A stretch of DNA of 64,000 nucleotides from Marinomonas sp. MED121. Its GTDB lineage: Bacteria > Pseudomonadota > Gammaproteobacteria > Pseudomonadales > Marinomonadaceae. The translations under genes were made by a program, and so were the position numbers. The notes under the pieces are model-generated. The model ran no database searches. It had not been told where the DNA came from and saw only the letters and a program-made list of their open reading frames with translations. The stretch covers positions 1,661,070-1,725,069 of the forward strand of contig NZ_CH672429.1 of assembly GCF_000153025.1 (NCBI RefSeq). Reading direction: 5' to 3'. The stretch's first letter is position 1. Every line of letters begins with the position of its first letter. Below are positions 1 through 64,000 of this stretch, piece by piece.

Positions 1-216
1 TGCAACCGCGCGATAACCTATAGCTGCAGGGTCCGCATCAAAAGGGAAGTGACGCCCTTCAACCAGAGTATCCATTGAAAAAACAAGATGCTGCCCCGCT
101 GGCACTTGGACTTGAGCACAGTCATCCCCTATCCCTAACACCAGATCTTGGCGACCTTCTATACTTGCCATACTGGCATTTTTAAAAATATTCTCGATTA
201 ACTCAAATTCTTTCAC
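1..216 (-). CDS. thiL: Thiamine-monophosphate kinase, N-terminal part (cut by window edge)
   Basis: ThiL phosphorylates thiamine monophosphate to thiamine diphosphate using ATP. Only the first 72 codons are inside the window; the gene runs off the left edge. The start is a GTG (complement of 214-216) preceded by an AGGTGG ribosome site; the nearby in-frame-looking ATG leads to a stop after five codons. Visible family features are the IGDDCA metal/phosphate-binding motif near residues 32-37 and the SMDTLVEGRHF motif near residues 50-60. Its place downstream of nusB on the same strand matches the usual nusB-thiL order, but here a gene on the opposite strand separates them. Confidence 0.9.
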   Translation of the reverse strand, partial: MKEFELIENIFKNASMASIEGRQDLVLGIGDDCAQVQVPAGQHLVFSMDTLVEGRHFPFDADPAAIGYRAVA

Positions 217-445
217 TCATGCCACCTAAAGATCGAGTCTATCAATGCACTTGACCAGATAAAAATTCAACATGCAGTATATTTTCTTTGAACCTAATTA
301 ACACCCTTTGTCATGCTTAAATTGATGCGAATAAATTGAGCCAAGCCAAGATAAGTCAATAAACGTAGGCAATGAAGGAACATTTTTGCAATTTAAGCGT
401 CAGATAAATTAATTAGGAAATTAGCGATTAATTTAAGAGGTGAGT

Positions 446-859
446 GTGAAGCATTTAATTCTAAGTTTTATTCTGTTATTGGGTTTTACATCCGTCAATG
501 CCGCAGACAAGGTGCTTTTTTGGGGAGAACTGGAAGCCGATTTTAGTTCCTGGGGGTCTGATGCGGTCGAAGGAGATTGGCGCATAAGCGAAAGGGGTGG
601 CAAACAATACATTCAACTACTAGACAATTTTGAAGCTAAGGAAGGTCCAGATGTTAAAATTTTCTTATCCAAGCAAGATGCCGCTAGTGTCAATGGCAAT
701 AACGCCACGGATGATGCGGTGTTTATCTCTTTAGTGAGTACCTTTGAAGGTGGTAGTGAGTATGAAATCCCTGCGGGTATTAATCTAAATAGCTTTAAGT
801 CTCTAATATTTCACTGCGAAGCCTACAGCAAACTATGGGGCACTAGCCAAATACGCTAA
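446..859 (+). CDS. Secreted DM13-domain protein
   Basis: A 137-residue protein with a hydrophobic signal peptide ending near the VNA-ADK junction, then one DM13 domain. Domain hallmarks are the LLDNFEAKEGPDVKIFLSK stretch and the terminal IFHCEAYSKLWGTSQI, with the conserved Cys and the aromatic/Gly pattern of that family. DM13 domains are proposed to act in electron transfer, but the role of this protein is unknown. Two GTG starts are possible, 440 and 446. The AAGAGG at 434-439 abuts the first, so 446 is favoured on spacing. The gene stands alone on the plus strand between minus-strand thiL and nusB, which suggests insertion into that operon. Confidence 0.75.
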   Translation: MKHLILSFILLLGFTSVNAADKVLFWGELEADFSSWGSDAVEGDWRISERGGKQYIQLLDNFEAKEGPDVKIFLSKQDAASVNGNNATDDAVFISLVSTFEGGSEYEIPAGINLNSFKSLIFHCEAYSKLWGTSQIR

Positions 860-882
860 TGCGACATAGGTAAAAAGCATAA

Positions 883-916
883 AAAAAGCCCCTATTGCGA
901 GCAATAGGGGCTTTTT
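883..916. terminator. Bidirectional terminator between DM13 gene and nusB
   Basis: A 16-bp perfect inverted repeat, AAAAAGCCCCTATTGC, with a GA loop. A-tracts and T-tracts on both sides let it serve the two convergent genes. Confidence 0.9.
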
Positions 917-939
917 AACGCGTCGCTTATTAAGTAGGT

Positions 940-1443
940 TTACTTATTCGCTCGACGCGCTGCAATCTCTTCACGACGTACTCTTTGCGCTAGTTTGTCT
1001 AAAATACCATTCACGTATTTATGACTTTCAGATGCGCCAAAAGACTTCGCAAGCTCAACCGATTCATTAATGGCGACACGATATGGCACGTCTAAACGCT
1101 CAGCCAATTCGTAAGAACCAATACGAAGCGTCGCTAATTCAATCGGATCTAGCTCAGCTAGCGGGCGATCTAGTAGCTCTTCAAACAAATCATCCAAACT
1201 TTTAGCTTTTGCTGTCACACCTTGAAGTAATTCGCGAAAATATGCTTTATCACAAGTGCCAAGATCGTGGTCGACAGCAAATTGCGCTTCAATTTCATTT
1301 ACTGGAGCGTGGTTCATTTGCCATTGATAAACAGCTTGTAATGCGAAGCTACGGGCTGCACTACGTAATTGAGAACGTGAAGGCTTCTTCGCTTTACGCT
1401 TAGGCTGCTTTTTCTGTTCAGATGTTTTATCCACTTCGCTCAT
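940..1443 (-). CDS. nusB: Transcription antitermination factor NusB
   Basis: NusB pairs with S10 (NusE) on boxA RNA in rRNA antitermination complexes. The 167-residue product matches the family from about residue 27 (SAARSFALQAVYQWQMN) to the end, including LLDRPLAELDPIELATLRIGSYEL and VAINESVELAKSFG. Residues 1-25 form a Lys/Arg-rich extension beyond the usual length of about 140, which may help RNA binding. The ATG start has a GAGG ribosome site six bases upstream. The gene normally follows ribH; here ribH is absent and the upstream neighbour is ribD, 246 bp away, so nusB probably has its own promoter. Confidence 0.95.
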   Translation of the reverse strand: MSEVDKTSEQKKQPKRKAKKPSRSQLRSAARSFALQAVYQWQMNHAPVNEIEAQFAVDHDLGTCDKAYFRELLQGVTAKAKSLDDLFEELLDRPLAELDPIELATLRIGSYELAERLDVPYRVAINESVELAKSFGASESHKYVNGILDKLAQRVRREEIAARRANK

Positions 1444-1581
1444 TTTTGCCTCAATATTGCAAATAGATGTATGCCTAACGCTTTAAATTGAAAGCGAGGT
1501 CTACATCAATACTTGTCTTAGTCTATTCGATTTTTCTGTTTGTGCTGCAAGAATTCACAGCCCAAGAAAGAAGATGGGCGA

Positions 1582-1624
1582 TTGTAGCAATTTTCATCAG
1601 ACATTTCTTGGAAAATTGCTACAA
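1582..1624. repeat. Perfect 14-bp inverted repeat in ribD-nusB gap
   Basis: TTGTAGCAATTTTC at 1582-1595 is repeated in inverted form at 1611-1624 with a 15-base spacer. Neither side carries a proper U-tract after the stem for the ribD/nusB direction, so it is not a simple terminator. It could be an mRNA processing hairpin, an operator, or a relic of whatever replaced the missing rib genes. Confidence 0.6.
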
Positions 1625-1650
1625 AAAACGATAAATCTGAGCAGATTTAT
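1625..1650 (-). terminator. Likely terminator after ribD
   Basis: ATAAATCTG/CAGATTTAT form a 9-bp stem (1631-1639 and 1642-1650) with a 2-base loop. Read on the minus strand it is followed by CG and six T residues. The AT-rich stem makes it a moderate terminator. Confidence 0.5.
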
Positions 1651-1689
1651 GAATATTTTTTAGCCAGCAGATTCAGAGCCCGAATCAAG

Positions 1690-2841
1690 CTAGTCCTCAC
1701 CGTCATCATCTTCATAACAAGGTTTAAGGGTTAATTTAATGTCTTTACCTAGCTGACTCAAATTCACCATCTCAAAATCAACCGCTTGTGCCATTGAATC
1801 TAAAGGTAACTGCATCAAAGGGCGGGCATTTGAACCCAGTAGCTTAGGTGCCATATAAAGCACAACTTCATCCACCAGTCCCTCTTGTAAAAAAGCACCC
1901 GCTAATACGGCACCGGTTTCCACTAAGACTTCATTAATCCCTTGATCTGCCAAGGTTTCCATGGAAACCACCAGATCAATTCCCCCTTCTTCTGCCGCTT
2001 GAGTGTAGGTCACATTCACGCCTTTATCTGTTAAGGCTTTATGGTGCTCAGCTTCAGCCAGCTCTTCTAGACAAAAAATCTGCACTTGATTACACGGATA
2101 CAGAATCTTAGATTCAGGCGGGATAGATAATGCCGTATCCATAATGATACGTTTAGGTTGACGCACACTTTTGCTTTTAACAGGATGGTTATCACTGTCG
2201 ATACGTACTGTCATACTCGGATCATCTGCCATCACAGAACCAATTCCTGTCACAATCGCATCACTTTGTGCTCTCAACTTTTGCACATCAAGGCGTGCGT
2301 CAGGCCCAGTAATCCATTGAGACTCACCTGATTCCATTGCTGTACGGCCATCAAGACTCATGGCAAGTTTTAAGCGGACATAAGGTAATCCTTCTGTCAT
2401 ACGCTTGATAAAACCCGGGTTCAAAGCCAGCGCTTCCGTTTCCATAACAGGGCCTATTACTTCGATACCCGCTTCTTTGAGCATAGCTAAACCACGACCA
2501 GCAACGTCAGGGTTAGGATCCTGCATGCCATAGACAAGTCGACTTACGTTTGCCTTGATCAAGGCTTTTGCACAGGGCCCTGTTTTACCCTGATGACTAC
2601 AAGGCTCTAACGTAACGTAAGCAGTACAACCTTGAGTATCACCATTCGCATTGGCAATGGCATTAACCTCAGCATGCCCTTCGCCAGCCACCTTATGATA
2701 GCCTTCAGCCACTAACGAGTTGTCCCTGACGAGCACACAGCCAACACGTGGATTTGGGTGAGTGGTATAAAGCCCTTTTCGAGCCAGTTGAATCGCTTGG
2801 GCCATCCAATATTCATGATTGTAAGCAGTAGAGTTAGTCAT
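1690..2841 (-). CDS. ribD: Bifunctional pyrimidine deaminase/reductase RibD
   Basis: RibD carries out the second and third steps of riboflavin synthesis: deamination of the GTP-derived pyrimidine, then NADPH-dependent reduction of the ribosyl chain. The 383-residue product has an N-terminal cytidine-deaminase-like zinc domain (HAEVNA near residue 56 and PCSHQGKTGPC near residue 81 supply the zinc ligands and catalytic Glu). The reductase domain follows from about residue 155 (RLKLAMSLDGRTAM, GPDARLDVQKLRAQSDAI). It lies 19 bp downstream of nrdR on the same strand. No ribE, ribBA or ribH follows it, so the rest of the pathway must be encoded elsewhere. Confidence 0.95.
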   Translation of the reverse strand: MTNSTAYNHEYWMAQAIQLARKGLYTTHPNPRVGCVLVRDNSLVAEGYHKVAGEGHAEVNAIANANGDTQGCTAYVTLEPCSHQGKTGPCAKALIKANVSRLVYGMQDPNPDVAGRGLAMLKEAGIEVIGPVMETEALALNPGFIKRMTEGLPYVRLKLAMSLDGRTAMESGESQWITGPDARLDVQKLRAQSDAIVTGIGSVMADDPSMTVRIDSDNHPVKSKSVRQPKRIIMDTALSIPPESKILYPCNQVQIFCLEELAEAEHHKALTDKGVNVTYTQAAEEGGIDLVVSMETLADQGINEVLVETGAVLAGAFLQEGLVDEVVLYMAPKLLGSNARPLMQLPLDSMAQAVDFEMVNLSQLGKDIKLTLKPCYEDDDGED

Positions 2842-2860
2842 AATTTAGCCTATTGAATCG

Positions 2861-3346
2861 CTACTTTTGTTGGTCATTTGAAAGCGTTTCTTGAGAGTCA
2901 TTCTCTAGCCTTTCAATCTCATCTTTAAATTCACTGATGTCCTTAAAGCTTCGATATACAGAAGCAAACCGAACATAGGCAACTTGATCTAATTTTTGCA
3001 ATTGTTTCATAACAGCTTCACCGACCACGCGAGAAGAAAGCTCTCTCTCACCCGTTGCTTGCAAGGCTTCTTTAATACGAATAATCGCCGTTTCAATATT
3101 TTCAATACTGACAGGGCGCTTCTCAAGGGCTTTTAGAATACCTCGACGCAGCTTTTCCTCGTCAAACGGAACTCGACTACCGTCATTTTTAATTAATTTG
3201 GGGATTTGCAGTTCTGCAAATTCGAAGGTTGTAAAACGCTCTTGGCAAGCATTACAGGTTCGACGTCGTCTGACCTGAGCGCCCTCAGAAACCAGTCTAG
3301 AATCTAAAACTTTTGTTTCTTGAGCACCACAAAAAGGACATCGCAT
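2861..3346 (-). CDS. nrdR: Transcriptional repressor NrdR
   Basis: NrdR represses ribonucleotide reductase genes in response to ATP/dATP. The 161-residue protein has the zinc ribbon (CPFC at residues 3-6 and CNAC at 32-35), the RRRR region between them, and an ATP-cone domain from about residue 48 ([20 protein letters not shown]). The family ending [15 protein letters not shown] is intact. ATG start with AGGA seven bases upstream. First gene of the nrdR-ribD unit. Confidence 0.96.
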
Positions 3347-3559
3347 AACTCATCCTATTGGCATAATGTAAGAAATGAGGTTGGATAAAAAAATGAATAA
3401 TCACAACCATTTAATGATATTTTGATCATACCAACCCCAGTCAAAGATAGCTACTTTCAGAAAAAGCCTAAACCTTATTTAGCGCTAGAAATCATTCGTA
3501 ACTATTGCTACCTTGGCTAGCTAAATAACGGCTCACGACCCTAGGATAAGGATGCCAAA

Positions 3560-4483
3560 ATGTCATTGATTGAGCTATCAGGTCTATTAGCGGCTTTGTG
3601 CTGGACAATAACCAGCTTAATGGCGCCTAAATTGATTGCTGAGTTTGGTACCTTTCGACTCAATACTGTCCGTATTAGCATGGCCAGTATCATGCTTCTT
3701 GTTATTGCCGCATTAGGGCAAACCTTCGAAGCAAGCCTTTGGCAATACAAGTGGCAACTCATCGCCTCAGGTCTTATCGGTATCTTTATTGGCGACACGT
3801 TATTATTCAGTTCCGTCTATCGGCTTGGACCAAGGCGAGCAGGAGTCTTATTTGCCACCAATGCTCCCATGTCCATCATTATTGCTTGGCTAATCTTTGA
3901 TGAAACACTGACTCACACAGAGTTATTAGGCTGTGCTCTTGTTACCTCAGGTGCCATGATTGCCATACTTTATGGCAAACGAAAAAACCTCTTAAGTAAC
4001 ACTAAAGGCGCATCCTTAGAAGAAACAAAAGGCGCACTTTGGGTGGGAGTACTCATTGCTCTGACGGCTGCATTGAGTCAGGTAATTGGCGCTATTTTAA
4101 GCAAACCAGCCTTGCTAGCGGGTGCAGACCCCATTGCCGTATCCGCATTACGAGTCACGGTGGCAGGAATATTTCTCCTTATTGCTTATGGTCTCTATTA
4201 CCGTAAAAAGAATGACCCTAAGTTGGCGCCGTTAACGGCTATCTCACCCTACTCATACTTAAGGGTATTTATCATAGGTTTTATTGGCATGGTAGTGGGT
4301 ATGAGCGTACTGGTCTGGGGCATAGGTAAAGGCAATGTCGGCATAGTAACCACACTTTCAGCAACGGTACCGGTTCTTATTTTACCCATTATTTGGATCA
4401 CCACGGGTCAAAGACCTGCTATTGGCGCTTGGATCGGCGCCTTCTTAGTGGTTATAGGGGCGGGCTTAATCGTACTTTATTAG
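3560..4483 (+). CDS. EamA-family (DMT superfamily) permease
   Basis: A 307-residue inner-membrane protein with about ten hydrophobic helices in two EamA repeats (residues 5-138 and 160-305). The GDTLLFSSVYRLGPRRAGVLFATNAPM segment ending the first repeat's third and fourth helices is typical of the family. EamA proteins export or import small metabolites, but substrate cannot be inferred here. ATG start with AAGGA upstream. Not obviously operonic: ettA begins about 150 bp downstream with its own leader. Confidence 0.85.
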   Translation: MSLIELSGLLAALCWTITSLMAPKLIAEFGTFRLNTVRISMASIMLLVIAALGQTFEASLWQYKWQLIASGLIGIFIGDTLLFSSVYRLGPRRAGVLFATNAPMSIIIAWLIFDETLTHTELLGCALVTSGAMIAILYGKRKNLLSNTKGASLEETKGALWVGVLIALTAALSQVIGAILSKPALLAGADPIAVSALRVTVAGIFLLIAYGLYYRKKNDPKLAPLTAISPYSYLRVFIIGFIGMVVGMSVLVWGIGKGNVGIVTTLSATVPVLILPIIWITTGQRPAIGAWIGAFLVVIGAGLIVLY

Positions 4484-4631
4484 ACTTATCCTTAAGATTA
4501 ATCTGGTTAAAATATTTTGACCGCTTTGCCCCTGTGCTATCCTTACCCCACTTTCAATTTTGTAACGGGTTCTCGACTTTATTCACTTTTTCGAGAACAC
4601 ACATCAACCTATATAAAGTAAGTATTCACTC

Positions 4632-6293
4632 ATGGCACAATTCGTATATAGCATGAATCGCGTAGGTAAGATTGTCCCACCTAAACGCGAAATCCTAAAA
4701 GACATTTCTTTATCTTTTTTCCCTGGCGCTAAAATTGGTGTCTTGGGTCTAAATGGCTCAGGTAAATCCACCTTATTACGTATCATGGCAGGTGTTGACC
4801 AAGAACACGTGGGTGAAGCTCGCCCTATGCCTGGCATCAAAATTGGCTACCTAGAGCAAGAACCAAAGCTTGATCCGACTAAAAATGTACGTGGCATAGT
4901 GGAAGAAGCTTTCACCGATGTAATCGAAGCCATGGCTCGCTTGGATGCGGTTTATGCTGAATACGCAGAACCCGATGCTGACTTTGACGCCCTAGCCAAA
5001 GAGCAAGGACAACTTGAAGCCCTCATCGAAGCGAAAGAAGGTCATAACCTTGATCGTGCCTTAGAAGTTGCTGCCGATGCACTTCGTCTACCCGCTTGGG
5101 ATGCCAATGTTGAACATCTTTCTGGGGGTGAACGTCGTCGTGTTGCCCTATGTCGCTTACTACTGGACAAGCCAGACATGATTCTTCTTGATGAGCCGAC
5201 TAACCATTTGGATGCCGAATCTGTTGCTTGGTTAGAACGTTTCCTAAAAGATTACCCTGGCACTGTTGTGGCCATTACCCACGACCGTTACTTCCTTGAT
5301 AATGCAGCAGGCTGGATTCTAGAGCTTGACCGTGGCCATGGTATTCCATACGAAGGTAACTATTCTTCTTGGTTGGAACAAAAAGATGCTCGTCTTGAGA
5401 TGGAAGCGAAGCAGCAAGCTTCCCATAAACGCGCCATCAAATCTGAACTTGAGTGGGTTCGTCAAAACGCGAAAGGACGCCAGTCTAAATCTAAGTCTCG
5501 TTTAGCACGCTTTGAAGAGATGAACTCAAAAGACTTCCAAGAGCGTAACGAAACCAACGAGCTTTACATTCCACCTGGTCCACGCTTGGGTAACAAGGTG
5601 ATTGATATTGAAAATGTTCGCAAAGGCTTTGATGGTCGCGTTCTGATCGAAGACTTAAATCTATCGATTCCACCGGGCGCTATTGTTGGTGTCGTTGGGG
5701 GTAACGGTGCGGGTAAATCAACCCTTTTCAAAATGATTTCAGGGGCTGAACAACCTGATGCGGGTACTGTCACCTTAGGCGAAACAGTACAACTGGCTTA
5801 TGTTGATCAAATGCGTGAGCTAGATGGTGATAAGACCGTATGGGAAGAAATCTCAGATGGTTCAGACATGATAATGGTCAACAACTTTAAAGTATCGTCC
5901 CGCGCCTACATAGGTCGTTTCAACTTTAAAGGTTCTGACCAACAAAAGCTTGTGAAGCACCTTTCTGGTGGTGAGCGTAACCGCTTGCACTTAGCAAAAC
6001 TGCTAAAAGAAGGTGGTAACGTTTTGCTATTGGACGAACCGACCAACGACTTGGACGTGGAAACCTTACGTGCGCTGGAAGATGCTCTATTAGCCTTCCC
6101 TGGTGCGGCGATTGTTATTTCCCACGACCGTTGGTTCCTAGACCGTATTGCTACTCATATTCTTGCTTACGAAGGTGACTCAAAAGCCGTTTTCTTCGAA
6201 GGTAACTATGCCGAATACGAAGTAGACTACAAGCAACGTACTGGTAACGAAGCGACACCGACTCGTATCAAGTACAAGCGAATTGACGCTTAA
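4632..6293 (+). CDS. ettA: Energy-dependent translational throttle protein EttA
   Basis: EttA is an ABC-F ATPase that binds the ribosomal E site and gates the first peptide bond according to the ATP/ADP ratio. The 553-residue protein has two ABC domains without membrane segments. Walker A motifs are GLNGSGKST (residues 39-47) and GGNGAGKST; signatures are LSGGERRRV and LSGGERNRL; Walker B regions are ILLDEPTNHLD and LLLDEPTNDLD. The inter-domain linker contains the EttA-type AKGRQSKSKSRLARFEEM, and the IPPGPRLG entry into domain 2 also matches EttA rather than Uup or YheS. A strong terminator follows. Confidence 0.95.
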   Translation: MAQFVYSMNRVGKIVPPKREILKDISLSFFPGAKIGVLGLNGSGKSTLLRIMAGVDQEHVGEARPMPGIKIGYLEQEPKLDPTKNVRGIVEEAFTDVIEAMARLDAVYAEYAEPDADFDALAKEQGQLEALIEAKEGHNLDRALEVAADALRLPAWDANVEHLSGGERRRVALCRLLLDKPDMILLDEPTNHLDAESVAWLERFLKDYPGTVVAITHDRYFLDNAAGWILELDRGHGIPYEGNYSSWLEQKDARLEMEAKQQASHKRAIKSELEWVRQNAKGRQSKSKSRLARFEEMNSKDFQERNETNELYIPPGPRLGNKVIDIENVRKGFDGRVLIEDLNLSIPPGAIVGVVGGNGAGKSTLFKMISGAEQPDAGTVTLGETVQLAYVDQMRELDGDKTVWEEISDGSDMIMVNNFKVSSRAYIGRFNFKGSDQQKLVKHLSGGERNRLHLAKLLKEGGNVLLLDEPTNDLDVETLRALEDALLAFPGAAIVISHDRWFLDRIATHILAYEGDSKAVFFEGNYAEYEVDYKQRTGNEATPTRIKYKRIDA

Positions 6294-6322
6294 GGCTTTA
6301 ACTTAGCCGATTTAAGCTCAAC

Positions 6323-6360
6323 AAAAAGCCCTCGAACATGGTATGTTTAGAGGGCTTTTT
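6323..6360 (+). terminator. Terminator after ettA
   Basis: AAAAAGCCCTC and GAGGGCTTTTT form an 11-bp stem around a 16-base loop, ending in a T-run. Confidence 0.9.
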
Positions 6361-6437
6361 AGGTAAATGGCTCACAGGTTATTCGTTAGCCTTCAAACAA
6401 AGACCCTTTCCATGTTTTTCCTATGCAAGGAACTTAT

Positions 6438-7394
6438 ATGCAGTTATCCGCCGAGCAGGTTAGAACCGCTCTCCCTTGGCACGATTTAGTTGAAGCCCTA
6501 AGAGATATTTTTACCCGTAAAGTTATCTCTCCTGTTCGTCATCACCACGTATTAAATGTCCCCCATGAACAGGATGCGACACTATTATTAATGCCAGCTT
6601 GGATTGAAGGCGAGTACTGTGGTGTAAAACAAGTGTTTGTTTTTCCTAGCAATAATGAAAAAGGGCTACCTGGCTTAACCAGTAACTATTTACTGAGTTC
6701 AGGTAAAACAGGCGAAACATTGGCACAATTGGAAGGCAATGAACTGACTTCTCGACGCACAGCCGCCGCTTCCGCATTAGCCTCTGTTTACCTGTCCAAT
6801 ATAGATGCCTCGAAACTCTTGATGGTCGGTGCTGGACGCATGGCTCGCAACCTCATTGCAGCCCATAGAGCGGTGCGCCCTATTATGGAAATCAGTATTT
6901 ATAACCGTAACTTAGACAGTGCCCAAAAGCTGGTAAATGAGCTTTCAAAAGAGGGCATTCATGCCAAGGTTTGCTCTCAAAAAGAACTGCCTAAAGTGGC
7001 TTCTCAGGCCGATATTATTAGTTGTGCCACTATGAGCAAAGAGCCCATTATTAAAGGCGAGTGGCTAAGCCCTGGTTGTCACCTAGATTTGGTTGGGGGC
7101 TTTACGCCTGAAATGCAAGAAGCAGATAATGAGGCGCTAAAAAAGGCACATATTTTTGTTGATACCAGAGCAGGTGCTTTATCTGAAGCGGGAGACATCA
7201 TTATTCCCATGATTGCTGGGGATATTCTAGAACAAGATATTCAAGCTGAGCTAACAGAGCTTTGCTCAGAAACGCACCTTGGACGATTAGAATTCCAAGA
7301 TCCAGAAAATGCCATTACCCTGTTTAAATCTGTAGGCGATTCTCGCGAAGACCTTGCGGCGGCAATTTTGGCCCTTAACTATCTAAAGCAATAA
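6438..7394 (+). CDS. Ornithine cyclodeaminase/mu-crystallin family oxidoreductase
   Basis: A 318-residue NAD(P)-binding protein. The Rossmann segment LLMVGAGRMARNLIAAHRAV lies near residues 126-145, and the N-terminal substrate region has the family's LTSNYLLSSGKTGETLAQLEGNELTSRRTAA. The family includes ornithine cyclodeaminase, L-alanine dehydrogenase and ketimine reductases; which activity applies here cannot be told from sequence alone. Start chosen at 6438 because AAGGA at 6427-6431 is correctly spaced; an ATG 15 bp upstream has no such site. Followed by a terminator shared with the convergent aminotransferase. Confidence 0.85.
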   Translation: MQLSAEQVRTALPWHDLVEALRDIFTRKVISPVRHHHVLNVPHEQDATLLLMPAWIEGEYCGVKQVFVFPSNNEKGLPGLTSNYLLSSGKTGETLAQLEGNELTSRRTAAASALASVYLSNIDASKLLMVGAGRMARNLIAAHRAVRPIMEISIYNRNLDSAQKLVNELSKEGIHAKVCSQKELPKVASQADIISCATMSKEPIIKGEWLSPGCHLDLVGGFTPEMQEADNEALKKAHIFVDTRAGALSEAGDIIIPMIAGDILEQDIQAELTELCSETHLGRLEFQDPENAITLFKSVGDSREDLAAAILALNYLKQ

Positions 7395-7467
7395 GCTAGA
7401 GCTTTAAATAGAAACTTCACTTTTAACAAGAAGTTAAAACAAAAATTTAAAGAAAAAACGAGAACAA

Positions 7468-7503
7468 AAAAAGCCTGATTAATGTGACTTAATCAGGCTT
7501 TTT
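7468..7503. terminator. Bidirectional terminator
   Basis: AAAAAGCCTGATTAA and its exact complement (7489-7503) form a 15-bp stem with a 6-base loop between convergent genes; A- and T-runs flank both sides. Confidence 0.9.
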
Positions 7504-7527
7504 AACGCTAAATGAAACAGGCTTTAC

Positions 7528-8718
7528 TTACATTGCGGTCACAAGCAATAGTTTCTCCGCGATATAGTCTATATGCGCTTCCTGCATACCTGCCAAATTA
7601 ATACGGCCACTATCAACCAGGTAAATCGCATGCGCTTGACGCAAGGTTTGTGCCTGTTCTGGGGTAATGCCCAAAACGGAAAACATACCTTTATGTTGGG
7701 CAATAAAGTCAAAGTGAGGGTTACCACTCTTCTCCCGTAAAGCTCCCGCTAGTTGCTCTCTAAGACCTTGCACACGATGACGCATCGCATCCACTTCATC
7801 AAGCCAAGTCTGCTTTAGGGCTTGATCTCTTAAAATCATATCCACCAAGGCCGCGCCATGATCAGGCGGCATGGTATAAGTACTGCGCGCGCACTCTAAC
7901 AGGCGAGATTTGATCTTATTACTTTGCTCTAAGCTTTTGCCGACTATGACTGCTAGACCAGTACGCTCACGATAAAGACCGAAATTCTTAGAACAAGAGC
8001 TCGCGACCAAATAAGAGTCGACTCTTTCAGCCAGATATCGAAAGCCTGCGACATCAGCATCCATTCCATCGCCAAAGCCTTGATAGGCAATATCAATGAA
8101 GGGTAAAAAACCTTGCTTCTGAGCCAACAAAGTCACCGCTTGCCAGTCTTCAAAAGACAAGTCAGCGCCTGTTGGGTTATGGCAGCAACCGTGTAATAGC
8201 ACCACATCATTAGCACCCGCTTGACTCATATCCGCCAGCATAGCTTGGCTATTTACTAACTTAGTTTCAGTGTCGAAGTAAGCATAATAACGAACCTTTA
8301 AGCCTGCGGTTTTCATGATGGGAGCATGATTAGCGTAACTTAAATCAGATAACCAAACCGTGGCATCAGGAGCAGAGAGCTTTATCACATCAGCCAACAT
8401 ACGCAGTGCACCACTGGCTCCTGGTGTTTGAACCCCAACCGCACGGGCTTTACTCTCGCCTTCACCAATTAATAAATCCATCATAGCGGCATTAAAGGAT
8501 TCGTTACCTGGCATGCCCACATAAACTTTAGAACTTTGCTCTTCAAGCAAACGCGCTTCAGCCTGTTTAATTGCCTGCATAACCGGCGTATTACCTTGAT
8601 TATCACGGTAAACACCTATGCCCAAATCAATTTTATGAGCTCTATCATCAGCGCGACAAGCTACCGACAAGGAGAGTATCGGGTCTGCGGCAGCGGCATC
8701 CAAGTTGTCTAAAATCAT
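7528..8718 (-). CDS. Aspartate/aromatic amino acid aminotransferase (class I, AspC/TyrB type)
   Basis: A 396-residue PLP enzyme transferring amino groups between aspartate or aromatic amino acids and 2-oxoglutarate. The PLP lysine is Lys244 in SSCSKNFGLYRERTG. Other family marks are LLHGCCHNPTGAD (Asn181), FIDIAYQGFGDG (Asp and Tyr that hold the cofactor) and the substrate-carboxylate Arg in the SGRINLAGM segment near the C-terminus. Length and motifs match the gammaproteobacterial AspC/TyrB group closely. It is followed on the same strand, 64 bp upstream, by a DMT permease gene, so the pair might share an amino-acid-related role. Confidence 0.92.
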   Translation of the reverse strand: MILDNLDAAAADPILSLSVACRADDRAHKIDLGIGVYRDNQGNTPVMQAIKQAEARLLEEQSSKVYVGMPGNESFNAAMMDLLIGEGESKARAVGVQTPGASGALRMLADVIKLSAPDATVWLSDLSYANHAPIMKTAGLKVRYYAYFDTETKLVNSQAMLADMSQAGANDVVLLHGCCHNPTGADLSFEDWQAVTLLAQKQGFLPFIDIAYQGFGDGMDADVAGFRYLAERVDSYLVASSCSKNFGLYRERTGLAVIVGKSLEQSNKIKSRLLECARSTYTMPPDHGAALVDMILRDQALKQTWLDEVDAMRHRVQGLREQLAGALREKSGNPHFDFIAQHKGMFSVLGITPEQAQTLRQAHAIYLVDSGRINLAGMQEAHIDYIAEKLLLVTAM

Positions 8719-8782
8719 CTTATTACCTTAACAAGCTAAATATTTATATTGAGACTCTGATACTAGGTTGCGAACAAAGGTC

Positions 8783-9739
8783 TCATTTTTTAAAAAACCA
8801 AAGTTTATTTAGTTTTACACCACTGGCACACAGAACACCAAAACAAATTAATGACATGGCCATAACGCCATTTACCGACAAGGTTTCGGCCAAAATGGGA
8901 TACGCTGCAATAGATGCAATCACAGGTGTTAAAGACCCTAATGCGGCCGTATTTTCGGCGCCAATTTTACGAATCGCAAAACCATAACTAAAGCCTGTGA
9001 CTAAACCAACCATAATCCCTTGAATCATAAACTGGGTTGCAAATAAGTTCATATCAAGATGCTCACCTGACCCCAAAATGCCAGAATCAAGAACCCCAAA
9101 GGCAAAAAGCCCTAATAATAAAACGCTTGAGACAAGGCCTAATAATCCTGTCGCAGCCAATGGTGATAGGCCAGACACGCGTAAACTTATCGTAAACAGT
9201 GCCCAACAAAAACTGGCCCCTAAAAAGTACAGATCACCCTTGAGTACTTGCCCAGCACTGGTGAAAAAAGATTCTGCCAGGAGGGTTAATATCCCAATAG
9301 CAATGGCCGCTAATCCCATTAAACGTTGTGAGCTAAGAGGTTCTTTAAAAATAAGAACAGCAATCCCTGTTACAAATAATGGAAAGGTGCCGGGAATCAA
9401 AAGCCCAGCATGGGCAACAGGCGCAAGATGCATCCCCTGTGAGGCTAAATAAAAGAAAGGCACACCCGCCCCTAAACTAATCCCCGCTAATAAATGTAAA
9501 GGGACGCGTCGAATTTGCGCCCTAGCTTGAAAAGCAAAATAAGAAAAACATAAAGCTGGCATGCCATAACGCATAATGGACAAGTCAAACATGGTCAAAC
9601 TAGAACTGGCTCCCATTTTGACCGAAATCAACCAGCTTGCCCAAATACAAGCAGTCACTAAAGCTGACACTACCCCTAAATGATATTGCCTTCCTTGTGC
9701 TAACACACGATAAGCAGGGGCGGTATTGGTAGAAGACAT
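8783..9739 (-). CDS. EamA-family (DMT superfamily) permease
   Basis: A 318-residue membrane protein with about ten helices and two EamA repeats (SALVTACIWASWLISVKMG near residue 23; ALFTISLRVSGLSPLAATGLLG near residue 180). The start at ATG 9739 follows a GAGGTG site; a TTG 18 bp upstream would otherwise extend it. It is divergent from an Lrp-type regulator gene, with a large inverted repeat between them. By analogy with other Lrp/DMT pairs it may export an amino acid; this is inference. Confidence 0.85.
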   Translation of the reverse strand: MSSTNTAPAYRVLAQGRQYHLGVVSALVTACIWASWLISVKMGASSSLTMFDLSIMRYGMPALCFSYFAFQARAQIRRVPLHLLAGISLGAGVPFFYLASQGMHLAPVAHAGLLIPGTFPLFVTGIAVLIFKEPLSSQRLMGLAAIAIGILTLLAESFFTSAGQVLKGDLYFLGASFCWALFTISLRVSGLSPLAATGLLGLVSSVLLLGLFAFGVLDSGILGSGEHLDMNLFATQFMIQGIMVGLVTGFSYGFAIRKIGAENTAALGSLTPVIASIAAYPILAETLSVNGVMAMSLICFGVLCASGVKLNKLWFFKK

Positions 9740-9875
9740 AGGGCACCTCAAGGTCAAAGAAAACTTAAGTAGCCACTTAAGTAAATCTATTTAAATCAAA
9801 CTGAATCAACCTCATTATCAGGTAAGATAAGCGAGCATGTCCTTGCGTATTTCGCTAATATATAACATCGAATTA

Positions 9876-9917
9876 GCATATTTGATTAAATTGACCTTTA
9901 AAATTTATCAAATATGC
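9876..9917. promoter_or_regulatory. Inverted repeat, probable Lrp-type operator
   Basis: GCATATTTGAT (9876-9886) and ATCAAATATGC (9907-9917) are perfect 11-bp arms with centres 31 bp apart, about three helical turns. The site lies between the divergent permease and Lrp-type genes, 33 bp before the regulator's start. Lrp/AsnC regulators commonly control a divergent transporter and themselves. Confidence 0.65.
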
Positions 9918-9950
9918 CAATATCTTTATTTTTAATCAAAAGGAAGACTC

Positions 9951-10412
9951 ATGGATGCCATCGACTTTAATATTATCCAGGCTCTGCAAGAGGATGGACG
10001 CTTAAGTAATGTAGAGTTAGCAGAAAGAGTAAACTTATCACCCTCTCCTTGTTTACGACGTGTCAAACGGCTGGAGCAAGACGGCGTGATAACCAGTTAC
10101 CGTGCTAATTTGGACAGGGAAAAAGCAGGTCTACCTATGACGGTTTTTGTTGATGTCACCCTAGATAACAACAAGGATCACGCCAGTATCGAATTTGAAC
10201 AGGCAGTACTGGATAAAGACTATGTGATTTCTTGTTTTCTGGTATCAGGTAGTGCTGATTATCGTCTGGAAATTGTGACGAAAGATTTAAAAAGTTACGA
10301 AACAGCCCTGAATCAAACCCAGGCGCTACCCCATGTAAAAAGCATTAATAGTAACTTTGCCATAAGAGCAGTAAAAACAGCAGCTAGCCTGCCGCTTGTC
10401 TTTGCAAACTAA
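9951..10412 (+). CDS. Lrp/AsnC-family transcriptional regulator
   Basis: A 153-residue regulator with an N-terminal winged HTH (residues 4-50: DFNIIQALQEDGRLSNVELAERVNLSPSPCLRRVKRLEQDGVI, given here by its ends) and a C-terminal RAM effector domain (MTVFVDVTL, SGSADYRLEIV near residue 103). Such proteins usually sense an amino acid. ATG start after AAAAGGAAG. Its divergent partner permease and the inverted repeat between them make that gene the likely target. Confidence 0.9.
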   Translation: MDAIDFNIIQALQEDGRLSNVELAERVNLSPSPCLRRVKRLEQDGVITSYRANLDREKAGLPMTVFVDVTLDNNKDHASIEFEQAVLDKDYVISCFLVSGSADYRLEIVTKDLKSYETALNQTQALPHVKSINSNFAIRAVKTAASLPLVFAN

Positions 10413-10424
10413 GACATACGGCTT

Positions 10425-10790
10425 TTAACTTTCTTGGTGAAAATTGACTTCTAATTTGATACCCGACGGGTCATGAAAAAACACTTGATGTATTCCTATT
10501 TGCCTGACTTCTTGAACATGATATTCAACCCCTAACGCGTCTAATTTAAGGGTAAAGGCTATCAGTCCAGTCAGGCTAAAAGCAATGTGGTCTAAGGCAC
10601 CTAAAGCATGCTCTCTGTCCTCATCCTGGGTTAAGTGCACTATCGGTTTATTATCAAAATATAACCAATAACCCTGATTAGAAAAATGAGGCCTAAACCC
10701 GACTTCAAGTTCAAATAAATTCACATAAAAGTCTTTAACGATTTCTAACAAAGCCTTGGGAGCAGAGATATTAAAATGTTCAAACTGCAT
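10425..10790 (-). CDS. VOC (glyoxalase/dioxygenase) superfamily protein
   Basis: A 121-residue single VOC domain. It begins EHFNISAPKALLEIVKDFYVNLFELEVGFRP and ends IHQVFFHDPSGIKLEVNFH. Metal-ligand positions are His5 and the C-terminal Glu in KLEVNF, and LDHIAFSL supplies a further His. The family covers glyoxalases, ring-cleavage dioxygenases and resistance proteins, so no reaction is assigned. It converges on the Lrp gene with only 12 bp between stops. Confidence 0.75.
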   Translation of the reverse strand: MQFEHFNISAPKALLEIVKDFYVNLFELEVGFRPHFSNQGYWLYFDNKPIVHLTQDEDREHALGALDHIAFSLTGLIAFTLKLDALGVEYHVQEVRQIGIHQVFFHDPSGIKLEVNFHQES

Positions 10791-10973
10791 TTTTCTATTC
10801 CGTTTAAGTGATCATTAATACAATAAAATAGGCCTTAGGAGAATGCAGCTTTTAATTGTTAACTTAACCCACAAAAGAGCATGTTCACCTCGTCAAAATA
10901 TTATCCCTAGTTTTCAAACCCTATCGACAAGAGGCTTGTCTAAAGCGCTATGGATTAACAAAGGCCATGAATT

Positions 10974-11001
10974 AAAAAGCCCCGCTTTGACAAAACGAGG
11001 C
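10974..11001 (-). terminator. Terminator after the butyrobetaine-type dioxygenase
   Basis: On the minus strand a 10-bp stem including two G-T pairs (10979-10988 with 10992-11001) and a 3-base loop is followed by TTTTT. On the plus strand the two wobble positions would be mismatches, so it acts only on the minus strand. Confidence 0.7.
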
Positions 11002-11034
11002 CTGATTCAACAAGTTTGATAGCTGTAGAAAGAG

Positions 11035-12180
11035 CTAACGAGACAAGACTCTTAAACGGCTTTCAAACTCGCCCCTATCCACATAACAACCATGTAAATA
11101 ACGAGCGCCAGATTGAGGGTCAAACGCATCGCGGCCATGTAATACACGACGGTTATCAAAAACCACCATTTCGCCCCCTGTCAGCATGACGGATATTTTA
11201 TATTCAGGGTTCTTCGTCATCTTCATAAAGGTTTGATAAGCACGATAATAAGCCTGCATTAACTCTGGCGAGATATCCAAGGTACTGGCTAAGTGAGGGT
11301 TAAAACAGATCTCATTCACCTGACCTTGATCATCTAGGTTAATAACCGCTTTACGACTTCTGATGTCATAATCCTCATCATGAAAACGACAAGGGATCTG
11401 AGTATTCACTAATAAATCAAAAGCCACGATATCTGCCCGACGCAAATCTTCAGCGACAGCAAAGCCATCACAAAAAATAGAACCGCCACCTTGGGCATCA
11501 TTGGTTAAGCAATGCAAAAATTGATAACCAGGCGGTAACTCCTGATTAGTGAGATCCGTATGCAGTGGCAACGCAATGGATGTGTAGGCAAGGTTATTGG
11601 GTTTAGGTTTAGACTTAACTTCAAACTCCACACCAAAGTTAGTTTCTCTCAAAAAACCCACTTTTTTGGCAACCTGAGTACCTGCTTTAACATCATCCGC
11701 AAGCCCTTCAACGATAGATAACCCATAAGCTTGTGTATCCCTTAACCAAGCGAGCAAGGCACTGTCTTGTGTCAGAATTTCAGTCGCTTTCGAGCGGGGG
11801 ATTTCTGCACCTGAAAGTTCGCTTCGCCATAATCTGGCGTCATTGATAACAGGGTCAAAAGCCATTTTCCCCGGCTGATTCTCATACAGCCATGCTAGTC
11901 GAAATTCAGCGGTATAAGCTTCTTCTAACCAACTAAGGCGTATTGTTTCTTGGTCAATTTCGAACTCGCAAATATCATCATCAAGGTTAATCGTAGTGAG
12001 ATCAAATTGACGCTCCTGAGTATCAGGATGAAAACCAGCAGGGTCATTATCCCTTAACCAAACATAGGGAAAATAACTGGTTTCGGATTCGTTCCAATGA
12101 ATCACTAGCATACGCAAAGAAGAGTCGAGTTGAGCTTGAACAGATGCAGACAGAGCATCCTTTAATACAGAAATAGGCAT
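11035..12180 (-). CDS. TauD/TfdA-family dioxygenase, gamma-butyrobetaine hydroxylase-like
   Basis: A 381-residue Fe(II)/2-oxoglutarate-dependent oxygenase. An N-terminal GBBH-like domain (residues 20-95, with the YVWLRDNDP motif) precedes the jelly-roll domain. The iron site is the HTD of LPLHTDLTNQELPPGYQFLHCL plus the distal His of VLHGRDAF; an Arg near the end (GARYLHGCYVDR) would hold 2-oxoglutarate. This domain order is that of gamma-butyrobetaine and trimethyllysine hydroxylases, which act in carnitine synthesis, but no other carnitine gene is nearby. The ATG at 12180 follows AAAGG by seven bases; a TTG further upstream is less likely. Its leader holds an unusual structured segment. Confidence 0.85.
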   Translation of the reverse strand: MPISVLKDALSASVQAQLDSSLRMLVIHWNESETSYFPYVWLRDNDPAGFHPDTQERQFDLTTINLDDDICEFEIDQETIRLSWLEEAYTAEFRLAWLYENQPGKMAFDPVINDARLWRSELSGAEIPRSKATEILTQDSALLAWLRDTQAYGLSIVEGLADDVKAGTQVAKKVGFLRETNFGVEFEVKSKPKPNNLAYTSIALPLHTDLTNQELPPGYQFLHCLTNDAQGGGSIFCDGFAVAEDLRRADIVAFDLLVNTQIPCRFHDEDYDIRSRKAVINLDDQGQVNEICFNPHLASTLDISPELMQAYYRAYQTFMKMTKNPEYKISVMLTGGEMVVFDNRRVLHGRDAFDPQSGARYLHGCYVDRGEFESRLRVLSR

Positions 12181-12248
12181 GAGAAAACCTTTCAAAAAAA
12201 CATTAAAGAGAAAAACAGAAAAGACTCGCGCAGAGGCAAGTTAGCAAA

Positions 12249-12326
12249 TTAATGCTGAGGAGAAGGCCACCAGTCGCTGGCTTTAAGGTGAGGGTGGCCG
12301 GCACGCTGGCCAATCACAGTAATCAT
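12249..12326 (-). other. GC-rich structured leader with 25-codon ORF
   Basis: This stretch lies about 70 bp upstream of the dioxygenase start, on the same strand. It encodes ATG-to-stop 25 residues containing GQRAGHPHLKASDWWPSPQH. It is visibly richer in GC than its surroundings and holds several inverted repeats: GGCCACC/GGTGGCC (12265-12271 and 12293-12299), CCAG/CTGG, and repeated GGCC blocks. It may be a leader peptide, a structured regulatory RNA, or both. No convincing ribosome site precedes the ATG, so translation is uncertain. I do not recognise it as a known riboswitch. Confidence 0.4.
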
Positions 12327-12411
12327 ATCAAGTCATTACTCTATAAAAAGGTATCTAAGATGTTTGAATCTAAATTTTCGCTGCCCACAAGTCAATCAAT
12401 AAACTAAGATG

Positions 12412-12468
12412 ATTTCTCTTTTAGGCTTTCATTTCTCTTTTAGGGCTTAATTTCTCTTTTTAGGTTTA
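12412..12468. repeat. 19-bp tandem repeat, three copies
   Basis: Three near-identical units beginning ATTTCTCTTTTAGG (12412-12430, 12431-12449, 12450-12468) lie between the dioxygenase leader and the map stop codon. Apart from this repeat and the leader element, the 12181-12525 gap shows nothing else clear. Confidence 0.75.
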
Positions 12469-12525
12469 ATTGGTTAGAAAAACCGAGTGAAGAAAATCGA
12501 ACAGCCCATCACATCGTTTGAACAA

Positions 12526-13299
12526 TTAAATTGGCCCTTCGTCAGCTCTAAGGGTCAATATTTCATAGCCTGTCTCTGTCACTAAAATAGTATGCTCCCA
12601 CTGAGCGGATAACTTCTTATCCCGAGTAATCACTGTCCAACCATCTTTTTTGGTTTTTACCTTAGCCTGACCTTGGTTAATCATAGGTTCTATGGTGAAT
12701 GTCATACCCGGCTCTAGCACTTGCCCTGTTCCCGATTGGCCATAATGTAAAATCTGAGGTGCCTCGTGCATTTCTCGGCCAATACCATGGCCACAATACT
12801 CTTTTACAATTGAATAACCCGCAGCATGGGCATGAGTTTGAATTGCTGCCCCTATATCACCTAACCTAGCACCTGGCTTAACTTGACGTATTCCATGACA
12901 AAGGCTTTCGTAAGTGTTTTTAACCAACTTTTTTGCCATCACACTGGCATTGGGCATCACATACATCTTACTTGAATCAGCAATAAAGCCGTTTTTTTCC
13001 AAGGTTATATCTATATTGACAATATCAGCCCCTTTTAATCGATATGTACTAGGCACCCCATGGCAAACAACCTCATTCACTGAGCTATTTAGACTAAATT
13101 GATAACCATATTGTCCTTTACTGGCAGGCCTAGCAGCCAATTCATGGCGAATAAAGTGGTCCACTTTTTGATCAATTTCCAAGGTGGTAACCCCCACCTG
13201 GATAAAGTCATCTAGCATATTAAAAACACGGGCCAATAATCGCCCTGACTCTCGCATCAAAACCACTTCATCAGCCGATTTAATCACAGCTTTATCCAC
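12526..13299 (-). CDS. map: Type I methionine aminopeptidase
   Basis: Removes the initiator Met from nascent proteins. The 257-residue sequence has all metal and catalytic residues at E. coli-like numbering: His80, Asp97 (VNIDIT), Asp108 (FIADSSKM), His171 (YCGHGIG), Glu204 (TIEPM) and Glu235 (QWEHT). The GTG start has AAGGAG seven bases upstream. It is not beside rpsB, where the housekeeping gene commonly sits. Instead it is 57 bp downstream of a ParD-like antitoxin-family gene on the same strand, apparently as one operon. It may be a second, accessory MAP; whether another copy exists cannot be seen here. Confidence 0.92.
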   Translation of the reverse strand: MDKAVIKSADEVVLMRESGRLLARVFNMLDDFIQVGVTTLEIDQKVDHFIRHELAARPASKGQYGYQFSLNSSVNEVVCHGVPSTYRLKGADIVNIDITLEKNGFIADSSKMYVMPNASVMAKKLVKNTYESLCHGIRQVKPGARLGDIGAAIQTHAHAAGYSIVKEYCGHGIGREMHEAPQILHYGQSGTGQVLEPGMTFTIEPMINQGQAKVKTKKDGWTVITRDKKLSAQWEHTILVTETGYEILTLRADEGPI

Positions 13300-13356
13300 T
13301 ACAAACTCCTTGTACGTCTTATTAATCCCATTATGGTTTTAATCAGGCCCATTAAA

Positions 13357-13587
13357 TTACTTCAGTAGATGTATGTTTTCATGGGTACTTGAGTCCGCTT
13401 GGCTTATTTCATCCTCAAGTTTTAACTGCATCTGAATAATGTCATTGAATGTCATCGTGGGGTTGAGCTCAGCCAAACGGCCCATTTTCAACCAAAACTC
13501 CGCTTGGGAGTTGATAGATCGAGACATGACATTGCTCGACTTTCTAATTTCATCGTGTAGTGGATCTGAGATTTTCACGATTCCCAT
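13357..13587 (-). CDS. ParD-like antitoxin-family protein
   Basis: A 76-residue protein resembling the ParD_like family: an N-terminal segment like a ribbon-helix-helix DNA-binding unit (VKISDPLHDEIRKSSNVMSRSINSQAEFWLKMGRLAE, given in part) followed by a helical tail (FNDIIQMQLKLEDEIS). No ParE-type toxin is next to it; the downstream partner is the intact methionine aminopeptidase. ATG start after AAAGGAG. The AT-rich upstream region has imperfect inverted repeats such as ATATA-AAACG-TATAT around 13610-13625 that could be an autoregulatory operator. Function is unproven. Confidence 0.75.
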   Translation of the reverse strand: MGIVKISDPLHDEIRKSSNVMSRSINSQAEFWLKMGRLAELNPTMTFNDIIQMQLKLEDEISQADSSTHENIHLLK

Positions 13588-13739
13588 CGAGTGCTCCTTT
13601 AAAGCAAAATATACGTTTTATATATGAAATATATCAAAACACTATATATTAAATATAAATTATTTCAATTAATTAAAATGACAGGATCCAATCTCATCAC
13701 AAGATAAACCTCAATCTGCCCTTCTTATCTTGTAATTAA

Positions 13740-13930
13740 GACAAAAATGTCAAAAAAATTAACCATTTCCACAAAACTGAACTAACCTTTAATTTATGCA
13801 AGCTAGCTTGCAGATTGATTATTCAGTTTCAATTTTCCGATACGCCAGTGAAATTGGAGGATAATTAGTTAAATTGTTTCCTTAATTCGCCTCTTTTAAC
13901 GCCCTATACCATTGATATAGGGCGTTTTTT
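13740..13930 (+). ncRNA. Candidate small RNA ending at an orphan terminator
   Basis: A strong plus-strand intrinsic terminator ends here although no plus-strand gene lies upstream; the neighbours on the left are all on the minus strand. The preceding 150 bases contain a perfect 16-bp palindrome (TGCAAGCTAGCTTGCA, 13797-13812) and a second possible stem (CAATTT with AAATTG near 13840-13865). There is no ORF longer than about 12 codons with a ribosome site. The 5' end is a guess. The palindrome could instead be an operator. Confidence 0.35.
13899..13930 (+). terminator. Orphan plus-strand terminator
   Basis: ACGCCCTATA (13899-13908) and TATAGGGCGT (13916-13925) enclose a 7-base loop and are followed by T residues. 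There is no T-run in the minus direction. Confidence 0.85.
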
Positions 13931-13993
13931 TACGACAAAAAGGGTCATTATTAGATGTCATCCCGTTCTCATTTACAGATGTAATTCAACCTC

Positions 13994-14016
13994 ATAATGA
14001 TAATAAATATCATTAT
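13994..14016. promoter_or_regulatory. Fur-box-like operator upstream of bfr genes
   Basis: ATAATGATA and TATCATTAT are perfect 9-bp arms with a 5-base spacer. The core TGATAATAAATATCA differs at one position from the 7-1-7 Fur consensus TGATAATNATTATCA. It lies about 110 bp before the first bacterioferritin start, consistent with iron control of ferritin expression. Confidence 0.6.
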
Positions 14017-14127
14017 TAACTGATTGAAAAATAACACTTTTTTATAATCTTTTACTTTCAATAATTTTATTTCAGACTATAATTGCGTTCAAACTTTAAA
14101 CAATCATTTTTGTGTTGCGAGGGTATT

Positions 14128-14592
14128 ATGCAAGGCAGCAAACAGGTCATTCAGGCTTTAAATAAGGTTCTTAAAACTGAGTTAACATCGATTAACCAGT
14201 ATTTCTTGCATGCTCGTATGTGCAAAAACTGGGGGTTAGAAGAACTTAATTCAAAGAATTACAAAAAGTCGATTAAGGATATGAAGCAATCTGACGACTT
14301 AATTGAACGTGTTTTATTTCTTGAAGGTTTGCCTAACCTTCAGCAGCTTGGTCACCTAAACATTGGTGAGTCACCGGTTGAAATCGTTGCATGCAACCTT
14401 AAATTTCAGACAGAACAAATTGACGAGCTTAAAGATGCCATTGCCCTTTGTGAAAAAGAGCAAGACTATATTAGCCGTGATTTGTTAGAAGATATTCTCG
14501 AATACGAAGAAGAGCATCTTGATTGGTTAGAAACTCAAGAATACCTCATTGCCAATACTGGTTTAGAAAACTACTTACAATCTCAAATGTAG
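14128..14592 (+). CDS. bfr: Bacterioferritin, heme-binding subunit with degenerate ferroxidase site
   Basis: A 154-residue four-helix ferritin aligned without gaps to E. coli Bfr through residue 130. The heme ligand Met52 is kept. Of the six di-iron ligands, Glu18, Glu127 and His130 are present, but position 51 is Asp, 54 is Gln and 94 is Gln. This subunit therefore probably cannot oxidise iron well alone but can bind heme between subunits. Start at 14128 has GAGGG upstream; an in-frame ATG 45 bp earlier would add an unrelated extension. It lies 14 bp before a second bfr gene with the complementary defect, so mixed 24-mers are likely. Confidence 0.93.
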   Translation: MQGSKQVIQALNKVLKTELTSINQYFLHARMCKNWGLEELNSKNYKKSIKDMKQSDDLIERVLFLEGLPNLQQLGHLNIGESPVEIVACNLKFQTEQIDELKDAIALCEKEQDYISRDLLEDILEYEEEHLDWLETQEYLIANTGLENYLQSQM

Positions 14593-14606
14593 AAAGGAGA
14601 GCTTAA

Positions 14607-15074
14607 ATGAAAGGCAATCAACAAGTTATCGATGCGCTAAATAAATTGCTAGCCAATGAGCTAACCGCAATGGATCAATATTTCATTCACTCTCGCATGT
14701 ATGATGATTGGGGCTTATCTAAACTGTTTGAACGTATTGACCATGAGTTTGACGATGAAAAAGGTCATGCAGCAAAACTAATTGAACGTATCTTATTTTT
14801 AGAAGGCACGCCAAACTTAGTAACACGTGAAGCAATACGTGTGGGTAAAGATGTACCTGAAATGCTTGAAAACGACCTTAAGGTCGAATATGAAGTGGCT
14901 GCAATGCTAAAAGAAAGCATCAAAATTTGCGAAGATGTTCAAGACTACAACACTCGTGAAATGCTGGAAGTGCTTTTGGATGATACCGAAATTGACCATG
15001 CATACTGGCTAGAAAAACAGCTAGGTTTGATCAAGATGCTAGGCTTACCAAATTACTTGCAATCGCAAATGTAA
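14607..15074 (+). CDS. bfr: Bacterioferritin, ferroxidase subunit lacking the heme ligand
   Basis: A 155-residue ferritin with Glu18, Glu51, His54 and Glu94 intact and a C-terminal Glu/His pair (DDTEIDHAYWLE) shifted by a one-residue insertion common in this subunit class. Position 52 is Lys instead of the heme-ligating Met. It should oxidise Fe(II) and supply the active centres of a mixed shell with the upstream heme-type subunit. AAAGGAG precedes the ATG; the two genes form one operon. Confidence 0.93.
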   Translation: MKGNQQVIDALNKLLANELTAMDQYFIHSRMYDDWGLSKLFERIDHEFDDEKGHAAKLIERILFLEGTPNLVTREAIRVGKDVPEMLENDLKVEYEVAAMLKESIKICEDVQDYNTREMLEVLLDDTEIDHAYWLEKQLGLIKMLGLPNYLQSQM

Positions 15075-15084
15075 GTCGGTGCAA

Positions 15085-15221
15085 TTAGGGAACCTGCGAA
15101 TAAGTCCTCCCGCCTCAGCATGTGGATAAAAGCCGCTAGATTTATGGCGAGGAGCGCAACTTAATAGTTATTCTATTGATAAGGTCCTCAACGTAAAGAT
15201 AGGGCTTTTAGACCACGCCCT
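15085..15221 (+). mobile_element. Truncated copy of IS5-like MITE
   Basis: These 137 bp match the left part of the element at 26243-26379 with only two differences. It starts with TTAG then GGAACCTGCGAATAAG, an IS5-like terminus in a YTAR site, and stops matching after CCACGCCCT; no right end is present. It lies 11 bp after the stop of the second bfr gene. Confidence 0.8.
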
Positions 15222-15235
15222 AATGATTTGATATA

Positions 15236-15276
15236 AAAAAACCACCTCACACTGAATACAGTATGAGGTGGTTTTT
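15236..15276. terminator. Bidirectional terminator between bfr and plsC
   Basis: AAAAACCACCTCA and TGAGGTGGTTTTT form a 13-bp stem, with a further ACTG/CAGT pairing in the loop. A- and T-runs flank both sides of the convergent genes. Confidence 0.9.
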
Positions 15277-15290
15277 TTTAGCCCAAAAAT

Positions 15291-16013
15291 TTAATTTTCG
15301 CGCTTTAAGATACGATTTAATTCACTGTGTTTTCGTTGCATGATATCAGCACACTTGGACATCAAGGCAGGTACATCACCTTCTGTCATTCCCTTAGTAC
15401 AAATGGGTGCTAACACCTCCACTAACACCTTGCCATTATTCCAGCGATTCCAACGCACCTGCTGATGTGTGTTAGAACAAACCACAGGAACAATGGGCAC
15501 TCCCGCTTGAATAGCAGCATGAAAGGCGCCGGCTTTAAAAGGTAAAAACCCCCTGCCTCGGCTTCTTGAACCCTCAGGAAACATCCAAATAGATAAACCG
15601 GTCTCGCGCATCTTAGACACAATCTGATCTATGGTTGCGATGGCTTTTGCGCGGTTCCCCCGATTAAGCAGGAAGTTACCACTAATCCAATACAAAACCC
15701 CAAAAACAGGTATCCAGATAATGCTTTTTTTGCCAACACTGACTGTCCTTTTAGGCACAGCATGAGTCAGAGTAAAAGGGTCAAAGTTATTTTGATGATT
15801 CGCGATATAAACCGCTTGATCTATTTTTTCAGTCGCTGCATTTTTAATTAAGGTGACTTTTAAACCAATCACGCTCGATGCCTTGCGAAATTTTCTGGCG
15901 ATCAAATAAACCTTATTTTTAGATTTAGGGAAGAAAGGAAAAGTGAATAATCCATATAAGGTTACTAGGATTAATAACAACGCCAGGAGAGAAATCCTGA
16001 AAAGGTATAGCAT
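15291..16013 (-). CDS. plsC: 1-acyl-sn-glycerol-3-phosphate acyltransferase
   Basis: PlsC acylates lysophosphatidic acid to phosphatidic acid at the membrane. The 240-residue protein has an N-terminal membrane segment (residues 1-30), the NHQNNFDP catalytic box (His and Asp), and the FPEGSRSRGRG substrate box near residue 150, followed by GVPIVPVV. The start is set at the ATG at 16013 rather than a TTG 12 bp upstream; GGA lies about eight bases before it. It stands alone between the bfr operon and a chemoreceptor gene. Confidence 0.9.
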   Translation of the reverse strand: MLYLFRISLLALLLILVTLYGLFTFPFFPKSKNKVYLIARKFRKASSVIGLKVTLIKNAATEKIDQAVYIANHQNNFDPFTLTHAVPKRTVSVGKKSIIWIPVFGVLYWISGNFLLNRGNRAKAIATIDQIVSKMRETGLSIWMFPEGSRSRGRGFLPFKAGAFHAAIQAGVPIVPVVCSNTHQQVRWNRWNNGKVLVEVLAPICTKGMTEGDVPALMSKCADIMQRKHSELNRILKREN

Positions 16014-16343
16014 AAATACATCCAAAAAAGCTTAAAAAATCTCAATCATTTATTATACCTCTATTCAGTTTTTTAATTAAATTTAAAAAAACTTAAGCGT
16101 AAAAAAACTAAAAAAACAGGCAAAACATACATAAAGCTGCATTAACTCTACCTTTCGTAATAAAACAGTACATAAGCTTTCAGACAGAAAAAAAAATACA
16201 ATTATACTTAACACTTAATCATGGACATGACGTTATGATTATAACCATAATATCAAGGAATTTAGTGGTATGAGATGAAGTAGCAGCGCTAAATCAGCTT
16301 GTTGATATCACATAAATCAATAACCTTAATAGAGGTTTTAACC
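16014..16343. other. Gap between plsC and chemoreceptor gene
   Basis: A 330-bp AT-rich stretch that should hold the divergent promoters. The only structure seen is a near-palindrome, TTATGATTATAACCATAA at 16233-16250, with one mismatched pair. No convincing ORF. Confidence 0.4.
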
Positions 16344-18035
16344 ATGCTTAATCGTATTAAAATAATTCATAAAGTTTATTTCTTAGGGGCATCCCTCCTT
16401 TTTCTAATTTTGCTCGTTGGTTTTATTGGCCTAAAGCAAATGCAGGATATCGGTAACGAAATTATTGATATTGCCGAAATCGATATGCCATTGACCAACA
16501 AACTAACCGAGATAACTGAGCATCAGCTAGCTCAAGTGATCGAGTTAGAAAGATCAGTCTTATACGGTGTTTTGGCGCAAACTAATGCCAAGAAAAAAGA
16601 TGACATGATGATTCATGTGGACAAGATGAAAAAAATCTCATTAGAGATAGAGCATGAACTCGTTGAAGCGGATGAAATTCTCGTTGCAGGATTAGGCATT
16701 GCCCACACCCAAGAAGGCATTGATAAATTAAATTCCATACAAGCACAAATGCTGACTATAAACGAGCACTTTAAAGTAACTGAGCATGAATCGTTCGAAG
16801 TGGCAGACTTAATGGTTGCAGGCAATGTTGATGCCGCTCTGAAAATCTTGCCAACGCTTGAAAAACACCAAGACCAATTAGACAAAGAACTCATTGATAC
16901 CCTACATGATATTCAAGTATTTACCGCTAATGCAGCCCTAAAAGCTGAGCATGACGAAAAAACTGCGATTAACCAAATTGCTACCGTACTGATTTGCTCA
17001 GTTATTTTTGCCATCATTATCCCTATCCTAGTTGGTCGTTCAATCTCAAAGCCGATCAAGAATCTACAGGACAGATTAATTGATATTACCAAAGGGGAAG
17101 GAGACCTGACCCAACGTATTAATAGTCCAATGCAAGATGAGATAGGTACTGTATCTAAATACTTTGATAGATTTGTAGATCAGCTAGCAACATCCGTGAG
17201 AAATATCGCGCACTCATCGGTCGAATTAGAGAAATCCTCAAATAACTCATTACGTATTATCGAGGATACGCAAAACGCAATTAGAAACCAGCAAGGTGAA
17301 ACCTCAACAGTATCCAGTGCCATTTCTGAAATGAATACTGCGACACAAGAAGTCGCAATCAATACAGCGTCAGCAGCAGAGATAGCTGAAACCGTAAAAA
17401 ACAGTGTGGAAAAAGGTAAACGCTCTGCTGATGAAACCCAAGAGATCATTCGTGAAATGGCAGACGAAGTTACCCGTACCTCTAAAGATATCGAAACCCT
17501 GGCAAAAGAAACCGAGAGCATAGGTACCGTACTCGATGCCATTAGAGGTATTGCTGAGCAAACCAACCTCTTGGCATTAAACGCCGCGATTGAAGCAGCA
17601 CGTGCTGGTGAAACGGGACGAGGCTTCGCTGTAGTAGCGGATGAAGTAAGATCTTTAGCGCAAAGAACTCAAGAATCGACTGTCGATATTCAAGAGCTGG
17701 TTGAAAAACTACAAAGAGAAGCAAGCCAAGCGGTTTCGAGTATGCAAAATGGAAATACCAAAACAGAAGCCTGCTTAGCAAAAAGTACAGAGACAAGTCA
17801 TTCATTTGAAGAAGCGTATGAAGCCGTTAGTAGAATTTCTGACTTAAATACTCAGATCGCAGCTGCTGTAGAAGAGCAATCCCAAGTAACAGCAGAAATC
17901 ACAAACAACTTGCAAAATATTCAAGATATCTCAGTCAGTACAACCGAGGGCGCAGAGCAAGCAACAGCGTCAAATCAGCAAATTACCCAACAAGTGATTG
18001 AACTCAATAACAACATTCATCAGTTTAAAGTCTAA
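16344..18035 (+). CDS. Methyl-accepting chemotaxis protein
   Basis: A 563-residue inner-membrane chemoreceptor. TM1 is near residues 12-32, a helical periplasmic sensor domain of about 180 residues follows, and TM2 is near 210-232. A HAMP domain follows ([29 protein letters not shown]), then the cytoplasmic signalling domain. The signalling hairpin tip is present ([24 protein letters not shown] in part, then [18 protein letters not shown]). There is no C-terminal CheR-docking pentapeptide. Ligand unknown. Start at 16344 has AGAGG eight bases upstream; an earlier in-frame ATG gives an unlikely leader. Confidence 0.92.
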
Positions 18036-18058
18036 CACTTAAGGTTATTGATTTTTGG

Positions 18059-18084
18059 GCAGGCTTAACGGCCTGCTTTTTTTT
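18059..18084 (+). terminator. Terminator after chemoreceptor gene
   Basis: GCAGGC/GCCTGC stem with a 6-base loop followed by eight T residues. Confidence 0.88.
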
Positions 18085-18411
18085 GCCTCGATTTTCTGCT
18101 TCACCCCCCTCATCTCTTTAACCCATATGAGACAGCCATAAAGATATCAATAGAGAGATTTCATTATCTAAGCCGTCATCTAGACGCAAACAATTTAAAA
18201 AATGATCGGTTTATGTCAAATTTTGGCCGATCTAACATAGATAATGTTTATATCATTTCGTTCTGTTATTTACTAAAATCAATCGCTTTTTCGTTTTTAA
18301 TAAGCATTCATTTGAAATGCCGCAATGTGTCATGAAGACAAGAGTCGCGGTCACTCAGCCCTTATGATTTAAAAATCAAAGGGTCTATAACGATCTAGGT
18401 AAGAGGGATAT
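18085..18411. other. Leader of alkaline phosphatase gene
   Basis: A 327-bp gap with no plausible ORF. It holds a small inverted repeat, GATCGG/CCGATC near 18203-18230. I looked for a Pho box and found no convincing pair of CTGTCAT-like repeats. Confidence 0.35.
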
Positions 18412-19989
18412 ATGAACAAACTTAGTAAAGTATTTTTAACCACCACACTCGCTGCAACGCTGCCCATGACATCCGTTGCCGCAGAGATAAAAAATGTCAT
18501 CCTCATGATTGGCGATGGTATGGGGCCTCAGCAAGTGGGGTTATTAGAAACCTACGCCAAACATGCGCCAAGCTCTATTTATAAGGGACGTACAACCTCC
18601 CTAGCCCAACTGGCAAAAGAAGGTGTTATAGGCGCGTCTTTGACTAACCCAAGTGATGCGATTGTCGTTGACTCAGCGTGTTCAGCAACCCAACTTTCTA
18701 CCGGTATCTACACAGGTTCTGAAGTAATAGGGATAGATGCAGACGGCAACCATGTTGAGACCATACTCGAAAAAGCACAACGCCTTGGTAAAGCAACAGG
18801 GCTTGTATCCGATACTCGTCTGACCCATGCAACACCCGCTGCTTTTGCGGCTCACCAACCTCACCGTTCGTTAGAAAACGAAATTGCCGTAGATATGCTA
18901 GAAACCGGTGTTGATGTCATGTTATCAGGTGGTTTGCGCTATTTTATTCCGCAATCAACCAATGACAAAGGTGCGGTTTATAACCAGTTAAACGATATGA
19001 CTCAAGGCAGCGTTTACTTAAAATCTAAACGTAAAGACGAGCGTAATCTTTTGCTTGAGGCCCAAGATGCAGGTTACGACCTTGCCTTTAATCGCTCTCA
19101 GCTAACCGCACAATCAGGCGATAAGCTACTCGGTCTTTTTGCCTACTCTGGGATGGCTGATGGAACTGAACACCGCATCAAAAAAGATTCAGCTGAGCGC
19201 ACACAGCCAAGCCTAAAAGAAATGACAGAGAAGGCCCTATCGGTATTAGAAAAAGATGAAGATGGTTTCTTCCTCATGGTAGAAGGCGGTCAAATTGACT
19301 GGGCAGGTCACGCCAATGATGCCGGTACCATGCTCAATGAGTTGGTTAAATTTGATGAAGCCGTAGGCAGTGTTTACCAATGGGCTGCAGGCCGTGATGA
19401 TACGCTAATCATAGTCACAGCAGACCACGAAACAGGTTCATTTGGCTTTAGTTACTCATCTGACAATTTACCTGCAGCAGAAACACGCTCAGGTAAGGCC
19501 TTCGAGAATCGTGATTACAAGCCTAACTTCAATTTTGGTAGCTATAACATCCTAGATGCTTTGTATAACCAAAAAATGAGTTTCTATTCGATGACAAGCA
19601 AGTTTGGCAAGCTGGATAAAGCAGAGCAAACACCTGCTAATCTAGTGAAAATTGTCAACGAAAACTCGGATTTTAAAATTAATGAAGCCCAAGCTAAACG
19701 CATCATGATGGATAAACAAAACCCTTATCAAACAGAGGGTCACAAGTACTTATCAGCTAAACAAGTACCTGCTATTACCGATTTTGATGCTTTCTTTCCT
19801 TACAATGATAGGGGCAATCTAATGGGCCGTGAGCTTGCTACCGCACAGAATATTGTTTGGGGAACGGGTACACATACAGCCGTACCTGTGAACGTATTCG
19901 CTTGGGGACCTGCGAGTAAAATTTTACCTGTTTCATCAATATTGCATCATTCTGAATTAGGTCAATACATGAAGAATCAGATTCAATAA
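18412..19989 (+). CDS. Periplasmic/secreted alkaline phosphatase
   Basis: A 525-residue metal-dependent phosphomonoesterase that scavenges phosphate. A signal peptide ends near SVAA at residues 21-24. Zinc/magnesium motifs are MIGDGMGPQQ (first Asp), VDSACSATQLSTG (nucleophilic Ser), EGGQIDWAGHAND, TADHETGSFGF and GTHTAVPVNVFAWG. Long insertions between the conserved blocks and the overall length resemble marine Vibrio-type enzymes rather than E. coli PhoA; this comparison is from memory. ATG start after AAGAGGG. Own promoter and terminator; a single-gene unit. Confidence 0.93.
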   Translation: MNKLSKVFLTTTLAATLPMTSVAAEIKNVILMIGDGMGPQQVGLLETYAKHAPSSIYKGRTTSLAQLAKEGVIGASLTNPSDAIVVDSACSATQLSTGIYTGSEVIGIDADGNHVETILEKAQRLGKATGLVSDTRLTHATPAAFAAHQPHRSLENEIAVDMLETGVDVMLSGGLRYFIPQSTNDKGAVYNQLNDMTQGSVYLKSKRKDERNLLLEAQDAGYDLAFNRSQLTAQSGDKLLGLFAYSGMADGTEHRIKKDSAERTQPSLKEMTEKALSVLEKDEDGFFLMVEGGQIDWAGHANDAGTMLNELVKFDEAVGSVYQWAAGRDDTLIIVTADHETGSFGFSYSSDNLPAAETRSGKAFENRDYKPNFNFGSYNILDALYNQKMSFYSMTSKFGKLDKAEQTPANLVKIVNENSDFKINEAQAKRIMMDKQNPYQTEGHKYLSAKQVPAITDFDAFFPYNDRGNLMGRELATAQNIVWGTGTHTAVPVNVFAWGPASKILPVSSILHHSELGQYMKNQIQ

Positions 19990-20036
19990 GCCTATTGATT
20001 GGTTCTTTGATTGCCCATTAACTGGGCTAATTTCGC

Positions 20037-20067
20037 AAAAAAGGTCAACTCAGGTTGGCCTTTTTTT
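20037..20067 (+). terminator. Terminator after alkaline phosphatase gene
   Basis: GGTCAAC/GTTGGCC stem (one G-T pair) with a 4-base loop and flanking A6/T7 runs. Confidence 0.88.
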
Positions 20068-20222
20068 ATGCACAAGTTTTTTTCTATAGTCTATTCATAC
20101 CAATCACTTAGTATTAAAAATTCTTAAAAATATGGGTAATATAAAACTTGCTATTAAGCCTAAAGGTGGCTAAGTTCATATATATTGTTAATCGAATAAA
20201 CTTTTGTTAGAGAGACACCTTT

Positions 20223-21299
20223 ATGTCTGAACAAGAAACCAGAGTATTAACTGCCGTCAAAAAAAGCCCTTTAGCAACACAACAAGAGCTTGCGAATCAA
20301 TTAGGCATGAGCCGTGAGTCGGTGGCGGGGCATATTATGCGCCTCACCAACAAAGGCTTTATTCTGGGCAAAGGCTATATTGTCCCAGAAGATAACAATA
20401 TTGTTGTTATTGGCGGCTGTAACCTCGATATTTGTGGCCGCGCCATTAGCGCACTGCGTTTAGAAGATTCCAACCTAGGTCAAATCAGCCAAAGCCCAGG
20501 TGGCGTTGGGAGAAATATCGCAGAAAACCTCTCTCGACTTGGCCAAGATGTGTCACTTATCAGTGCCATAGGACAAGATAAATCTGGCGATTGGTTATTA
20601 GAACAATGTCGCAGCTCTGGTATCAATATGGATGCCGTAATTCGTCACCCTGATTTTGGCACCAGCACTTATTTAGCCTTAAATGATCCTCACGGTCAGC
20701 TAGTGGCAGCCGTATCTGATATGGCAATAATAAATACGCTAGACGGCACACAACTGAGCCATAAAAAGTCTTTACTCTTATCCGCACAAACCTTACTTAT
20801 CGAAGCTAACTTAAGTGAAGCTTGCATTGAGTGGCTTGCTCAACTCAATTGCCAAGGCAGCCTGTATGCAGATGCTGTCTCAGTGCAAAAGTCCGTTCGC
20901 TTAAAGCCCATTTTACACCGTCTCACAGGGCTTAAAGTCAATCGTGATGAAGCCAAAGCACTGACAGGCTTAGCGGATGCCAGTGATAAGGAGCTGATTC
21001 AAGCGCTACTAAAGGCGGGAGTGAAAAACGTACTTTTAAGCCTTGGCAATGAAGGTGTTATTTTTGCGAATCATAAAGAGCAAGCTTCCCACGGTATTTT
21101 TACTATCGATGCGGTAAGTGATACGGGTGCGGGTGATGCATTATTTGCAGGCTTTATTCATGCCCAACTCAATACATGGCCTATCGCACAATCCTTAGAG
21201 TTTGCCAGTGCTTGTTCAGCCATGACTTTAGAGTCGGATTCTGCCAACACACCAAATATTAGCCCCAAAAATATTGAAAAATGGATAGCCAATAAATGA
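20223..21299 (+). CDS. psuK: Pseudouridine kinase with N-terminal HTH
   Basis: Phosphorylates pseudouridine to pseudouridine 5'-phosphate. The 358-residue protein has an N-terminal winged-HTH segment (residues 1-55: TQQELANQLGMSRESVAGHIMRL) fused to a PfkB kinase domain starting at VVIGGCNLDICGR. The ATP/anion-hole motif DTGAGDALFAGF contains the catalytic Asp near residue 302. The last four bases overlap the start of psuG (ATGA), so the two are translationally coupled. The HTH suggests a regulatory side role, as in other PsuK-like fused kinases, but this is inference. Confidence 0.9.
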   Translation: MSEQETRVLTAVKKSPLATQQELANQLGMSRESVAGHIMRLTNKGFILGKGYIVPEDNNIVVIGGCNLDICGRAISALRLEDSNLGQISQSPGGVGRNIAENLSRLGQDVSLISAIGQDKSGDWLLEQCRSSGINMDAVIRHPDFGTSTYLALNDPHGQLVAAVSDMAIINTLDGTQLSHKKSLLLSAQTLLIEANLSEACIEWLAQLNCQGSLYADAVSVQKSVRLKPILHRLTGLKVNRDEAKALTGLADASDKELIQALLKAGVKNVLLSLGNEGVIFANHKEQASHGIFTIDAVSDTGAGDALFAGFIHAQLNTWPIAQSLEFASACSAMTLESDSANTPNISPKNIEKWIANK

Positions 21300-22210
21300 A
21301 ACAGTATTTAGATATTAGCCCAGAAGTGGCTGCAGCCCTTGCCAACAACCAGCCGGTTGTCGCACTAGAAAGTACGATAATTTCTCATGGTATGCCTTGG
21401 CCTCAAAATGCTGAAACAGCCAAAAAAGTAGAGCAAATTATTCGTGATAATGGGGCAGTTCCTGCCACTATCGCCATTCTAGATGGCCGTTTAAAAGCAG
21501 GCTTAAGCCATGATGAAATTGATACTTTAGGTCAGGCAGGTCTTTCTGTGATCAAGTGTTCTCGTCGTGATTTACCTTTTGTTGTGGCAACTAAACAACA
21601 TGGAGCAACCACAGTAGCGGCAACCATGATAGTCGCTGCCATGGCCGGTATTAACGTCTTTGCCACGGGCGGCATTGGTGGTGTGCACCGTGGAGCACAA
21701 ACCAGCTTTGATATTTCTGCTGACTTACAAGAGCTGGCTAAAACCAATGTGGCTGTTGTCTGTGCTGGGGCGAAATCTATTCTAGACCTTGGCCTTACCC
21801 GTGAGTATTTAGAAACCCAAGGTGTGCCTGTTCTAGGTTATAACACAGACAAGTTGCCTGCGTTTTACACCCGAGAAAGTGATTACACGGTCGATTACAA
21901 CCTAACAAATGCAACGCAAATTGCTGATTTCCTTAAAGCAAAATGGGATATGAAACTAGCAGGTGGCGTGGTCGTGACTAACCCTATCCCCCATGAATTT
22001 GCGATGGATAAAAACGCAATCGACAAGGCAGTAGAACAAGCACTCGCGGAATCCGTCGAACAAAATATTGGTGGTAAAGAGTCAACGCCATTTTTACTTG
22101 CCCGTGTTGCTGAATTAACAGGCGGAAACAGTCTTGCCAGCAATATAGAGTTAGTATTTAACAATGCTAAGCTCGCGGCTAAAATCGCGTCTGATTTGGT
22201 CAAAGACTAA
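21296..22210 (+). CDS. psuG: Pseudouridine-5'-phosphate glycosidase
   Basis: Cleaves the C-C glycosidic bond of pseudouridine 5'-phosphate to uracil and ribose 5-phosphate. The 304-residue enzyme shows ALESTIISHGMPWPQN with the catalytic Glu near residue 25, and VVCAGAKSILDLGLT with the Schiff-base Lys near residue 160. The FATGGIGGVHRGA phosphate-binding loop and TNPIPHEFAM are also present. Encoded with psuK as a two-gene operon; no pseudouridine transporter gene is adjacent. Confidence 0.95.
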   Translation: MKQYLDISPEVAAALANNQPVVALESTIISHGMPWPQNAETAKKVEQIIRDNGAVPATIAILDGRLKAGLSHDEIDTLGQAGLSVIKCSRRDLPFVVATKQHGATTVAATMIVAAMAGINVFATGGIGGVHRGAQTSFDISADLQELAKTNVAVVCAGAKSILDLGLTREYLETQGVPVLGYNTDKLPAFYTRESDYTVDYNLTNATQIADFLKAKWDMKLAGGVVVTNPIPHEFAMDKNAIDKAVEQALAESVEQNIGGKESTPFLLARVAELTGGNSLASNIELVFNNAKLAAKIASDLVKD

Positions 22211-22234
22211 CGCTTAAGCAATTATCTTAAAATG

Positions 22235-22270
22235 AAAAAGGCGCCCCACTTTATGGAAGGCGCCTTTTTT
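22235..22270. terminator. Terminator between psuG and rlmF
   Basis: AAAAAGGCGCC and GGCGCCTTTTT form an 11-bp stem with a 13-base loop; A- and T-runs on both sides. Confidence 0.9.
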
Positions 22271-22288
22271 TATATGTTTCAACTTGTG

Positions 22289-22353
22289 TGCTTATTTCCA
22301 GTGCTTATTTCCAGTGCTTAGTTCCAGTGCTTAGTTCCAGTGCTTACTTCCAG
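22289..22353. repeat. 13-bp tandem repeat, five copies, overlapping rlmF 3' end
   Basis: Units TGCTTATTTCCAG, same, TGCTTAGTTCCAG, same, TGCTTACTTCCAG run without gaps. The last unit contains the rlmF stop codon and its final codons, so the array looks like an expansion from the gene end into the downstream gap. Because 13 is not a multiple of three, expansion does not extend the protein. Confidence 0.9.
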
Positions 22354-23327
22354 TAAGTATCCGCCCAATAATCTCTCTGGTCTGGCATTAAAAAAGTCCA
22401 AGCCACAAAACGGCTGACCTTTTGACCCTGCGCCATTTCTACCGTTTTCACCTCTTGAGCACCAACCTGCTTTAACCTGCGATAAATGCTCGTTAAATTT
22501 GCTTGTTTAGAGACTAGGCTAGTGAACCAATAACACCTTTCACCGAATGCCACACTTTGCTCTATCATGTCATTGATAAAGCGCTCTTCTCCACCGTCAC
22601 ACCAAAGCTCATTATCTTGTCCACCAAAGTTAAGACCTTGCTTATTGGGGGCTTTAGCGTCTGAGTTTAAGCCTTTCCATTTGCGTTGTGATTCGGCTTG
22701 CATCTTGGCATTAGAGCTATGAAAAGGTGGGTTACATAAGGTTAAATCAAACCTTTCATCGTCTTTCCAAATACCTTTAAACATCTGCTGATTTGATGAC
22801 TGTAGACGACAAACTATACTGCCCTTCAAACAGGCATTCGACATGACAATGGCACGTGCGGTTTCTATCGCTACGTTATTAATATCACTGCCGACAAAGT
22901 GCCATTGGTATTCCCTATGACCAATAATAGGGTAAACACAATTTGCTCCAACACCAATATCCAAAGCCTTAATACCCTTGCCTCGAGGAATGTCTCCTTG
23001 ATTACTTGCAGAAAGAAGGTCAGCTAGATGGTGAATATAGTCCGCTCGTCCAGGAATAGGAGGACAAAGGTAACCTGGCGGGATATCCCAAAAACTCACC
23101 CCATAAAAATGGTTCAACAAAGCACGGTTAAGGGCTTTAACCGCATCTGCATCGGCAAAATCAATGGATTCGTTACCAAACTTATTCTTTCTAATAAAAG
23201 GGGCTAATTCGGCACTCGAGTCAGCAAGTAAAGCAAAATCATACCTTGCCCTATGGGGATTACGAGGATGTAACTCGAGCTTTTGATTGCGAGAGCCACG
23301 TTTAGCTTGATGTTTAACTTTGGTCAT
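22344..23327 (-). CDS. rlmF: 23S rRNA adenine-1618 N6-methyltransferase
   Basis: Methylates A1618 of 23S rRNA using S-adenosylmethionine. The 327-residue protein has a basic N-terminus, the family start LHPRNPHRARYDFALL, an SAM-binding region KALDIGVGANCVYPIIG near residue 115, and the catalytic NPPFHSS near residue 200. Its stop codon falls inside a 13-bp tandem array. Converges with psuG. Confidence 0.93.
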   Translation of the reverse strand: MTKVKHQAKRGSRNQKLELHPRNPHRARYDFALLADSSAELAPFIRKNKFGNESIDFADADAVKALNRALLNHFYGVSFWDIPPGYLCPPIPGRADYIHHLADLLSASNQGDIPRGKGIKALDIGVGANCVYPIIGHREYQWHFVGSDINNVAIETARAIVMSNACLKGSIVCRLQSSNQQMFKGIWKDDERFDLTLCNPPFHSSNAKMQAESQRKWKGLNSDAKAPNKQGLNFGGQDNELWCDGGEERFINDMIEQSVAFGERCYWFTSLVSKQANLTSIYRRLKQVGAQEVKTVEMAQGQKVSRFVAWTFLMPDQRDYWADTYWK

Positions 23328-23704
23328 AAATGCATCAATAACAATAAGAAAGGCCTAGTATAACCTATCAGCCACCTTCCATGCAGACTATAAAAAAACC
23401 CGTTAGTTTACCTATTAGGCTAAATCAGTGTATTTCGCTTGTCTTCAAACTCACACCTTAAAGCGACAAATTTACCTCCAGTTTTTAGCGCATAAAAAAG
23501 CCTGTTAATAGAAAACTATATGGCTGTTTTTACCTTGGTACTAAGCCGTGTAAAGTCATAAAAATCGAGCGCTGGCTAACAGTTAATTCCTATTAGCCTT
23601 ATTAATAAATTTTTCGCCTTAAACGAGGCAATTTATTCATATACCCTCTAGACTAAAGCTGAAGATAACTCTTACATATCAAGCTCTAAAAGGAGAAAAA
23701 GTGT
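23328..23704. other. Gap between rlmF and CBS gene
   Basis: A 377-bp stretch that should hold two divergent promoters. I see no ORF with a ribosome site and only weak hairpins (GGCTAA/TTAGCC near 23573-23600). Confidence 0.35.
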
Positions 23705-24118
23705 ATGAAAGAGACATTACAAATAAGAGATATAATGTCTAGAGATGCTTATTATGTGACACAGCAAACCAGCATTAATGATCTCATTCAAGGTTTAACA
23801 AGACACAAGCTATCCGGCGCACCTGTGGCAGATAAATATGGGAATTTAATTGGCTTCGTCTCTGAACAAGATGTGCTGCCGCAATTGATGCAAAATGCTT
23901 ACTACTGTAATCAGCCAAATTCAATTGAAACTGTGATGCAAACAGACGTACTCAGTGTGAAGCCAAGCGATACGGTAATGACATTGGCCAAGATGATGTT
24001 AGACAGAAAGCCCAAGGTTTATCCTGTGGTGGAAGACAGACGCATCATTGGCATAGTCACAAGGCATCAAATAGCAATGGCTTTGATAGATAGCCAAAAG
24101 GATTGTGTGCCGGTTTAA
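23705..24118 (+). CDS. CBS-domain protein
   Basis: A 137-residue protein made of two CBS motifs forming one Bateman module (IRDIMSRDAYYVTQQTSINDLI; then ETVMQTDVLSVKPSDTVMTLAKMMLD). CBS pairs bind adenine nucleotides; no catalytic domain is attached, so it may regulate a partner. ATG start after AAAAGGAG. Its last four bases overlap the stop end of the convergent downstream gene. Confidence 0.88.
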   Translation: MKETLQIRDIMSRDAYYVTQQTSINDLIQGLTRHKLSGAPVADKYGNLIGFVSEQDVLPQLMQNAYYCNQPNSIETVMQTDVLSVKPSDTVMTLAKMMLDRKPKVYPVVEDRRIIGIVTRHQIAMALIDSQKDCVPV

Positions 24119-24465
24119 ACAGCCCAAAATGGATACAGGGTTAAACCCAGTACAAAGACAATCGCCACCAAAGTAAATAAAAACTCAACCGGATTATGGC
24201 GGCATTGTCGCCATAAAGAAGGTAATACACCGATATCAGGTATGTTTGCCTGATAAGCTTCTCTGCGCACTTTTTGATCTGCTTCAATCAGTGCTCTGGC
24301 TTTTTCATAATCCTCATTATGCCTTACCCAAATAGCGGCTAGGGAAATCTGCCAACGACCCGCCGTGGTTTCATAAAACTCAATCTCATTCTCCATTAGC
24401 AAACTACGGATATCGCTTGCTTCATCCTCTTGTACATATTTTAGAGAGAAGATTATTTTGGCCAT
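24115..24465 (-). CDS. Small membrane-anchored protein, DUF6164-like
   Basis: A 116-residue protein. The soluble N-terminal half (AKIIFSLKYVQEDEASDIRSLL, FYETTAGRWQISLAAIW) resembles the DUF6164 / DUF2007-like sensor fold, and a single transmembrane helix occupies about residues 93-113. Function unknown. The family name is from pattern memory and should be checked. It overlaps the CBS gene end-to-end by four bases. Confidence 0.65.
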   Translation of the reverse strand: MAKIIFSLKYVQEDEASDIRSLLMENEIEFYETTAGRWQISLAAIWVRHNEDYEKARALIEADQKVRREAYQANIPDIGVLPSLWRQCRHNPVEFLFTLVAIVFVLGLTLYPFWAV

Positions 24466-24560
24466 TAACCCTATTCCTTCGACTGCATGCTAAGGCGCCC
24501 ATAATAAGCAAAAGCCTCTTATAAAGGTATCTCTAAACATTCGATTCCAATGGAAAAACG

Positions 24561-24592
24561 TAAAAAAGCCCCATAACACTCATGCTATGGGG
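24561..24592 (-). terminator. Terminator after catalase gene
   Basis: GCCCCATA/TATGGGGC stem with a 10-base loop; on the minus strand it is followed by six T residues. Confidence 0.88.
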
Positions 24593-24610
24593 CGTTCAAA
24601 ACCGTTAGTT

Positions 24611-26092
24611 TTAGTTTAGTAAGGCTGCAACCGCATCCGCATAAGCCTGATCCGCTTTGGCAAGTTGTGCCAACATACGCGCTTGAATCGACGCATTAGC
24701 TTGGGATAAGCCACCAGCAATATTATTCGCCAACTGGGCTTGTTGATCCGCACTCATTAAGCGGAACAAGTCACCAGCTTGAGAGTAATAGTCTTCTTCA
24801 TCTTGGCTATGAGCCCCAATCCAAGCATCTTCCAATACTGGCATCATAGGCGCTTGTAAACTGGCATTGGGTTTTGGCTCATTGGCTCTGTCATTAGGAT
24901 AGAAATTCACCTCAGGCTGTGATCCGTGACCATAAGGACAAGCACTCGCCCCTGCATTAACGCCAGCATGCGCCCCATCTCTTTGGTAATGATTCACCGG
25001 GCATTTAGGCGCATTAACCGGAATATGGCTAGCATGAGTACCAACACGATATCTATGGGCATCTTGATAAGCGAGCAATCTTGCTTGTAGCATCTTATCA
25101 GGAGACGCACCTATGCCAGGTACTAGGTTACTTGGGGCAAAGGTTGCTTGTTCAGTCTCAGCAAAGTAGTTATCCACATTACGATTAAGCTCTAGTTTAC
25201 CCACTTCAATCAAGGGCACATCAGCATGTGGCCAAACCTTAGTCAGGTCAAAAGGATTAATCGCAAAGTTAGCCGCTTGGGTCTCTGTCATCACCTGTAG
25301 CTTGACTGTCCAACTCGGAAAATCACCGATATCAATGGCTTCAACTAAATCCTGCTGGGCACCATGGGCAGGTTTTAAAGCGGCCTCTTCTTCCGTTAAT
25401 GTCTTCACTCCCTGATCTGTTTTCAAGTGCCACTTAACCCAGACTCTTTCACCTTCTTGGTTCCAAAAGCTCAAGGTATGAGAGCCAAAGCCGTGCATGT
25501 GCCTTAAGCTTGCTGGTATTCCTCGGTCTGACATCAAGATGGTCATTTGATGCAAGGATTGAGGGTGATTTGCCCAGAACTCAAACATATTGGACGGGTT
25601 AGGCAAGTTAGTTCGCGCATCCTTTTTTTGCGAATGAATAAAGTCAGGAAACTTAATCGGATCATTCAAAAAGAAAACAGGTGTATTATTGCCCACTAGA
25701 TCGAAATTACCTTCTTGGGTATAGAATTTAACAGCAAAGCCCCTTGGGTCACGGGCATAATCGGAAGAGTCTTGACCACCGCCAACCGTCGAGAAACGAA
25801 CAAAGACAGGAGTCTGCTGACCTTCGCTTTGCAGGAAGTTTGCTATGGTTAAATCAGAGAGACTCTTACTGAGTGTAAAGGTGCCATAAGCGCCTGTACC
25901 ACGGGCATGAACAACACGCTCAGGTAACCTTTCACGGTTAAAATGCGCTAGCTTTTCAAACAAATAATGATTATCAAAAGTTAGAGGGCCGCGAGAGCCC
26001 ACGCTTATACTATTATTATCATCCGCCACTGGCGCACCATTGGCTGAGGTTAGTGGTACCTGGACACTGTGTGACTTGTTTTTATCTTGCAT
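24611..26092 (-). CDS. katA: Heme catalase
   Basis: Decomposes hydrogen peroxide. The 493-residue monofunctional catalase has the active-site His in ERVVHARGTGAYG (near residue 56), the Asn in FDLVGNNTPVFF, and the heme-ligand Tyr in ARLLAYQDAHRYRVG. It is small-subunit type; no C-terminal flavodoxin-like domain. The start at 26092 has AAGGTGG eight bases upstream, preferred over a GTG four codons earlier. No oxyR is adjacent. The symbol follows the small-subunit family and is not certain. Confidence 0.93.
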   Translation of the reverse strand: MQDKNKSHSVQVPLTSANGAPVADDNNSISVGSRGPLTFDNHYLFEKLAHFNRERLPERVVHARGTGAYGTFTLSKSLSDLTIANFLQSEGQQTPVFVRFSTVGGGQDSSDYARDPRGFAVKFYTQEGNFDLVGNNTPVFFLNDPIKFPDFIHSQKKDARTNLPNPSNMFEFWANHPQSLHQMTILMSDRGIPASLRHMHGFGSHTLSFWNQEGERVWVKWHLKTDQGVKTLTEEEAALKPAHGAQQDLVEAIDIGDFPSWTVKLQVMTETQAANFAINPFDLTKVWPHADVPLIEVGKLELNRNVDNYFAETEQATFAPSNLVPGIGASPDKMLQARLLAYQDAHRYRVGTHASHIPVNAPKCPVNHYQRDGAHAGVNAGASACPYGHGSQPEVNFYPNDRANEPKPNASLQAPMMPVLEDAWIGAHSQDEEDYYSQAGDLFRLMSADQQAQLANNIAGGLSQANASIQARMLAQLAKADQAYADAVAALLN

Positions 26093-26246
26093 AACTTTTC
26101 CCACCTTACTGATACGTTAATTGAGTGTTAGCAAACCAGATAAGCCCTGATGCGCTTCGACTCAATAACTATAAGAGGAAATAATAAATAGATAAAATTG
26201 ATTATATAAATACGATCGATAGCAAAAAACTAAAAGCCCTTGTTAG

Positions 26247-26561
26247 GGAACCTGCGAATAAGTCCTCCCGCCTCAGCGTGTGGATAAAAGCCGCTAGATT
26301 TATGGCGAGGAGCGCAACTTAATAGTTATTCTATTGATAAGCTCCTCAACGTAAAGATAGGGCTTTTAGACCACGCCCTTCGGGTCTTTAAATAATACCT
26401 ACTCGGCACTTCAGAAAAAGTAACACCCAGTGTTGTCACTTCTCGAAAGGTACCTACAATGACTTTCTATTAATAAACGCAAAGTAACCCCTTGATTGAT
26501 ACTTTTCCCCTATACACCTTAAAAGATTAGACTGAGAAGAGGTGACTTAATCGCAGGTTCC
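26247..26561. mobile_element. IS5-like MITE with terminal inverted repeats and TTAG duplication
   Basis: A 315-bp element without an ORF of note. It begins GGAACCTGCGAATAAGTC and ends with the inverse of GGAACCTGCGATTAAGTC: 17 of 18 terminal bases are shared. TTAG flanks both ends (26243-26246 and 26562-26565) as a 4-bp direct repeat. IS5-family transposons end in GGAAGGTGCGAAYAAG and duplicate YTAR targets, so this resembles an internally deleted IS5 relative or a MITE. It sits between katA and the malonyl-CoA synthetase gene, 14 bp from the latter's stop. Confidence 0.8.
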
Positions 26562-26575
26562 TTAGCTTAGCTGGC

Positions 26576-28096
26576 TTAAAACAAGCCAGCATAGTCTTCT
26601 CTTAATTTTGCTTTTTGCACCTTACCCATAGTATTACGCGGTAGCTCATCCAAGAATACGATCGATTTAGGCCGCTTATAGGCCGCTAACGCATCGGCGC
26701 ACAGCGCTCTTATCCCTGCTTCATCTTGGCAATTTTCTTTAGCCACCACGACCGCCACAACCGCTTCACCAAAATCAGGGTGTGTCACCCCAATAACCGC
26801 GCTCTCCAGTACATTCGGGCTCTCATCTATCACCAGCTCTATCTCTTTCGGGTAAACATTGTAGCCACCTGAAATGATCAAGTCCTTGGAGCGCCCCACT
26901 ATGGTCAAGTAACCATCTTGATCTAATACACCAAGATCACCGGTTAAGAACCACCCTTCTTCACTGAGCTCTTCTGCTGTTTTTTCTGGCATTTTCCAAT
27001 AGCCAGTAAACAAATTTGGGCCACGAACATGAATTTGACCCACCTCTCCTGTTGCGACACTTTGCCCTGAATCTGGATCGAGTATTTTCACTTCAACCCC
27101 AGGTAAAGCGAGACCAACCGTGCCGGGACGTCGCTCTCCCTCATAAGGGTTCGAGGTATTCATATTGGTTTCTGTCATGCCATATCTTTCTAAAATTGCA
27201 TGTCCGGTTTTCTGCTTCCAAGCATCATGGGTTTCTGATAATAAAGGGGCAGAACCAGACACAAAAAGTCGCATATTTGCAACGCGCTCTTTTGTTAAAC
27301 CCGCATGTTTTAGTAAGCGCACATAGAAGGTCGGTACTCCCATTAACACGCTAGCCTTAGGGAGACAGTCAAGGATGTCATCAAGATTAAAGCGATTTAA
27401 AAAATAGAGAGAAGAGCCTGCGCACAGGGTGATATTCAAGGCCACAAATAAGCCATGAATATGAAAGATAGGTAAGGCATGAATGAGTCTGTCATTCGCA
27501 CTAAACTGCCAATGTTCCGCTAACGTCAGGGCATTCGCAGCCAATGCACCATGGGATAACATGGCGCCTTTAGATCGACCCGTAGTACCTGAAGTATAGA
27601 GGATAGCCGCAAGATCTTCCGGCGCTCTTTGAACTCCTTCAAAGCCTGCTTTCTCTAATTCTCTAAGTTCAAATAAAGAACCCGCTTCTCCGGTATGATC
27701 CAAGGTCAGTAGATTGGCAACCTGAGCTTTCATTGCGACCATACTCATAAGTGATTCTGAGGCTTGATCGCATACAAACACCTTAGGACTAGCATCGGTC
27801 AAAAAGTATTCAACCTCTGTTGCTGTGTAATCCGTATTTAAAGGAAGAAAAACACCACCAGCTAAAATACAACCCAGATAAAGTTCTACCGTTGTGATGG
27901 ATTTAACGACCTGAACCGCGACTCTATCGCCGGGCTCCACCCCCGCATTAATAAGTACTTTGGCCGTTTTTTCAGCATTTTCAAATAACTCTTTATAGCT
28001 CACTTCTGTACCAGATTTAAGGTAGGCAAAAACGGCATTGTCGTTATCCAAGGATGCTGACCTTAAGGTGTTTGCTAAGTAATTTGAATGATACAA
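26576..28096 (-). CDS. matB: Malonyl-CoA synthetase (AMP-forming acyl-CoA ligase)
   Basis: Converts malonate, ATP and CoA to malonyl-CoA. The 506-residue ANL-family ligase has the P-loop YTSGTTGRSKGAMLSH (near residue 167), RYGMTETNMNTSNPYEG, the hinge TGDLG and the catalytic Lys in MGKVQKAKLR. RYGMTETNMN is typical of MatB. Start is a TTG at 28096 with AGGAG seven to eight bases upstream; no ATG fits. It lies 12 bp after the malonyl-CoA decarboxylase gene in one operon, supporting malonate rather than another acid as substrate. Confidence 0.9.
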   Translation of the reverse strand: MYHSNYLANTLRSASLDNDNAVFAYLKSGTEVSYKELFENAEKTAKVLINAGVEPGDRVAVQVVKSITTVELYLGCILAGGVFLPLNTDYTATEVEYFLTDASPKVFVCDQASESLMSMVAMKAQVANLLTLDHTGEAGSLFELRELEKAGFEGVQRAPEDLAAILYTSGTTGRSKGAMLSHGALAANALTLAEHWQFSANDRLIHALPIFHIHGLFVALNITLCAGSSLYFLNRFNLDDILDCLPKASVLMGVPTFYVRLLKHAGLTKERVANMRLFVSGSAPLLSETHDAWKQKTGHAILERYGMTETNMNTSNPYEGERRPGTVGLALPGVEVKILDPDSGQSVATGEVGQIHVRGPNLFTGYWKMPEKTAEELSEEGWFLTGDLGVLDQDGYLTIVGRSKDLIISGGYNVYPKEIELVIDESPNVLESAVIGVTHPDFGEAVVAVVVAKENCQDEAGIRALCADALAAYKRPKSIVFLDELPRNTMGKVQKAKLREDYAGLF

Positions 28097-28108
28097 AAGT
28101 CTTCTCCT

Positions 28109-29416
28109 CTAATTATTTTTATACAGCTTTCTAACTTGAGATGAGGCGCTAATCACCCCTTCACACAAGAAAGCTTCATGGTTTTTCTCGATATAAGCTA
28201 AATCATATTCGTAGTTAACCATCACACCCCATGAATTAGATTGACCTCGCTCTGAACGGTCGGCCCATAAATTAATTTGCTGTAATCTCGCCCCATTACC
28301 TAAGTGAAAATTAGACACTGGGTCATATGGGCGATCTTTTTTGTTTTTTGCATCTAATAAATAACAGGCAGCCAGTTTTGACAGTGCATCTTGTTGTGCC
28401 GCCATAAACTCAGGCTGAAAAAGCGATGTTTCTTGATCCAAAGCATTGATGACACCTTGATGCTGTTGAGCAAGTTCAGAGCCAGCATGGGCCCAACGCC
28501 TTAAACCAGGTACGGGTGACATGGTGACAAAACGCTTTAAATTTGGCAGCTCACGCTTTAGCTCTTCCACCACTTGTTTAATCAAAAAGTTACCGAAGGA
28601 AATCCCCCTCAGCCCCGCCTGACAATTAGAGATGGAGTAAAACACAGCCGTTGTGGCCTCTTGTAAGTTCAAGTCTTGCCTGTCTTCCGCCAAAATTGTA
28701 CCTATGGTATCCGGCATGTCCGACGTTAACGCCACTTCAACAAAAATAAGAGGGTCATCCACCAAAGAAGGATGAAAGAAGGCGTAAAGGCGTCGATCTT
28801 GAGCAGCCACACGCCGCCTTAAATCATCCCAACCTTGGATTTCATGCACCGCCTCATAGGCAATAATTTTTTCCAGAATGTTGGCTGATGTCGACCAATC
28901 AATTCTTTCTAAGCGTAAAAAGCCACGGTTAAACCAAGAAGAAAAAAGATGACGAATATCTTGATCTAAGGCCGATAGCTCAGGCTTTTTTTTCATATGA
29001 AGAATCAGATCTTCACGCAAGCTAACGAGGGCAGCCGTGCCTCCTGGGGCCAAATTCAAACGACGCACTAACTCTTGTGACCTAGGCTCAGAAGCAAAAT
29101 GGATATTACGGGTATGCTCATCATTAGGCTCTTTTTGCCACGCATCAAGCGCCTGCTTCAAGGCTTGATTATCAACCCCAAAGTCACGGCACAAGGTTTG
29201 AAAAAAGTCGAGTTTTTGTGCTTGATCTAGATCTTTAAAAGCATCCAATATTTCTTTAGAACGTGCTAAGCCAGTCGCCTCACCCAAGTTTGACAATAAT
29301 GCCTCACATTGCTGGCTCAGGGTAATATCACCTTGCTGATTATTCACCAACATGGTGCTACCAATTTCAGTGACCCTAGATACTAGGTCCTCGATCATAT
29401 TACTCCAGCGTGGCAT
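28109..29416 (-). CDS. Malonyl-CoA decarboxylase
   Basis: Decarboxylates malonyl-CoA to acetyl-CoA. The 435-residue protein has the all-helical N-terminal domain and the GNAT-like catalytic domain of the MCD family: FYSISNCQAGLRGISFGNFLIKQVVEEL (in part), FVTMSPVPGLRRWA and the C-terminal NSWGVMVNYEYDL with the family Asn/Tyr residues. It corresponds to MatA of rhizobial malonate operons. ATG start with GAGAAGG upstream. Middle gene of a three-gene minus-strand operon. Confidence 0.92.
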   Translation of the reverse strand: MPRWSNMIEDLVSRVTEIGSTMLVNNQQGDITLSQQCEALLSNLGEATGLARSKEILDAFKDLDQAQKLDFFQTLCRDFGVDNQALKQALDAWQKEPNDEHTRNIHFASEPRSQELVRRLNLAPGGTAALVSLREDLILHMKKKPELSALDQDIRHLFSSWFNRGFLRLERIDWSTSANILEKIIAYEAVHEIQGWDDLRRRVAAQDRRLYAFFHPSLVDDPLIFVEVALTSDMPDTIGTILAEDRQDLNLQEATTAVFYSISNCQAGLRGISFGNFLIKQVVEELKRELPNLKRFVTMSPVPGLRRWAHAGSELAQQHQGVINALDQETSLFQPEFMAAQQDALSKLAACYLLDAKNKKDRPYDPVSNFHLGNGARLQQINLWADRSERGQSNSWGVMVNYEYDLAYIEKNHEAFLCEGVISASSQVRKLYKNN

Positions 29417-29445
29417 AAGCCTTCTCCTCGAAAATCAGAAATGCA

Positions 29446-29838
29446 TTAATCTAACCCCAGTTTAACGGATTGTGCTGACAACTTAAGGTCAAGTTGCATA
29501 CTGCCTTCGTTAATTAACCAGCGTCTTAAGCTATAGGTACGAGCACCATGAAGATGCATGGGGTCCTGATCAGCAATTTTGCGAGCTTCATCTAAGGTTT
29601 GTGTTCGATAAATTATCATACCAGCCCCCTCCATATACTCACCTGAAAGATCCGATAAAGGGCCCGCAAACATCAGCTTACCCTCGGCTTCTTGCTTTGC
29701 TTGATAGGCAAGATGGTCAGCAAGATGCTGCTTTACTAAAGCACCCTCTTGAGTCGGTAAACTAATTAGCATGTAGCATTCTAGTGCTAATGCGCCTCTC
29801 GCTTTTGCTTCATTTTTATACGCTAACCAAGACAACAT
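29446..29838 (-). CDS. YciI-like / muconolactone-isomerase-fold protein
   Basis: A 130-residue protein with a YciI-type ferredoxin-like fold: HLADHLAYQAKQEAEGKLMFAGPLSD followed by GMIIYRTQTLDEARKIADQDPMHLHGARTYSLRRWLINEG (quoted in pieces). The first 22 residues precede the usual domain start, but AGGAG is correctly spaced for the ATG at 29838. YciI relatives include enzymes of chloroaromatic degradation; here it is the first gene of the operon with malonyl-CoA decarboxylase and synthetase. Activity unknown; an isomerase or dehalogenase-like lyase is possible. Confidence 0.75.
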   Translation of the reverse strand: MLSWLAYKNEAKARGALALECYMLISLPTQEGALVKQHLADHLAYQAKQEAEGKLMFAGPLSDLSGEYMEGAGMIIYRTQTLDEARKIADQDPMHLHGARTYSLRRWLINEGSMQLDLKLSAQSVKLGLD

Positions 29839-29951
29839 GAGCTAACTCCTAAGAAATAAAAATAACGATATTATTTGACTTTATTAAAAATTATCGCTAA
29901 AAATTAATCAAGCACAAGATCCTAAAAAACAATTATTAATAGGAAAGTGAG

Positions 29952-30848
29952 ATGCGATTAATTGTAGGTAAAGATACAAAAAGCCAAGCTAACCCGTCTG
30001 AAAACAAGCCCTGCGTCTTTCTGATTCAAGGTGAATTGGCCATCAATATTTCGTCACAAGACAATCAATTTGGCTCAGATCTAAGCCAAATTATTAATAA
30101 CCCCCAGTTGTTAGAAAAAATATCAGGCTATTCATCAGCGCCTGGGATTCCCGTTTCACAAATACAGCCAAGCTTACCCTTGCAGCACCCCGGCAAAGTC
30201 ATTTGTCTGGGCCTTAACTATATGGATCACATTAAAGAAGGTGGTTATAAGGTGCCTGATTACCCCGCACTTTTTATGCGTAGCCATAGCTCTTTAATGC
30301 CGGCTCAAGCCCCTATGGTTAGACCTAAGGTTTCAGTTCAGCTGGACTATGAAGCCGAGCTCATGCTCATTGTGGGAAAACATGGCCGTCATATTCCTGA
30401 ATCAAAAGCCCTAGATTATGTCTTTGGCTACACGATTTTCAATGATGGTTCAGTACGTGATTACCAACGAAAAACCCACCAATGGACACCGGGTAAAAAC
30501 TTCGATAACACGGGGGCAATTGGCCCGATTATCGTCACCCCAGATGAATTACCAGAAGGGGCTCATGGCCTCAAAATCGAAACTCGGGTAGGGGATGAAA
30601 TACTACAAAGTGCCAATACCTCAGAAATGCTTTGGTCGGTAGCAAGGGTCATTGCTGAAATATCGAGCTACACCACATTAGAACCTGGCGACCTTATCGC
30701 CATGGGCACACCACCAGGTGTCGGCCATGCGCGTTCCCCTGCAAGGTGGTTAGAACCCGGCGAGGTCGTGGAAGTCGAAATTGAAGGCATTGGCATTTGT
30801 GCTAATCCTATTATTGATGAGGTACACCCTAAAGGAGAGGCATCATGA
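29952..30848 (+). CDS. Fumarylacetoacetate hydrolase family protein
   Basis: A 298-residue FAH-fold enzyme. The catalytic domain begins at VICLGLNYMDHIKEGG (near residue 84). Metal ligands are in QLDYEAELMLIVGK and FNDGSVRDYQ; GDLIAMGTPPGVGHAR is the conserved substrate loop. Family members hydrolyse or decarboxylate C-C bonds in 2-oxo and 3-oxo diacids. The gene overlaps the next by ATGA and is divergent from the malonyl-CoA operon. In this context a C-C hydrolase acting after ring cleavage is plausible but unproven. Confidence 0.88.
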   Translation: MRLIVGKDTKSQANPSENKPCVFLIQGELAINISSQDNQFGSDLSQIINNPQLLEKISGYSSAPGIPVSQIQPSLPLQHPGKVICLGLNYMDHIKEGGYKVPDYPALFMRSHSSLMPAQAPMVRPKVSVQLDYEAELMLIVGKHGRHIPESKALDYVFGYTIFNDGSVRDYQRKTHQWTPGKNFDNTGAIGPIIVTPDELPEGAHGLKIETRVGDEILQSANTSEMLWSVARVIAEISSYTTLEPGDLIAMGTPPGVGHARSPARWLEPGEVVEVEIEGIGICANPIIDEVHPKGEAS

Positions 30849-31510
30849 GCGCACTCACAGGCACAGCGCTGGAGCAAGCTCGTGCCCAAGCACAAAATGA
30901 GGTAAGAGAGTTGCGTCAACGTAAACGCGTTCTGGATCAGGACTCAATTGATGTCATTCTAAAGGGAGCAAGGTCCCATTACGCTTGGACTGATAAAGCC
31001 GTTTCAAAAAACACCTTGCACCAGCTATATGACATAGTGAGCAACGGGGCTACCAGTATGAATTGCTGCCCAGCACGTTTCATTTTTGTCACCTCAAAGG
31101 CGAGTAAAGAAAAACTTGCAAGGGCACTCAAGGCAAAGAATATCGACAAGATGATGGCTGCACCTGTTACTGCAATCATTGCTCATGACTTGAATTTTTG
31201 GCAACACCTGCCCTTTCTATTTCCCCATGAGGACAGACGTCCTTTATTCGAGGGAAAACCTGAACACATAGAAAAAACGGCATTTTTAAATGGCACCCTT
31301 CAAGGTGCCTATTTCATGATTGCGGCAAGGGCATTAGGGCTTGATGTGGGCGCTATGTCCGGTTATTCAAATGAGATTCTAGATCAAGACTTTTTTGCTG
31401 ATACTAGCTTAAAGTCTACTTTTTTATGCAACCTAGGTTACGCTGATGAAACAGCCTTATTTCAAAAGTTACCACGTTTTGCTTTTGATGATGTGTGCTC
31501 TTTTATCTAA
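30845..31510 (+). CDS. RutE-like nitroreductase-fold oxidoreductase
   Basis: A 221-residue FMN enzyme of the RutE/HadB type, whose characterised members reduce malonic semialdehyde to 3-hydroxypropionate in pyrimidine breakdown. Motifs are ARSHYAWTDKAVS (FMN-phosphate Arg), NCCPARFIFV, NGTLQGAYFMIAARALGLDVGAMSG (in part) and NLGYAD. No other rut gene is present. Co-translated with the FAH gene. Malonic semialdehyde would fit the malonate theme of the cluster, but another enal or nitro-type substrate is possible. Confidence 0.85.
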   Translation: MSALTGTALEQARAQAQNEVRELRQRKRVLDQDSIDVILKGARSHYAWTDKAVSKNTLHQLYDIVSNGATSMNCCPARFIFVTSKASKEKLARALKAKNIDKMMAAPVTAIIAHDLNFWQHLPFLFPHEDRRPLFEGKPEHIEKTAFLNGTLQGAYFMIAARALGLDVGAMSGYSNEILDQDFFADTSLKSTFLCNLGYADETALFQKLPRFAFDDVCSFI

Positions 31511-31667
31511 AACAAAGAAATACCAGGCATCTGCTTAATTCCGGCGTTCTTTCGTTTTCGACTGACAAGCTGAAAATGATTGGAGCCCAAATAAGCTACT
31601 AGAAACTAATGGTAAATTAAGGCAAAAAGAGGACTTACTTTAAAAAGAAACGCGTTTTCTAAAGTGG

Positions 31668-31697
31668 CCTGCTAACAGGCAATAAGGCTTTTTTTGT
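31668..31697 (+). terminator. Possible terminator before TRAP genes
   Basis: GCCTG-CTAA-CAGGC hairpin, then AATAAGGC and seven T residues. It may end the FAH/RutE-like transcript and would make the TRAP genes a separate unit. Confidence 0.5.
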
Positions 31698-31782
31698 CTC
31701 CAGCTTGCTTATGCAAGCACAGAAAATGAATGTTATTTGCTTCTAAATTAATAATAAAACAGTGTTAGTTGAGGAATCTAAA

Positions 31783-32865
31783 ATGAAAATAACAAAACTT
31801 CTCTGCTCGACCATTGCTTTAACCCTAGCAAGTCTTATCTGGACACCTGCTATGGCGACCCAAACCATTAAAACGGTCGTCATTGATGGCTATCCAGCGA
31901 AAGCCATGTGGGTTAATGAGTTCTCCAAGTTCTTCATTCCCAATGTTAACAAACGGCTTGCCGAAACAGGCAATTATAAAATTGACTGGCAAGAGTCTTA
32001 TGGGGGCAGCATAGTCAAACCCAAAGGCGTGTTAGAAGGGGTCAAATTAGGCCTTGGTGATATTGGTATAGTGACTACCATCTTCCATAGCTCAAAGCTC
32101 CCTAGCCAAGCACTCTCTGCCGTCACGCCATTTATTGTTGCTGACGCCAGAGTGGTGGCAAAAGCAGTGGATGAAATTGCCAAAGAATTCCCCACCATGC
32201 AAAAAGAATTTGCCAAACAAAATCAGGTTTACTTGGCGACAGGTGTCGTGCTGGATACCTACCAAGTTTTTAGTGAGCAACCTATCAAAAGCGCAACGGA
32301 TCTGGAAGGCAGTAAAGTCGCTGGGGCTGGGATGAATTTACGCTATTTAGAAGGTATTAATAATGCCGCGGGGGTCAGAGGAGGATTAACCAATTTCTAT
32401 AATATGTTGCAAACAGGTCTTGTCGATCACGCTATGCTTTGGCCAGAAGCTGCAAACACGTTTAAAGTGGTCGAAGTCGCACCTTATATGTTGCAAGCCA
32501 ATCTAGGGGCCGTAAACACAAAAACCGTGACAGCGAATGCTAGATATTGGAAAAAGCTTCCCCAAGAAGTCAAAGATGTCATGTTAGAAGTGGCCGTCTT
32601 ATATCGTGACCATGTGGCAAGCAGAGCCATGACTCGCGCTCGCTCCAGCCTACGTAACTTCCAAAAAGAGGGTGGTTCCATTACTAAAATGGAAAAAGAA
32701 GCCCAACTTGCTTGGGCAAACTCAATGCCAAACATTGCCGTTGAATGGGCAGAAGCTTTGGATAAAAAGGGTGAACCTGGTAGTGAAATGCTCAGAGCCT
32801 ATATCGATAAACTTGCTCGTGCAGGCTATGACCCTATACGAGATTGGTCTGCAGAACTACCTTAA
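31783..32865 (+). CDS. dctP: TRAP transporter substrate-binding protein (DctP family)
   Basis: A 360-residue periplasmic binding protein with a signal peptide ending near PAMA-TQT. The C-terminal half shows the DctP fold (VFSEQPIKSATDLEGSKVAGAGMN, with the usual Arg in MNLRYLEGI, then ARYWKKLPQEVKDVMLEVA). Such proteins usually bind carboxylates. The start at 31783 follows GAGGAA; an earlier codon is less likely. It lies upstream of genes for both membrane subunits with a strong hairpin in between. S. meliloti imports malonate by a TRAP system (MatPQM), which makes malonate one candidate substrate. Confidence 0.9.
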   Translation: MKITKLLCSTIALTLASLIWTPAMATQTIKTVVIDGYPAKAMWVNEFSKFFIPNVNKRLAETGNYKIDWQESYGGSIVKPKGVLEGVKLGLGDIGIVTTIFHSSKLPSQALSAVTPFIVADARVVAKAVDEIAKEFPTMQKEFAKQNQVYLATGVVLDTYQVFSEQPIKSATDLEGSKVAGAGMNLRYLEGINNAAGVRGGLTNFYNMLQTGLVDHAMLWPEAANTFKVVEVAPYMLQANLGAVNTKTVTANARYWKKLPQEVKDVMLEVAVLYRDHVASRAMTRARSSLRNFQKEGGSITKMEKEAQLAWANSMPNIAVEWAEALDKKGEPGSEMLRAYIDKLARAGYDPIRDWSAELP

Positions 32866-32877
32866 AAAGACAATTAA

Positions 32878-32909
32878 AGAGAGCTTAAGTCAACCATCTT
32901 AAGCTCTCT
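32878..32909 (+). terminator. Intra-operon hairpin between dctP and dctQ
   Basis: AGAGAGCTTAAG and its exact complement form a 12-bp stem with an 8-base loop; T-rich sequence (TTCTCTTTTT) follows after seven bases. It is better placed to act as a partial terminator or 3'-end stabiliser that raises binding-protein levels over membrane subunits than as a full stop. Confidence 0.65.
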
Positions 32910-32995
32910 AGAGTTCTCTTTTTAGCTATATAAATGAAGGCTAATAAGTAGCGGATATGCGCGCTTTTATTGGTTTTCTTGATTCGGAGTTTGTT

Positions 32996-33550
32996 ATGCC
33001 GAACACCCTAATAAGAGCCGCCCAAACGCTCAATCCCATTGTTAATACCTTAGCGATGGTTGCCAATACAGTGGGCACCTTGGTTGTGCTCGCCCTGGTT
33101 AGTATCGTTAATTTCGATGTCATTGCCCGAGGCGCATTTAACCAACCCTTTATGGGAGCGGTTGAGATAGTCCAGTTTTCCATGGTGCTGATTGTCTTTT
33201 TACAATTGCCGGATGTGGTCAGGGTCAATCGCCTGACGCGTTCCGATGGTTTTCTTATTTTTCTAAAGCTGACTTACCCAAGATTTACGCTTTGGCTGCG
33301 TCGGTTAATCGATTTTATCTCATGTTTACTCATGTTATGTGTCGCACTTGCTATCTGGCCTGAATTTATCGAAATGTACGAAAGTCATGATTTTTTCGGG
33401 ATTCCAGGGGTTTTCACCGCGCCTTGGTGGCCCATTAAATTAACCATATTTTTAAGTGCCTGCTTATGTTCACTCTTGTTTATCCTAAAAGTCATTTTGG
33501 CAACCACAGAGATAGCCCCCAAGCCAATACCAGTAGGAGAAAATAAATGA
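32996..33550 (+). CDS. dctQ: TRAP transporter small membrane subunit (DctQ family)
   Basis: A 184-residue protein with four predicted membrane helices (about residues 20-42, 57-77, 98-118, 145-168). The region IARGAFNQPFMGAVEIVQFSMVLIVFLQLPDVVR (quoted from its ends) matches DctQ. The ATG at 32996 has CGGAG upstream and is preferred over an ATG 39 bp earlier. Its end overlaps the large subunit start by ATGA. Confidence 0.88.
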   Translation: MPNTLIRAAQTLNPIVNTLAMVANTVGTLVVLALVSIVNFDVIARGAFNQPFMGAVEIVQFSMVLIVFLQLPDVVRVNRLTRSDGFLIFLKLTYPRFTLWLRRLIDFISCLLMLCVALAIWPEFIEMYESHDFFGIPGVFTAPWWPIKLTIFLSACLCSLLFILKVILATTEIAPKPIPVGENK

Positions 33551-34854
33551 CGCCAATTGAAATCGGCTTAATGTCGGTCGTTGCGATTATTGTTCTAATT
33601 TACCTAGGGTTTTATATTCCGATTGCTTTGGGTGTCGTGTCTTTTGTCTCTATTTGGTTGATGCGAGACAACTTCGACCTTGCTATGAATCTATTGAAAA
33701 TTGCGATTGGTGACAGTGTCATGGAATACACCTTTGCCACCGTGCCTTTGTTTACCTTTATGGGACTCATTGTCTCAAAGGCAGGAATGGGCACCGACAT
33801 CTACCAAGTAATGAATTCAGGCTTTCGCAAGGTTAAAGGTGGCATAGGCATGGCAACCGTGGGCGCAAATGCAGTCTTTGCCGCTGTGACAGGGTCTTCT
33901 ATTGCCTCAGCCTCAGTATTTTCCAAAGTATCTGTACCTCAAATGCTGCGTTATGACTATAACCCAAGATTTGCCGTTGGGGTTGTCGCAGGTTCTTCTG
34001 TACTGGGGATGATTATCCCCCCTTCAGCCATGCTTATCATTTACTCCTTTGTGGCTGAGCAATCAGTGGGGGCCATGTTCCTCGCTGGGGTAGTGCCGGG
34101 GTTGATGCTCGCCTTTGCCTATATAGCAACCATTTGGAGTATGGGAAAAATCGCACCGAATTATGTGGGAGGACGGCCTGCCAGTGATTATGAATGGATG
34201 TCATTTAAAGAGATTTTCAGCAAAACGGCCCCACTTTGTACACTTATTCTCGTGGTACTTGGGGGGATTTATACGGGTTGGATGACCCCAGTTGAAGCAG
34301 GTGCATCCGGTGCTGCAGTAGCACTTATCATTGCTCTTGCTCGACGTAAAATGAGCCTGCATGCTTTTTGGCAAGCCTTAATAGAAACAGGCCATATTAC
34401 CGCTGCGATTCTTTTTTTGATTACAGCCGCTTCGATTTACAGTCGTATGCTTGGGCTGGCGGGGTTACCTAACGAGCTAAGTGAAATACTCGCCAACAAC
34501 CAACTTGGCTTTTTTTGGATCATGACTATCTACCTTTGCTTAATGCTGTTTTTAGGCACCTTGTTAGATACCGCGTCCATCATATTGATTGTTGTTCCTC
34601 TATTTTTACCTTTAATTGAGCCTATGGGACTTAGCCTAATTTGGTTTGGCATTATTACTGTCATTGGGGCAGAAATAGGCCTTCTTACGCCGCCCTTAGG
34701 CATTAGCTGCTTTGTGATAAAAGCCACGCTAGAAGATGACAGAATCAGTCTTAAAGATGTGTTCATGGGGGCACTACCCTTTGCTTTTGTGATGCTAGTG
34801 GTACTCATCATTCTTATTAACTATCCCATTCTTTCTTTAGCCATTCTTAACTAA
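33547..34854 (+). CDS. dctM: TRAP transporter large membrane subunit (DctM family)
   Basis: A 435-residue, roughly twelve-helix permease using a sodium gradient. Family marks include ATVPLFTFMGLIVSKAGM, ANAVFAAVTGSSIASASVFSKV, GSSVLGMIIPPSAMLIIYSF and EIGLLTPPLGISCFV. Translationally coupled to the small subunit and followed 11 bp later by the intradiol dioxygenase gene, which ties the transported compound to ring cleavage or to its product. Confidence 0.93.
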   Translation: MTPIEIGLMSVVAIIVLIYLGFYIPIALGVVSFVSIWLMRDNFDLAMNLLKIAIGDSVMEYTFATVPLFTFMGLIVSKAGMGTDIYQVMNSGFRKVKGGIGMATVGANAVFAAVTGSSIASASVFSKVSVPQMLRYDYNPRFAVGVVAGSSVLGMIIPPSAMLIIYSFVAEQSVGAMFLAGVVPGLMLAFAYIATIWSMGKIAPNYVGGRPASDYEWMSFKEIFSKTAPLCTLILVVLGGIYTGWMTPVEAGASGAAVALIIALARRKMSLHAFWQALIETGHITAAILFLITAASIYSRMLGLAGLPNELSEILANNQLGFFWIMTIYLCLMLFLGTLLDTASIILIVVPLFLPLIEPMGLSLIWFGIITVIGAEIGLLTPPLGISCFVIKATLEDDRISLKDVFMGALPFAFVMLVVLIILINYPILSLAILN

Positions 34855-34865
34855 GGACTCTGACC

Positions 34866-35738
34866 ATGCGAACTGTAACCAGCGATAACATTACCGACAC
34901 CTTTATTAATTATTTTGGCCCAGACACTAGCCCAAGAACCAAACAGCTTATGGCAAGCTTAGCGGCTCATCTACATGATTTTGTTAAAGAAACCCAACTT
35001 AGCCACGATGAATGGCGCAAGGCACTAGAGTTATTAAAATGGACTGGGGATATGACCAATGATGAGCGTAATGAGTTTGTTTTGCTGTCAGATGTACTTG
35101 GGGTCTCTTCTCTTGTTGATATGATACATTCTGACCCTAAAGCGACTAGCTCCAGTGTACTCGGCCCATTCCATGTCTTACATTCCCCCGAAAGAGCTTA
35201 TGGCGCAGATCTAAAAGGTGACTTAGAAGGCGAGATCATCCTAGTCGAAGGGGTGGTTAAAGACACCCAAGGCAAGCTAATTGCGGGGGCAAAAGTCGAT
35301 ATCTGGCAAACCGCTCCCAATGGTATGTATTCTTCTCAAGACCCGGCCCAAGATATTGATAGCTTTCATGGTATTTTCACCACAGATGAAGCAGGCCGAT
35401 ATGCTTTTACGACGGTTCGCCCAGTCTCTTACACTGTTCCTAGTGATGGACCTGTCGGGGTTTTATTAGATGCCACTGGCCGCCATCCATGGCGCCCTTC
35501 TCACCTACATTACATGGTGAGTGCACCCGGTTGTCGAACCCTAGTCACTGAGGTATTTCCAAGCGATGATCCTTATCTAGATCAAGACACGGTATTTGGG
35601 GTCAGGGAAGATCTAGTGGTGCAATATCAGGCTCAAGCAGCAGGGTCCTTCCCAACATCAGGCTTTGAATTATCAGGTAAGGTGAATCAGGCTTACTCAA
35701 GCATCCACTTTGATGCCATTTTAATGAAGGATGCTTAA
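34866..35738 (+). CDS. Intradiol ring-cleavage dioxygenase (hydroxyquinol 1,2-dioxygenase-like)
   Basis: A 290-residue non-heme Fe(III) enzyme. It has the N-terminal helical dimerisation/linker domain (residues 20-95) found in catechol and hydroxyquinol 1,2-dioxygenases, and the catalytic beta domain. All four iron ligands are visible: Tyr155 (NGMYSSQ), Tyr189 (VSYTVP), His213 and His215 (RPSHLHY). The SSSVLGPFH stretch before the catalytic core resembles the hydroxyquinol branch. There is no maleylacetate reductase, muconate cycloisomerase or oxygenase gene nearby, so the ring substrate is unknown. ATG start after AAGGA. Last gene of the TRAP operon. Confidence 0.9.
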   Translation: MRTVTSDNITDTFINYFGPDTSPRTKQLMASLAAHLHDFVKETQLSHDEWRKALELLKWTGDMTNDERNEFVLLSDVLGVSSLVDMIHSDPKATSSSVLGPFHVLHSPERAYGADLKGDLEGEIILVEGVVKDTQGKLIAGAKVDIWQTAPNGMYSSQDPAQDIDSFHGIFTTDEAGRYAFTTVRPVSYTVPSDGPVGVLLDATGRHPWRPSHLHYMVSAPGCRTLVTEVFPSDDPYLDQDTVFGVREDLVVQYQAQAAGSFPTSGFELSGKVNQAYSSIHFDAILMKDA

Positions 35739-35789
35739 CACAGAAAATCGCCAGAACAGCTAAAATGATGACTTAGATTTAAGCCTCGG

Positions 35790-36485
35790 TTAACGCCAGT
35801 TAGCCGGGCTACTTTTAGCGAAAGATTGGCGTAAAAAAGTGCCCGTGTCTGTATAGTGTTTTAACAGTAGCTTAGAGGCAAGATCTGCATCGCGATTAAT
35901 GGCGGCATTCATAATACTTTCATGCTCATTACGTACATCACGCTTAGCATAATTTACCGCCGCCTCAGCAAGGAATCGATAACGAATATTTTGATCATAA
36001 AGCTGGCTGCAATAACTTAACAATATAGGTGAATCACAGGCTTCCATCAGACATAGATGAAACACCTTATGCAGACTTTCCCAATGATCAAAATCTTCTT
36101 GATTCGCGCGAGATAACCTATGGTGATTAAGGACTAAACGCTCTTCCCAATCATTATCGCCAAGCTCAATACTCTTGCGTAATGCCAGATCATCAAGGGT
36201 ACAACGTAGCATGAAAATCTCGTTGAAGTTCGCTTCACTCACTTGAGACACACGAAATCCACGTTGATCTATTCTATCCACCAGTTTATTGGAGGTCAGC
36301 AAACTTAATGCTTCACGAATCGGTGAGGCACCAGTATCAAACAATGGCTTAAGTGTTTCTACTTTAAGACGCTCACCAGGAGCAAACTCTCCCTTGATGA
36401 TTTGTTGTCTTAACTGAAGGTAAACCCTTTGAATTGCCGTTTTAGTGTCAGGCACTTGTGCCTGCGCTTTAGTTTCATTTGTCAT
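35790..36485 (-). CDS. GntR-family regulator, FadR/FCD subfamily
   Basis: A 231-residue regulator with an N-terminal winged HTH (IIKGEFAPGERLKVETLKPLFDTGASPIREALSLL, given in part) and an all-helical FCD effector domain from about residue 80. The metal/effector-binding His residues of FCD proteins appear in the HHRLSRANQEDF, HKVFHLCLM and NEHESIMNAA regions. It converges on the intradiol dioxygenase gene and is the only regulator in the malonate/ring-cleavage region, so it is the likely controller. MatR of rhizobial malonate operons is also GntR-type. Confidence 0.9.
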   Translation of the reverse strand: MTNETKAQAQVPDTKTAIQRVYLQLRQQIIKGEFAPGERLKVETLKPLFDTGASPIREALSLLTSNKLVDRIDQRGFRVSQVSEANFNEIFMLRCTLDDLALRKSIELGDNDWEERLVLNHHRLSRANQEDFDHWESLHKVFHLCLMEACDSPILLSYCSQLYDQNIRYRFLAEAAVNYAKRDVRNEHESIMNAAINRDADLASKLLLKHYTDTGTFLRQSFAKSSPANWR

Positions 36486-36497
36486 TCTATGAAAATA

Positions 36498-36529
36498 ACG
36501 TTTTTTTTTGATTTATACAATAAAAACGT
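36498..36529. promoter_or_regulatory. Inverted repeat upstream of the GntR gene
   Basis: ACGTTTTT (36498-36505) and AAAAACGT (36522-36529) are perfect 8-bp arms around TTTTGATTTATACAAT, which itself contains a TATACAA segment like GntR/FCD operators. It lies 13 bp upstream of the regulator start and could mediate autoregulation. Confidence 0.45.
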
Positions 36530-36664
36530 ACATTTTGAAAAACCGCTTTTAGCCTATTAATCCTTTTAAATAAACCCAATATAAGCCCTTTTTTTGGGGC
36601 GTATGAGTTGACTAGAAATACAGGTATACTGAGATTTCCTCTTTTACGATAGACAAGGTTGCTT

Positions 36665-37150
36665 GTGATTGACTCAGCGCCAAAAATTGCCATATTTGTT
36701 GATGTGCAAAACATCTATTACACCTCAAGACATACCTTTGCGAGGCACTTTAACTATCAAAAGTTTTGGGATGAAATCGCTGCCCAAGGCGAGATAGTTC
36801 AAGCCTATGCCTATGCTATCGATAAGGGAGATTCTAAACAGGCGCAATTTCAGCAGATTCTTAGGGGCATTGGCTTTGAAGTGAAACTTAAACCTTTTAT
36901 CCAGCGCCGAGATGGTTCTGCAAAAGGTGATTGGGATGTGGGTATCACGATCGATGTGCTCGCTGCGGCTCCCGATGTGGACATTATTGTTTTGGCTTCA
37001 GGTGATGGAGATTTTGCCCTTTTACTCGATGCCGCTAGAACTAAATACCAATGCCAGAGTCAAGTATATGGCGTGGATAAATTAACCGCAGCAGCCCTGA
37101 TTGATTCTTGCGATCTATACCGTCAGATTAATGCGAGTCTGCTGTTATAG
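36665..37150 (+). CDS. NYN-domain (LabA/DUF88-type) putative ribonuclease
   Basis: A 161-residue single-domain protein with the PIN-like NYN fold. Acidic metal-binding residues are visible in IAIFVDVQNIYY, GDWDVGITIDVL and VLASGDGDFALLLDAAR. Family members are thought to cut or process RNA. Start is a GTG with AAGG seven bases upstream. It stands alone, divergent from the GntR gene. Confidence 0.85.
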   Translation: MIDSAPKIAIFVDVQNIYYTSRHTFARHFNYQKFWDEIAAQGEIVQAYAYAIDKGDSKQAQFQQILRGIGFEVKLKPFIQRRDGSAKGDWDVGITIDVLAAAPDVDIIVLASGDGDFALLLDAARTKYQCQSQVYGVDKLTAAALIDSCDLYRQINASLLL

Positions 37151-37254
37151 GTCTAATATCAAACTAACAACGTCTTATCCTTATCTTTATAAGGCTTAAT
37201 ATCAGAATAACCTGTTATTCACTCTATTAGCCGCAGATGATCGGAGGGAAATGT

Positions 37255-37632
37255 ATGTCAAATCATGAAAAAATTAACTATGTTGAACTGCCTGCAAAAG
37301 ACTTGCCCTTAACAAAGCTCTTTTTCTCCACGCTTTTCAATTGGTCCTTTACTGATTACGGAGCCGAGTACACCGCCTTTGCCGCTGAAGGTGCGGGACT
37401 CAATGGCGGTTTTTTTCAATCAGACCTTGCCAGCAACAGTCAGCAAGGTGGCGCGCTCATCGTGCTCTATAGTGAAGACTTAGAAGATACCCTAGAAAAA
37501 ATAGACGCCTTTGACAGTGGCAGCATCAATAAGGATATTTTTCATTTCCCTGGAGGCAGACGTTTCCACTTTTTGGACCCTAATGGCAACGAGTTTGCTG
37601 TTTGGTCAGATATTGGCATTGAAGTGGCTTAA
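37255..37632 (+). CDS. VOC superfamily protein
   Basis: A 125-residue VOC-domain protein (NYVELPAKDLPLTKLFFSTLFNWSFTDYG in part; ending RRFHFLDPNGNEFAVWSD). It resembles YdcJ/CFP30B-like glyoxalase-fold proteins with a Glu in the terminal metal position. Function unknown. The ATG at 37255 follows GGAGGG; an ATG 18 bp upstream lacks a site. The stop codon TAA coincides with a TTAA site at which an IS5-like terminus begins. Confidence 0.78.
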   Translation: MSNHEKINYVELPAKDLPLTKLFFSTLFNWSFTDYGAEYTAFAAEGAGLNGGFFQSDLASNSQQGGALIVLYSEDLEDTLEKIDAFDSGSINKDIFHFPGGRRFHFLDPNGNEFAVWSDIGIEVA

Positions 37633-37653
37633 GGAAACTGCAATTAAGCTTCC
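37633..37653. mobile_element. Remnant IS5-like terminus after VOC gene
   Basis: GGAAACTGCAATTAAG follows TTAA (37629-37632). It differs at two positions from the GGAACCTGCGATTAAG end of the 26.2-kb element. The sequence closes with CTTCC within 21 bp, as if only the two outermost ends remained. No second YTAR copy is present. Confidence 0.5.
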
Positions 37654-37809
37654 TGCACACTGAACCTCATTCATTATTTTATAAGCAGATGATTTAGCTC
37701 ACTTGTAGATAAACACCTTAATCGGGTAAGCTTCGCTTCCATTTTAAGCGATCCGTTAATAGGGATCCTGTTTCACCTAGGAAGCTTGTTTTATCTACAA
37801 GAGAGCATA

Positions 37810-39009
37810 ATGACCGCCCCTAAACTTGCCTACCAAAATAAACTCAATGAATCAGATTTTGTTGCTGACCAAGCACAGCAAGAAGCCTTAACAGCATTAG
37901 AGCATAGGTATTGGCAACTCATTAATCGAGATCAGCAGCAGGCGCTAGCGTCTCTCAGCTCTGATCAGACTCAAAACCAAGACCTGGCCCAAATTGAACA
38001 GAACACACAAGCCCAGATTAAAGGGCTTTATATGTGGGGAGATGTGGGTCGAGGTAAAACCTTTTTGATGGATATCTTCTATCAAGGCTTGCCTGAAGCA
38101 GGTAAATTACGCCTGCACTTCCATCATTTTATGGCCTATGTCCATCAAGAACTTAGACAAATAAGTGGTCAAGCGGACCCCCTTTTAAAGGTCGCCAAAA
38201 CATTAGCGCAAAAATACCACCTCATTTGTTTCGACGAGTTTTTTGTCTCTGATATTGCCGATGCCATGATTCTAGGCCAGCTATTTAAAGGGCTATTTGA
38301 GCAAGGGGTGACTTTAATCGCCACCTCAAATATTCCAATCCAAAGACTCTATTGGGAAGGGGTACAACGCCAGCAATTTGAACAAACCATTCATTTGTTA
38401 GAAACCCATTGTGAGCAGATAAATTTATCGGGCCAAGAAGATCACAGGCTTCGCCACCTTGAACAAGATAAAACCTATTACGTGAAGGGTGAGATTGAAT
38501 TTGAGACGCTGTTTCAACAATTGAATAACACCTTCAATCAAGATGAAATAAAGCAAGATTCCATTTTGGTTTGCAAGCGTCAGATTCCCACCGTTAAACA
38601 AGCAGATAAAGTGGTGTGGTTTAACTTTGATAGCCTGTGTAATAGCCCTAGGTCCCAATTAGATTACATCGAAATTGCGTCACGCTTTCACACCATATTA
38701 GTCAGCGGTGTCCCAGCATTAGGTGGCGAAGTAAGTGAACAGATTAAAGCAAGAGGAACTGAAGACGGCAGCTTTGAGCCAAATCAAACCAGTGAAAGGA
38801 AGATTTCTTTTGCGCCAGAAGATGACTCGGCACGTCGTTTTATCAGCCTAATCGACGAGTTATACGACAGCCATAAACGTCTCTACCTTTTAGCGGATGT
38901 TGCGCTAAAAGACTTGTACCATGGCGGAGCGTTAAGCTTTGAATTTCGCCGAGCAATCAGTCGCTTAATTGAAATGCAAAGCACTCAATATTTAGCGTCA
39001 ACACGCTAG
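37810..39009 (+). CDS. zapE: Cell division protein ZapE (AFG1-like ATPase)
   Basis: ZapE is an AAA-type ATPase that binds FtsZ and modulates the Z-ring. The 399-residue protein has Walker A GDVGRGKTFLMD near residue 80, the family sequences RLHFHHFMAYVHQEL and LICFDEFFVSDIADAMILG (Walker B), and TLIATSNIPIQRLYWEGVQR. Start at 37810 follows GAGAG. The stop codon TAG is part of a CTAG that begins a 53-bp MITE-like repeat. Confidence 0.92.
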   Translation: MTAPKLAYQNKLNESDFVADQAQQEALTALEHRYWQLINRDQQQALASLSSDQTQNQDLAQIEQNTQAQIKGLYMWGDVGRGKTFLMDIFYQGLPEAGKLRLHFHHFMAYVHQELRQISGQADPLLKVAKTLAQKYHLICFDEFFVSDIADAMILGQLFKGLFEQGVTLIATSNIPIQRLYWEGVQRQQFEQTIHLLETHCEQINLSGQEDHRLRHLEQDKTYYVKGEIEFETLFQQLNNTFNQDEIKQDSILVCKRQIPTVKQADKVVWFNFDSLCNSPRSQLDYIEIASRFHTILVSGVPALGGEVSEQIKARGTEDGSFEPNQTSERKISFAPEDDSARRFISLIDELYDSHKRLYLLADVALKDLYHGGALSFEFRRAISRLIEMQSTQYLASTR

Positions 39010-39062
39010 GGAGTGTGAGATTAAGTTTATCCACTCAGCGGATGGACTTAATCGCAGCTTCC
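39010..39062. mobile_element. 53-bp miniature IS5-like element at the zapE stop
   Basis: Starts GGAGTGTGAGATTAAG and ends with the inverse of GGAAGCTGCGATTAAG, with both ends in CTAG (39006-39009 and 39063-39066), a 4-bp YTAR target duplication. The end GATTAAGTCC is shared with the element at 26.2 kb. Non-coding; it forms an imperfect hairpin of about 22-bp arms. Confidence 0.75.
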
Positions 39063-39207
39063 CTAGATAAAAGACCTAAATTAAGAGGGTGTGGCACACC
39101 GCATCCTTGCTCCCTGACATATTTCAGCAATCAAAGTGACACAATTCTGTCACCTATCACGGCTAGCCTAATAGAATGCCAAGTTGAAAACTGTTAGGAG
39201 AATAACT

Positions 39208-40935
39208 GTGATTCAAGTAGAACAAATGTTGGAAACAAGACAGCCGAGCTTGTTAACCAAGTCCCCCATTCTTAAAAGTTCTGCCGTCAATATTCTTAAG
39301 CAGTTATTACATCAAGATGAAATTAACGCCTTTCTTGAAACCCATAAACACCTTTTTGGCTTTGAGTTTATTGATAAGGTACTCGAACATTTCAACTTCG
39401 CCTATCAGGTGAGCCAGCTAGATAGACCTAACATCCCTGCCACTGGCCGAGTTTTGATCATAGCAAATCACCCACTGGGGGCATTAGATGGTTTAGCCTT
39501 GACCAAACTTATCAGCGAAGTTCGTCCAGATGTTAAAATCATTGCCAATGACATGCTGTCTCAGTTTGATGCACTCGACTCTCTCGTTCTGCCAGTTAAT
39601 AACATGGATGGCAAAGCAGATAGAAAACAGATACAGCAGATTATGCAGAGCCTACATAATGACGAGGCAGTTATTATGTTTCCAGCAGGCGAAGTCTCAA
39701 GACTGTCTGGTCGTGGAATACATGACACTAAATGGAATCAAAGTTATTTAAAATTGGCTCAAAAAACGAATAGCCCGCTGTTACCTATACACATAAGTGG
39801 CCGCAATTCAGTTTTGTTTTACACCAGCTCCTTAGTATATCGTCCTTTGTCGACGATTCAGCTGGCAAACGAAATGTTTAAACAGAAAGATCGCAGCATT
39901 AGCTTTAAAATCGGCCAAGCCATTGAAACCGAACAACTCGCCAAATTACCTATCTCAAATAAAGAGAAAAATAAGCTAGTAAAACGCCACCTATACCGTA
40001 TTGCCAAGGGTAAAAAACCCCTTTTACAAACCCAAAAAACAATCGCACACCCTCAGAACAGACAACACATTAAACAAGAGCTAAAGCAAGCTGAACTGTT
40101 AGGTAAAAGCCAAGATGGCAAGCTGATTTATTTATTTGACTATCAGCCTCAATCAGCCACCATGCAAGAGATTGGCAGGTTACGAGAAGTATCCTTTAGA
40201 CAAGTGGGTGAAGGCACAGGTCAGGCGTACGACCTTGATAATTATGATAAGTTTTATCGTCATCTGGTGCTTTGGGATGATGAAGAGCTCGAAATTGTCG
40301 GCGCCTATCGAATTGGTGAAACAGCGCGCTACTTAGAAGAAGGATTAGAGCAAAATATTTATAGTGCCGAGCTTTTTAACTACCACAAGGATATGACACC
40401 TTACTTCGCTCAGGGCATTGAATTAGGTCGCAGTTTTGTACAGCCTAAATATTGGGGTAAGCGTAGCTTAGATTATCTTTGGTATGGTATTGGCGCTTAC
40501 TTAAATCGTCACCCAAATATCCGCTATATGTTTGGCCCAGTGAGTTTAAGTAACCATTACCCAGCTTTCGCTAAAGATTTGATTGTTAGCTTCTATCGTC
40601 TTCACTTTGCAGACACTGAGAAGTTAGCACACTCTTTCACGCCTTATCATGTTAACTCAGAAAACCAAGCCATCATTCAGAGTTTGTTCAAGGGCGAGTC
40701 TTATAAGGAAGATTTTGCTGTGCTAAAAGAGCAATTACGCCACTTAAGCGCTGTCGTCCCAACACTCTACAAACAATATACCGAAGTCTGTGAAGAAGGT
40801 GGCGTCCGGTTTTTAGACTTCGGTGTAGATGCTGAATTTGGGTTTTGTATTGATGGTCTAGTACTTGTCGACCTAAGCAAAATAAAGCCAAATAAAAACC
40901 AGCGTTATCGAGGAGAGAAGCTTAACGCGGATTAA
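39208..40935 (+). CDS. olsF: Bifunctional ornithine-lipid synthase, OlsF-like
   Basis: A 575-residue two-domain acyltransferase. Residues about 70-275 are a PlsC/OlsA-type O-acyltransferase (NHPLGALDGLAL catalytic box; IMFPAGEVSR second box). Residues about 310-560 are an OlsB-type GNAT-like N-acyltransferase (EVSFRQVGEGTGQAYDLD, FAQGIELGRSFVQPKYWGKRSLDYLW in part, RYMFGPVSLSNHYP). This order matches OlsF, which makes ornithine lipid by N- then O-acylation. Start is a GTG with AGGAG six bases upstream. The gene overlaps a convergent small membrane peptide gene by four bases. Ornithine-lipid production is inference until tested. Confidence 0.85.
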   Translation: MIQVEQMLETRQPSLLTKSPILKSSAVNILKQLLHQDEINAFLETHKHLFGFEFIDKVLEHFNFAYQVSQLDRPNIPATGRVLIIANHPLGALDGLALTKLISEVRPDVKIIANDMLSQFDALDSLVLPVNNMDGKADRKQIQQIMQSLHNDEAVIMFPAGEVSRLSGRGIHDTKWNQSYLKLAQKTNSPLLPIHISGRNSVLFYTSSLVYRPLSTIQLANEMFKQKDRSISFKIGQAIETEQLAKLPISNKEKNKLVKRHLYRIAKGKKPLLQTQKTIAHPQNRQHIKQELKQAELLGKSQDGKLIYLFDYQPQSATMQEIGRLREVSFRQVGEGTGQAYDLDNYDKFYRHLVLWDDEELEIVGAYRIGETARYLEEGLEQNIYSAELFNYHKDMTPYFAQGIELGRSFVQPKYWGKRSLDYLWYGIGAYLNRHPNIRYMFGPVSLSNHYPAFAKDLIVSFYRLHFADTEKLAHSFTPYHVNSENQAIIQSLFKGESYKEDFAVLKEQLRHLSAVVPTLYKQYTEVCEEGGVRFLDFGVDAEFGFCIDGLVLVDLSKIKPNKNQRYRGEKLNAD

Positions 40936-41075
40936 TCAGTGGATTTAGGGCCAGATTGCGGAGCATGCTCGTCTTGCTCTGCTTTTTTGATAACCCGTTT
41001 ATAAATAATATAAACAGCTAATTTAATAACAATTAATGCAGCAACAACAATGTAAGCAATGCTATCTGGTTCCAT
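40932..41075 (-). CDS. 47-residue single-pass membrane peptide
   Basis: A short ORF from ATG at 41075 to a stop at 40932-40934, starting MEPDSIAYIVVAALIVI. Residues 6-25 form one strongly hydrophobic helix; a basic segment (YKRVIKKAEQ) and a short charged tail follow, predicting an N-out, C-in peptide. AGAGGGG lies about seven bases before the start, a good ribosome site. It overlaps the olsF stop by four bases on the opposite strand. No homologue is recognised. Confidence 0.65.
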   Translation of the reverse strand: MEPDSIAYIVVAALIVIKLAVYIIYKRVIKKAEQDEHAPQSGPKSTD

Positions 41076-41328
41076 TTCAATCCCCTCTTAACTACAGACT
41101 CATTTAAGATAAGCCAAATTTATCATAAGTAAATTGATCTATAACAGGCAAAGCTAATGTAAATACATCTAAGCTTTGACCCGCACAGACTAACATATTT
41201 CACCTAGCATTTTCTTACTTAAACGCATCTTATTACCCAAAAGTATAATTACTATTCGCTTTTAATCATTGGCAGCCTAATGCTTACTGTTTAAGCTGGA
41301 CAAAAAATAATAATCAAAGAGAGACACA

Positions 41329-42225
41329 ATGAAAGCGGATCTTCTCGTTCAAATAGTGCTGCCAGCCGCCCTATTTATCATAATGTTAGGCATGGGCTTA
41401 GCGCTCAAACCCTTAGACTTCAAACTGGTTATCGCCAAGCCCAAAGCTGTATTTTTAGGGGTATTAGCGCAAATGCTATTACTGCCTAGCATTGCCTACC
41501 TCATCATTATTATGCTTAATATTGAGGGCGCTCTGGCAATTGGTCTTATGATATTGGCCCTTTGTCCAGGTGGCACTACCTCCAATCTCTACACTTATCT
41601 CGCCAAAGGGGATGTGGCACTTTCTGTGACTTTAACCTCCATTGTCAGCCTGATTGCGCCTTTCACTGTCCCTTTAGTGCTCCTTGTCTTTATGAACTTC
41701 TTTTTAGGTGCAGGGGAAAAAGTCGACTTACCCATTCTAAAAACAATCATTCAGTTGTTAGTCATTACCGTTTTACCCATTAGTTTAGGCATGCTAATTA
41801 ACCACATTAAACCGAATCTAGCTTTGGCAGCAGAAAAGTTTGTGAAGATATTCTCCGTCGCTTTTTTACTGCTCATTGTCATAGGGATTGTGGCGAAGAA
41901 TATTAATCACATGGGAAGTTACTTCGCTCAAATGGGGCTAGCAAGCTTACTGCTTAACCTTATCTGTATGTTGCTAGGTTTCTCTTTAGCAAAATTGGCG
42001 CGGCTTAATCTAGCCCAGCAAAAATCCATTGCCATAGAAGTCGGCTTTCAAAATGGCACTCTCGCAATCGTTATTGCTCTGACCTTACTTCAAAATACGG
42101 AAATGGCCATAGCAGCAACCTGCTACTCCTTGCTTATGTTTGTGACGGGGGCAATTTTCACCTTTTTCCTTGGTCGCTTTCAGTCAAAACCACAGGCTCA
42201 CCTTATCGATAATTCAATAAAATAA
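41329..42225 (+). CDS. Bile acid:sodium symporter family protein
   Basis: A 298-residue membrane protein of about nine to ten helices in the BASS/SBF fold. Family features are the core ALCPGGTTSNLYTYLAKGDVALSVTLTS (in part), which holds sodium ligands, and EVGFQNGTLAIVIALTLL near residue 238. Substrate could be an organic acid or sterol-like compound; bacterial members vary. ATG start with AGAGAGA upstream. Separate transcription unit. Confidence 0.9.
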   Translation: MKADLLVQIVLPAALFIIMLGMGLALKPLDFKLVIAKPKAVFLGVLAQMLLLPSIAYLIIIMLNIEGALAIGLMILALCPGGTTSNLYTYLAKGDVALSVTLTSIVSLIAPFTVPLVLLVFMNFFLGAGEKVDLPILKTIIQLLVITVLPISLGMLINHIKPNLALAAEKFVKIFSVAFLLLIVIGIVAKNINHMGSYFAQMGLASLLLNLICMLLGFSLAKLARLNLAQQKSIAIEVGFQNGTLAIVIALTLLQNTEMAIAATCYSLLMFVTGAIFTFFLGRFQSKPQAHLIDNSIK

Positions 42226-42514
42226 AGCACCCTTAACGCTCACCCATGCCCTCTTTTATCGCAAGGGCATGGATAACCTCAGTAACAACACACATCAAAC
42301 TCCCACGAAATAAGCTTGAGCCTATTGAAAGAAAGTTAAGGGTTTACAAGCCTTTAAACGAGCGCCTTTTTAAGTGTCGTCTGCTTGTCATATTGACTTT
42401 GTATCATCGAATAAAGTTCGGCCTTATTTTGGCGCAAGAATTGCTACACTATTAAAACGATTTAAATAATGACGTGATTGATACCGACTTGCCTTAAATG
42501 ACATGGAGTGAAAC

Positions 42515-42820
42515 ATGATTGAAAAAAAATATTTAAAAAGTAAGCCTGTGTGCAAAGTGAAATTTGCCTTAAGTAAAGAACAAGTAGCCAATGCTAAAAG
42601 CATCGCCCTTGTCGGTGAATTTAATAACTGGGATACATCGGCAACCCCAATGCGTAAGCAAAAATCTGGTGTTTTTGCTTCCACAATCGACTTAGCTGTC
42701 GATCAAACTTATCAATTTCGTTATTTGCTAGATGGCAATATTTGGATAAATGATGAGAGCGCAGATGGGTATGTTTCAAGCCAAGTTAGCCACGAAGCTA
42801 ATTGCTTAATAAGCGTTTAA
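42515..42820 (+). CDS. Stand-alone CBM48/AMPK-like glycogen-binding domain protein
   Basis: A 101-residue protein that is little more than an early-set (isoamylase N-terminal) carbohydrate-binding fold: VKFALSKEQVANAKSIALVGEFNNWD, then FASTIDLAVDQTYQFRYLLDG, then WINDESADGYVSS. GEFNNWD and FRYLLDG are hallmark strands. There is no catalytic domain and no glycogen gene nearby. ATG start after TGGAG. A strong terminator follows. Confidence 0.85.
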   Translation: MIEKKYLKSKPVCKVKFALSKEQVANAKSIALVGEFNNWDTSATPMRKQKSGVFASTIDLAVDQTYQFRYLLDGNIWINDESADGYVSSQVSHEANCLISV

Positions 42821-42851
42821 AGCTGTTATATTCAATTACTCTGTATTCATT

Positions 42852-42888
42852 AAAAAAGCCGTTTTTAGTCGCTAAAAACGGCTTTTTT
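42852..42888 (+). terminator. Terminator after CBM48-like gene
   Basis: AAAAAAGCCGTTTTTAG and its exact complement form a 17-bp stem with a 3-base loop, followed by T. Confidence 0.92.
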
Positions 42889-43000
42889 TATGGGCTCAAA
42901 ATATTGGCCAGATAACGACCTCAGTTTAACTAAACACACCAAATTTTCCGCCCGTTTTTTAGCAAGGACTTACCTATAACAAAAAACCGTGTACAATGTT

Positions 43001-43024
43001 TTTATTAAATGAACGTTTAATAAA
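43001..43024. promoter_or_regulatory. BetI-like operator upstream of betBA
   Basis: TTTATTAAA and TTTAATAAA form perfect 9-bp arms around TGAACG. The GAACGTT core resembles operators of the TetR-type choline repressor BetI. It lies 84 bp before betB. No betI gene is in the window. Confidence 0.5.
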
Positions 43025-43107
43025 AGATTTATTTCATCAAAATAGTCTAACTTAATACGTTTCAACCCAATTATTGTGGACACGCAAGCCTTCGTCAGGA
43101 GATTTTT

Positions 43108-44565
43108 ATGACAACTCAGCAACAGTATATTCACGGTCAGTATCAAGCCTCTACCAGTGGCGAAACCTTTGATACGATCAACCCAGCCACAGGTGAAGTG
43201 ATTGCCAGCGTTGAACTTGCCCTAGCCGCTGAGCTTGAAGCTGCCGTTGAATCAGCCAAAGCCGGTCAAAAAGTCTGGGCGGCGATGAGCGCGGTAGAAC
43301 GTGGCCGTATTTTAAAACGTGCGGCTGAGCTGTTACGTGAAAACAATGAAGAGCTAGCTAAGCTTGAAGTATTGGACACAGGTAAGCCAATGCAAGAAGC
43401 TAACTGTGTCGATATTTTAAGTGGCGCAGACGTTATCGAGTATTACGCTGGCCTGTGCGATAAAATCCAAGGTGAATACCAAGACCTTGGCGATGGCAAC
43501 TTTTTCTACACTCGCCGTGAAGCACTAGGTGTATGTGCCGGCATCGGTGCTTGGAACTACCCGATTCAAATCGCTTGTTGGAAATCAGGTCCTGCTCTTG
43601 CAGCAGGTAATGCGATGATTTTCAAACCGTCTGAAGAGACCCCTTTAACTGCCCTTAAACTAGCAGAAATTTATACCCAAGCAGGTTTGCCTGATGGCGT
43701 ATTTAACGTGCTTCAAGGGGATGCGAGAACAGGTCAACTTATTACCGCTCACCCAGGTATTGCCAAAGTCTCTTTCACAGGTGAATGTGGCACAGGTAAA
43801 AAAGTCATGACCTCTGCGGCGCAAACGCTTAAGCAGGTGACCATGGAACTTGGTGGCAAATCACCTATGATTATCTTCCCTGACACAGCGGTAGATGTGG
43901 CTGTTTCTGGTGCTATGTTGGCCAACTTCTACACCCAAGGTGAAGTTTGCACGAATGGTACTCGTGTCTTTGTTCACGAAGACATGATGGACGCTTTCAA
44001 AGCTGAGCTAAAAGAACGCACAGAGAAAATGATAGTAGGCGATCCTCAAGACCTTGATACTCAAGTGGGCGCTTTGATTTCTAAAGATCACATGCATAAA
44101 GTACTAGGCTTTATTGATGAAGCTAAAGATGCGGGTGCAACCTTGCTTTGCGGTGGCTACCAAGTGACTGAAAACGGCTTAGATAAAGGGGCTTTTGTCG
44201 CGCCAACTGTCTTTGTTGATTGCACAGATGATATGCCACAAGTTAAAGATGAGATCTTTGGCCCTGTTATGTCTGTTTTATCCTTTAAAGATGAAGATGA
44301 AGTGATTGCCCGCGCAAACGATACTAAATTTGGTTTGGCCGCTGGTGTCTTCACTAAAGACTTTAGCCGAGCTCATCGCGTTATTGCGCAACTAGAAGCA
44401 GGTATTTGCTGGATTAATAACTGGGGTGCGTCACCAGCAGAAATGCCAGTAGGTGGCTATAAAGAATCAGGGATTGGCCGTGAAAATGGTGTAGAAACTT
44501 TGCATCATTACACTCAAGTTAAGAGTGTGTATGTCACTTTAGAAGACATAGAGTCTCCGTACTAG
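43108..44565 (+). CDS. betB: Betaine aldehyde dehydrogenase
   Basis: Oxidises betaine aldehyde to glycine betaine, an osmoprotectant. The 485-residue aldehyde dehydrogenase has [22 protein letters not shown] (in part), the cofactor-side catalytic Glu in MELGGKSP near residue 250, and the nucleophilic Cys in [13 protein letters not shown] near residue 284; the EVCTNGTR sequence is specific to BetB. ATG start after CAGGAG. It precedes betA on the same strand by 85 bp. Confidence 0.95.
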
Positions 44566-44650
44566 GATATAAACACATTCATTCTCTTTTTGAGTCCCAA
44601 AAGAATTAGTATGCATTCATCTAGCAGGATGAATGCAAGTAGGTTAAAGC

Positions 44651-46318
44651 ATGGCAAACGAAACATTTGATTACATCATAGTCGGTGCAGGCTCAGCAGG
44701 TTGCGTCTTAGCAGACAGGTTAACTGCATCGGGAAAGCATAAAGTACTGCTATTAGAAGCGGGCGGATCTGATAAAAGCATTTTTATCCAAATGCCGACC
44801 GCACTGTCTTATCCGATGAACACTGAGAAATACGCTTGGCAGTTCCATACGGACAAAGAACCTTATGTTGATAACCGTGAAATGCATTGTCCTCGTGGCA
44901 AGGTGCTAGGCGGCGGTTCGTCTATCAATGGTATGGTGTATGTTCGTGGTCATGCGTGTGATTTTGATGAGTGGCAAGAGCATGGCGCCCAAGGTTGGGA
45001 TTATCAAAGTTGTCTGCCTTACTTCAAACGTGCAGAAACTTGGATTCAAGGCCCAGATACCTATCGTGGGGGCAATGGCCCGGTTGGTACCAATAATGGT
45101 AACAACATGAGCATGAACCCTCTCTATCAAGCTTTTATCAATGCCGGCACTGATGCTGGTTATGGCAGTACCGATGATTACAACGGCTACCGTCAGGAAG
45201 GCTTTGGTCCTATGCATATGACGGTAAGGGACGGCGTGCGCGCGTCAACTTCTAATGCTTATCTTCGCACTGCCATGAAACGTAGTAACCTGACATTGCG
45301 CACAGGTGTACTCACTCATAAGGTTATTTTTAACGGGGATACAGCAACAGGTATTCAGTTCGAAAAGAATGGCAAGGTCGAAGTCGCGAACGCAAGTAAA
45401 GAAGTTATTTTAAGCGCGGGTTCTATTGGCTCACCACAACTATTGCAACTTTCTGGTATTGGTCCAAAAGATGTCTTAGAAAAAGCCGGCGTGCCGCTTT
45501 TCAAAGAGCTACCGGGTGTGGGTGAAAACCTGCAAGATCACCTTGAAGTCTATTTCCAGTATGAATGTAAGCAGCCTGTGTCCCTTAACTCTAAGTTAGG
45601 CTTGATCAGCAAAGGCATGATAGGTACTCGCTGGATTCTATTTAAAGATGGTTTGGGCGCGACCAACCACTTTGAGTCTTGTGCATTTATCCGTTCCCGT
45701 GCAGGTCTTAAATGGCCAAATATTCAATACCATTTCTTACCTGCTGCTATGCGTTACGATGGCCAAGCGGCGTTTGACGGTCATGGTTTCCAAGTGCATG
45801 TTGGTCCAAACAAGCCAGAAAGTCGTGGTAAAGTTTGGATTGAAAATGCCGATCCTAAAGCCAAGCCTCGCATTGTGTTTAACTATTTAAGCACAGAGCA
45901 AGATAGACAAGATTGGCGCGATACTATCCGCCTTAGCCGCGAAATTCTTCAGCAAGACGCTTTAACCGAGTTTCGTGGTGAAGAGATTCAGCCAGGCATG
46001 GCCGTTGAGTCTGATGAGCAAATTGATGCTTGGGTGAGACAGAATGTGGAAAGTGCTTACCACCCATCTTGCACTTGTAAAATGGGGGCTGACTCAGACC
46101 CTATGGCAGTACTTAATGCCAATTGTGAAGTACGTGGTGTGAAGTCATTAAGAGTCGTGGATTCTTCTATTTTCCCTACAATTACTAACGGTAACTTGAA
46201 CGCGCCATCTATCATGGTAGCCGAAAAAGCAGCTGACATGATTTTAGGCAATGCGCCACTACCGAGTGAAGATGCGCCAGTTTGGATTCATCATGATTGG
46301 CAAACTAGCCAACGATAA
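44651..46318 (+). CDS. betA: Choline dehydrogenase
   Basis: A 555-residue GMC-family flavoprotein that oxidises choline to betaine aldehyde. FAD-binding [18 protein letters not shown] opens the protein; [18 protein letters not shown] and the active-site His in [12 protein letters not shown] follow, and [18 protein letters not shown] near the end closes the FAD fold. Second gene of the betBA operon; the usual betI is not upstream and no choline transporter is adjacent. Confidence 0.95.
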
Positions 46319-46328
46319 TCTGTTAACA

Positions 46329-46366
46329 GACATAAAAAAGGCCGATGATTCGGTCTTTTTTATGTC
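46329..46366. terminator. Terminator between betA and LysR gene
   Basis: A 17-bp stem, GACATAAAAAAGGCCGA with TCGGTCTTTTTTATGTC (one wobble), around a 4-base loop serves both convergent genes. Confidence 0.88.
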
Positions 46367-46372
46367 CATTTT

Positions 46373-47266
46373 TTAACTCACCAGCTTTGATAGTGACAAT
46401 GCATTTCGAATAGAGTCTTCCATTGCATTACATAATTCTGACTGCTGACTATGCCGCAATAAAGCCATTGAAGAAGGAGGCAAAGACGGAAAACCATCCG
46501 CTTTTGTTAAAATTTTCATATGAGGTTCAACAGAATTAATCGATAACATGGCAACCGCAACCCCTGCATTCACTGCGGTTTTTATACCAGCAATACTTTC
46601 ACTAGAAAATGTCATTTGATAGGGGCGATTGACCTCTTCAAGCGCATCAATAGCGACTTCTCGCCACCAGCAATCCCTATCATAAACGGCCAAGGGTACA
46701 ACTTGATCAGGCATGAGTTGCAGAGACTCATGGGCCACCCAAACACTTTCTTCTTGCCAAAGAATCGTATCAAAATCTTCTTCAGGGGAAGCAAGATATA
46801 AAGCGAGATCCAACTCGCCTGCTTGTATTGCTTGGGGAAATTGAGAACTCAAGCTGCACCTAACACTTACCTCAACATCCGGGTTGTTAGCTAAAAAATG
46901 ACGCAAACCGGACTCTAAGATGACAAGACCACAATCATCAGGGACGCCCAAAGCAACTCTGCCAGAGAGCTTATTAGTAAAGAGTCCTGCTATTCGATTA
47001 ACCTCTGCAATCAACTTACGGGCTTCGGGCAGAAGTCTATGACCATCCTCTGTCAACAGCATCCCTCTTGGCTGTCGATAAAATAATTGAGTTGAGAATG
47101 ACGCCTCCAACTTCTTAATTTGAACACTGATCGCCGATTGGGTGCGATTAAGGTAATTTGCAGCTTGAGTCAGGTTACCCGTTTCAGCAATGGCCACAAA
47201 GGTTCTAAGTAAATCACTGTCTAATTGAGAGCGTTCGATATTTTTCATGTCAACCATAATAATCAT
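46373..47266 (-). CDS. LysR-family transcriptional regulator
   Basis: A 297-residue regulator: N-terminal HTH (DLLRTFVAIAETGNLTQAANYLNRTQSAISVQIKKLE, given in part) and a LysR substrate-binding domain from about residue 95. It is divergent from a permease gene with 68 bp between, the common layout for a LysR controlling its neighbour. The exact start is uncertain: three in-frame ATGs within 21 bp lack a clear ribosome site. Confidence 0.88.
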   Translation of the reverse strand: MIIMVDMKNIERSQLDSDLLRTFVAIAETGNLTQAANYLNRTQSAISVQIKKLEASFSTQLFYRQPRGMLLTEDGHRLLPEARKLIAEVNRIAGLFTNKLSGRVALGVPDDCGLVILESGLRHFLANNPDVEVSVRCSLSSQFPQAIQAGELDLALYLASPEEDFDTILWQEESVWVAHESLQLMPDQVVPLAVYDRDCWWREVAIDALEEVNRPYQMTFSSESIAGIKTAVNAGVAVAMLSINSVEPHMKILTKADGFPSLPPSSMALLRHSQQSELCNAMEDSIRNALSLSKLVS

Positions 47267-47278
47267 TCATTTTAAATA

Positions 47279-47307
47279 TGATAATAACCTAGATAAGCTC
47301 ATTATCA
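47279..47307. promoter_or_regulatory. Candidate LysR operator
   Basis: TGATAAT (47279-47285) and ATTATCA (47301-47307) are inverted arms in the divergent gap between LysR and permease genes. The arrangement fits a LysR binding site, though the family's T-N11-A core is loose. Confidence 0.35.
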
Positions 47308-47334
47308 ATCTCACTATTTAGGAAGTTGATTGAA

Positions 47335-48363
47335 ATGATAAGCCGCATCAGCCACGCTATGAAGCAAATAGATATCAAGCCAATGGTTGTTATCAGCCTT
47401 TTTACAACGGCCCTAATTATGTCACCTAACAGTGTTTTTGGTGCCCTTCAGTTTGCCCTTAATAATCTAGTGAGTATCCTTCCCATAATGCTGGCAGGCT
47501 TATTATTAACAGCTAGTATGGCAGCCAGTAACGCGACAAAACTTTTAATCAAAGGGTTTGAAGGGAAAATGACAAGTATGATCATACTGTCTTCTGTGAT
47601 TGGCGCACTCACGCCTGTTTGTGGCGCCACTGTCTTACCCCTTATCGCAGGTCTGTTAATTGCTGGGGTGCCATTAGCTCCTATCATGGCATTTTGGTTG
47701 TCATCCCCAATTACAGACCCAGCGATGCTATCACTTACTGGCGCAACGCTAGGTTGGCCCTTTGCCATAGCGAAAACCTTAGGCGCTGCTCTTGCAGGCC
47801 TTTTTGGTGGCGTTATCACCCTAAAACTATGCCAATTAGGTTTCATGTCTGATCCGATGAAACGAACCCACTTGAATTCAACGAATAAGAAACAATGCCT
47901 TGCTTCAGATTGTCAAAGTGACACCCCTGTTTTATGGCGATTTTGGCAAGAGCCCTGCAGAGTAAAAGTCTTTTTTAATACTTTGATGGCAACAGGCAAG
48001 TTAATGATAATCTGGCTTTCGCTGGCCTTTATCGCTGAGTATTACATCAATCAGTTTGTGCCATTAGATTGGCTGCCAAGCTTATTTGGTGCAGATAATG
48101 TTTGGGCTGTGCCGCTGGCAGCCTTAATCGGCGCTCCCATATATCTAGATGGCTATGCCGCCCTTCCTTTGATTCGCAGTTTAATGGATGCTGGAATGCG
48201 ACCTGATGCCGCTTTAACCTTTTTAGTGGCAGGCGGTATCACCAGTGCCTGGGCAGCGATTCCTGTCTATGCCCTAGTAAAAAAAGAAGTCTTCTTCCTC
48301 TATCTTACTTTGGCAACTAGCGCATCAATATTGGTGGGATTAACGCTTGGCAGCTTTTTATAA
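47335..48363 (+). CDS. Permease of the ArsP/DUF318 family
   Basis: A 342-residue membrane protein with about eight to ten helices. ALTPVCGATVLPLIAGLLIAGVPLAPIMAFWLSSPITDPAM (in part) and the C-terminal GGITSAWAAIPVYALV are hallmark segments of ArsP-type permeases, some of which export organoarsenicals. No arsenic gene is nearby, so no substrate is claimed. The start at 47335 follows AGGAAG; a TTG nine bases upstream is less likely. Divergent from the LysR gene. Confidence 0.82.
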   Translation: MISRISHAMKQIDIKPMVVISLFTTALIMSPNSVFGALQFALNNLVSILPIMLAGLLLTASMAASNATKLLIKGFEGKMTSMIILSSVIGALTPVCGATVLPLIAGLLIAGVPLAPIMAFWLSSPITDPAMLSLTGATLGWPFAIAKTLGAALAGLFGGVITLKLCQLGFMSDPMKRTHLNSTNKKQCLASDCQSDTPVLWRFWQEPCRVKVFFNTLMATGKLMIIWLSLAFIAEYYINQFVPLDWLPSLFGADNVWAVPLAALIGAPIYLDGYAALPLIRSLMDAGMRPDAALTFLVAGGITSAWAAIPVYALVKKEVFFLYLTLATSASILVGLTLGSFL

Positions 48364-48538
48364 GGTCGCGACAAAAAAGGTTTCTCTTGCACCTGTTACA
48401 CCAGCCTAAAATACTTAAGTACCACACTATTTAAATTCGGTACTAGCTATAGCACCTCACTTCATCATATGATTTATGGTAATAATTAAATTTAGAAAAA
48501 TAACAAATACACATTTAATCTATTCAAAAGGAAGTGCT

Positions 48539-50362
48539 ATGTCTGACGTTAAATTAATTGATGATCGTGATATTGAATTTTTACTCTACGAGTTTCTGGA
48601 TACCCAAGCATTATTAGAACGACCTAGATATCAGGAACACTCACGAGAGATCTTTAACACCACCTTAGACACAGCCAAAACGATAGCGCAAAAATACTTT
48701 GCTAATCACAACAGCAAAGGAGATGAAAACGAACCTAGTTTTGATGGCGAAAAGGTTCATCTTATTCCGGAAACACAAGCGGCTTGGGATGCCTATGCTG
48801 AAGCGGGTTTTTTAGGAGCCGCTTACGACTTTGAAGAAGGCGGATCACAAATGCCAGAGATCATTCTACGCGCTGCCATGGGTTATATTACCGCCGCCAA
48901 CCCTTCTACCACTGTCTATCCATTTTTAACCCTTGGCGCTGCTAACCTAGTACGCAGTTTTGCCAGTGAAGAACACAAAGCCACTTACCTCCCTCCTATG
49001 ATGGATGGCCGTTTTGCAGGCACCATGGCACTCACAGAGCCTGGTCAAGGTTCAGCCCTTGCGGATATTACCACCAGCGCTAAACCTCAAACAGACGGCA
49101 CTTATCGCATCTTTGGCCAAAAGATGTTTATCACTGGGGGGGACCAATCTCTCACAGATAACATCATCCACATGGTACTTGCCCGAGTTGAAGATGCACC
49201 AGCGGGTACAAAAGGCATTTCCATGTTTATTTGCCCTAAAGTACTGGTGAACGAAGATGGCAGTTTAGGCGAGCGTAACGATGTGGCACTGGCAGGTCTT
49301 CTCCATAAAATGGGCTATAAAAACGCCACTTCTACCGTACTCAATTTTGGTGAAAAAGATGGTGCTGTCGGCTACCTAGTGGGCGAAGAAAATAAAGGTC
49401 TGAGCTATATGTTTCAGCTAATGAACGAGGCTCGCATTAGCGTGGGTTCAGGTGCTAGCCTGTTAGGCTACCAAGGGTATAACTACTCTCTAGAATATGC
49501 CCGCAATCGACCACAAGGCCGTCCACCAACCGACAGAGACCCTAGCAGTAAGCAAGTCAATATTGTCGAGCATGCAGATGTTCGCCGAATGTTATTGGCG
49601 CAAAAAGCCTACTCAGAAGGCTCTCTCGCATTATGTTTATATGCTTCCTCTTTGTTTGAAGACAGCCAAACAGGGGCAACAGAAGAAGACAGAAAAGCCG
49701 CGTTTACTCTATTAGACCTCATCACACCTATCGTCAAAAGCTTCCCGTCTAAATACGGCTTAAAAGCCAATGAGCTCGCGATACAGATTTTAGGTGGCTC
49801 AGGCTATATCCGTGAATATCCGGTAGAACAGTATTATCGAGACAATCGACTTAATGCCATTCACGAAGGTACTGATGGCATCCATGGTTTAGATTTATTG
49901 GCCCGTAAAGTACCCATGAAAGACATGGCGGGCTATCAAGCCATGTCAAAAGAAATGAAGAAGATACTTAAAACCATTAAGCAAGATGTCAACCTGCAAG
50001 AAGGCCGTATTCGCGAATTTGCAGATGCTCTGCAAGCCGCACTTAAAACCTTAGACAATACCACCATGATGTTGATGATGACCTTAGGCAAAGGAAAAAT
50101 TGAGCTAGGCCTTGCCAATGCCAACCTCTATTTAGACATGTTTGGTCGTGTGTTAGTCAGCTGGATCTGGCTTAAGCAAGCAGTACTCGCACAGCAAGCT
50201 CTCGACCTTAAACCGCACGAAACGGATGAACATTTCTACCAAGGAAAACTACAAGCAGCGCAATACTACATTCGTTGGGAGTTACCTGAAATTGAGCATC
50301 AGGCCAAGTTACTGCAAGCCAATGATGATACTTGTCTAACCATGCAGGATGAGTGGTTTTAA
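48539..50362 (+). CDS. Long acyl-CoA dehydrogenase, DmdC/AcdB type
   Basis: A 607-residue FAD enzyme, longer than classical 380-residue acyl-CoA dehydrogenases owing to an N-terminal extension and a C-terminal domain. FAD/substrate motifs are MALTEPGQGSALADI, FITGGDQSLTDNI and QILGGSGYIREYPVEQYYRD; the catalytic Glu is in NAIHEGTDGIHGLDLL. DmdC, which acts on methylmercaptopropionyl-CoA in DMSP degradation, belongs to this group, as do ordinary fatty-acid enzymes. No dmdA, B or D is in view. Start at 48539 has AAAAGGAAG upstream. Confidence 0.88.
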   Translation: MSDVKLIDDRDIEFLLYEFLDTQALLERPRYQEHSREIFNTTLDTAKTIAQKYFANHNSKGDENEPSFDGEKVHLIPETQAAWDAYAEAGFLGAAYDFEEGGSQMPEIILRAAMGYITAANPSTTVYPFLTLGAANLVRSFASEEHKATYLPPMMDGRFAGTMALTEPGQGSALADITTSAKPQTDGTYRIFGQKMFITGGDQSLTDNIIHMVLARVEDAPAGTKGISMFICPKVLVNEDGSLGERNDVALAGLLHKMGYKNATSTVLNFGEKDGAVGYLVGEENKGLSYMFQLMNEARISVGSGASLLGYQGYNYSLEYARNRPQGRPPTDRDPSSKQVNIVEHADVRRMLLAQKAYSEGSLALCLYASSLFEDSQTGATEEDRKAAFTLLDLITPIVKSFPSKYGLKANELAIQILGGSGYIREYPVEQYYRDNRLNAIHEGTDGIHGLDLLARKVPMKDMAGYQAMSKEMKKILKTIKQDVNLQEGRIREFADALQAALKTLDNTTMMLMMTLGKGKIELGLANANLYLDMFGRVLVSWIWLKQAVLAQQALDLKPHETDEHFYQGKLQAAQYYIRWELPEIEHQAKLLQANDDTCLTMQDEWF

Positions 50363-50394
50363 CTTACCTTTTATTTCAACTTGCCTTTTATTTC
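50361..50394. repeat. 17-bp tandem duplication after acyl-CoA dehydrogenase gene
   Basis: AACTTACCTTTTATTTC is followed directly by AACTTGCCTTTTATTTC; the first unit overlaps the stop codon. Similar small arrays occur near other gene ends in this window. Confidence 0.75.
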
Positions 50395-50401
50395 AACTAA
50401 G

Positions 50402-50428
50402 CAGAATCAGTGGTTTAGGCTGATTCTG
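50402..50428. terminator. Hairpin between convergent genes
   Basis: CAGAATCAG and CTGATTCTG form a perfect 9-bp stem with a 9-base loop. The following T-tract is weak on both strands, so termination efficiency is uncertain. Confidence 0.5.
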
Positions 50429-50450
50429 TTGCGTCATTTCATAAACAAGA

Positions 50451-51101
50451 TTATTTATCTTGTTCTTTCGATAAGTCATGCAAATTAGCACTTAACGAGA
50501 TTGCATCGTCTTTATGCTCAATACCTGACTGGGAAACTTCGGTTGCAGCGAGTGTAATCGGCTTTTGCTCCGGCATATCATCTGTGACTAACACGGACAT
50601 TTGTACCTTGTCATAAAAGCCACCGTGCCGAAAACCTGCTTGTCGCTGAATCCCTTCATGTTGATAGCCCGCATTTTCATAGGCCCTAATTGCCGCTTTA
50701 TTATCAACAAATGCAGTAAGCTCCAATCTATGCAAGCCTAAATCGCGAAAAGCATAAGCCGTCACTAATTGAGTGACATTAGTGGCGACACCTTTGCCCC
50801 AGTAGTGCTTGTCCCCGATGAGAATAAAGTATTCGGCGCTGCGGTTTATTTGGCTAATTGATACTAGCCCTGTGTAGCCCACCAACTTGCCTGTTTTAAT
50901 ACAGCAAATCCCGAACATGACGCTTTTTCTGTCCTGATTAACCTTGTTTAACCAAGCACAGATTTCACTTTGAGCTTGAGGAAAAGCATAAGAAGAAACA
51001 CTAAATTGAGTCACCTCTCTATCCTGTGACCAGAGGTAAAATACCTCGGCATCTTCAGCGTCAAGTGATCTTAAGGTGACAGCTTGGCCTTTGATAAACA
51101 T
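50451..51101 (-). CDS. GNAT-family N-acetyltransferase (RimJ/RimL type)
   Basis: A 216-residue acetyltransferase. LRSLDAEDAEVFYLWSQDREVTQF opens the domain; acetyl-CoA binding is in YWGKGVATNVTQLVTAYAF, and FVDNKAAIRAYENAGYQHEG is typical of RimJ/RimL relatives. The last 40 residues are an unrelated polar tail. Substrate unknown; amino-acid, peptide or polyamine acetylation are all possible. AAGGAG precedes the ATG. Confidence 0.85.
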   Translation of the reverse strand: MFIKGQAVTLRSLDAEDAEVFYLWSQDREVTQFSVSSYAFPQAQSEICAWLNKVNQDRKSVMFGICCIKTGKLVGYTGLVSISQINRSAEYFILIGDKHYWGKGVATNVTQLVTAYAFRDLGLHRLELTAFVDNKAAIRAYENAGYQHEGIQRQAGFRHGGFYDKVQMSVLVTDDMPEQKPITLAATEVSQSGIEHKDDAISLSANLHDLSKEQDK

Positions 51102-51203
51102 ACTCTTCTCCTTGTGCTAATACCTTAACTCTAAAGACTTTACCTCTAAATTAGCTTGAAGCATCAATGAAGTCACGTTTCCACTTAAGTTTGCGGCAAT
51201 AAA

Positions 51204-51240
51204 AAAGCCTTATTGGGCATAGAACCCCCAATAAGGCTTT
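51204..51240. terminator. Terminator after cpdB
   Basis: AAAGCCTTATTGGG (51204-51217) and its complement (51227-51240) form a 14-bp stem with flanking A- and T-runs. Confidence 0.85.
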
Positions 51241-51297
51241 TGTTTTACTTCACGTTTTTTAAGGGTTTTGCTTAACTTTTCGTGTAAGCAACCCGAC

Positions 51298-53250
51298 TTA
51301 TTTTAATAAGAACTGAGCAAAGCCATCATCAAGGTCTTTATCAAATTCAACATTATCTGACGCAACCGCCTTACCTTTTGGAGAGGTTTTAAACACAACT
51401 TTTGTATTAGCTAGTGTATCTGCAAACTCCCAGTTACCGTCGGCTTTAGGTGAAATGGTCGATTGAGACAATAGATAATTAGCCACAACATCGCGGTTCT
51501 TATCGGGTGCATCGATAACTATGGTCGATCCATCTAGGTTAGGAAAGTGTCCGCCACCACCAGCACGGTAATTGTTAGTCGCAACGAGGAAGTCTTGGCT
51601 AAGGTCAATCGCTTTACCTTGAAAGGTTACATTTTTGATTCTTTGATTATCTGCACTCACCATGGCACCTTTACTTTCGTAACGGGCAGGCTGAGTCACA
51701 TCGATTTGATAATTAATGCCATCAATCACATCAAAGTTATAAGTTGGGAAGCTAGTATTTACCAACTGCTGAGCAGAACTCGTATTAGTCGTATCGATTT
51801 GATTAAACTGGCCCGCAGAGAACTCAAGCCACTCGACGATTTGAGCACCATTTAACTTCACCACTTTTAGATCGTTCGGGTAAATATAAAGGTCGCTGAC
51901 ATTTTTAAGGGCGATATCCCCTTTTTTCACATCCGTATAATAATCCGCGCCACCTCGGCCACCGGCTTTAAATGGCGCACCCGCCGATAGGATAGGCAAG
52001 CCGTCAAATGACGTGCCCTGTACGATATTTTTCACGTACCAGGTTTGCGCTTGATTCACGACTTGAATAGAAGGGTCATCTTGAACGAGTGCAAAGAAAC
52101 TATTGATATCCGCAGTGGTTTCACCCACTTTCTTACGCATGTAAGCTAAGGTACCTTGGTGGTCTTCTTCTACCACCTTGTTAATGTCTGCTGCAGCATT
52201 AACTAAAGGAATACTCTTGCGCCCTTCACGCTTTGCGATAGCACGTACAGAACCCGTACCATCAACCACTTGCCACTTGCCGTTTTCCTGCTCTAGAGTC
52301 AGATCAACCACACCTAGGTGGCTTCCCCAAAAGCCTGGCATAGTCGCAGCCACACCAAAAACCGTGCCTTTATCTGAGTCGACACCTTCGTAAGCATCAA
52401 GGGCTTTATCGCCTGGAAAAACGCGATGAGAGTGGCCAAACATGATGGCATCGATACCTTCGACCTTAGCGAGGTAATAAGTCGCGTGCTCATCCATGCC
52501 TTCACGGGGGGTGTCATACATACCGGAATGAGGGATAGCGACTATGACATCCGCACCCTTGGCTTTCATTTCTGGAACAAACTTTCTTGCTGTTTCAACA
52601 ATATCTTTAGAGATTACCTTACCCGTAAGATTGGCTTTATCCCAGGTCATAATCTGTGGTGGAGTAAAACCGATATAACCTATTTTGATGGTTTGCTTGT
52701 TACCTTCAGAGTCAATTACGTCCTTGTCTTTAATAATATAAGGCTGGAAGTAGTTTTGATCGTTAGTGGCGTCATCATCACCGTCATCAAAGTAAACGTT
52801 AGCAACCACATAAGGGAAGTTAGCGCCGCTTAGGGACTTCATCAAAAAGTCTAAACCATAGTTAAATTCATGGTTACCAATATTAGCGGCGTCATAACCA
52901 AGTAGGTTCATAGCTTTGAATGCAGGGTGAGTTTCTCCAAACTTAAGCACCTTACCCTTAGCCACATAATCACCTAGCGGTGTGCCTTGAAGTAAATCAC
53001 CATTATCAACCAAAACAGAGTTAGTGACTTCAGCACGTGCTTGGCGAATTAGGGTTGCGACTTTAGATAAACCCACTGAGTTACTTTGGCTATCTTTGTA
53101 GTAATCATAATCTTGGATATGCATGTGAATATCCGTGGTTTCCATAACTCTTAACGCTACTGTTTGAGCTAAAGCACTCTGGCTTAGCAAAAGAGAGCCG
53201 ACAATGGCTGGACCCACTAAAAATGGTAAAGATTGACGCAACAAAGACAT
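51298..53250 (-). CDS. cpdB: 2',3'-cyclic-nucleotide 2'-phosphodiesterase/3'-nucleotidase
   Basis: A 650-residue periplasmic enzyme that releases nucleosides and phosphate from cyclic and 3' nucleotides. A signal peptide ends near ALAQ at residue 29. The metallophosphatase domain has TDIHMHIQDYDYY, NHEFNYGLDFL and MFGHSHRVFPG; the C-terminal 5'-nucleotidase domain supplies nucleoside-stacking aromatics (GGRGGADYYTD, NNYRAGGGGHFPNL). Together with the alkaline phosphatase it suggests extracellular phosphate and nucleotide scavenging. ATG start after CGGAG. Confidence 0.94.
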   Translation of the reverse strand: MSLLRQSLPFLVGPAIVGSLLLSQSALAQTVALRVMETTDIHMHIQDYDYYKDSQSNSVGLSKVATLIRQARAEVTNSVLVDNGDLLQGTPLGDYVAKGKVLKFGETHPAFKAMNLLGYDAANIGNHEFNYGLDFLMKSLSGANFPYVVANVYFDDGDDDATNDQNYFQPYIIKDKDVIDSEGNKQTIKIGYIGFTPPQIMTWDKANLTGKVISKDIVETARKFVPEMKAKGADVIVAIPHSGMYDTPREGMDEHATYYLAKVEGIDAIMFGHSHRVFPGDKALDAYEGVDSDKGTVFGVAATMPGFWGSHLGVVDLTLEQENGKWQVVDGTGSVRAIAKREGRKSIPLVNAAADINKVVEEDHQGTLAYMRKKVGETTADINSFFALVQDDPSIQVVNQAQTWYVKNIVQGTSFDGLPILSAGAPFKAGGRGGADYYTDVKKGDIALKNVSDLYIYPNDLKVVKLNGAQIVEWLEFSAGQFNQIDTTNTSSAQQLVNTSFPTYNFDVIDGINYQIDVTQPARYESKGAMVSADNQRIKNVTFQGKAIDLSQDFLVATNNYRAGGGGHFPNLDGSTIVIDAPDKNRDVVANYLLSQSTISPKADGNWEFADTLANTKVVFKTSPKGKAVASDNVEFDKDLDDGFAQFLLK

Positions 53251-53431
53251 ATATGAGCTCCGATTAGATGGTGTTTGTTATTATGTTAGCGATAGATTAA
53301 TTTATCATTGATTTACTTTTTATTAATTCTGACTAAAAAGACAGATTAACAGTAGGCTTATCTAATGTGAACTCTAGTCATGACAATAATCTGACAAAAG
53401 TATGAATTTATTATTATCAGGTTCATCTCTT

Positions 53432-54793
53432 TTAAACAGGTATCACACTGGAGCTTTCTCGCTTAATCAAACTGACCAGCTGCATCAAACCAGATTGAAA
53501 GACAGCGTCATCCGCAATCGCCATCAAAGAGATTCGAACACTATGGCTTGGCTGATTTTGAGCTTCAAAAAATTGGCCGCTACTCACTAATACCCCATGC
53601 TCTTTAGCGATTTGCACTAAGCCGTCAAGCTGCCAGCTTGGCGGTAAGGTCAACCAAATATGATAACTAGATGCTTGGCACTGAAAGATTACATCGGGCA
53701 AGACTTGGCCTAGCATTTGTTTCGCAATTTCCTGCCTTCGCTCGGCGATAATCTTTTGTTCAGCAGCCATTTCAAACGCCATGCCGGAATCAATTAACCT
53801 TTGTGCGCACTCAAACATAAATGCAGAAGCATGCCAGACCATGGTACGAATATACTCACTCACATGAGACACCTGACTTTGCGGTGCTTTAATAAAACCA
53901 CATCGTAAACCTGGGCTAATGGCTTTGGACAAACTACTGATATAAAAGCTTTTTTCCGGCACTAAGTTAGTTATTGCTGGCACTCGCTCTTGGTTCAAAA
54001 AAGCATAAATATCATCTTCTAATAACCAAACTGGATATTGTTGAATCACTTCTGCAATTGCCTGTCTTCGCGCTTTGGGCATAGTCACTGTGGTGGGATT
54101 TTGGTGAGAAGGTACGACGACAACGAGACTAGGCTTAAATTGCTCACATACTTTATCTAGCGCCTCAGCCTGCATTCCATATTCATCCATAGAAACAGCG
54201 ATGGGTTTGCGCCCTAAGCTTTTTATTATGGCAATCACACCAGGGTAAGTTTGCGCTTCTAAGGCAATATAGTCTCCTTCCTTGCTATAGCATTCGATCA
54301 AGCTAGATAAGGCATGTTGGGCACCATTACAGAGCAATATTTGCTCAGCACGGCTAACCTCTAAGCCATAAGTTTCACACCATAAACGGCCTGCTTCTTT
54401 ATGCGCTATAGAGCCTGTATCTTCACGATAAGAAAAAAGTTGAGCACTCATTTGCTGGGTAAAGATTTGACTAAACGTCGTTTGTAATTGGCTTAATTGA
54501 TCACCAAAACAAGGTTGTAGGATAGAAAAGTTTTTATCCTTTTCCTCTCGTTCTGATTGAATCACGTGTTTTAATTGAGGCAGTTTTTTGACATAGCTCC
54601 CCCGTCCGACAAAGGATTCTACCAGCCCCATTTCTGTCAATAAGTTATAGGCTTTGGCCACGGTCACCGCCGTGGTTGAAAGACTGTCTGCCAATGATCG
54701 ATGAGTCGGTAATTTGCTCCCTTCTGGATATTGACCTACTTCTATTCTTGACTCTATCTTTCTGGCGATTTCAACATACTTAGCGGCTGTCAC
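53432..54793 (-). CDS. MocR-type GntR/aminotransferase regulator
   Basis: A 453-residue PLP-dependent regulator: an N-terminal GntR winged HTH (residues 1-70; EGSKLPTHRSLADSL) is fused to a fold-type I aminotransferase domain with the PLP Lys in FYISSLSKAISPGLRCGF near residue 280 and VVVPSHQNPTTVTM earlier. MocR proteins usually regulate PLP, GABA or amino-acid genes. Start is a GTG. It is divergent from a hydroxyacid dehydrogenase gene with direct repeats in the gap. Confidence 0.9.
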   Translation of the reverse strand: MTAAKYVEIARKIESRIEVGQYPEGSKLPTHRSLADSLSTTAVTVAKAYNLLTEMGLVESFVGRGSYVKKLPQLKHVIQSEREEKDKNFSILQPCFGDQLSQLQTTFSQIFTQQMSAQLFSYREDTGSIAHKEAGRLWCETYGLEVSRAEQILLCNGAQHALSSLIECYSKEGDYIALEAQTYPGVIAIIKSLGRKPIAVSMDEYGMQAEALDKVCEQFKPSLVVVVPSHQNPTTVTMPKARRQAIAEVIQQYPVWLLEDDIYAFLNQERVPAITNLVPEKSFYISSLSKAISPGLRCGFIKAPQSQVSHVSEYIRTMVWHASAFMFECAQRLIDSGMAFEMAAEQKIIAERRQEIAKQMLGQVLPDVIFQCQASSYHIWLTLPPSWQLDGLVQIAKEHGVLVSSGQFFEAQNQPSHSVRISLMAIADDAVFQSGLMQLVSLIKRESSSVIPV

Positions 54794-54895
54794 AGAACCT
54801 AGACCCTCATAAAATGACTATTTTCAATCTAAATTAGCGCTTTTACTTGCGCTATATGCAATTAAACCCTCTTTAAAGCGCTATCTAAATACAAA

Positions 54896-54953
54896 TGACA
54901 TAAAAAATCTATGGCAATATAACAATTGACATAGGTTAATTTGAAAATTAACC
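54896..54953. promoter_or_regulatory. Operator region: direct repeats and palindrome
   Basis: TGACATA occurs at 54896-54902 and 54927-54933, 31 bp apart (three turns), immediately followed by a palindrome GGTTAATTTGAAAATTAACC at 54934-54953 (9-bp arms). MocR proteins often bind direct repeats between divergent genes, so this is a likely site for the adjacent MocR. Confidence 0.55.
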
Positions 54954-54998
54954 TTTATGCCTCATCTAGCTAGTCACTTTCAGCATAAGGAACTCAAC

Positions 54999-55880
54999 AT
55001 GAAGACAATTAAAACTGCATTTATCGGCTTAGGCGTTATGGGCTATCCAATGGCAGGCCATCTCAGTAAACATGACTACCCTGTTACTGTCTTCAACCGT
55101 AGCCAAGGCAAAGCAGAAAAGTGGGCTACTGAGTTTACTGGCACATTTGCTAGTACACCAAAAGAAGCCGCTGCTGGCGCGGATATAGTTTTTGTCTGTG
55201 TCGGTAACGATAATGATGTGCGCAGTGTTATTTATGGTGAAGAAGGTGTATTAGCAGGTCTAAAAGCAGGCAGCATTTTAGTTGACCATACCACCACGTC
55301 AGCAGATCTTGCAATTGAGTTACAGCAAGCCTGTGAAAAACAAGAGGTGAGTTTTATTGATGCACCGGTCTCTGGTGGTCAAGCTGGGGCTGAAAATGGG
55401 GCATTAACCATTATGTGTGGCGGTGCTCAAGCAAGCTTTGATAAGGCTTTACCTGTTATGAACAGCTTTGCTAAACAAGCACAGCTATTAGGCCCTAATG
55501 GCCAAGGTCAGCGTTGTAAAATGGTGAACCAAATTTGTATCACTGGGGTGTTACAAGGCTTGAGTGAAGCTTTAATGCTGGCACAAAAAGCCGATCTTGA
55601 TATTGCCCAAGTGGTTAACACCTTAAAGCATGGAGCTGCGGGCTCTTGGCAGATGGCTAACCGCTTAGAGACGATGGCAAAAGATGAATTCGATTTTGGC
55701 TTTGCCATTGATTGGATGCGTAAAGATTTAGCCATATGTCTTGAAGAAGCAGAGCGTCATAACATCAAGCTACCTTTAACTGAAAAAGTAGACCTTAGTT
55801 ATAAAAGCCTACAAGATCAGGGCCTAAATCGTATGGATACGTCTGTACTAGTCAAAGCGGTGAAAGCTGAAAATAGCTAA
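54999..55880 (+). CDS. Beta-hydroxyacid dehydrogenase (3-hydroxyisobutyrate dehydrogenase family)
   Basis: A 293-residue NAD(P)-dependent oxidoreductase: Rossmann AFIGLGVMGYPMAGHL at the N-terminus, the substrate motif DAPVSGGQAGAENGALTIMCGG near residue 120, and the catalytic Lys in GQRCKMVNQICI near residue 173. Candidates are tartronate semialdehyde, 3-hydroxyisobutyrate or succinic-semialdehyde-type reductases. Start at 54999 follows AAGGAA; an ATG 42 bp earlier is unlikely. Divergent from the MocR gene, its likely regulator. Confidence 0.88.
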   Translation: MKTIKTAFIGLGVMGYPMAGHLSKHDYPVTVFNRSQGKAEKWATEFTGTFASTPKEAAAGADIVFVCVGNDNDVRSVIYGEEGVLAGLKAGSILVDHTTTSADLAIELQQACEKQEVSFIDAPVSGGQAGAENGALTIMCGGAQASFDKALPVMNSFAKQAQLLGPNGQGQRCKMVNQICITGVLQGLSEALMLAQKADLDIAQVVNTLKHGAAGSWQMANRLETMAKDEFDFGFAIDWMRKDLAICLEEAERHNIKLPLTEKVDLSYKSLQDQGLNRMDTSVLVKAVKAENS

Positions 55881-55894
55881 TTGCGTTTAATTTA

Positions 55895-56566
55895 TTAGCG
55901 TCTAAACCAGCGCCAAAAAAAGAGTACATTTAATAATGCTTGCGCCACATAAGTTAAAGCGCAAGCGGTTAAAATTTTCTTTATTTTCGGGTAATCCTGT
56001 GGCGCTAAATATCGGCCCTCTATCAAGATTGGCAAAGCTTTATTAAAGCTTGCATCCCACTCTTCAGGTAGCATGGCTAAATAGACGAAGGCCAAACAAA
56101 AACCGCTTAAAAAAACCACCAAAGCATGAAGTGGTAATGCATAGGGGATATGAATAACCACTGAAATCACTGGCCATAACATGAGTAAGGATAACGCTAA
56201 TCGTCTTACTAACTTTGCCAATGGCGCATAACGTTTACTTAACAAGGTGACCTTATCATCATTATGATACGCCAATGCATGACCCACTTCATGGGCAGCC
56301 ACTGCAACAGCGGTGAGAGATTTTGCTTGATAGGATTGCGGCCCTAAGCGAATGGTTTTTGCATTTGGGTCATAATGGTGTTCATTTTTCTCTAAAGACT
56401 CTACCTTTACGCTACTCGCACCATGCTTTTCAAGTAAGTGTTTTGCGAGCTCACTACCCGTGCCGGCAAGATCAGGTCGATTCTTACCGTAGCGCTTTAG
56501 GATATAACGCACCCATAGGGTGGGTGCCAGAATTAAAACAATCAGTGCTAAAATAAGGATGGGCAC
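55895..56566 (-). CDS. Neutral zinc metallopeptidase, YugP type
   Basis: A 223-residue membrane protein with an N-terminal helix, the zinc site AVAAHEVGHALAYHNDD (HEXXH near residue 92) and further helices to the C-terminus. YugP-family function is unknown; they are presumed membrane-associated peptidases. Start is a GTG with GGAG six bases upstream. It converges on the dehydrogenase gene with 14 bp between stops. Confidence 0.85.
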   Translation of the reverse strand: MPILILALIVLILAPTLWVRYILKRYGKNRPDLAGTGSELAKHLLEKHGASSVKVESLEKNEHHYDPNAKTIRLGPQSYQAKSLTAVAVAAHEVGHALAYHNDDKVTLLSKRYAPLAKLVRRLALSLLMLWPVISVVIHIPYALPLHALVVFLSGFCLAFVYLAMLPEEWDASFNKALPILIEGRYLAPQDYPKIKKILTACALTYVAQALLNVLFFWRWFRR

Positions 56567-56716
56567 AAGTTACTCCATGGATTCAGCCTTTATACTCAGC
56601 TTATCTTTGCTAAACTTATTTTCAACACTTAACAAAGGCTAAACAAAATTCTCTTCTTTAACTGGTAAGCTAGATTACACTTAATCTAGATTTCTTATGT
56701 AATTTTAGGTGAGTTT

Positions 56717-57304
56717 GTGAATAATCCATTAATTCAGCCCATATTAAGCATACTTGAAGCCAGTGATCAGGGTATCAGTGAATTTGAGTTATTACGTCAA
56801 TTAGAGCGTCAAGCACCCATCTTTGACGAGTTAGGTGACGACCCTAACCTTAAGTTATTTCGCAAACACTTCCTTATCATGAACGCCCTTTATCAATTGC
56901 AAAGTCAGCTTTGGCAAGAAGATGAAGTGAGACTTTACATTTCCCCTTTACAAATTCATCTAGAAGCAGTGGCACAAATAGAAGCCAGTCAATCCAGTGA
57001 AGTCGAGGATGGCGCCGAAGCGAAACTTGCCGCTTATTATCTTGATTGGGATGAATATGACAATACCAATGCTGAAGATGTAGAAGCCCTGCTTAAAGGC
57101 TTCTACAACAAGCTGTTTAATCAAGAGGATACTGAAAACGCACTCAAGTTATTAGGTATCAAAGAAAACCCAACAAAATCAGAGATAAAGCGGGCATATC
57201 GCCTCTTAGTTAAAAAAGCGCACCCCGATAAAGGGGGTGATGCGAAAAAATTTATTAAATTACGTAAAGCGTATGAACACCTTATAAGTCAATCATATGC
57301 ATAA
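56717..57304 (+). CDS. J-domain protein (DnaJ-related)
   Basis: A 195-residue co-chaperone with the J domain at the C-terminus (residues 138-195): ALKLLGIKENPTKSEIKRAYRLLVKKAHPDKGG, containing the essential HPD. The N-terminal 100 residues resemble the DnaJ-related N-terminal domain. The J domain should stimulate a DnaK-type Hsp70; the client is unknown. GTG start after TTAGGTGAG. Confidence 0.85.
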   Translation: MNNPLIQPILSILEASDQGISEFELLRQLERQAPIFDELGDDPNLKLFRKHFLIMNALYQLQSQLWQEDEVRLYISPLQIHLEAVAQIEASQSSEVEDGAEAKLAAYYLDWDEYDNTNAEDVEALLKGFYNKLFNQEDTENALKLLGIKENPTKSEIKRAYRLLVKKAHPDKGGDAKKFIKLRKAYEHLISQSYA

Positions 57305-57487
57305 CATTTGAATTCAATTCTTGCGCTAATTCCCCGCCATCTACGACTTTAGTCCCTGTTGCTAAAAAAATTATTAACTACACTTTAAATAGAGCTACTG
57401 ACATTTTCTTGACAAAAGAAAAGGGAGGTTCATTTTTTTCATTTTTTAAGCTCTTCTACCTGTGTAGCGACCATTGGACGGTGTTAA

Positions 57488-60034
57488 ATGCATAACTATC
57501 TTATTCTATTTTTAGTCACTCTTTTTACGAGTGACACACTTATGTCTCAGCAGATGACATTCGAGCAATTCAATGGACAATATCTAGGGAAAGAGATTCT
57601 AACCAGCAAAAAAGAAAGCTCAGGTAATGGCTTATTTAGCTTAAATACAAGATCCTCCTTAAATGGCAGAGAAGCGTTACACCAATTAGATTTTTCGAAC
57701 GAACTTTACTCTGAATCGCAAGGTTATTCTGATGCCGTATTTTGGCATAAAATTCGATTACCGCTAGCATCAAAAGAAATCAAACAGGTAGAACTAAAGT
57801 TCTCCAACACCATGATTGATGAGCTCAATTTTTATTTGCTGACAAATGGCCGACAAATAAAAAGCTGGCAAAAAGGATCTCAGCAAGAGTGGTACCCAAA
57901 CTCAGATAAAGATGCCATTTGGCTGACACTGCCTTTATCTGAAAAATTTGAGTCTCAATTATTAATTCGTAAAAAGTCTAATAGCAGCTTACTTTCACCC
58001 ATGGCTTTTTATTTAGATAAAGCAGCAGAAAACGCTAAAATTGAGCAAAAAGTTATTTGGACCTTTTTAAGTTCAGCCCTCCTTCTTTTGTTGCTTTACA
58101 ATATCGCTGTTTATTCTTTCTTTCGATCTGCTGCCTTTATTTACTACCTAGTCCTAAATGTCAGTTTAATTCTTGATATTTGTATTACTAGCGGCATGGG
58201 GGTTTGGCTTCTACCCGATGCTATTTTTACTTTTTTAAATCAATTTAAAGCAAGCATTAATATCCTCACCTTATGGAGCATTTACCGGTTAAGCCTGTAT
58301 TTCCTTCATATTGAAAGTGCACACCCTTCCTTATGGAAAAAACGTTTTTACGGTGATTTTGTTTTAGGTTTTTACTTACTCATTAGTACGTTTATCAGCC
58401 ACCAAGAACTGATTGTTTCATTTATCGGTTTGCAATTACTTATCAGCGGCGGCTGCTTAATTACCCTAAGCACTGTCGGCAAGAATAAAAGCTGGGCGAT
58501 CAAGAGTTACCTTATAGCTTGGTCATGTGTCATTTTTGGAAGTTGTATTTCTTCTCTCATTTTTCTTAACATCATTCCTTATAACAATATTAGCGCCAAT
58601 ATTTACCCTATTAGCACCATCATAGAACTGATAGGTTTTTCTTTTGCCTTTGCTGAAAACTCCCACAGCAACAAGGTCTCTAGACAGCACCAGCTTGTCA
58701 CGGACCTTCATACAGGCTTACCTAATCGCCGCTTTTACTTCACCCAACTGCAAGAAGAATTAAAGAAGTTAACCCTTACTCAGGGAAGCTTTGCTTTAGT
58801 CACAATTCAGTTCACAAGTCAGCACTCTATGAATCATGTTTTTGGCCCAGAAAAAGCCGATATTGCCATCAGGCAAACTGCCCTAATTCTCAATCTACAC
58901 CTGCTGCAGCATGAGGATGCAGTCGTCTTTACCTTACCTAACAAAGAGATTGCCAGCTTGATCAAAACAAGCACCAATACACTGGCTTTTTTATGCAAAG
59001 ACAAGCATAAAATCGGCATTTTAATTAAAGAATTACAATCGACATTGGATGACATTGTATCCATCGAACATTTTGATATGCAGCATCAATACAGCATAGG
59101 TGCTGCCCTCTACCCCGAACACTCCAACCACCTTGATACCTTGTTTCGTTATTCGCTCATTGCGGCGGATGTGAATAATCTTTGCAATGAGCCCTGGAGC
59201 TTGTTTAGTCAACGCTATCAAGTGAACCATGTTTATCAACACAAACTACTTGCGCGTTTAAAAGAGGATGTAAGAGAGCAAAGATTAAGCTTTGAAGTTC
59301 AGCCTCAGGTAGAACTTTCCAGTGGCCGTATTATTGGAGGAGAAGTATTAATTCGCTGGCATAATGATGAAATGGGCCGTATTGGACCCGATGAATTTAT
59401 TCCTCTGGCTGAAAGTGCCGGCATGATTTATATGATTACTCAGATGATCATTAATAAAGTATTTGCTTGGGTAGCAGAAAACAGACATCTCATTATAAAT
59501 CGTCATTTATCCATCAATGTTTCAGCCAAAGATATGCTAAGAAGCGACTTTGCTCATCAAGTCGTAAACCTGAGTCTGCGCCATAAAGTATCGCCAGATA
59601 GCTTTATTTTAGAAGTGACTGAAAGTAGTTTTTTTGAACACAACAATACCGTAGAGAATAACATCAAGACCTTGAAAGACGCAGGCTTCAGACTGTCTAT
59701 TGATGACTTTGGCGCAGGCTATAGCTCAATGCACAGTGTCATGGTGCTCTCTCCTGCCGAAATTAAAATTGACCGTATGTTTATTCAAAACCTACATAAG
59801 GACGATGCTAATTTCACCCTCTGTAAAACTCTTGTTACCTTGATAAGTGAACTCGGTGCTCAGACTGTCGCCGAAGGGGTTGAAGGCCAACAGACCATCA
59901 ACCAATTATTAGAATGGGGTTGCCAAATTGGCCAAGGGTTTGGCCTATATAAACCAATGAAACCCGAGAACTATAGCGAATTAATACACCAAAACAGTGA
60001 CTTAGGATTTAAATATTTTAAACAAGAAAGCTGA
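57488..60034 (+). CDS. 7TMR-DISM sensor with degenerate GGDEF and active-looking EAL domain
   Basis: An 848-residue inner-membrane protein. A signal peptide (residues 1-20) leads a periplasmic DISMED2-type domain (to about 175), then seven membrane helices (about 190-390). A GGDEF domain follows (TGLPNRRFYFTQLQ start) in which the GG(D/E)EF signature is lost (HEDAVVF at that place), so it should not make c-di-GMP. The EAL domain keeps GGEVLIRW, NVSAKDM, LEVTESSF, SIDDFGAGYSS, KIDRMFI and AEGVEG, so c-di-GMP phosphodiesterase activity is expected. Ligand unknown. Confidence 0.88.
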   Translation: MHNYLILFLVTLFTSDTLMSQQMTFEQFNGQYLGKEILTSKKESSGNGLFSLNTRSSLNGREALHQLDFSNELYSESQGYSDAVFWHKIRLPLASKEIKQVELKFSNTMIDELNFYLLTNGRQIKSWQKGSQQEWYPNSDKDAIWLTLPLSEKFESQLLIRKKSNSSLLSPMAFYLDKAAENAKIEQKVIWTFLSSALLLLLLYNIAVYSFFRSAAFIYYLVLNVSLILDICITSGMGVWLLPDAIFTFLNQFKASINILTLWSIYRLSLYFLHIESAHPSLWKKRFYGDFVLGFYLLISTFISHQELIVSFIGLQLLISGGCLITLSTVGKNKSWAIKSYLIAWSCVIFGSCISSLIFLNIIPYNNISANIYPISTIIELIGFSFAFAENSHSNKVSRQHQLVTDLHTGLPNRRFYFTQLQEELKKLTLTQGSFALVTIQFTSQHSMNHVFGPEKADIAIRQTALILNLHLLQHEDAVVFTLPNKEIASLIKTSTNTLAFLCKDKHKIGILIKELQSTLDDIVSIEHFDMQHQYSIGAALYPEHSNHLDTLFRYSLIAADVNNLCNEPWSLFSQRYQVNHVYQHKLLARLKEDVREQRLSFEVQPQVELSSGRIIGGEVLIRWHNDEMGRIGPDEFIPLAESAGMIYMITQMIINKVFAWVAENRHLIINRHLSINVSAKDMLRSDFAHQVVNLSLRHKVSPDSFILEVTESSFFEHNNTVENNIKTLKDAGFRLSIDDFGAGYSSMHSVMVLSPAEIKIDRMFIQNLHKDDANFTLCKTLVTLISELGAQTVAEGVEGQQTINQLLEWGCQIGQGFGLYKPMKPENYSELIHQNSDLGFKYFKQES

Positions 60035-60085
60035 AAAGGAGCATGATACTATGCGAATCACCTTATTCTAATATGTTTATATTTT

Positions 60086-61201
60086 ATGTCTTTTATTAAG
60101 TCTACCGGTCTGTGTATTTTAGCTCTTTCCTTGTTTGCCTGTAGCAAACAAGAAATTCATGACAGCAATGATTTTGTAAACAATGGCAGGGACACACAAG
60201 CCTTATCCCGTGACAGCCTTTATTTAGAGGAAAGATTACCACCTGCTTTAGCCTACCCAGATGAAACTTTCTTAGAGGGCCTTAAGCAACAAGCAAGGTT
60301 TTTATCCCGTAAAAGTGCATCAGATATATACCAACTAGAAGATTTTCAAGTTGATAATCAAGCGCTTAATACATCGGTTTCGCTAATAGAGAACTGGCTG
60401 TTAAATCCAACACAAAACCATCAAATTAAAGCCTATCAGTTACGAGGACAAGATGGTCGTGGCAATGTACAAGTCACAGGTTATTACGTTCCAGTTATTG
60501 AGGTTCGTAAAGAAGCACAAGGTGAATTCATCTACCCTCTTTATCGCAAACCTCAAAACTTTGAGGGACAAGCGTTTCCGGATAGGGACCAAATAGATTT
60601 CGAAAACGTACTGCAAGGCAAGGGGCTTGAAATAGCTTATAGCAGTAGCTTAATTGATAATTTTTTCTTACAAGTTCAAGGCTCTGGTGTTGTGCAATAC
60701 GAAGATGGCAGCCAGGCACTATTATCTTGGGGTGGCGTAAATGGTCATGAGTATCGAAGCCTTGGCAAGGTACTGATTGAAAAAGACGAGATTGCCAAAG
60801 AAGATATGTCAGCGCAAGCAATCAAGGATTGGCTCATCGCAAATCCAGAGAGACAGAGAGAAATACTCACCACTAACCCAAGTTACCTCTTCTTTAAAGA
60901 AGGGCTCACTAAACCAGTTGGTGCAGCAAACGTCCCTCTCACACCAAAATACTCAATTGCAGTGGACCCAAAAGTTATTCCATTAGGCTCTGTACTCTTA
61001 GGCGAACTCCCTATCCTAGATGCAGCAGGTGAATTAATTCACCATGAATATCGCCTTTTACTCGCACAAGATAAAGGTGGCGCAATAAAAGGAGCAGGCC
61101 ATATCGACTGGTATCAAGGAATCGGTGAAGAAGCACACCATTACGCCAGTCAGCTAAAGCATTATGGCAGGCTTTGGTTATTACTACCGGATCAACGCTA
61201 A
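60086..61201 (+). CDS. mltA: Membrane-bound lytic murein transglycosylase A
   Basis: A 371-residue outer-membrane lipoprotein that cleaves peptidoglycan to anhydromuropeptides. The lipobox is LFAC with Cys19. The MltA domain contains NVQVTGYYVPVIE and FFLQVQGSGVVQYEDG; the 3D-type barrel has IAVDPKVIPLGSVLLGE and the catalytic Asp in GAGHIDWYQGIG. Ends HYGRLWLLLP as in the family. Ribosome site is weak. Confidence 0.92.
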   Translation: MSFIKSTGLCILALSLFACSKQEIHDSNDFVNNGRDTQALSRDSLYLEERLPPALAYPDETFLEGLKQQARFLSRKSASDIYQLEDFQVDNQALNTSVSLIENWLLNPTQNHQIKAYQLRGQDGRGNVQVTGYYVPVIEVRKEAQGEFIYPLYRKPQNFEGQAFPDRDQIDFENVLQGKGLEIAYSSSLIDNFFLQVQGSGVVQYEDGSQALLSWGGVNGHEYRSLGKVLIEKDEIAKEDMSAQAIKDWLIANPERQREILTTNPSYLFFKEGLTKPVGAANVPLTPKYSIAVDPKVIPLGSVLLGELPILDAAGELIHHEYRLLLAQDKGGAIKGAGHIDWYQGIGEEAHHYASQLKHYGRLWLLLPDQR

Positions 61202-61276
61202 GCAGGCGCTTCAACTTGGCAGCTTCGGGTGACATCAAACTGCCAAATTTATCCCGTATACTCACTTTTTAGCGCA

Positions 61277-61307
61277 ATAAATCAGGCTTTTTATAAGCCT
61301 GATTTAT
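61277..61307 (+). terminator. Hairpin after mltA
   Basis: ATAAATCAGGCTT and its exact complement form a 13-bp stem with a 5-base loop; the following CTTCTTT is a weak T-tract. Confidence 0.6.
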
Positions 61308-61419
61308 CTTCTTTGACAAAAGTCTCGAAACTCACAAAAGCATTACTAAATCCCTATTCGCCTTAACACAGCTTTGCTTTATCATTGATTTTTCAACCTT
61401 TTACTTATCTTGGAATTAT

Positions 61420-63015
61420 ATGGAATTTATTTGGATATTATTTGCCTTCGTTTGTGGCTTATTAGTCAAACTGATTAATTTACCTCCTCTTATTGGCTTT
61501 CTAATTGCCGGCTTTGCCCTTAATGCCTATGGTATCCAACCCAGCGACTCCCTCAATACGATTGCAGATTTAGGCATCACCTTGATGCTATTCACCATTG
61601 GTCTGAAGTTACATGTTAAAGACCTACTGAAACGTGAAATTTGGGCAGGCACCTTATCAAACATGCTGCTCTGGTCAGTGCTTTTTATTGCCATGTGCCT
61701 TTTTGGGTTCGCTTTAAGTTTGCCTTATTTCACCTCTTTAGATTGGCAAACTTCAGCCCTTGTGGGCTTCGCACTCAGCTTTAGTAGTACGGTTTGTATC
61801 ATTAAGCTGTTAGAAGAAAGTGGCGAGCTTAAAACCCGCCATGGTCAGATATCACTGGCTATTCTCGTGATGCAGGACATAGTTGCCGTTATCTTCTTAG
61901 TTGTCGCTACAGGCACGATTCCAAGCATTGGCGCGCTTGCCCTATTTGGTCTGATCTTCGCGAGGCCTTTATTTGGTATCGTACTGAATAAAGCAGGTCA
62001 CGGAGAAATGCTGCCTCTTGCGGGTATTTTTTTAGCCCTCGCTGGCTATGAGCTGTTTTATTTATTCAATGTGAAAGGCGACCTAGGCGCACTTATTTTT
62101 GGCATATTATTAAGCTCTCATCCAAAAGCCAGTGAGCTGACAAAATCCCTAATGGGCTTTAAGGATCTATTCTTAATCGCCTTTTTCCTGTCAATTGGCT
62201 TTACTGCACTGCCAACCTTAGACATGTTGGTGTCAGCCTTCCTTGTCTCTTTTGCACTAATTCTCAAGTTTGCACTCTTCTTCGGACTCTTTATTTTATT
62301 AAGACTCAGAGGCCGTACCGCATTCTTGACTGCATTAGCCTTAAGTAATTACAGTGAATTTGGCTTAATTGTTGCCCAATTAAGTGTCGATTCAGGTTGG
62401 CTAGATAAAGAGTTTCTTGTGATCTTAGCTTTAGCGGTCTCAATCTCATTTGTTGTAACCAGTCTACTGTATCGCCGAGCTCATGATATTTACCATACTT
62501 ACCAACGTATTATTCGCAGCTTTGAAAAAGCAGAACCTTTGGCGGTCGATACTTTTATTCAGCCCGCGCAAGCAGATGTGCTAGTGGTGGGACTAGGTCG
62601 TGTTGGTTGTGGTAGTTTTCATTCATTAAACCGTATTATGCCTAATAGTGCGGTTGGCATGGACGCAGATAGATTGCGCATAGATAGGCTTAAAGCCGAA
62701 GGTCATAATGTCTTTTTTGGAGACGGTGAAGATGCAGATTTATGGGAGAAGTTTGACGTCTCTCACTATAAACTCGTTTTACTTGCGCTACCTTCCATAG
62801 AAGACTGTAGCAATATCACGATTCAATTGCGCAAAGCTGGCTTCAAAGGCAAGGTAGCGGCCATAGCACGCTATCAGGATGAAAGAGAGCCGCTGATGGC
62901 TTCTGGTATTGATAATGTCTTTAACTTCTATACAGAGGCGGGTAACGGCTTTGCAGAAGAGAGTATGCAATTGCTAGCTAAGAATAACCCTAGCTTAGAT
63001 GCCAGTCCACAATAA
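61420..63015 (+). CDS. CPA2-family cation:proton antiporter (Kef-like) with RCK domain
   Basis: A 531-residue protein. The N-terminal 360 residues hold about twelve helices of the Kef/CPA2 fold (LVGFALSFSSTVCIIKLLEESGE in part; SLAILVMQDIVAVIFLVVATG in part). The C-terminal RCK/TrkA-N domain (from about 385) has the nucleotide-binding DVLVVGLGRVGCGSF and an acidic residue in VGMDADRLR. Such proteins exchange K+ or Na+ for H+ under control of NAD(H)-type ligands. No KefF/KefG ancillary gene is adjacent. A terminator follows. Confidence 0.9.
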   Translation: MEFIWILFAFVCGLLVKLINLPPLIGFLIAGFALNAYGIQPSDSLNTIADLGITLMLFTIGLKLHVKDLLKREIWAGTLSNMLLWSVLFIAMCLFGFALSLPYFTSLDWQTSALVGFALSFSSTVCIIKLLEESGELKTRHGQISLAILVMQDIVAVIFLVVATGTIPSIGALALFGLIFARPLFGIVLNKAGHGEMLPLAGIFLALAGYELFYLFNVKGDLGALIFGILLSSHPKASELTKSLMGFKDLFLIAFFLSIGFTALPTLDMLVSAFLVSFALILKFALFFGLFILLRLRGRTAFLTALALSNYSEFGLIVAQLSVDSGWLDKEFLVILALAVSISFVVTSLLYRRAHDIYHTYQRIIRSFEKAEPLAVDTFIQPAQADVLVVGLGRVGCGSFHSLNRIMPNSAVGMDADRLRIDRLKAEGHNVFFGDGEDADLWEKFDVSHYKLVLLALPSIEDCSNITIQLRKAGFKGKVAAIARYQDEREPLMASGIDNVFNFYTEAGNGFAEESMQLLAKNNPSLDASPQ

Positions 63016-63054
63016 ACGGTCAAAGTTAAATAACTTTAAGAAAAGACCATAATT

Positions 63055-63091
63055 AAAAAGCCCCGAGTAAGTCACTTACTCGGGGCTTTTT
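63055..63091. terminator. Bidirectional terminator between antiporter gene and purU
   Basis: AAAAAGCCCCGAGTAAG and its complement form a 17-bp stem with a 3-base loop; A- and T-runs on both sides. Confidence 0.93.
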
Positions 63092-63126
63092 AAACGTCAC
63101 AGACAAGCACATAAATAATCGCTAGA

Positions 63127-63999
63127 TTATTTAAATACCACTGTTTTGTTACCATCAAGGAAAACCCTATGCTCAATATGCAATTGTAATGCACGAGCAA
63201 GTGCAACCGTTTCTGTATCACGGCCGACTGAAACCAGCATCTCAGGGTTATAAGTATGATCCACTGGCTGTACAGACTGGGCAATAATAGGCCCTTCATC
63301 TAGGTCTGGCGTAACATAATGAGCCGTTGCTCCAATCAGCTTCACACCGCGATCAAAAGCCTGATGGTAAGGTTTCGCACCTTTAAAGCCAGGTAGGAAG
63401 GAGTGATGAATATTAATCGCTCGACCATTTAACTCTTTACACAAGCTATCAGACAAGATTTGCATATAACGTGCTAAAACAACCAGGTCGGTTTCTGTTT
63501 CATTCACTATGTCCATCAGGGCTAATTCTTGCTCACGCTTATTTTCTTTGGTTACAGGTAAATGAACAAATCGAATCCCTTCACGCTCTGCCATAGGACG
63601 TAAGTCCTTATGGTTCGACACTATGGCTGTAATCTCCATCGGTAACTCACCTTTACGGTGGCGATAGAGTAAATTATCCAGACAATGATCAAATTTACTG
63701 ACCATCAATAAAACCCGCATCAGCGTCGCCTTAGCATGTAATTCCCATTTGATATCAAAAGGATCTGCTACAGCCGAAAATCCGTCACGAATTTCATCTA
63801 CTGTTTTTTCGCCTGTCTCAATACGACATACAGCTCGCATAAAGAACTGTTCACTATCTTCATCTACATACTGATTAAGCTCTGAAATATAACAACCTTG
63901 TGAGGCGATATAAGAGGTCACTGCGGCGACTATACCGCTTTTAGCAGTACAAGATGCTTTCAATACAAATTCGTTAGAATCAGAGTTTTGAATTGCCAT
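63127..63999 (-). CDS. purU: Formyltetrahydrofolate deformylase
   Basis: Hydrolyses 10-formyl-tetrahydrofolate to formate and tetrahydrofolate, balancing one-carbon pools and supplying formate for purine synthesis. The 290-residue protein has an N-terminal ACT domain (residues 10-90; AKSGIVAAVTSYIASQGCYI) and the formyltransferase fold with the catalytic His in INIHHSFLPGFKGAKPYHQAF near residue 195 and the Asp in THYVTPDLDEGPII-like ATAHYVTPDLDEGPII. The ATG ends one base from the window edge, so an upstream start cannot be excluded, but the length matches the family. Confidence 0.93.
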   Translation of the reverse strand: MAIQNSDSNEFVLKASCTAKSGIVAAVTSYIASQGCYISELNQYVDEDSEQFFMRAVCRIETGEKTVDEIRDGFSAVADPFDIKWELHAKATLMRVLLMVSKFDHCLDNLLYRHRKGELPMEITAIVSNHKDLRPMAEREGIRFVHLPVTKENKREQELALMDIVNETETDLVVLARYMQILSDSLCKELNGRAINIHHSFLPGFKGAKPYHQAFDRGVKLIGATAHYVTPDLDEGPIIAQSVQPVDHTYNPEMLVSVGRDTETVALARALQLHIEHRVFLDGNKTVVFK

Positions 64000-64000
64000 A

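Follow-up and report, generated by a model that had tools for sequence, protein, structure and literature searches.

Several described systems share parts with the locus analysed here. The malonate locus of S. meliloti (L128) has the order GntR regulator, TRAP P/Q/M, malonyl-CoA decarboxylase (MCD) and malonyl-CoA synthetase (MatB); TRAP importers usually carry acids. Hydroxyquinol-type clusters carry a maleylacetate reductase, annotated in Skermanella and represented by 50-62% identical relatives in L009 and L026. The fungal gene cluster for the 1,2,3,5-tetrahydroxybenzene pathway reportedly holds an FAH-like gene together with a short protein whose substrate is 5-hydroxydienelactone. Excerpts of PMC12388069 cite this fungal central pathway (Martins et al. 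2024, Microb. Biotechnol. 17:e14371); in fungi 1,2,3,5-tetrahydroxybenzene arises from gallate, and its opening has been proposed. A possible marine source is indicated by excerpts of two further papers, in which tetrahydroxybenzene is annotated as a fucalean algal monomer (PMC13412289) and among the units that build phlorotannins (PMC7551814). Searching the open-licence literature, which cannot prove absence in print, we found no paper on a bacterial tetrahydroxybenzene pathway and no relevant occurrence of 'malonylpyruvate' or 'dioxoadipate', one match concerning unrelated chemistry. Here we describe a conserved marine gene set with a common control sequence that, judged from sequence, probably takes up a heavily hydroxylated benzene ring like those of brown seaweed phenolics, cleaves it to pyruvate plus malonate and goes on to consume the malonate.

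Results

Ten ORFs lie at 26576-36485 of the window, the 64,000-nt stretch of DNA that was analysed. Their coordinates and strands were checked and agree with the first-pass annotation, and Pfam concurs with its family calls for all ten proteins (AMP-binding, MCD, YCII, FAA_hydrolase, Nitroreductase, DctP, DctQ, DctM, Dioxygenase_C/N and GntR+FCD). The features are:

26576..28096, minus strand: MatB, malonyl-CoA synthetase, 506 aa (NCBIfam NF005702 malonyl-CoA synthase, 763 bits, cut-off 558)
28109..29416, minus strand: MCD, malonyl-CoA decarboxylase, 435 aa (Pfam MCD 331 bits, MCD_N 98 bits)
29446..29838, minus strand: YciI-like small protein, 130 aa (Pfam YCII 47.6 bits)
29861..29872, no strand: putative operator AATAACGATATT of the divergent promoter, differing from AATATCGATATT at one position and placed 2 nt ahead of TTGACT
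29952..30848, plus strand: FAH-family hydrolase, 298 aa (Pfam FAA_hydrolase 227 bits)
30845..31510, plus strand: RutE/HadB-type flavin reductase, 221 aa (NCBIfam NF003768 'malonic semialdehyde reductase', 254 bits, cut-off 152)
31762..32865, plus strand: TRAP substrate-binding protein (Pfam DctP 79 bits)
32957..33550, plus strand: TRAP small permease (Pfam DctQ 43 bits)
33547..34854, plus strand: TRAP large permease (Pfam DctM 285 bits)
34866..35738, plus strand: intradiol dioxygenase, 290 aa (Pfam Dioxygenase_C 132 bits, Dioxygenase_N 91 bits)
35790..36485, minus strand: GntR/FCD regulator (Pfam FCD 65 bits, GntR 60 bits)

An alternative start of the TRAP binding protein is possibly ATG 31783, which is preceded by GAGGA.

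The conservation of the block was assessed around orthologues of the dioxygenase (58-80% identity), found at 60 loci (genome_contigs) mainly in marine Alphaproteobacteria. Longest-ORF calling chose antisense frames in GC-rich loci, so presence counts were based on tblastn instead. Near the dioxygenase we found TrapM and GntR at 53 loci each, TrapP and the RutE-like gene at 51 each, the small permease at 50, YciI at 49, FAH at 43, MCD at 41, MatB at 30 and a DRE-TIM enzyme at 8, the 60 including some loci interrupted by contig ends. YciI, the RutE-like gene and the TRAP genes adjoin the dioxygenase in 49/60 loci, and plasmid pDY25-C of Pacificitalea manganoxidans holds the complete ten-gene block in identical order. 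The co-occurrence check proposed by the first-pass annotation thus identifies the dioxygenase-TRAP-RutE-YciI core as the tightly linked part. That annotation had also named, as evidence against a single unit, relatives in which the malonate genes stay together and the dioxygenase is scattered; the outcome was the opposite, MatB and MCD being the part sometimes located elsewhere. Five loci are outliers, all lacking an operator within one mismatch: FAH and DRE are both absent at L020 and L024, and L048, L057 and L060 carry other TRAP-type genes. A scan of viral_contigs with the dioxygenase as query gave no match.

Dioxygenases of less than 50% identity served as a control set, with 28 locus entries representing 24 distinct places. 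These loci gave no FAH, MCD or YciI match at E<=1e-3 and no OsmC match at E<=1e-10. Matches to other components comprised a 39% RutE-like protein at one place, 25-50% TRAP matches at three, a 30% MatB match at one and GntR matches of 37-39% at four, three of these short. Control L009, a hydroxyquinol-type cluster, has a YCII-family gene beside its dioxygenase, the protein being too distant for the E<=1e-3 search.

The palindrome AATATCGATATT was recognised in the divergent promoter only because 54 regions were compared; inverted repeats gave no information when the intergenic regions of the window were taken one at a time. It occurs within two mismatches in 53 of the 54 orthologous divergent promoters, versus 4 of 270 shuffled ones. 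In the whole window only the copy at 29861-29872 matches with at most one mismatch, and with the -35 box at up to two mismatches it is the single site in this genome. Scanning 52 genomes for the exact operator returned 49 sites in 35 genomes versus 4 for the reversed pattern, and the operator with its -35 box gave 61 rows in 45/52 genomes versus 2 control matches. Twenty-eight of the exact sites are found at the block itself or at loci split off from it and three in G023, a genome without an orthologous block that also has one match with the -35 box. The 18 further exact sites examined comprised 13 inside genes, taken as chance, and 5 upstream of genes, two of which fall inside a called ORF yet before the start common to the homologue. 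Four -35-box sites away from the block (L185-L188) had no pathway genes; two are intergenic.

At split loci the operator stands upstream of MCD-MatB (L127, L170, L182), FAH (L063, L183), DRE or GntR (L119-L122), the dioxygenase (L056, L058) or YciI/RutE-TRAP (L181). When MatB and MCD lie away from the core, even on other contigs, the operator was still upstream of them in the cases examined. In three relatives, copies of the GntR/FCD regulator (65-76% identity) sit in the MCD-MatB(-FAH) loci that lie apart from the core, and we propose that the GntR protein would bind this operator. A chance neighbourhood is rejected by the conserved linkage and the common operator, together with controls devoid of FAH, MCD and YciI matches. 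As read from its sequence conservation, the ten-gene set is one conserved catabolic regulon.

The FAH gene is replaced in some genomes by an HMGL-like DRE-TIM gene (DRE). Among 50 genomes, 34 have FAH, 11 have DRE, none has both and 5 have neither; the 34 take in three relatives at 47-49% identity, accepted since they are in or beside pathway genes, and the dividing line is thin, the DRE genome G424 having FAH-family proteins of up to 46%. Restricting FAH to at least 54% identity gave 31 genomes with FAH, 11 with DRE and none with both. On the dioxygenase tree the FAH/DRE state changes six times, at least four of them forced by well supported branches; a pairwise test of the exchange, with only five supported pairs, was not significant. 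Of the 49 core loci, MatB is present at 28 of the 40 that have FAH and at none of the 9 that lack it (Fisher values ignore kinship). However, 10 of the 11 DRE genomes still encode MatB, and L056 and L058 have MatB beside the dioxygenase and no FAH, so that direct malonyl-CoA formation by the DRE-TIM enzyme would rest on G427, on G432 (an incomplete genome with DRE at L086 only) and on local linkage.

The best NCBIfam match of the FAH protein is 2,4-didehydro-3-deoxy-L-rhamnonate hydrolase (181 bits, cut-off 500), and it scores under the cut-off of every NCBIfam family among the matches listed; the DRE-TIM protein is under the cut-offs in the best 25 of its 29 NCBIfam matches. The residues sought for an acylpyruvate hydrolase (H93, E96, E134, E136, D165 and K182) are invariant in 46 copies of FAH; with roles assigned from FAHD1, we take them to be a His-Glu dyad, three acidic metal ligands and a Lys. 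We propose the FAH-family enzyme as a putative malonylpyruvate (2,4-dioxoadipate) hydrolase.

The dioxygenase has the intradiol fold, and its nearest solved structures are PnpC and (chloro)hydroxyquinol dioxygenases. The four iron ligands claimed by the first-pass annotation are in place: Y155, Y189, H213 and H215, the Tyr2-His2 set of an intradiol dioxygenase (the pattern of hydroxyquinol 1,2-dioxygenase), occur in more than 98% of 68 orthologue rows and more than 95% of 25 outgroup rows. In a tree of 75 rows the dioxygenase group falls outside the hydroxyquinol-type enzymes, on a separate, starred side with long branches, outgroup activity being taken from cluster context. Among the residues that set it apart from the hydroxyquinol-type rows are S95, H103, H168 and E229 (68/68) and T190 (67/68).

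The nearest solved relatives speak for an ordinary hydroxyquinol route, in which the dioxygenase would lead through maleylacetate to 3-oxoadipate and the adjacent malonate-use operon would be separate, its adjacency accidental. A search for maleylacetate reductase (E<=1e-50) used as query the enzyme of G023, which shares 50% identity with an annotated one. It matched the query's own genome and found no such enzyme in 44 of the 51 genomes that have the orthologue, including the present one (G000). The remaining 7 do have it, which favours the route, as does a PcaF-like thiolase (66%) on another contig of this genome. The earlier statement that maleylacetate reductase and thiolase are missing thus holds for the block and extends genome-wide for the reductase, but not for the thiolase. 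Against the route stand the missing reductase, the nearly fixed residue differences, the identical operator at MCD/MatB even on other contigs, and a TRAP importer different from that for malonate. We consider this route quite improbable, and hydroxyquinol, a substrate suggested earlier, unlikely.

The first-pass annotation had likened the TRAP importer to the rhizobial malonate importer. This comparison fails on sequence: with S. meliloti MatPQM the binding protein gave no BLAST hit and the large permease is 28% identical, and a role as malonate importer is rejected. Searched against solved structures, the binding protein had weak hits only. Plasmid regions with relatives of the TRAP or RutE-like genes have varied catabolic contexts or too sparse an annotation, and single out no substrate.

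The RutE-like protein shares 43% identity with RutE of E. coli and 45% with a Skermanella copy whose neighbours are a dioxygenase and an annotated maleylacetate reductase, and it passes the HadB/RutE flavin reductase family model (254 bits, cut-off 152). Its label, 'malonic semialdehyde reductase', speaks for the earlier reading that the pathway leads to malonic semialdehyde, which the RutE-like protein would reduce to 3-hydroxypropionate, malonate being a side branch. However, the same label falls on genes beside the hydroxyquinol-type dioxygenase with its annotated maleylacetate reductase and beside gallate-type genes, and MatB and MCD would be pointless for 3-hydroxypropionate. Moreover, TcpB is similar to nitroreductases (PMC3975901, in excerpt) and, in the degradation of chlorophenols, is named as a quinone reductase (PMC4264193, in excerpt). 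We therefore disfavour this role and hold the malonic semialdehyde reading to be highly improbable. Genomic context favours a quinone as substrate, which makes a quinone reductase of the HadB/TcpB kind the likelier identity of the RutE-like protein and suggests that the automatic label misleads in aromatic clusters.

Discussion

Gene content, linkage, common operator, FAH/DRE exchange and missing maleylacetate reductase are read directly from the genomes. The conserved linkage, the operator at split loci and the exchange argue for a catabolic unit ending in malonate. The earlier proposal of a ring compound degraded to malonate and, by MatB and MCD, to acetyl-CoA is supported in this respect, its malonic semialdehyde variant is not, and new beside it are the operator, the replacement of FAH by a DRE-TIM enzyme and the precise logic of the products.

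We infer the substrate, the intermediate and the role of each enzyme as follows. The TRAP importer would bring in a polyhydroxylated benzene or a precursor, and, by analogy, the RutE/HadB-type flavin enzyme would hold the easily oxidised phenol in its reduced state. The dioxygenase, a putative 1,2,3,5-tetrahydroxybenzene dioxygenase, would open this compound (or one of its simple derivatives) at the C1-C2 bond, giving 2,4-dihydroxymuconate, which is equivalent to 2,4-dioxoadipate (malonylpyruvate). This assignment is deduced from the products: in an enumeration of polyhydroxybenzenes, only 1,2,3,5-tetrahydroxybenzene has an intradiol product that an acylpyruvate hydrolase cuts to pyruvate and malonate. 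Once the ring is open the YciI-like protein, again by analogy, may process a lactone or tautomer of 2,4-dioxoadipate, acting as an isomerase or a lactone-handling enzyme. The FAH-family enzyme would release pyruvate and free malonate by acylpyruvate hydrolysis, MatB would form malonyl-CoA, and MCD would yield acetyl-CoA and CO2. In the sister version, the HMGL-like DRE-TIM enzyme replaces FAH and may deliver malonyl-CoA directly. We regard this GntR-controlled regulon, from tetrahydroxybenzene through malonylpyruvate to pyruvate, malonate, malonyl-CoA and acetyl-CoA, as reasonably probable.

The same logic could apply to a methoxylated, sulfated, carboxylated or alkylated tetrahydroxybenzene whose substituent would come off either ahead of ring cleavage or following it. 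In the outliers L048 and L057 the orthologous dioxygenase has a DesA/LigM-like O-demethylase nearby, which scores below the cut-offs of both families; a sulfatase occurs in L056, L058 and L063 (by Pfam for the L056 and L063 copies), and acids are generally known as TRAP cargo. Yet the window block has neither O-demethylase nor sulfatase, and LigM-like matches occur in only 2/60 loci, which makes a derivative substrate rather unlikely. Against the main reading, no hydroxylase, decarboxylase or depolymerase yielding tetrahydroxybenzene was found in the block or in the stretches examined around operator sites.

More tentatively, and with somewhat less than even confidence, we put forward a bacterial central pathway in two versions. 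Intradiol opening of 1,2,3,5-tetrahydroxybenzene would give malonylpyruvate, then pyruvate and malonate, or, by CoA-dependent cleavage with the HMGL-like DRE-TIM enzyme, pyruvate and malonyl-CoA with MatB bypassed. Such a route for brown-algal polyphenols may be widespread in the sea and include a periplasmic module (an amidohydrolase-like protein and an MbnH/MauG-like di-haem protein) under the same operator; a solved-structure search with the amidohydrolase-like protein gave no hits. If true, aerobic bacteria gain another finish for an opened aromatic ring, pyruvate plus malonate, besides 3-oxoadipate and the meta route. The proposal is testable, both as to how marine bacteria use tetrahydroxybenzene-type phenolics, a brown-algal carbon pool, and as to what drives MatB and MCD in them, and the repeated swap of FAH for DRE-TIM points to an uncharacterised C-C cleaving activity.

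Like the acylpyruvate hydrolases (FAHD1; 2,4-diketo-3-deoxyrhamnonate hydrolase, 8gsr), the block FAH belongs to the FAH superfamily, has the His-Glu dyad and metal residues and would act on a 2,4-dioxo acid. It differs from them in its proposed substrate, malonylpyruvate, and in scoring below the cut-off of the NCBIfam rhamnonate hydrolase family. With the rhizobial malonate operon the block shares MatB (56% identical to S. meliloti) and MCD (51%), the last two steps being identical, but not the MatPQM-type importer or its GntR (29%), and that operon has no ring cleavage. The hydroxyquinol and chlorohydroxyquinol pathways (Tcp, Tft, Pnp; e.g. L009, Skermanella, L026) have an intradiol dioxygenase of the same superfamily and, in one cluster or another, a RutE/HadB-type reductase (Skermanella), a YciI-type protein (L009) or a TRAP importer (L026). 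In the block, by contrast, FAH (or DRE), MatB and MCD replace maleylacetate reductase, and the dioxygenase forms a separate orthologue group. The proposed ring intermediate is identical to that of the fungal 1,2,3,5-tetrahydroxybenzene pathway in the excerpts considered, where a DUF3500 protein is proposed for ring opening; Pfam detected none among the ten block proteins, which have an intradiol dioxygenase instead. Unlike the fungal pathway, the bacterial form has a TRAP importer, a GntR operator, MatB and MCD and a DRE-TIM variant, and it is for the bacterial form that a malonate fate is proposed.

Conservation of the gene block

The first-pass annotation had claimed ten open reading frames at 26576-36485; their positions were confirmed on the sequence, and comparison with Pfam and NCBIfam confirmed their family assignments.

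First three genes from 26576, minus strand: malonyl-CoA synthetase (MatB), malonyl-CoA decarboxylase (MCD), YciI-like protein
After the YciI-like gene, in this order, plus strand: FAH-family hydrolase (FAH), RutE-like flavin reductase, TRAP binding protein, small permease and large permease (TRAP P/Q/M), intradiol dioxygenase (IDO)
Block end, to 36485, minus strand: GntR/FCD regulator

The ATG at 31783, behind GAGGA, is a likelier start for the TRAP binding protein than the GTG at 31762. Genes flanking the block (catalase, DUF6164, CBS, NYN, glyoxalase, AFG1 and acyltransferase) look unrelated to it. Two proteins of this genome match PF00775, IDO among them.

The block is a conserved unit and very probably encodes a single pathway with malonate as its end product. 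Among 56 related genomes, this one included, two more of the same genus carry an IDO orthologue (74-75% identity) and a third carries a distant copy (41%). A class-wide draw of 369 genomes gave 11 with an IDO match at E<=1e-60, again including this one, with an identity gap between 59% and 46%. A pattern scan of an 84,980-species collection, which detects close relatives only, returned 78 IDO loci, of which 60 share 58-80% identity and 18 share 43-48%. YciI, RutE-like and TRAP P/Q/M genes occurred together with IDO in 49 of the 60 orthologue loci, hereafter core loci, and plasmid pDY25-C of Pacificitalea manganoxidans holds all ten genes in an order identical to that of the window, at 44-76% identity. 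An OsmC-like gene, checked with Pfam, lies near IDO in 45/60 orthologue loci, between the RutE-like and TRAP genes on the locus maps; it has no match in the window at E<=1e-3. Control loci were those with IDO below 50% identity (28 entries, 24 distinct places). FAH, MCD and YciI matches were absent from them at E<=1e-3; a few do hold TRAP, RutE-like, MatB or GntR relatives, and one (L009) has a distant YCII-family gene.

Relatives of the reductase, YciI-like and transport genes

HadB/TcpB and RutE belong to one subfamily, and TftG is a YciI-fold protein. E. coli RutE shares 43% identity with the RutE-like protein of the block; a Skermanella copy, which has a hydroxyquinol-type dioxygenase on one side and maleylacetate reductase on the other, shares 45%. 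TcpB of the chlorophenol pathway is called a quinone reductase (PMC4264193) and nitroreductase-like (PMC3975901), and the substrate of TftG is a hydroxylated ring (PMC3975901). At L109:9092-12575 (Skermanella rosea pSR-2), genes for a sugar-type ABC importer, oxidoreductases, intradiol dioxygenase, RutE-like protein and maleylacetate reductase are consecutive, and the row also includes a 3-keto-5-aminohexanoate cleavage protein; this cluster is perhaps a cyclitol to hydroxyquinol route.

The TRAP system had been likened to a malonate importer, a resemblance that sequence comparison did not bear out: it is not of the malonate type. Its large permease is closer, at 46-47% identity, to those of two other importers: one next to the hydroxyquinol-type dioxygenase and maleylacetate reductase of locus L026, and one in a Leisingera cluster that includes YciI and FAH genes.

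A shared operator and its regulon

The perfect palindrome AATATCGATATT was present in 30/54 divergent YciI|FAH or YciI|RutE regions, the window's among these regions, and a copy with at most two mismatches in 53/54, compared to 4/270 shuffled regions. In most of the 54 it lies two bases ahead of a TTGACA-like box (-35 box). Exact matches in 52 genomes numbered 49, in 35 genomes, and the reversed pattern gave 4; operator plus -35 box with two mismatches allowed gave 61 rows in 45 genomes versus 2 control hits. The sole such combined site of the Marinomonas genome is at this block, and G023, a genome without the block, has one too.

29861-29872: window operator, one mismatch
G000:C5:532273: exact operator elsewhere in the Marinomonas genome, three genes downstream (locus L177:4774-7298)
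L166:5088-6020, L167:4065-5000, L168:4176-5111: Tat-type MBL-fold lactonase-like protein

The operator also accompanies detached parts of the gene set. It occurs at a separate MCD-MatB-GntR piece (L127) and at GntR, FAH, MCD and MatB (L123/L124), all in relatives whose IDO block is devoid of MatB, MCD and GntR. It is further found with YciI-GntR-MCD-MatB (L170), OsmC-TRAP-DRE (L119/L120; DRE, an HMGL-like DRE-TIM enzyme), MCD-MatB (L182), FAH (L183) and YciI|RutE-TRAP (L181, with the IDO of that genome on a different contig). From the GntR genes accompanying the sites, we infer the GntR protein as the predicted binder. An HbpS/GlcG-like small protein recurs in second regulon loci L121, L122, L123 and L124 (Pfam on the L124 copy).

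Downstream of G000:C5:532273, the first gene is amidohydrolase-like, without Pfam match (a Ruegeria relative falls just below the Amidohydro_2 cut-off), the second encodes a small protein with no match, and the third a di-haem protein that matches Pfam CCP_MauG and, below cut-off, comes closest to MbnH among the NCBIfam models. On visual inspection, the amidohydrolase-like and small proteins carry export signals and the di-haem protein probably does. In 11 Ruegeria loci IDO is followed by relatives of this trio (54-55% identity for the amidohydrolase-like gene, 43-45% for the di-haem gene). In two Shimia and one other Rhodobacteraceae genome the operator directly precedes the lactonase-like protein. 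The stretches retrieved around operator sites contained no recognisable hydroxylase.

Exchange of FAH and DRE

FAH is missing from 9/49 core loci. Seven of these nine have DRE near GntR, and in the remaining two (L059, L103) it lies, by coordinates, 12-15 kb off on the same contig; L086, truncated by contig ends, also has DRE.

L033:1861-3075, minus strand: DRE, 80-100% identical across 11 genomes

DRE matches HMGL-like PF00682 at 223 bits. Its nearest named families are isopropylmalate and homocitrate synthases, but it scores below the cut-offs of all families listed (the best 25 of 29) and could not be assigned to any named synthase; its nearest solved structure is homocitrate synthase 6ktq. 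Genome-wide, of 52 genomes intended, 50 were searched: 34 had FAH, 11 DRE, none both and five neither, although one of these five (G432) shows DRE in its locus L086. The 34 comprise 31 at >=54% (one a partial match) and three close relatives at 47-49%, counted because of their position within the block or next to GntR, MCD and MatB; the line is thin, 47% being accepted versus a 46% protein in a DRE genome. Exclusion gave a Fisher p of 1.2e-7, or 2.0e-6 with the 31 FAH genomes only, kinship ignored. Of six FAH/DRE label changes on the IDO tree, at least four are backed by well supported branches; an independent-pairs test of the exchange was not significant, with too few pairs. Given their distribution across loci and genomes, FAH and DRE probably catalyse one and the same step, DRE perhaps with use of CoA. 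Among culturable isolates, Shimia thalassica CECT 7735 has DRE and Ruegeria atlantica CECT 4292 has FAH.

MatB was present in 28/40 FAH-bearing core loci and in 0/9 of the others (p 1.4e-4, kinship ignored). L056 and L058, which are not core loci, carry MatB and lack FAH. Ten DRE genomes have MatB at E<=1e-100, and in the other, Oceanomicrobium pacificus, it was not found at that threshold.

Ring substrate and reaction

Hydroxyquinol cleavage needs maleylacetate reductase afterwards. A search with the G023 protein, which comes from a hydroxyquinol-type cluster and shares 50% identity with an annotated maleylacetate reductase, did not find this enzyme at E<=1e-50 in 44/51 orthologue genomes, Marinomonas included, and detected it in 7/51. 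IDO retains the iron ligands, and many nearly fixed positions differ from 25 hydroxyquinol-type rows (one pair being the same gene twice). The dyad and metal residues of FAH are invariant.

We enumerated rings with hydroxyl substituents only, taking as premises an intradiol dioxygenase, an acylpyruvate hydrolase and free malonate, the MatB substrate, among the products. Only 1,2,3,5-tetrahydroxybenzene yields free malonate in this way: IDO would open it to 2,4-dioxoadipate, which would be split into pyruvate and malonate. The enumeration rules out other unsubstituted rings and leaves room for derivatives. We favour, with moderate confidence, 1,2,3,5-tetrahydroxybenzene itself; that the true substrate is one of its derivatives seems rather unlikely, even if LigM/DesA-like and sulfatase genes near some IDO orthologues hint at it. 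DesA/LigM-like tetrahydrofolate-type O-demethylase and TAXI-TRAP genes lie near orthologous IDO at L048:5028-6380 and L057:2-964, and a sulfatase gene at L056:13798-15468, L058 and L063:10430-12061, which suggests sulfated phenol substrates in some strains.

Comparison with known pathways

The original fungal tetrahydroxybenzene study reportedly had an FAH-like gene in the cluster. In fungi, tetrahydroxybenzene is an intermediate of gallate use and the putative ring-opening enzyme is a DUF3500 protein (PMC12388069); excerpts on brown algae report tetrahydroxybenzene monomers and units, the isomer not being given there (PMC13412289, PMC7551814). Since the fungal pathway is in print and no bacterial counterpart was found in the open-licence literature searched, the block is interpreted as encoding a putative bacterial variant of it. 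The putative bacterial pathway would work like the fungal one but open the ring with another enzyme and end in malonate.
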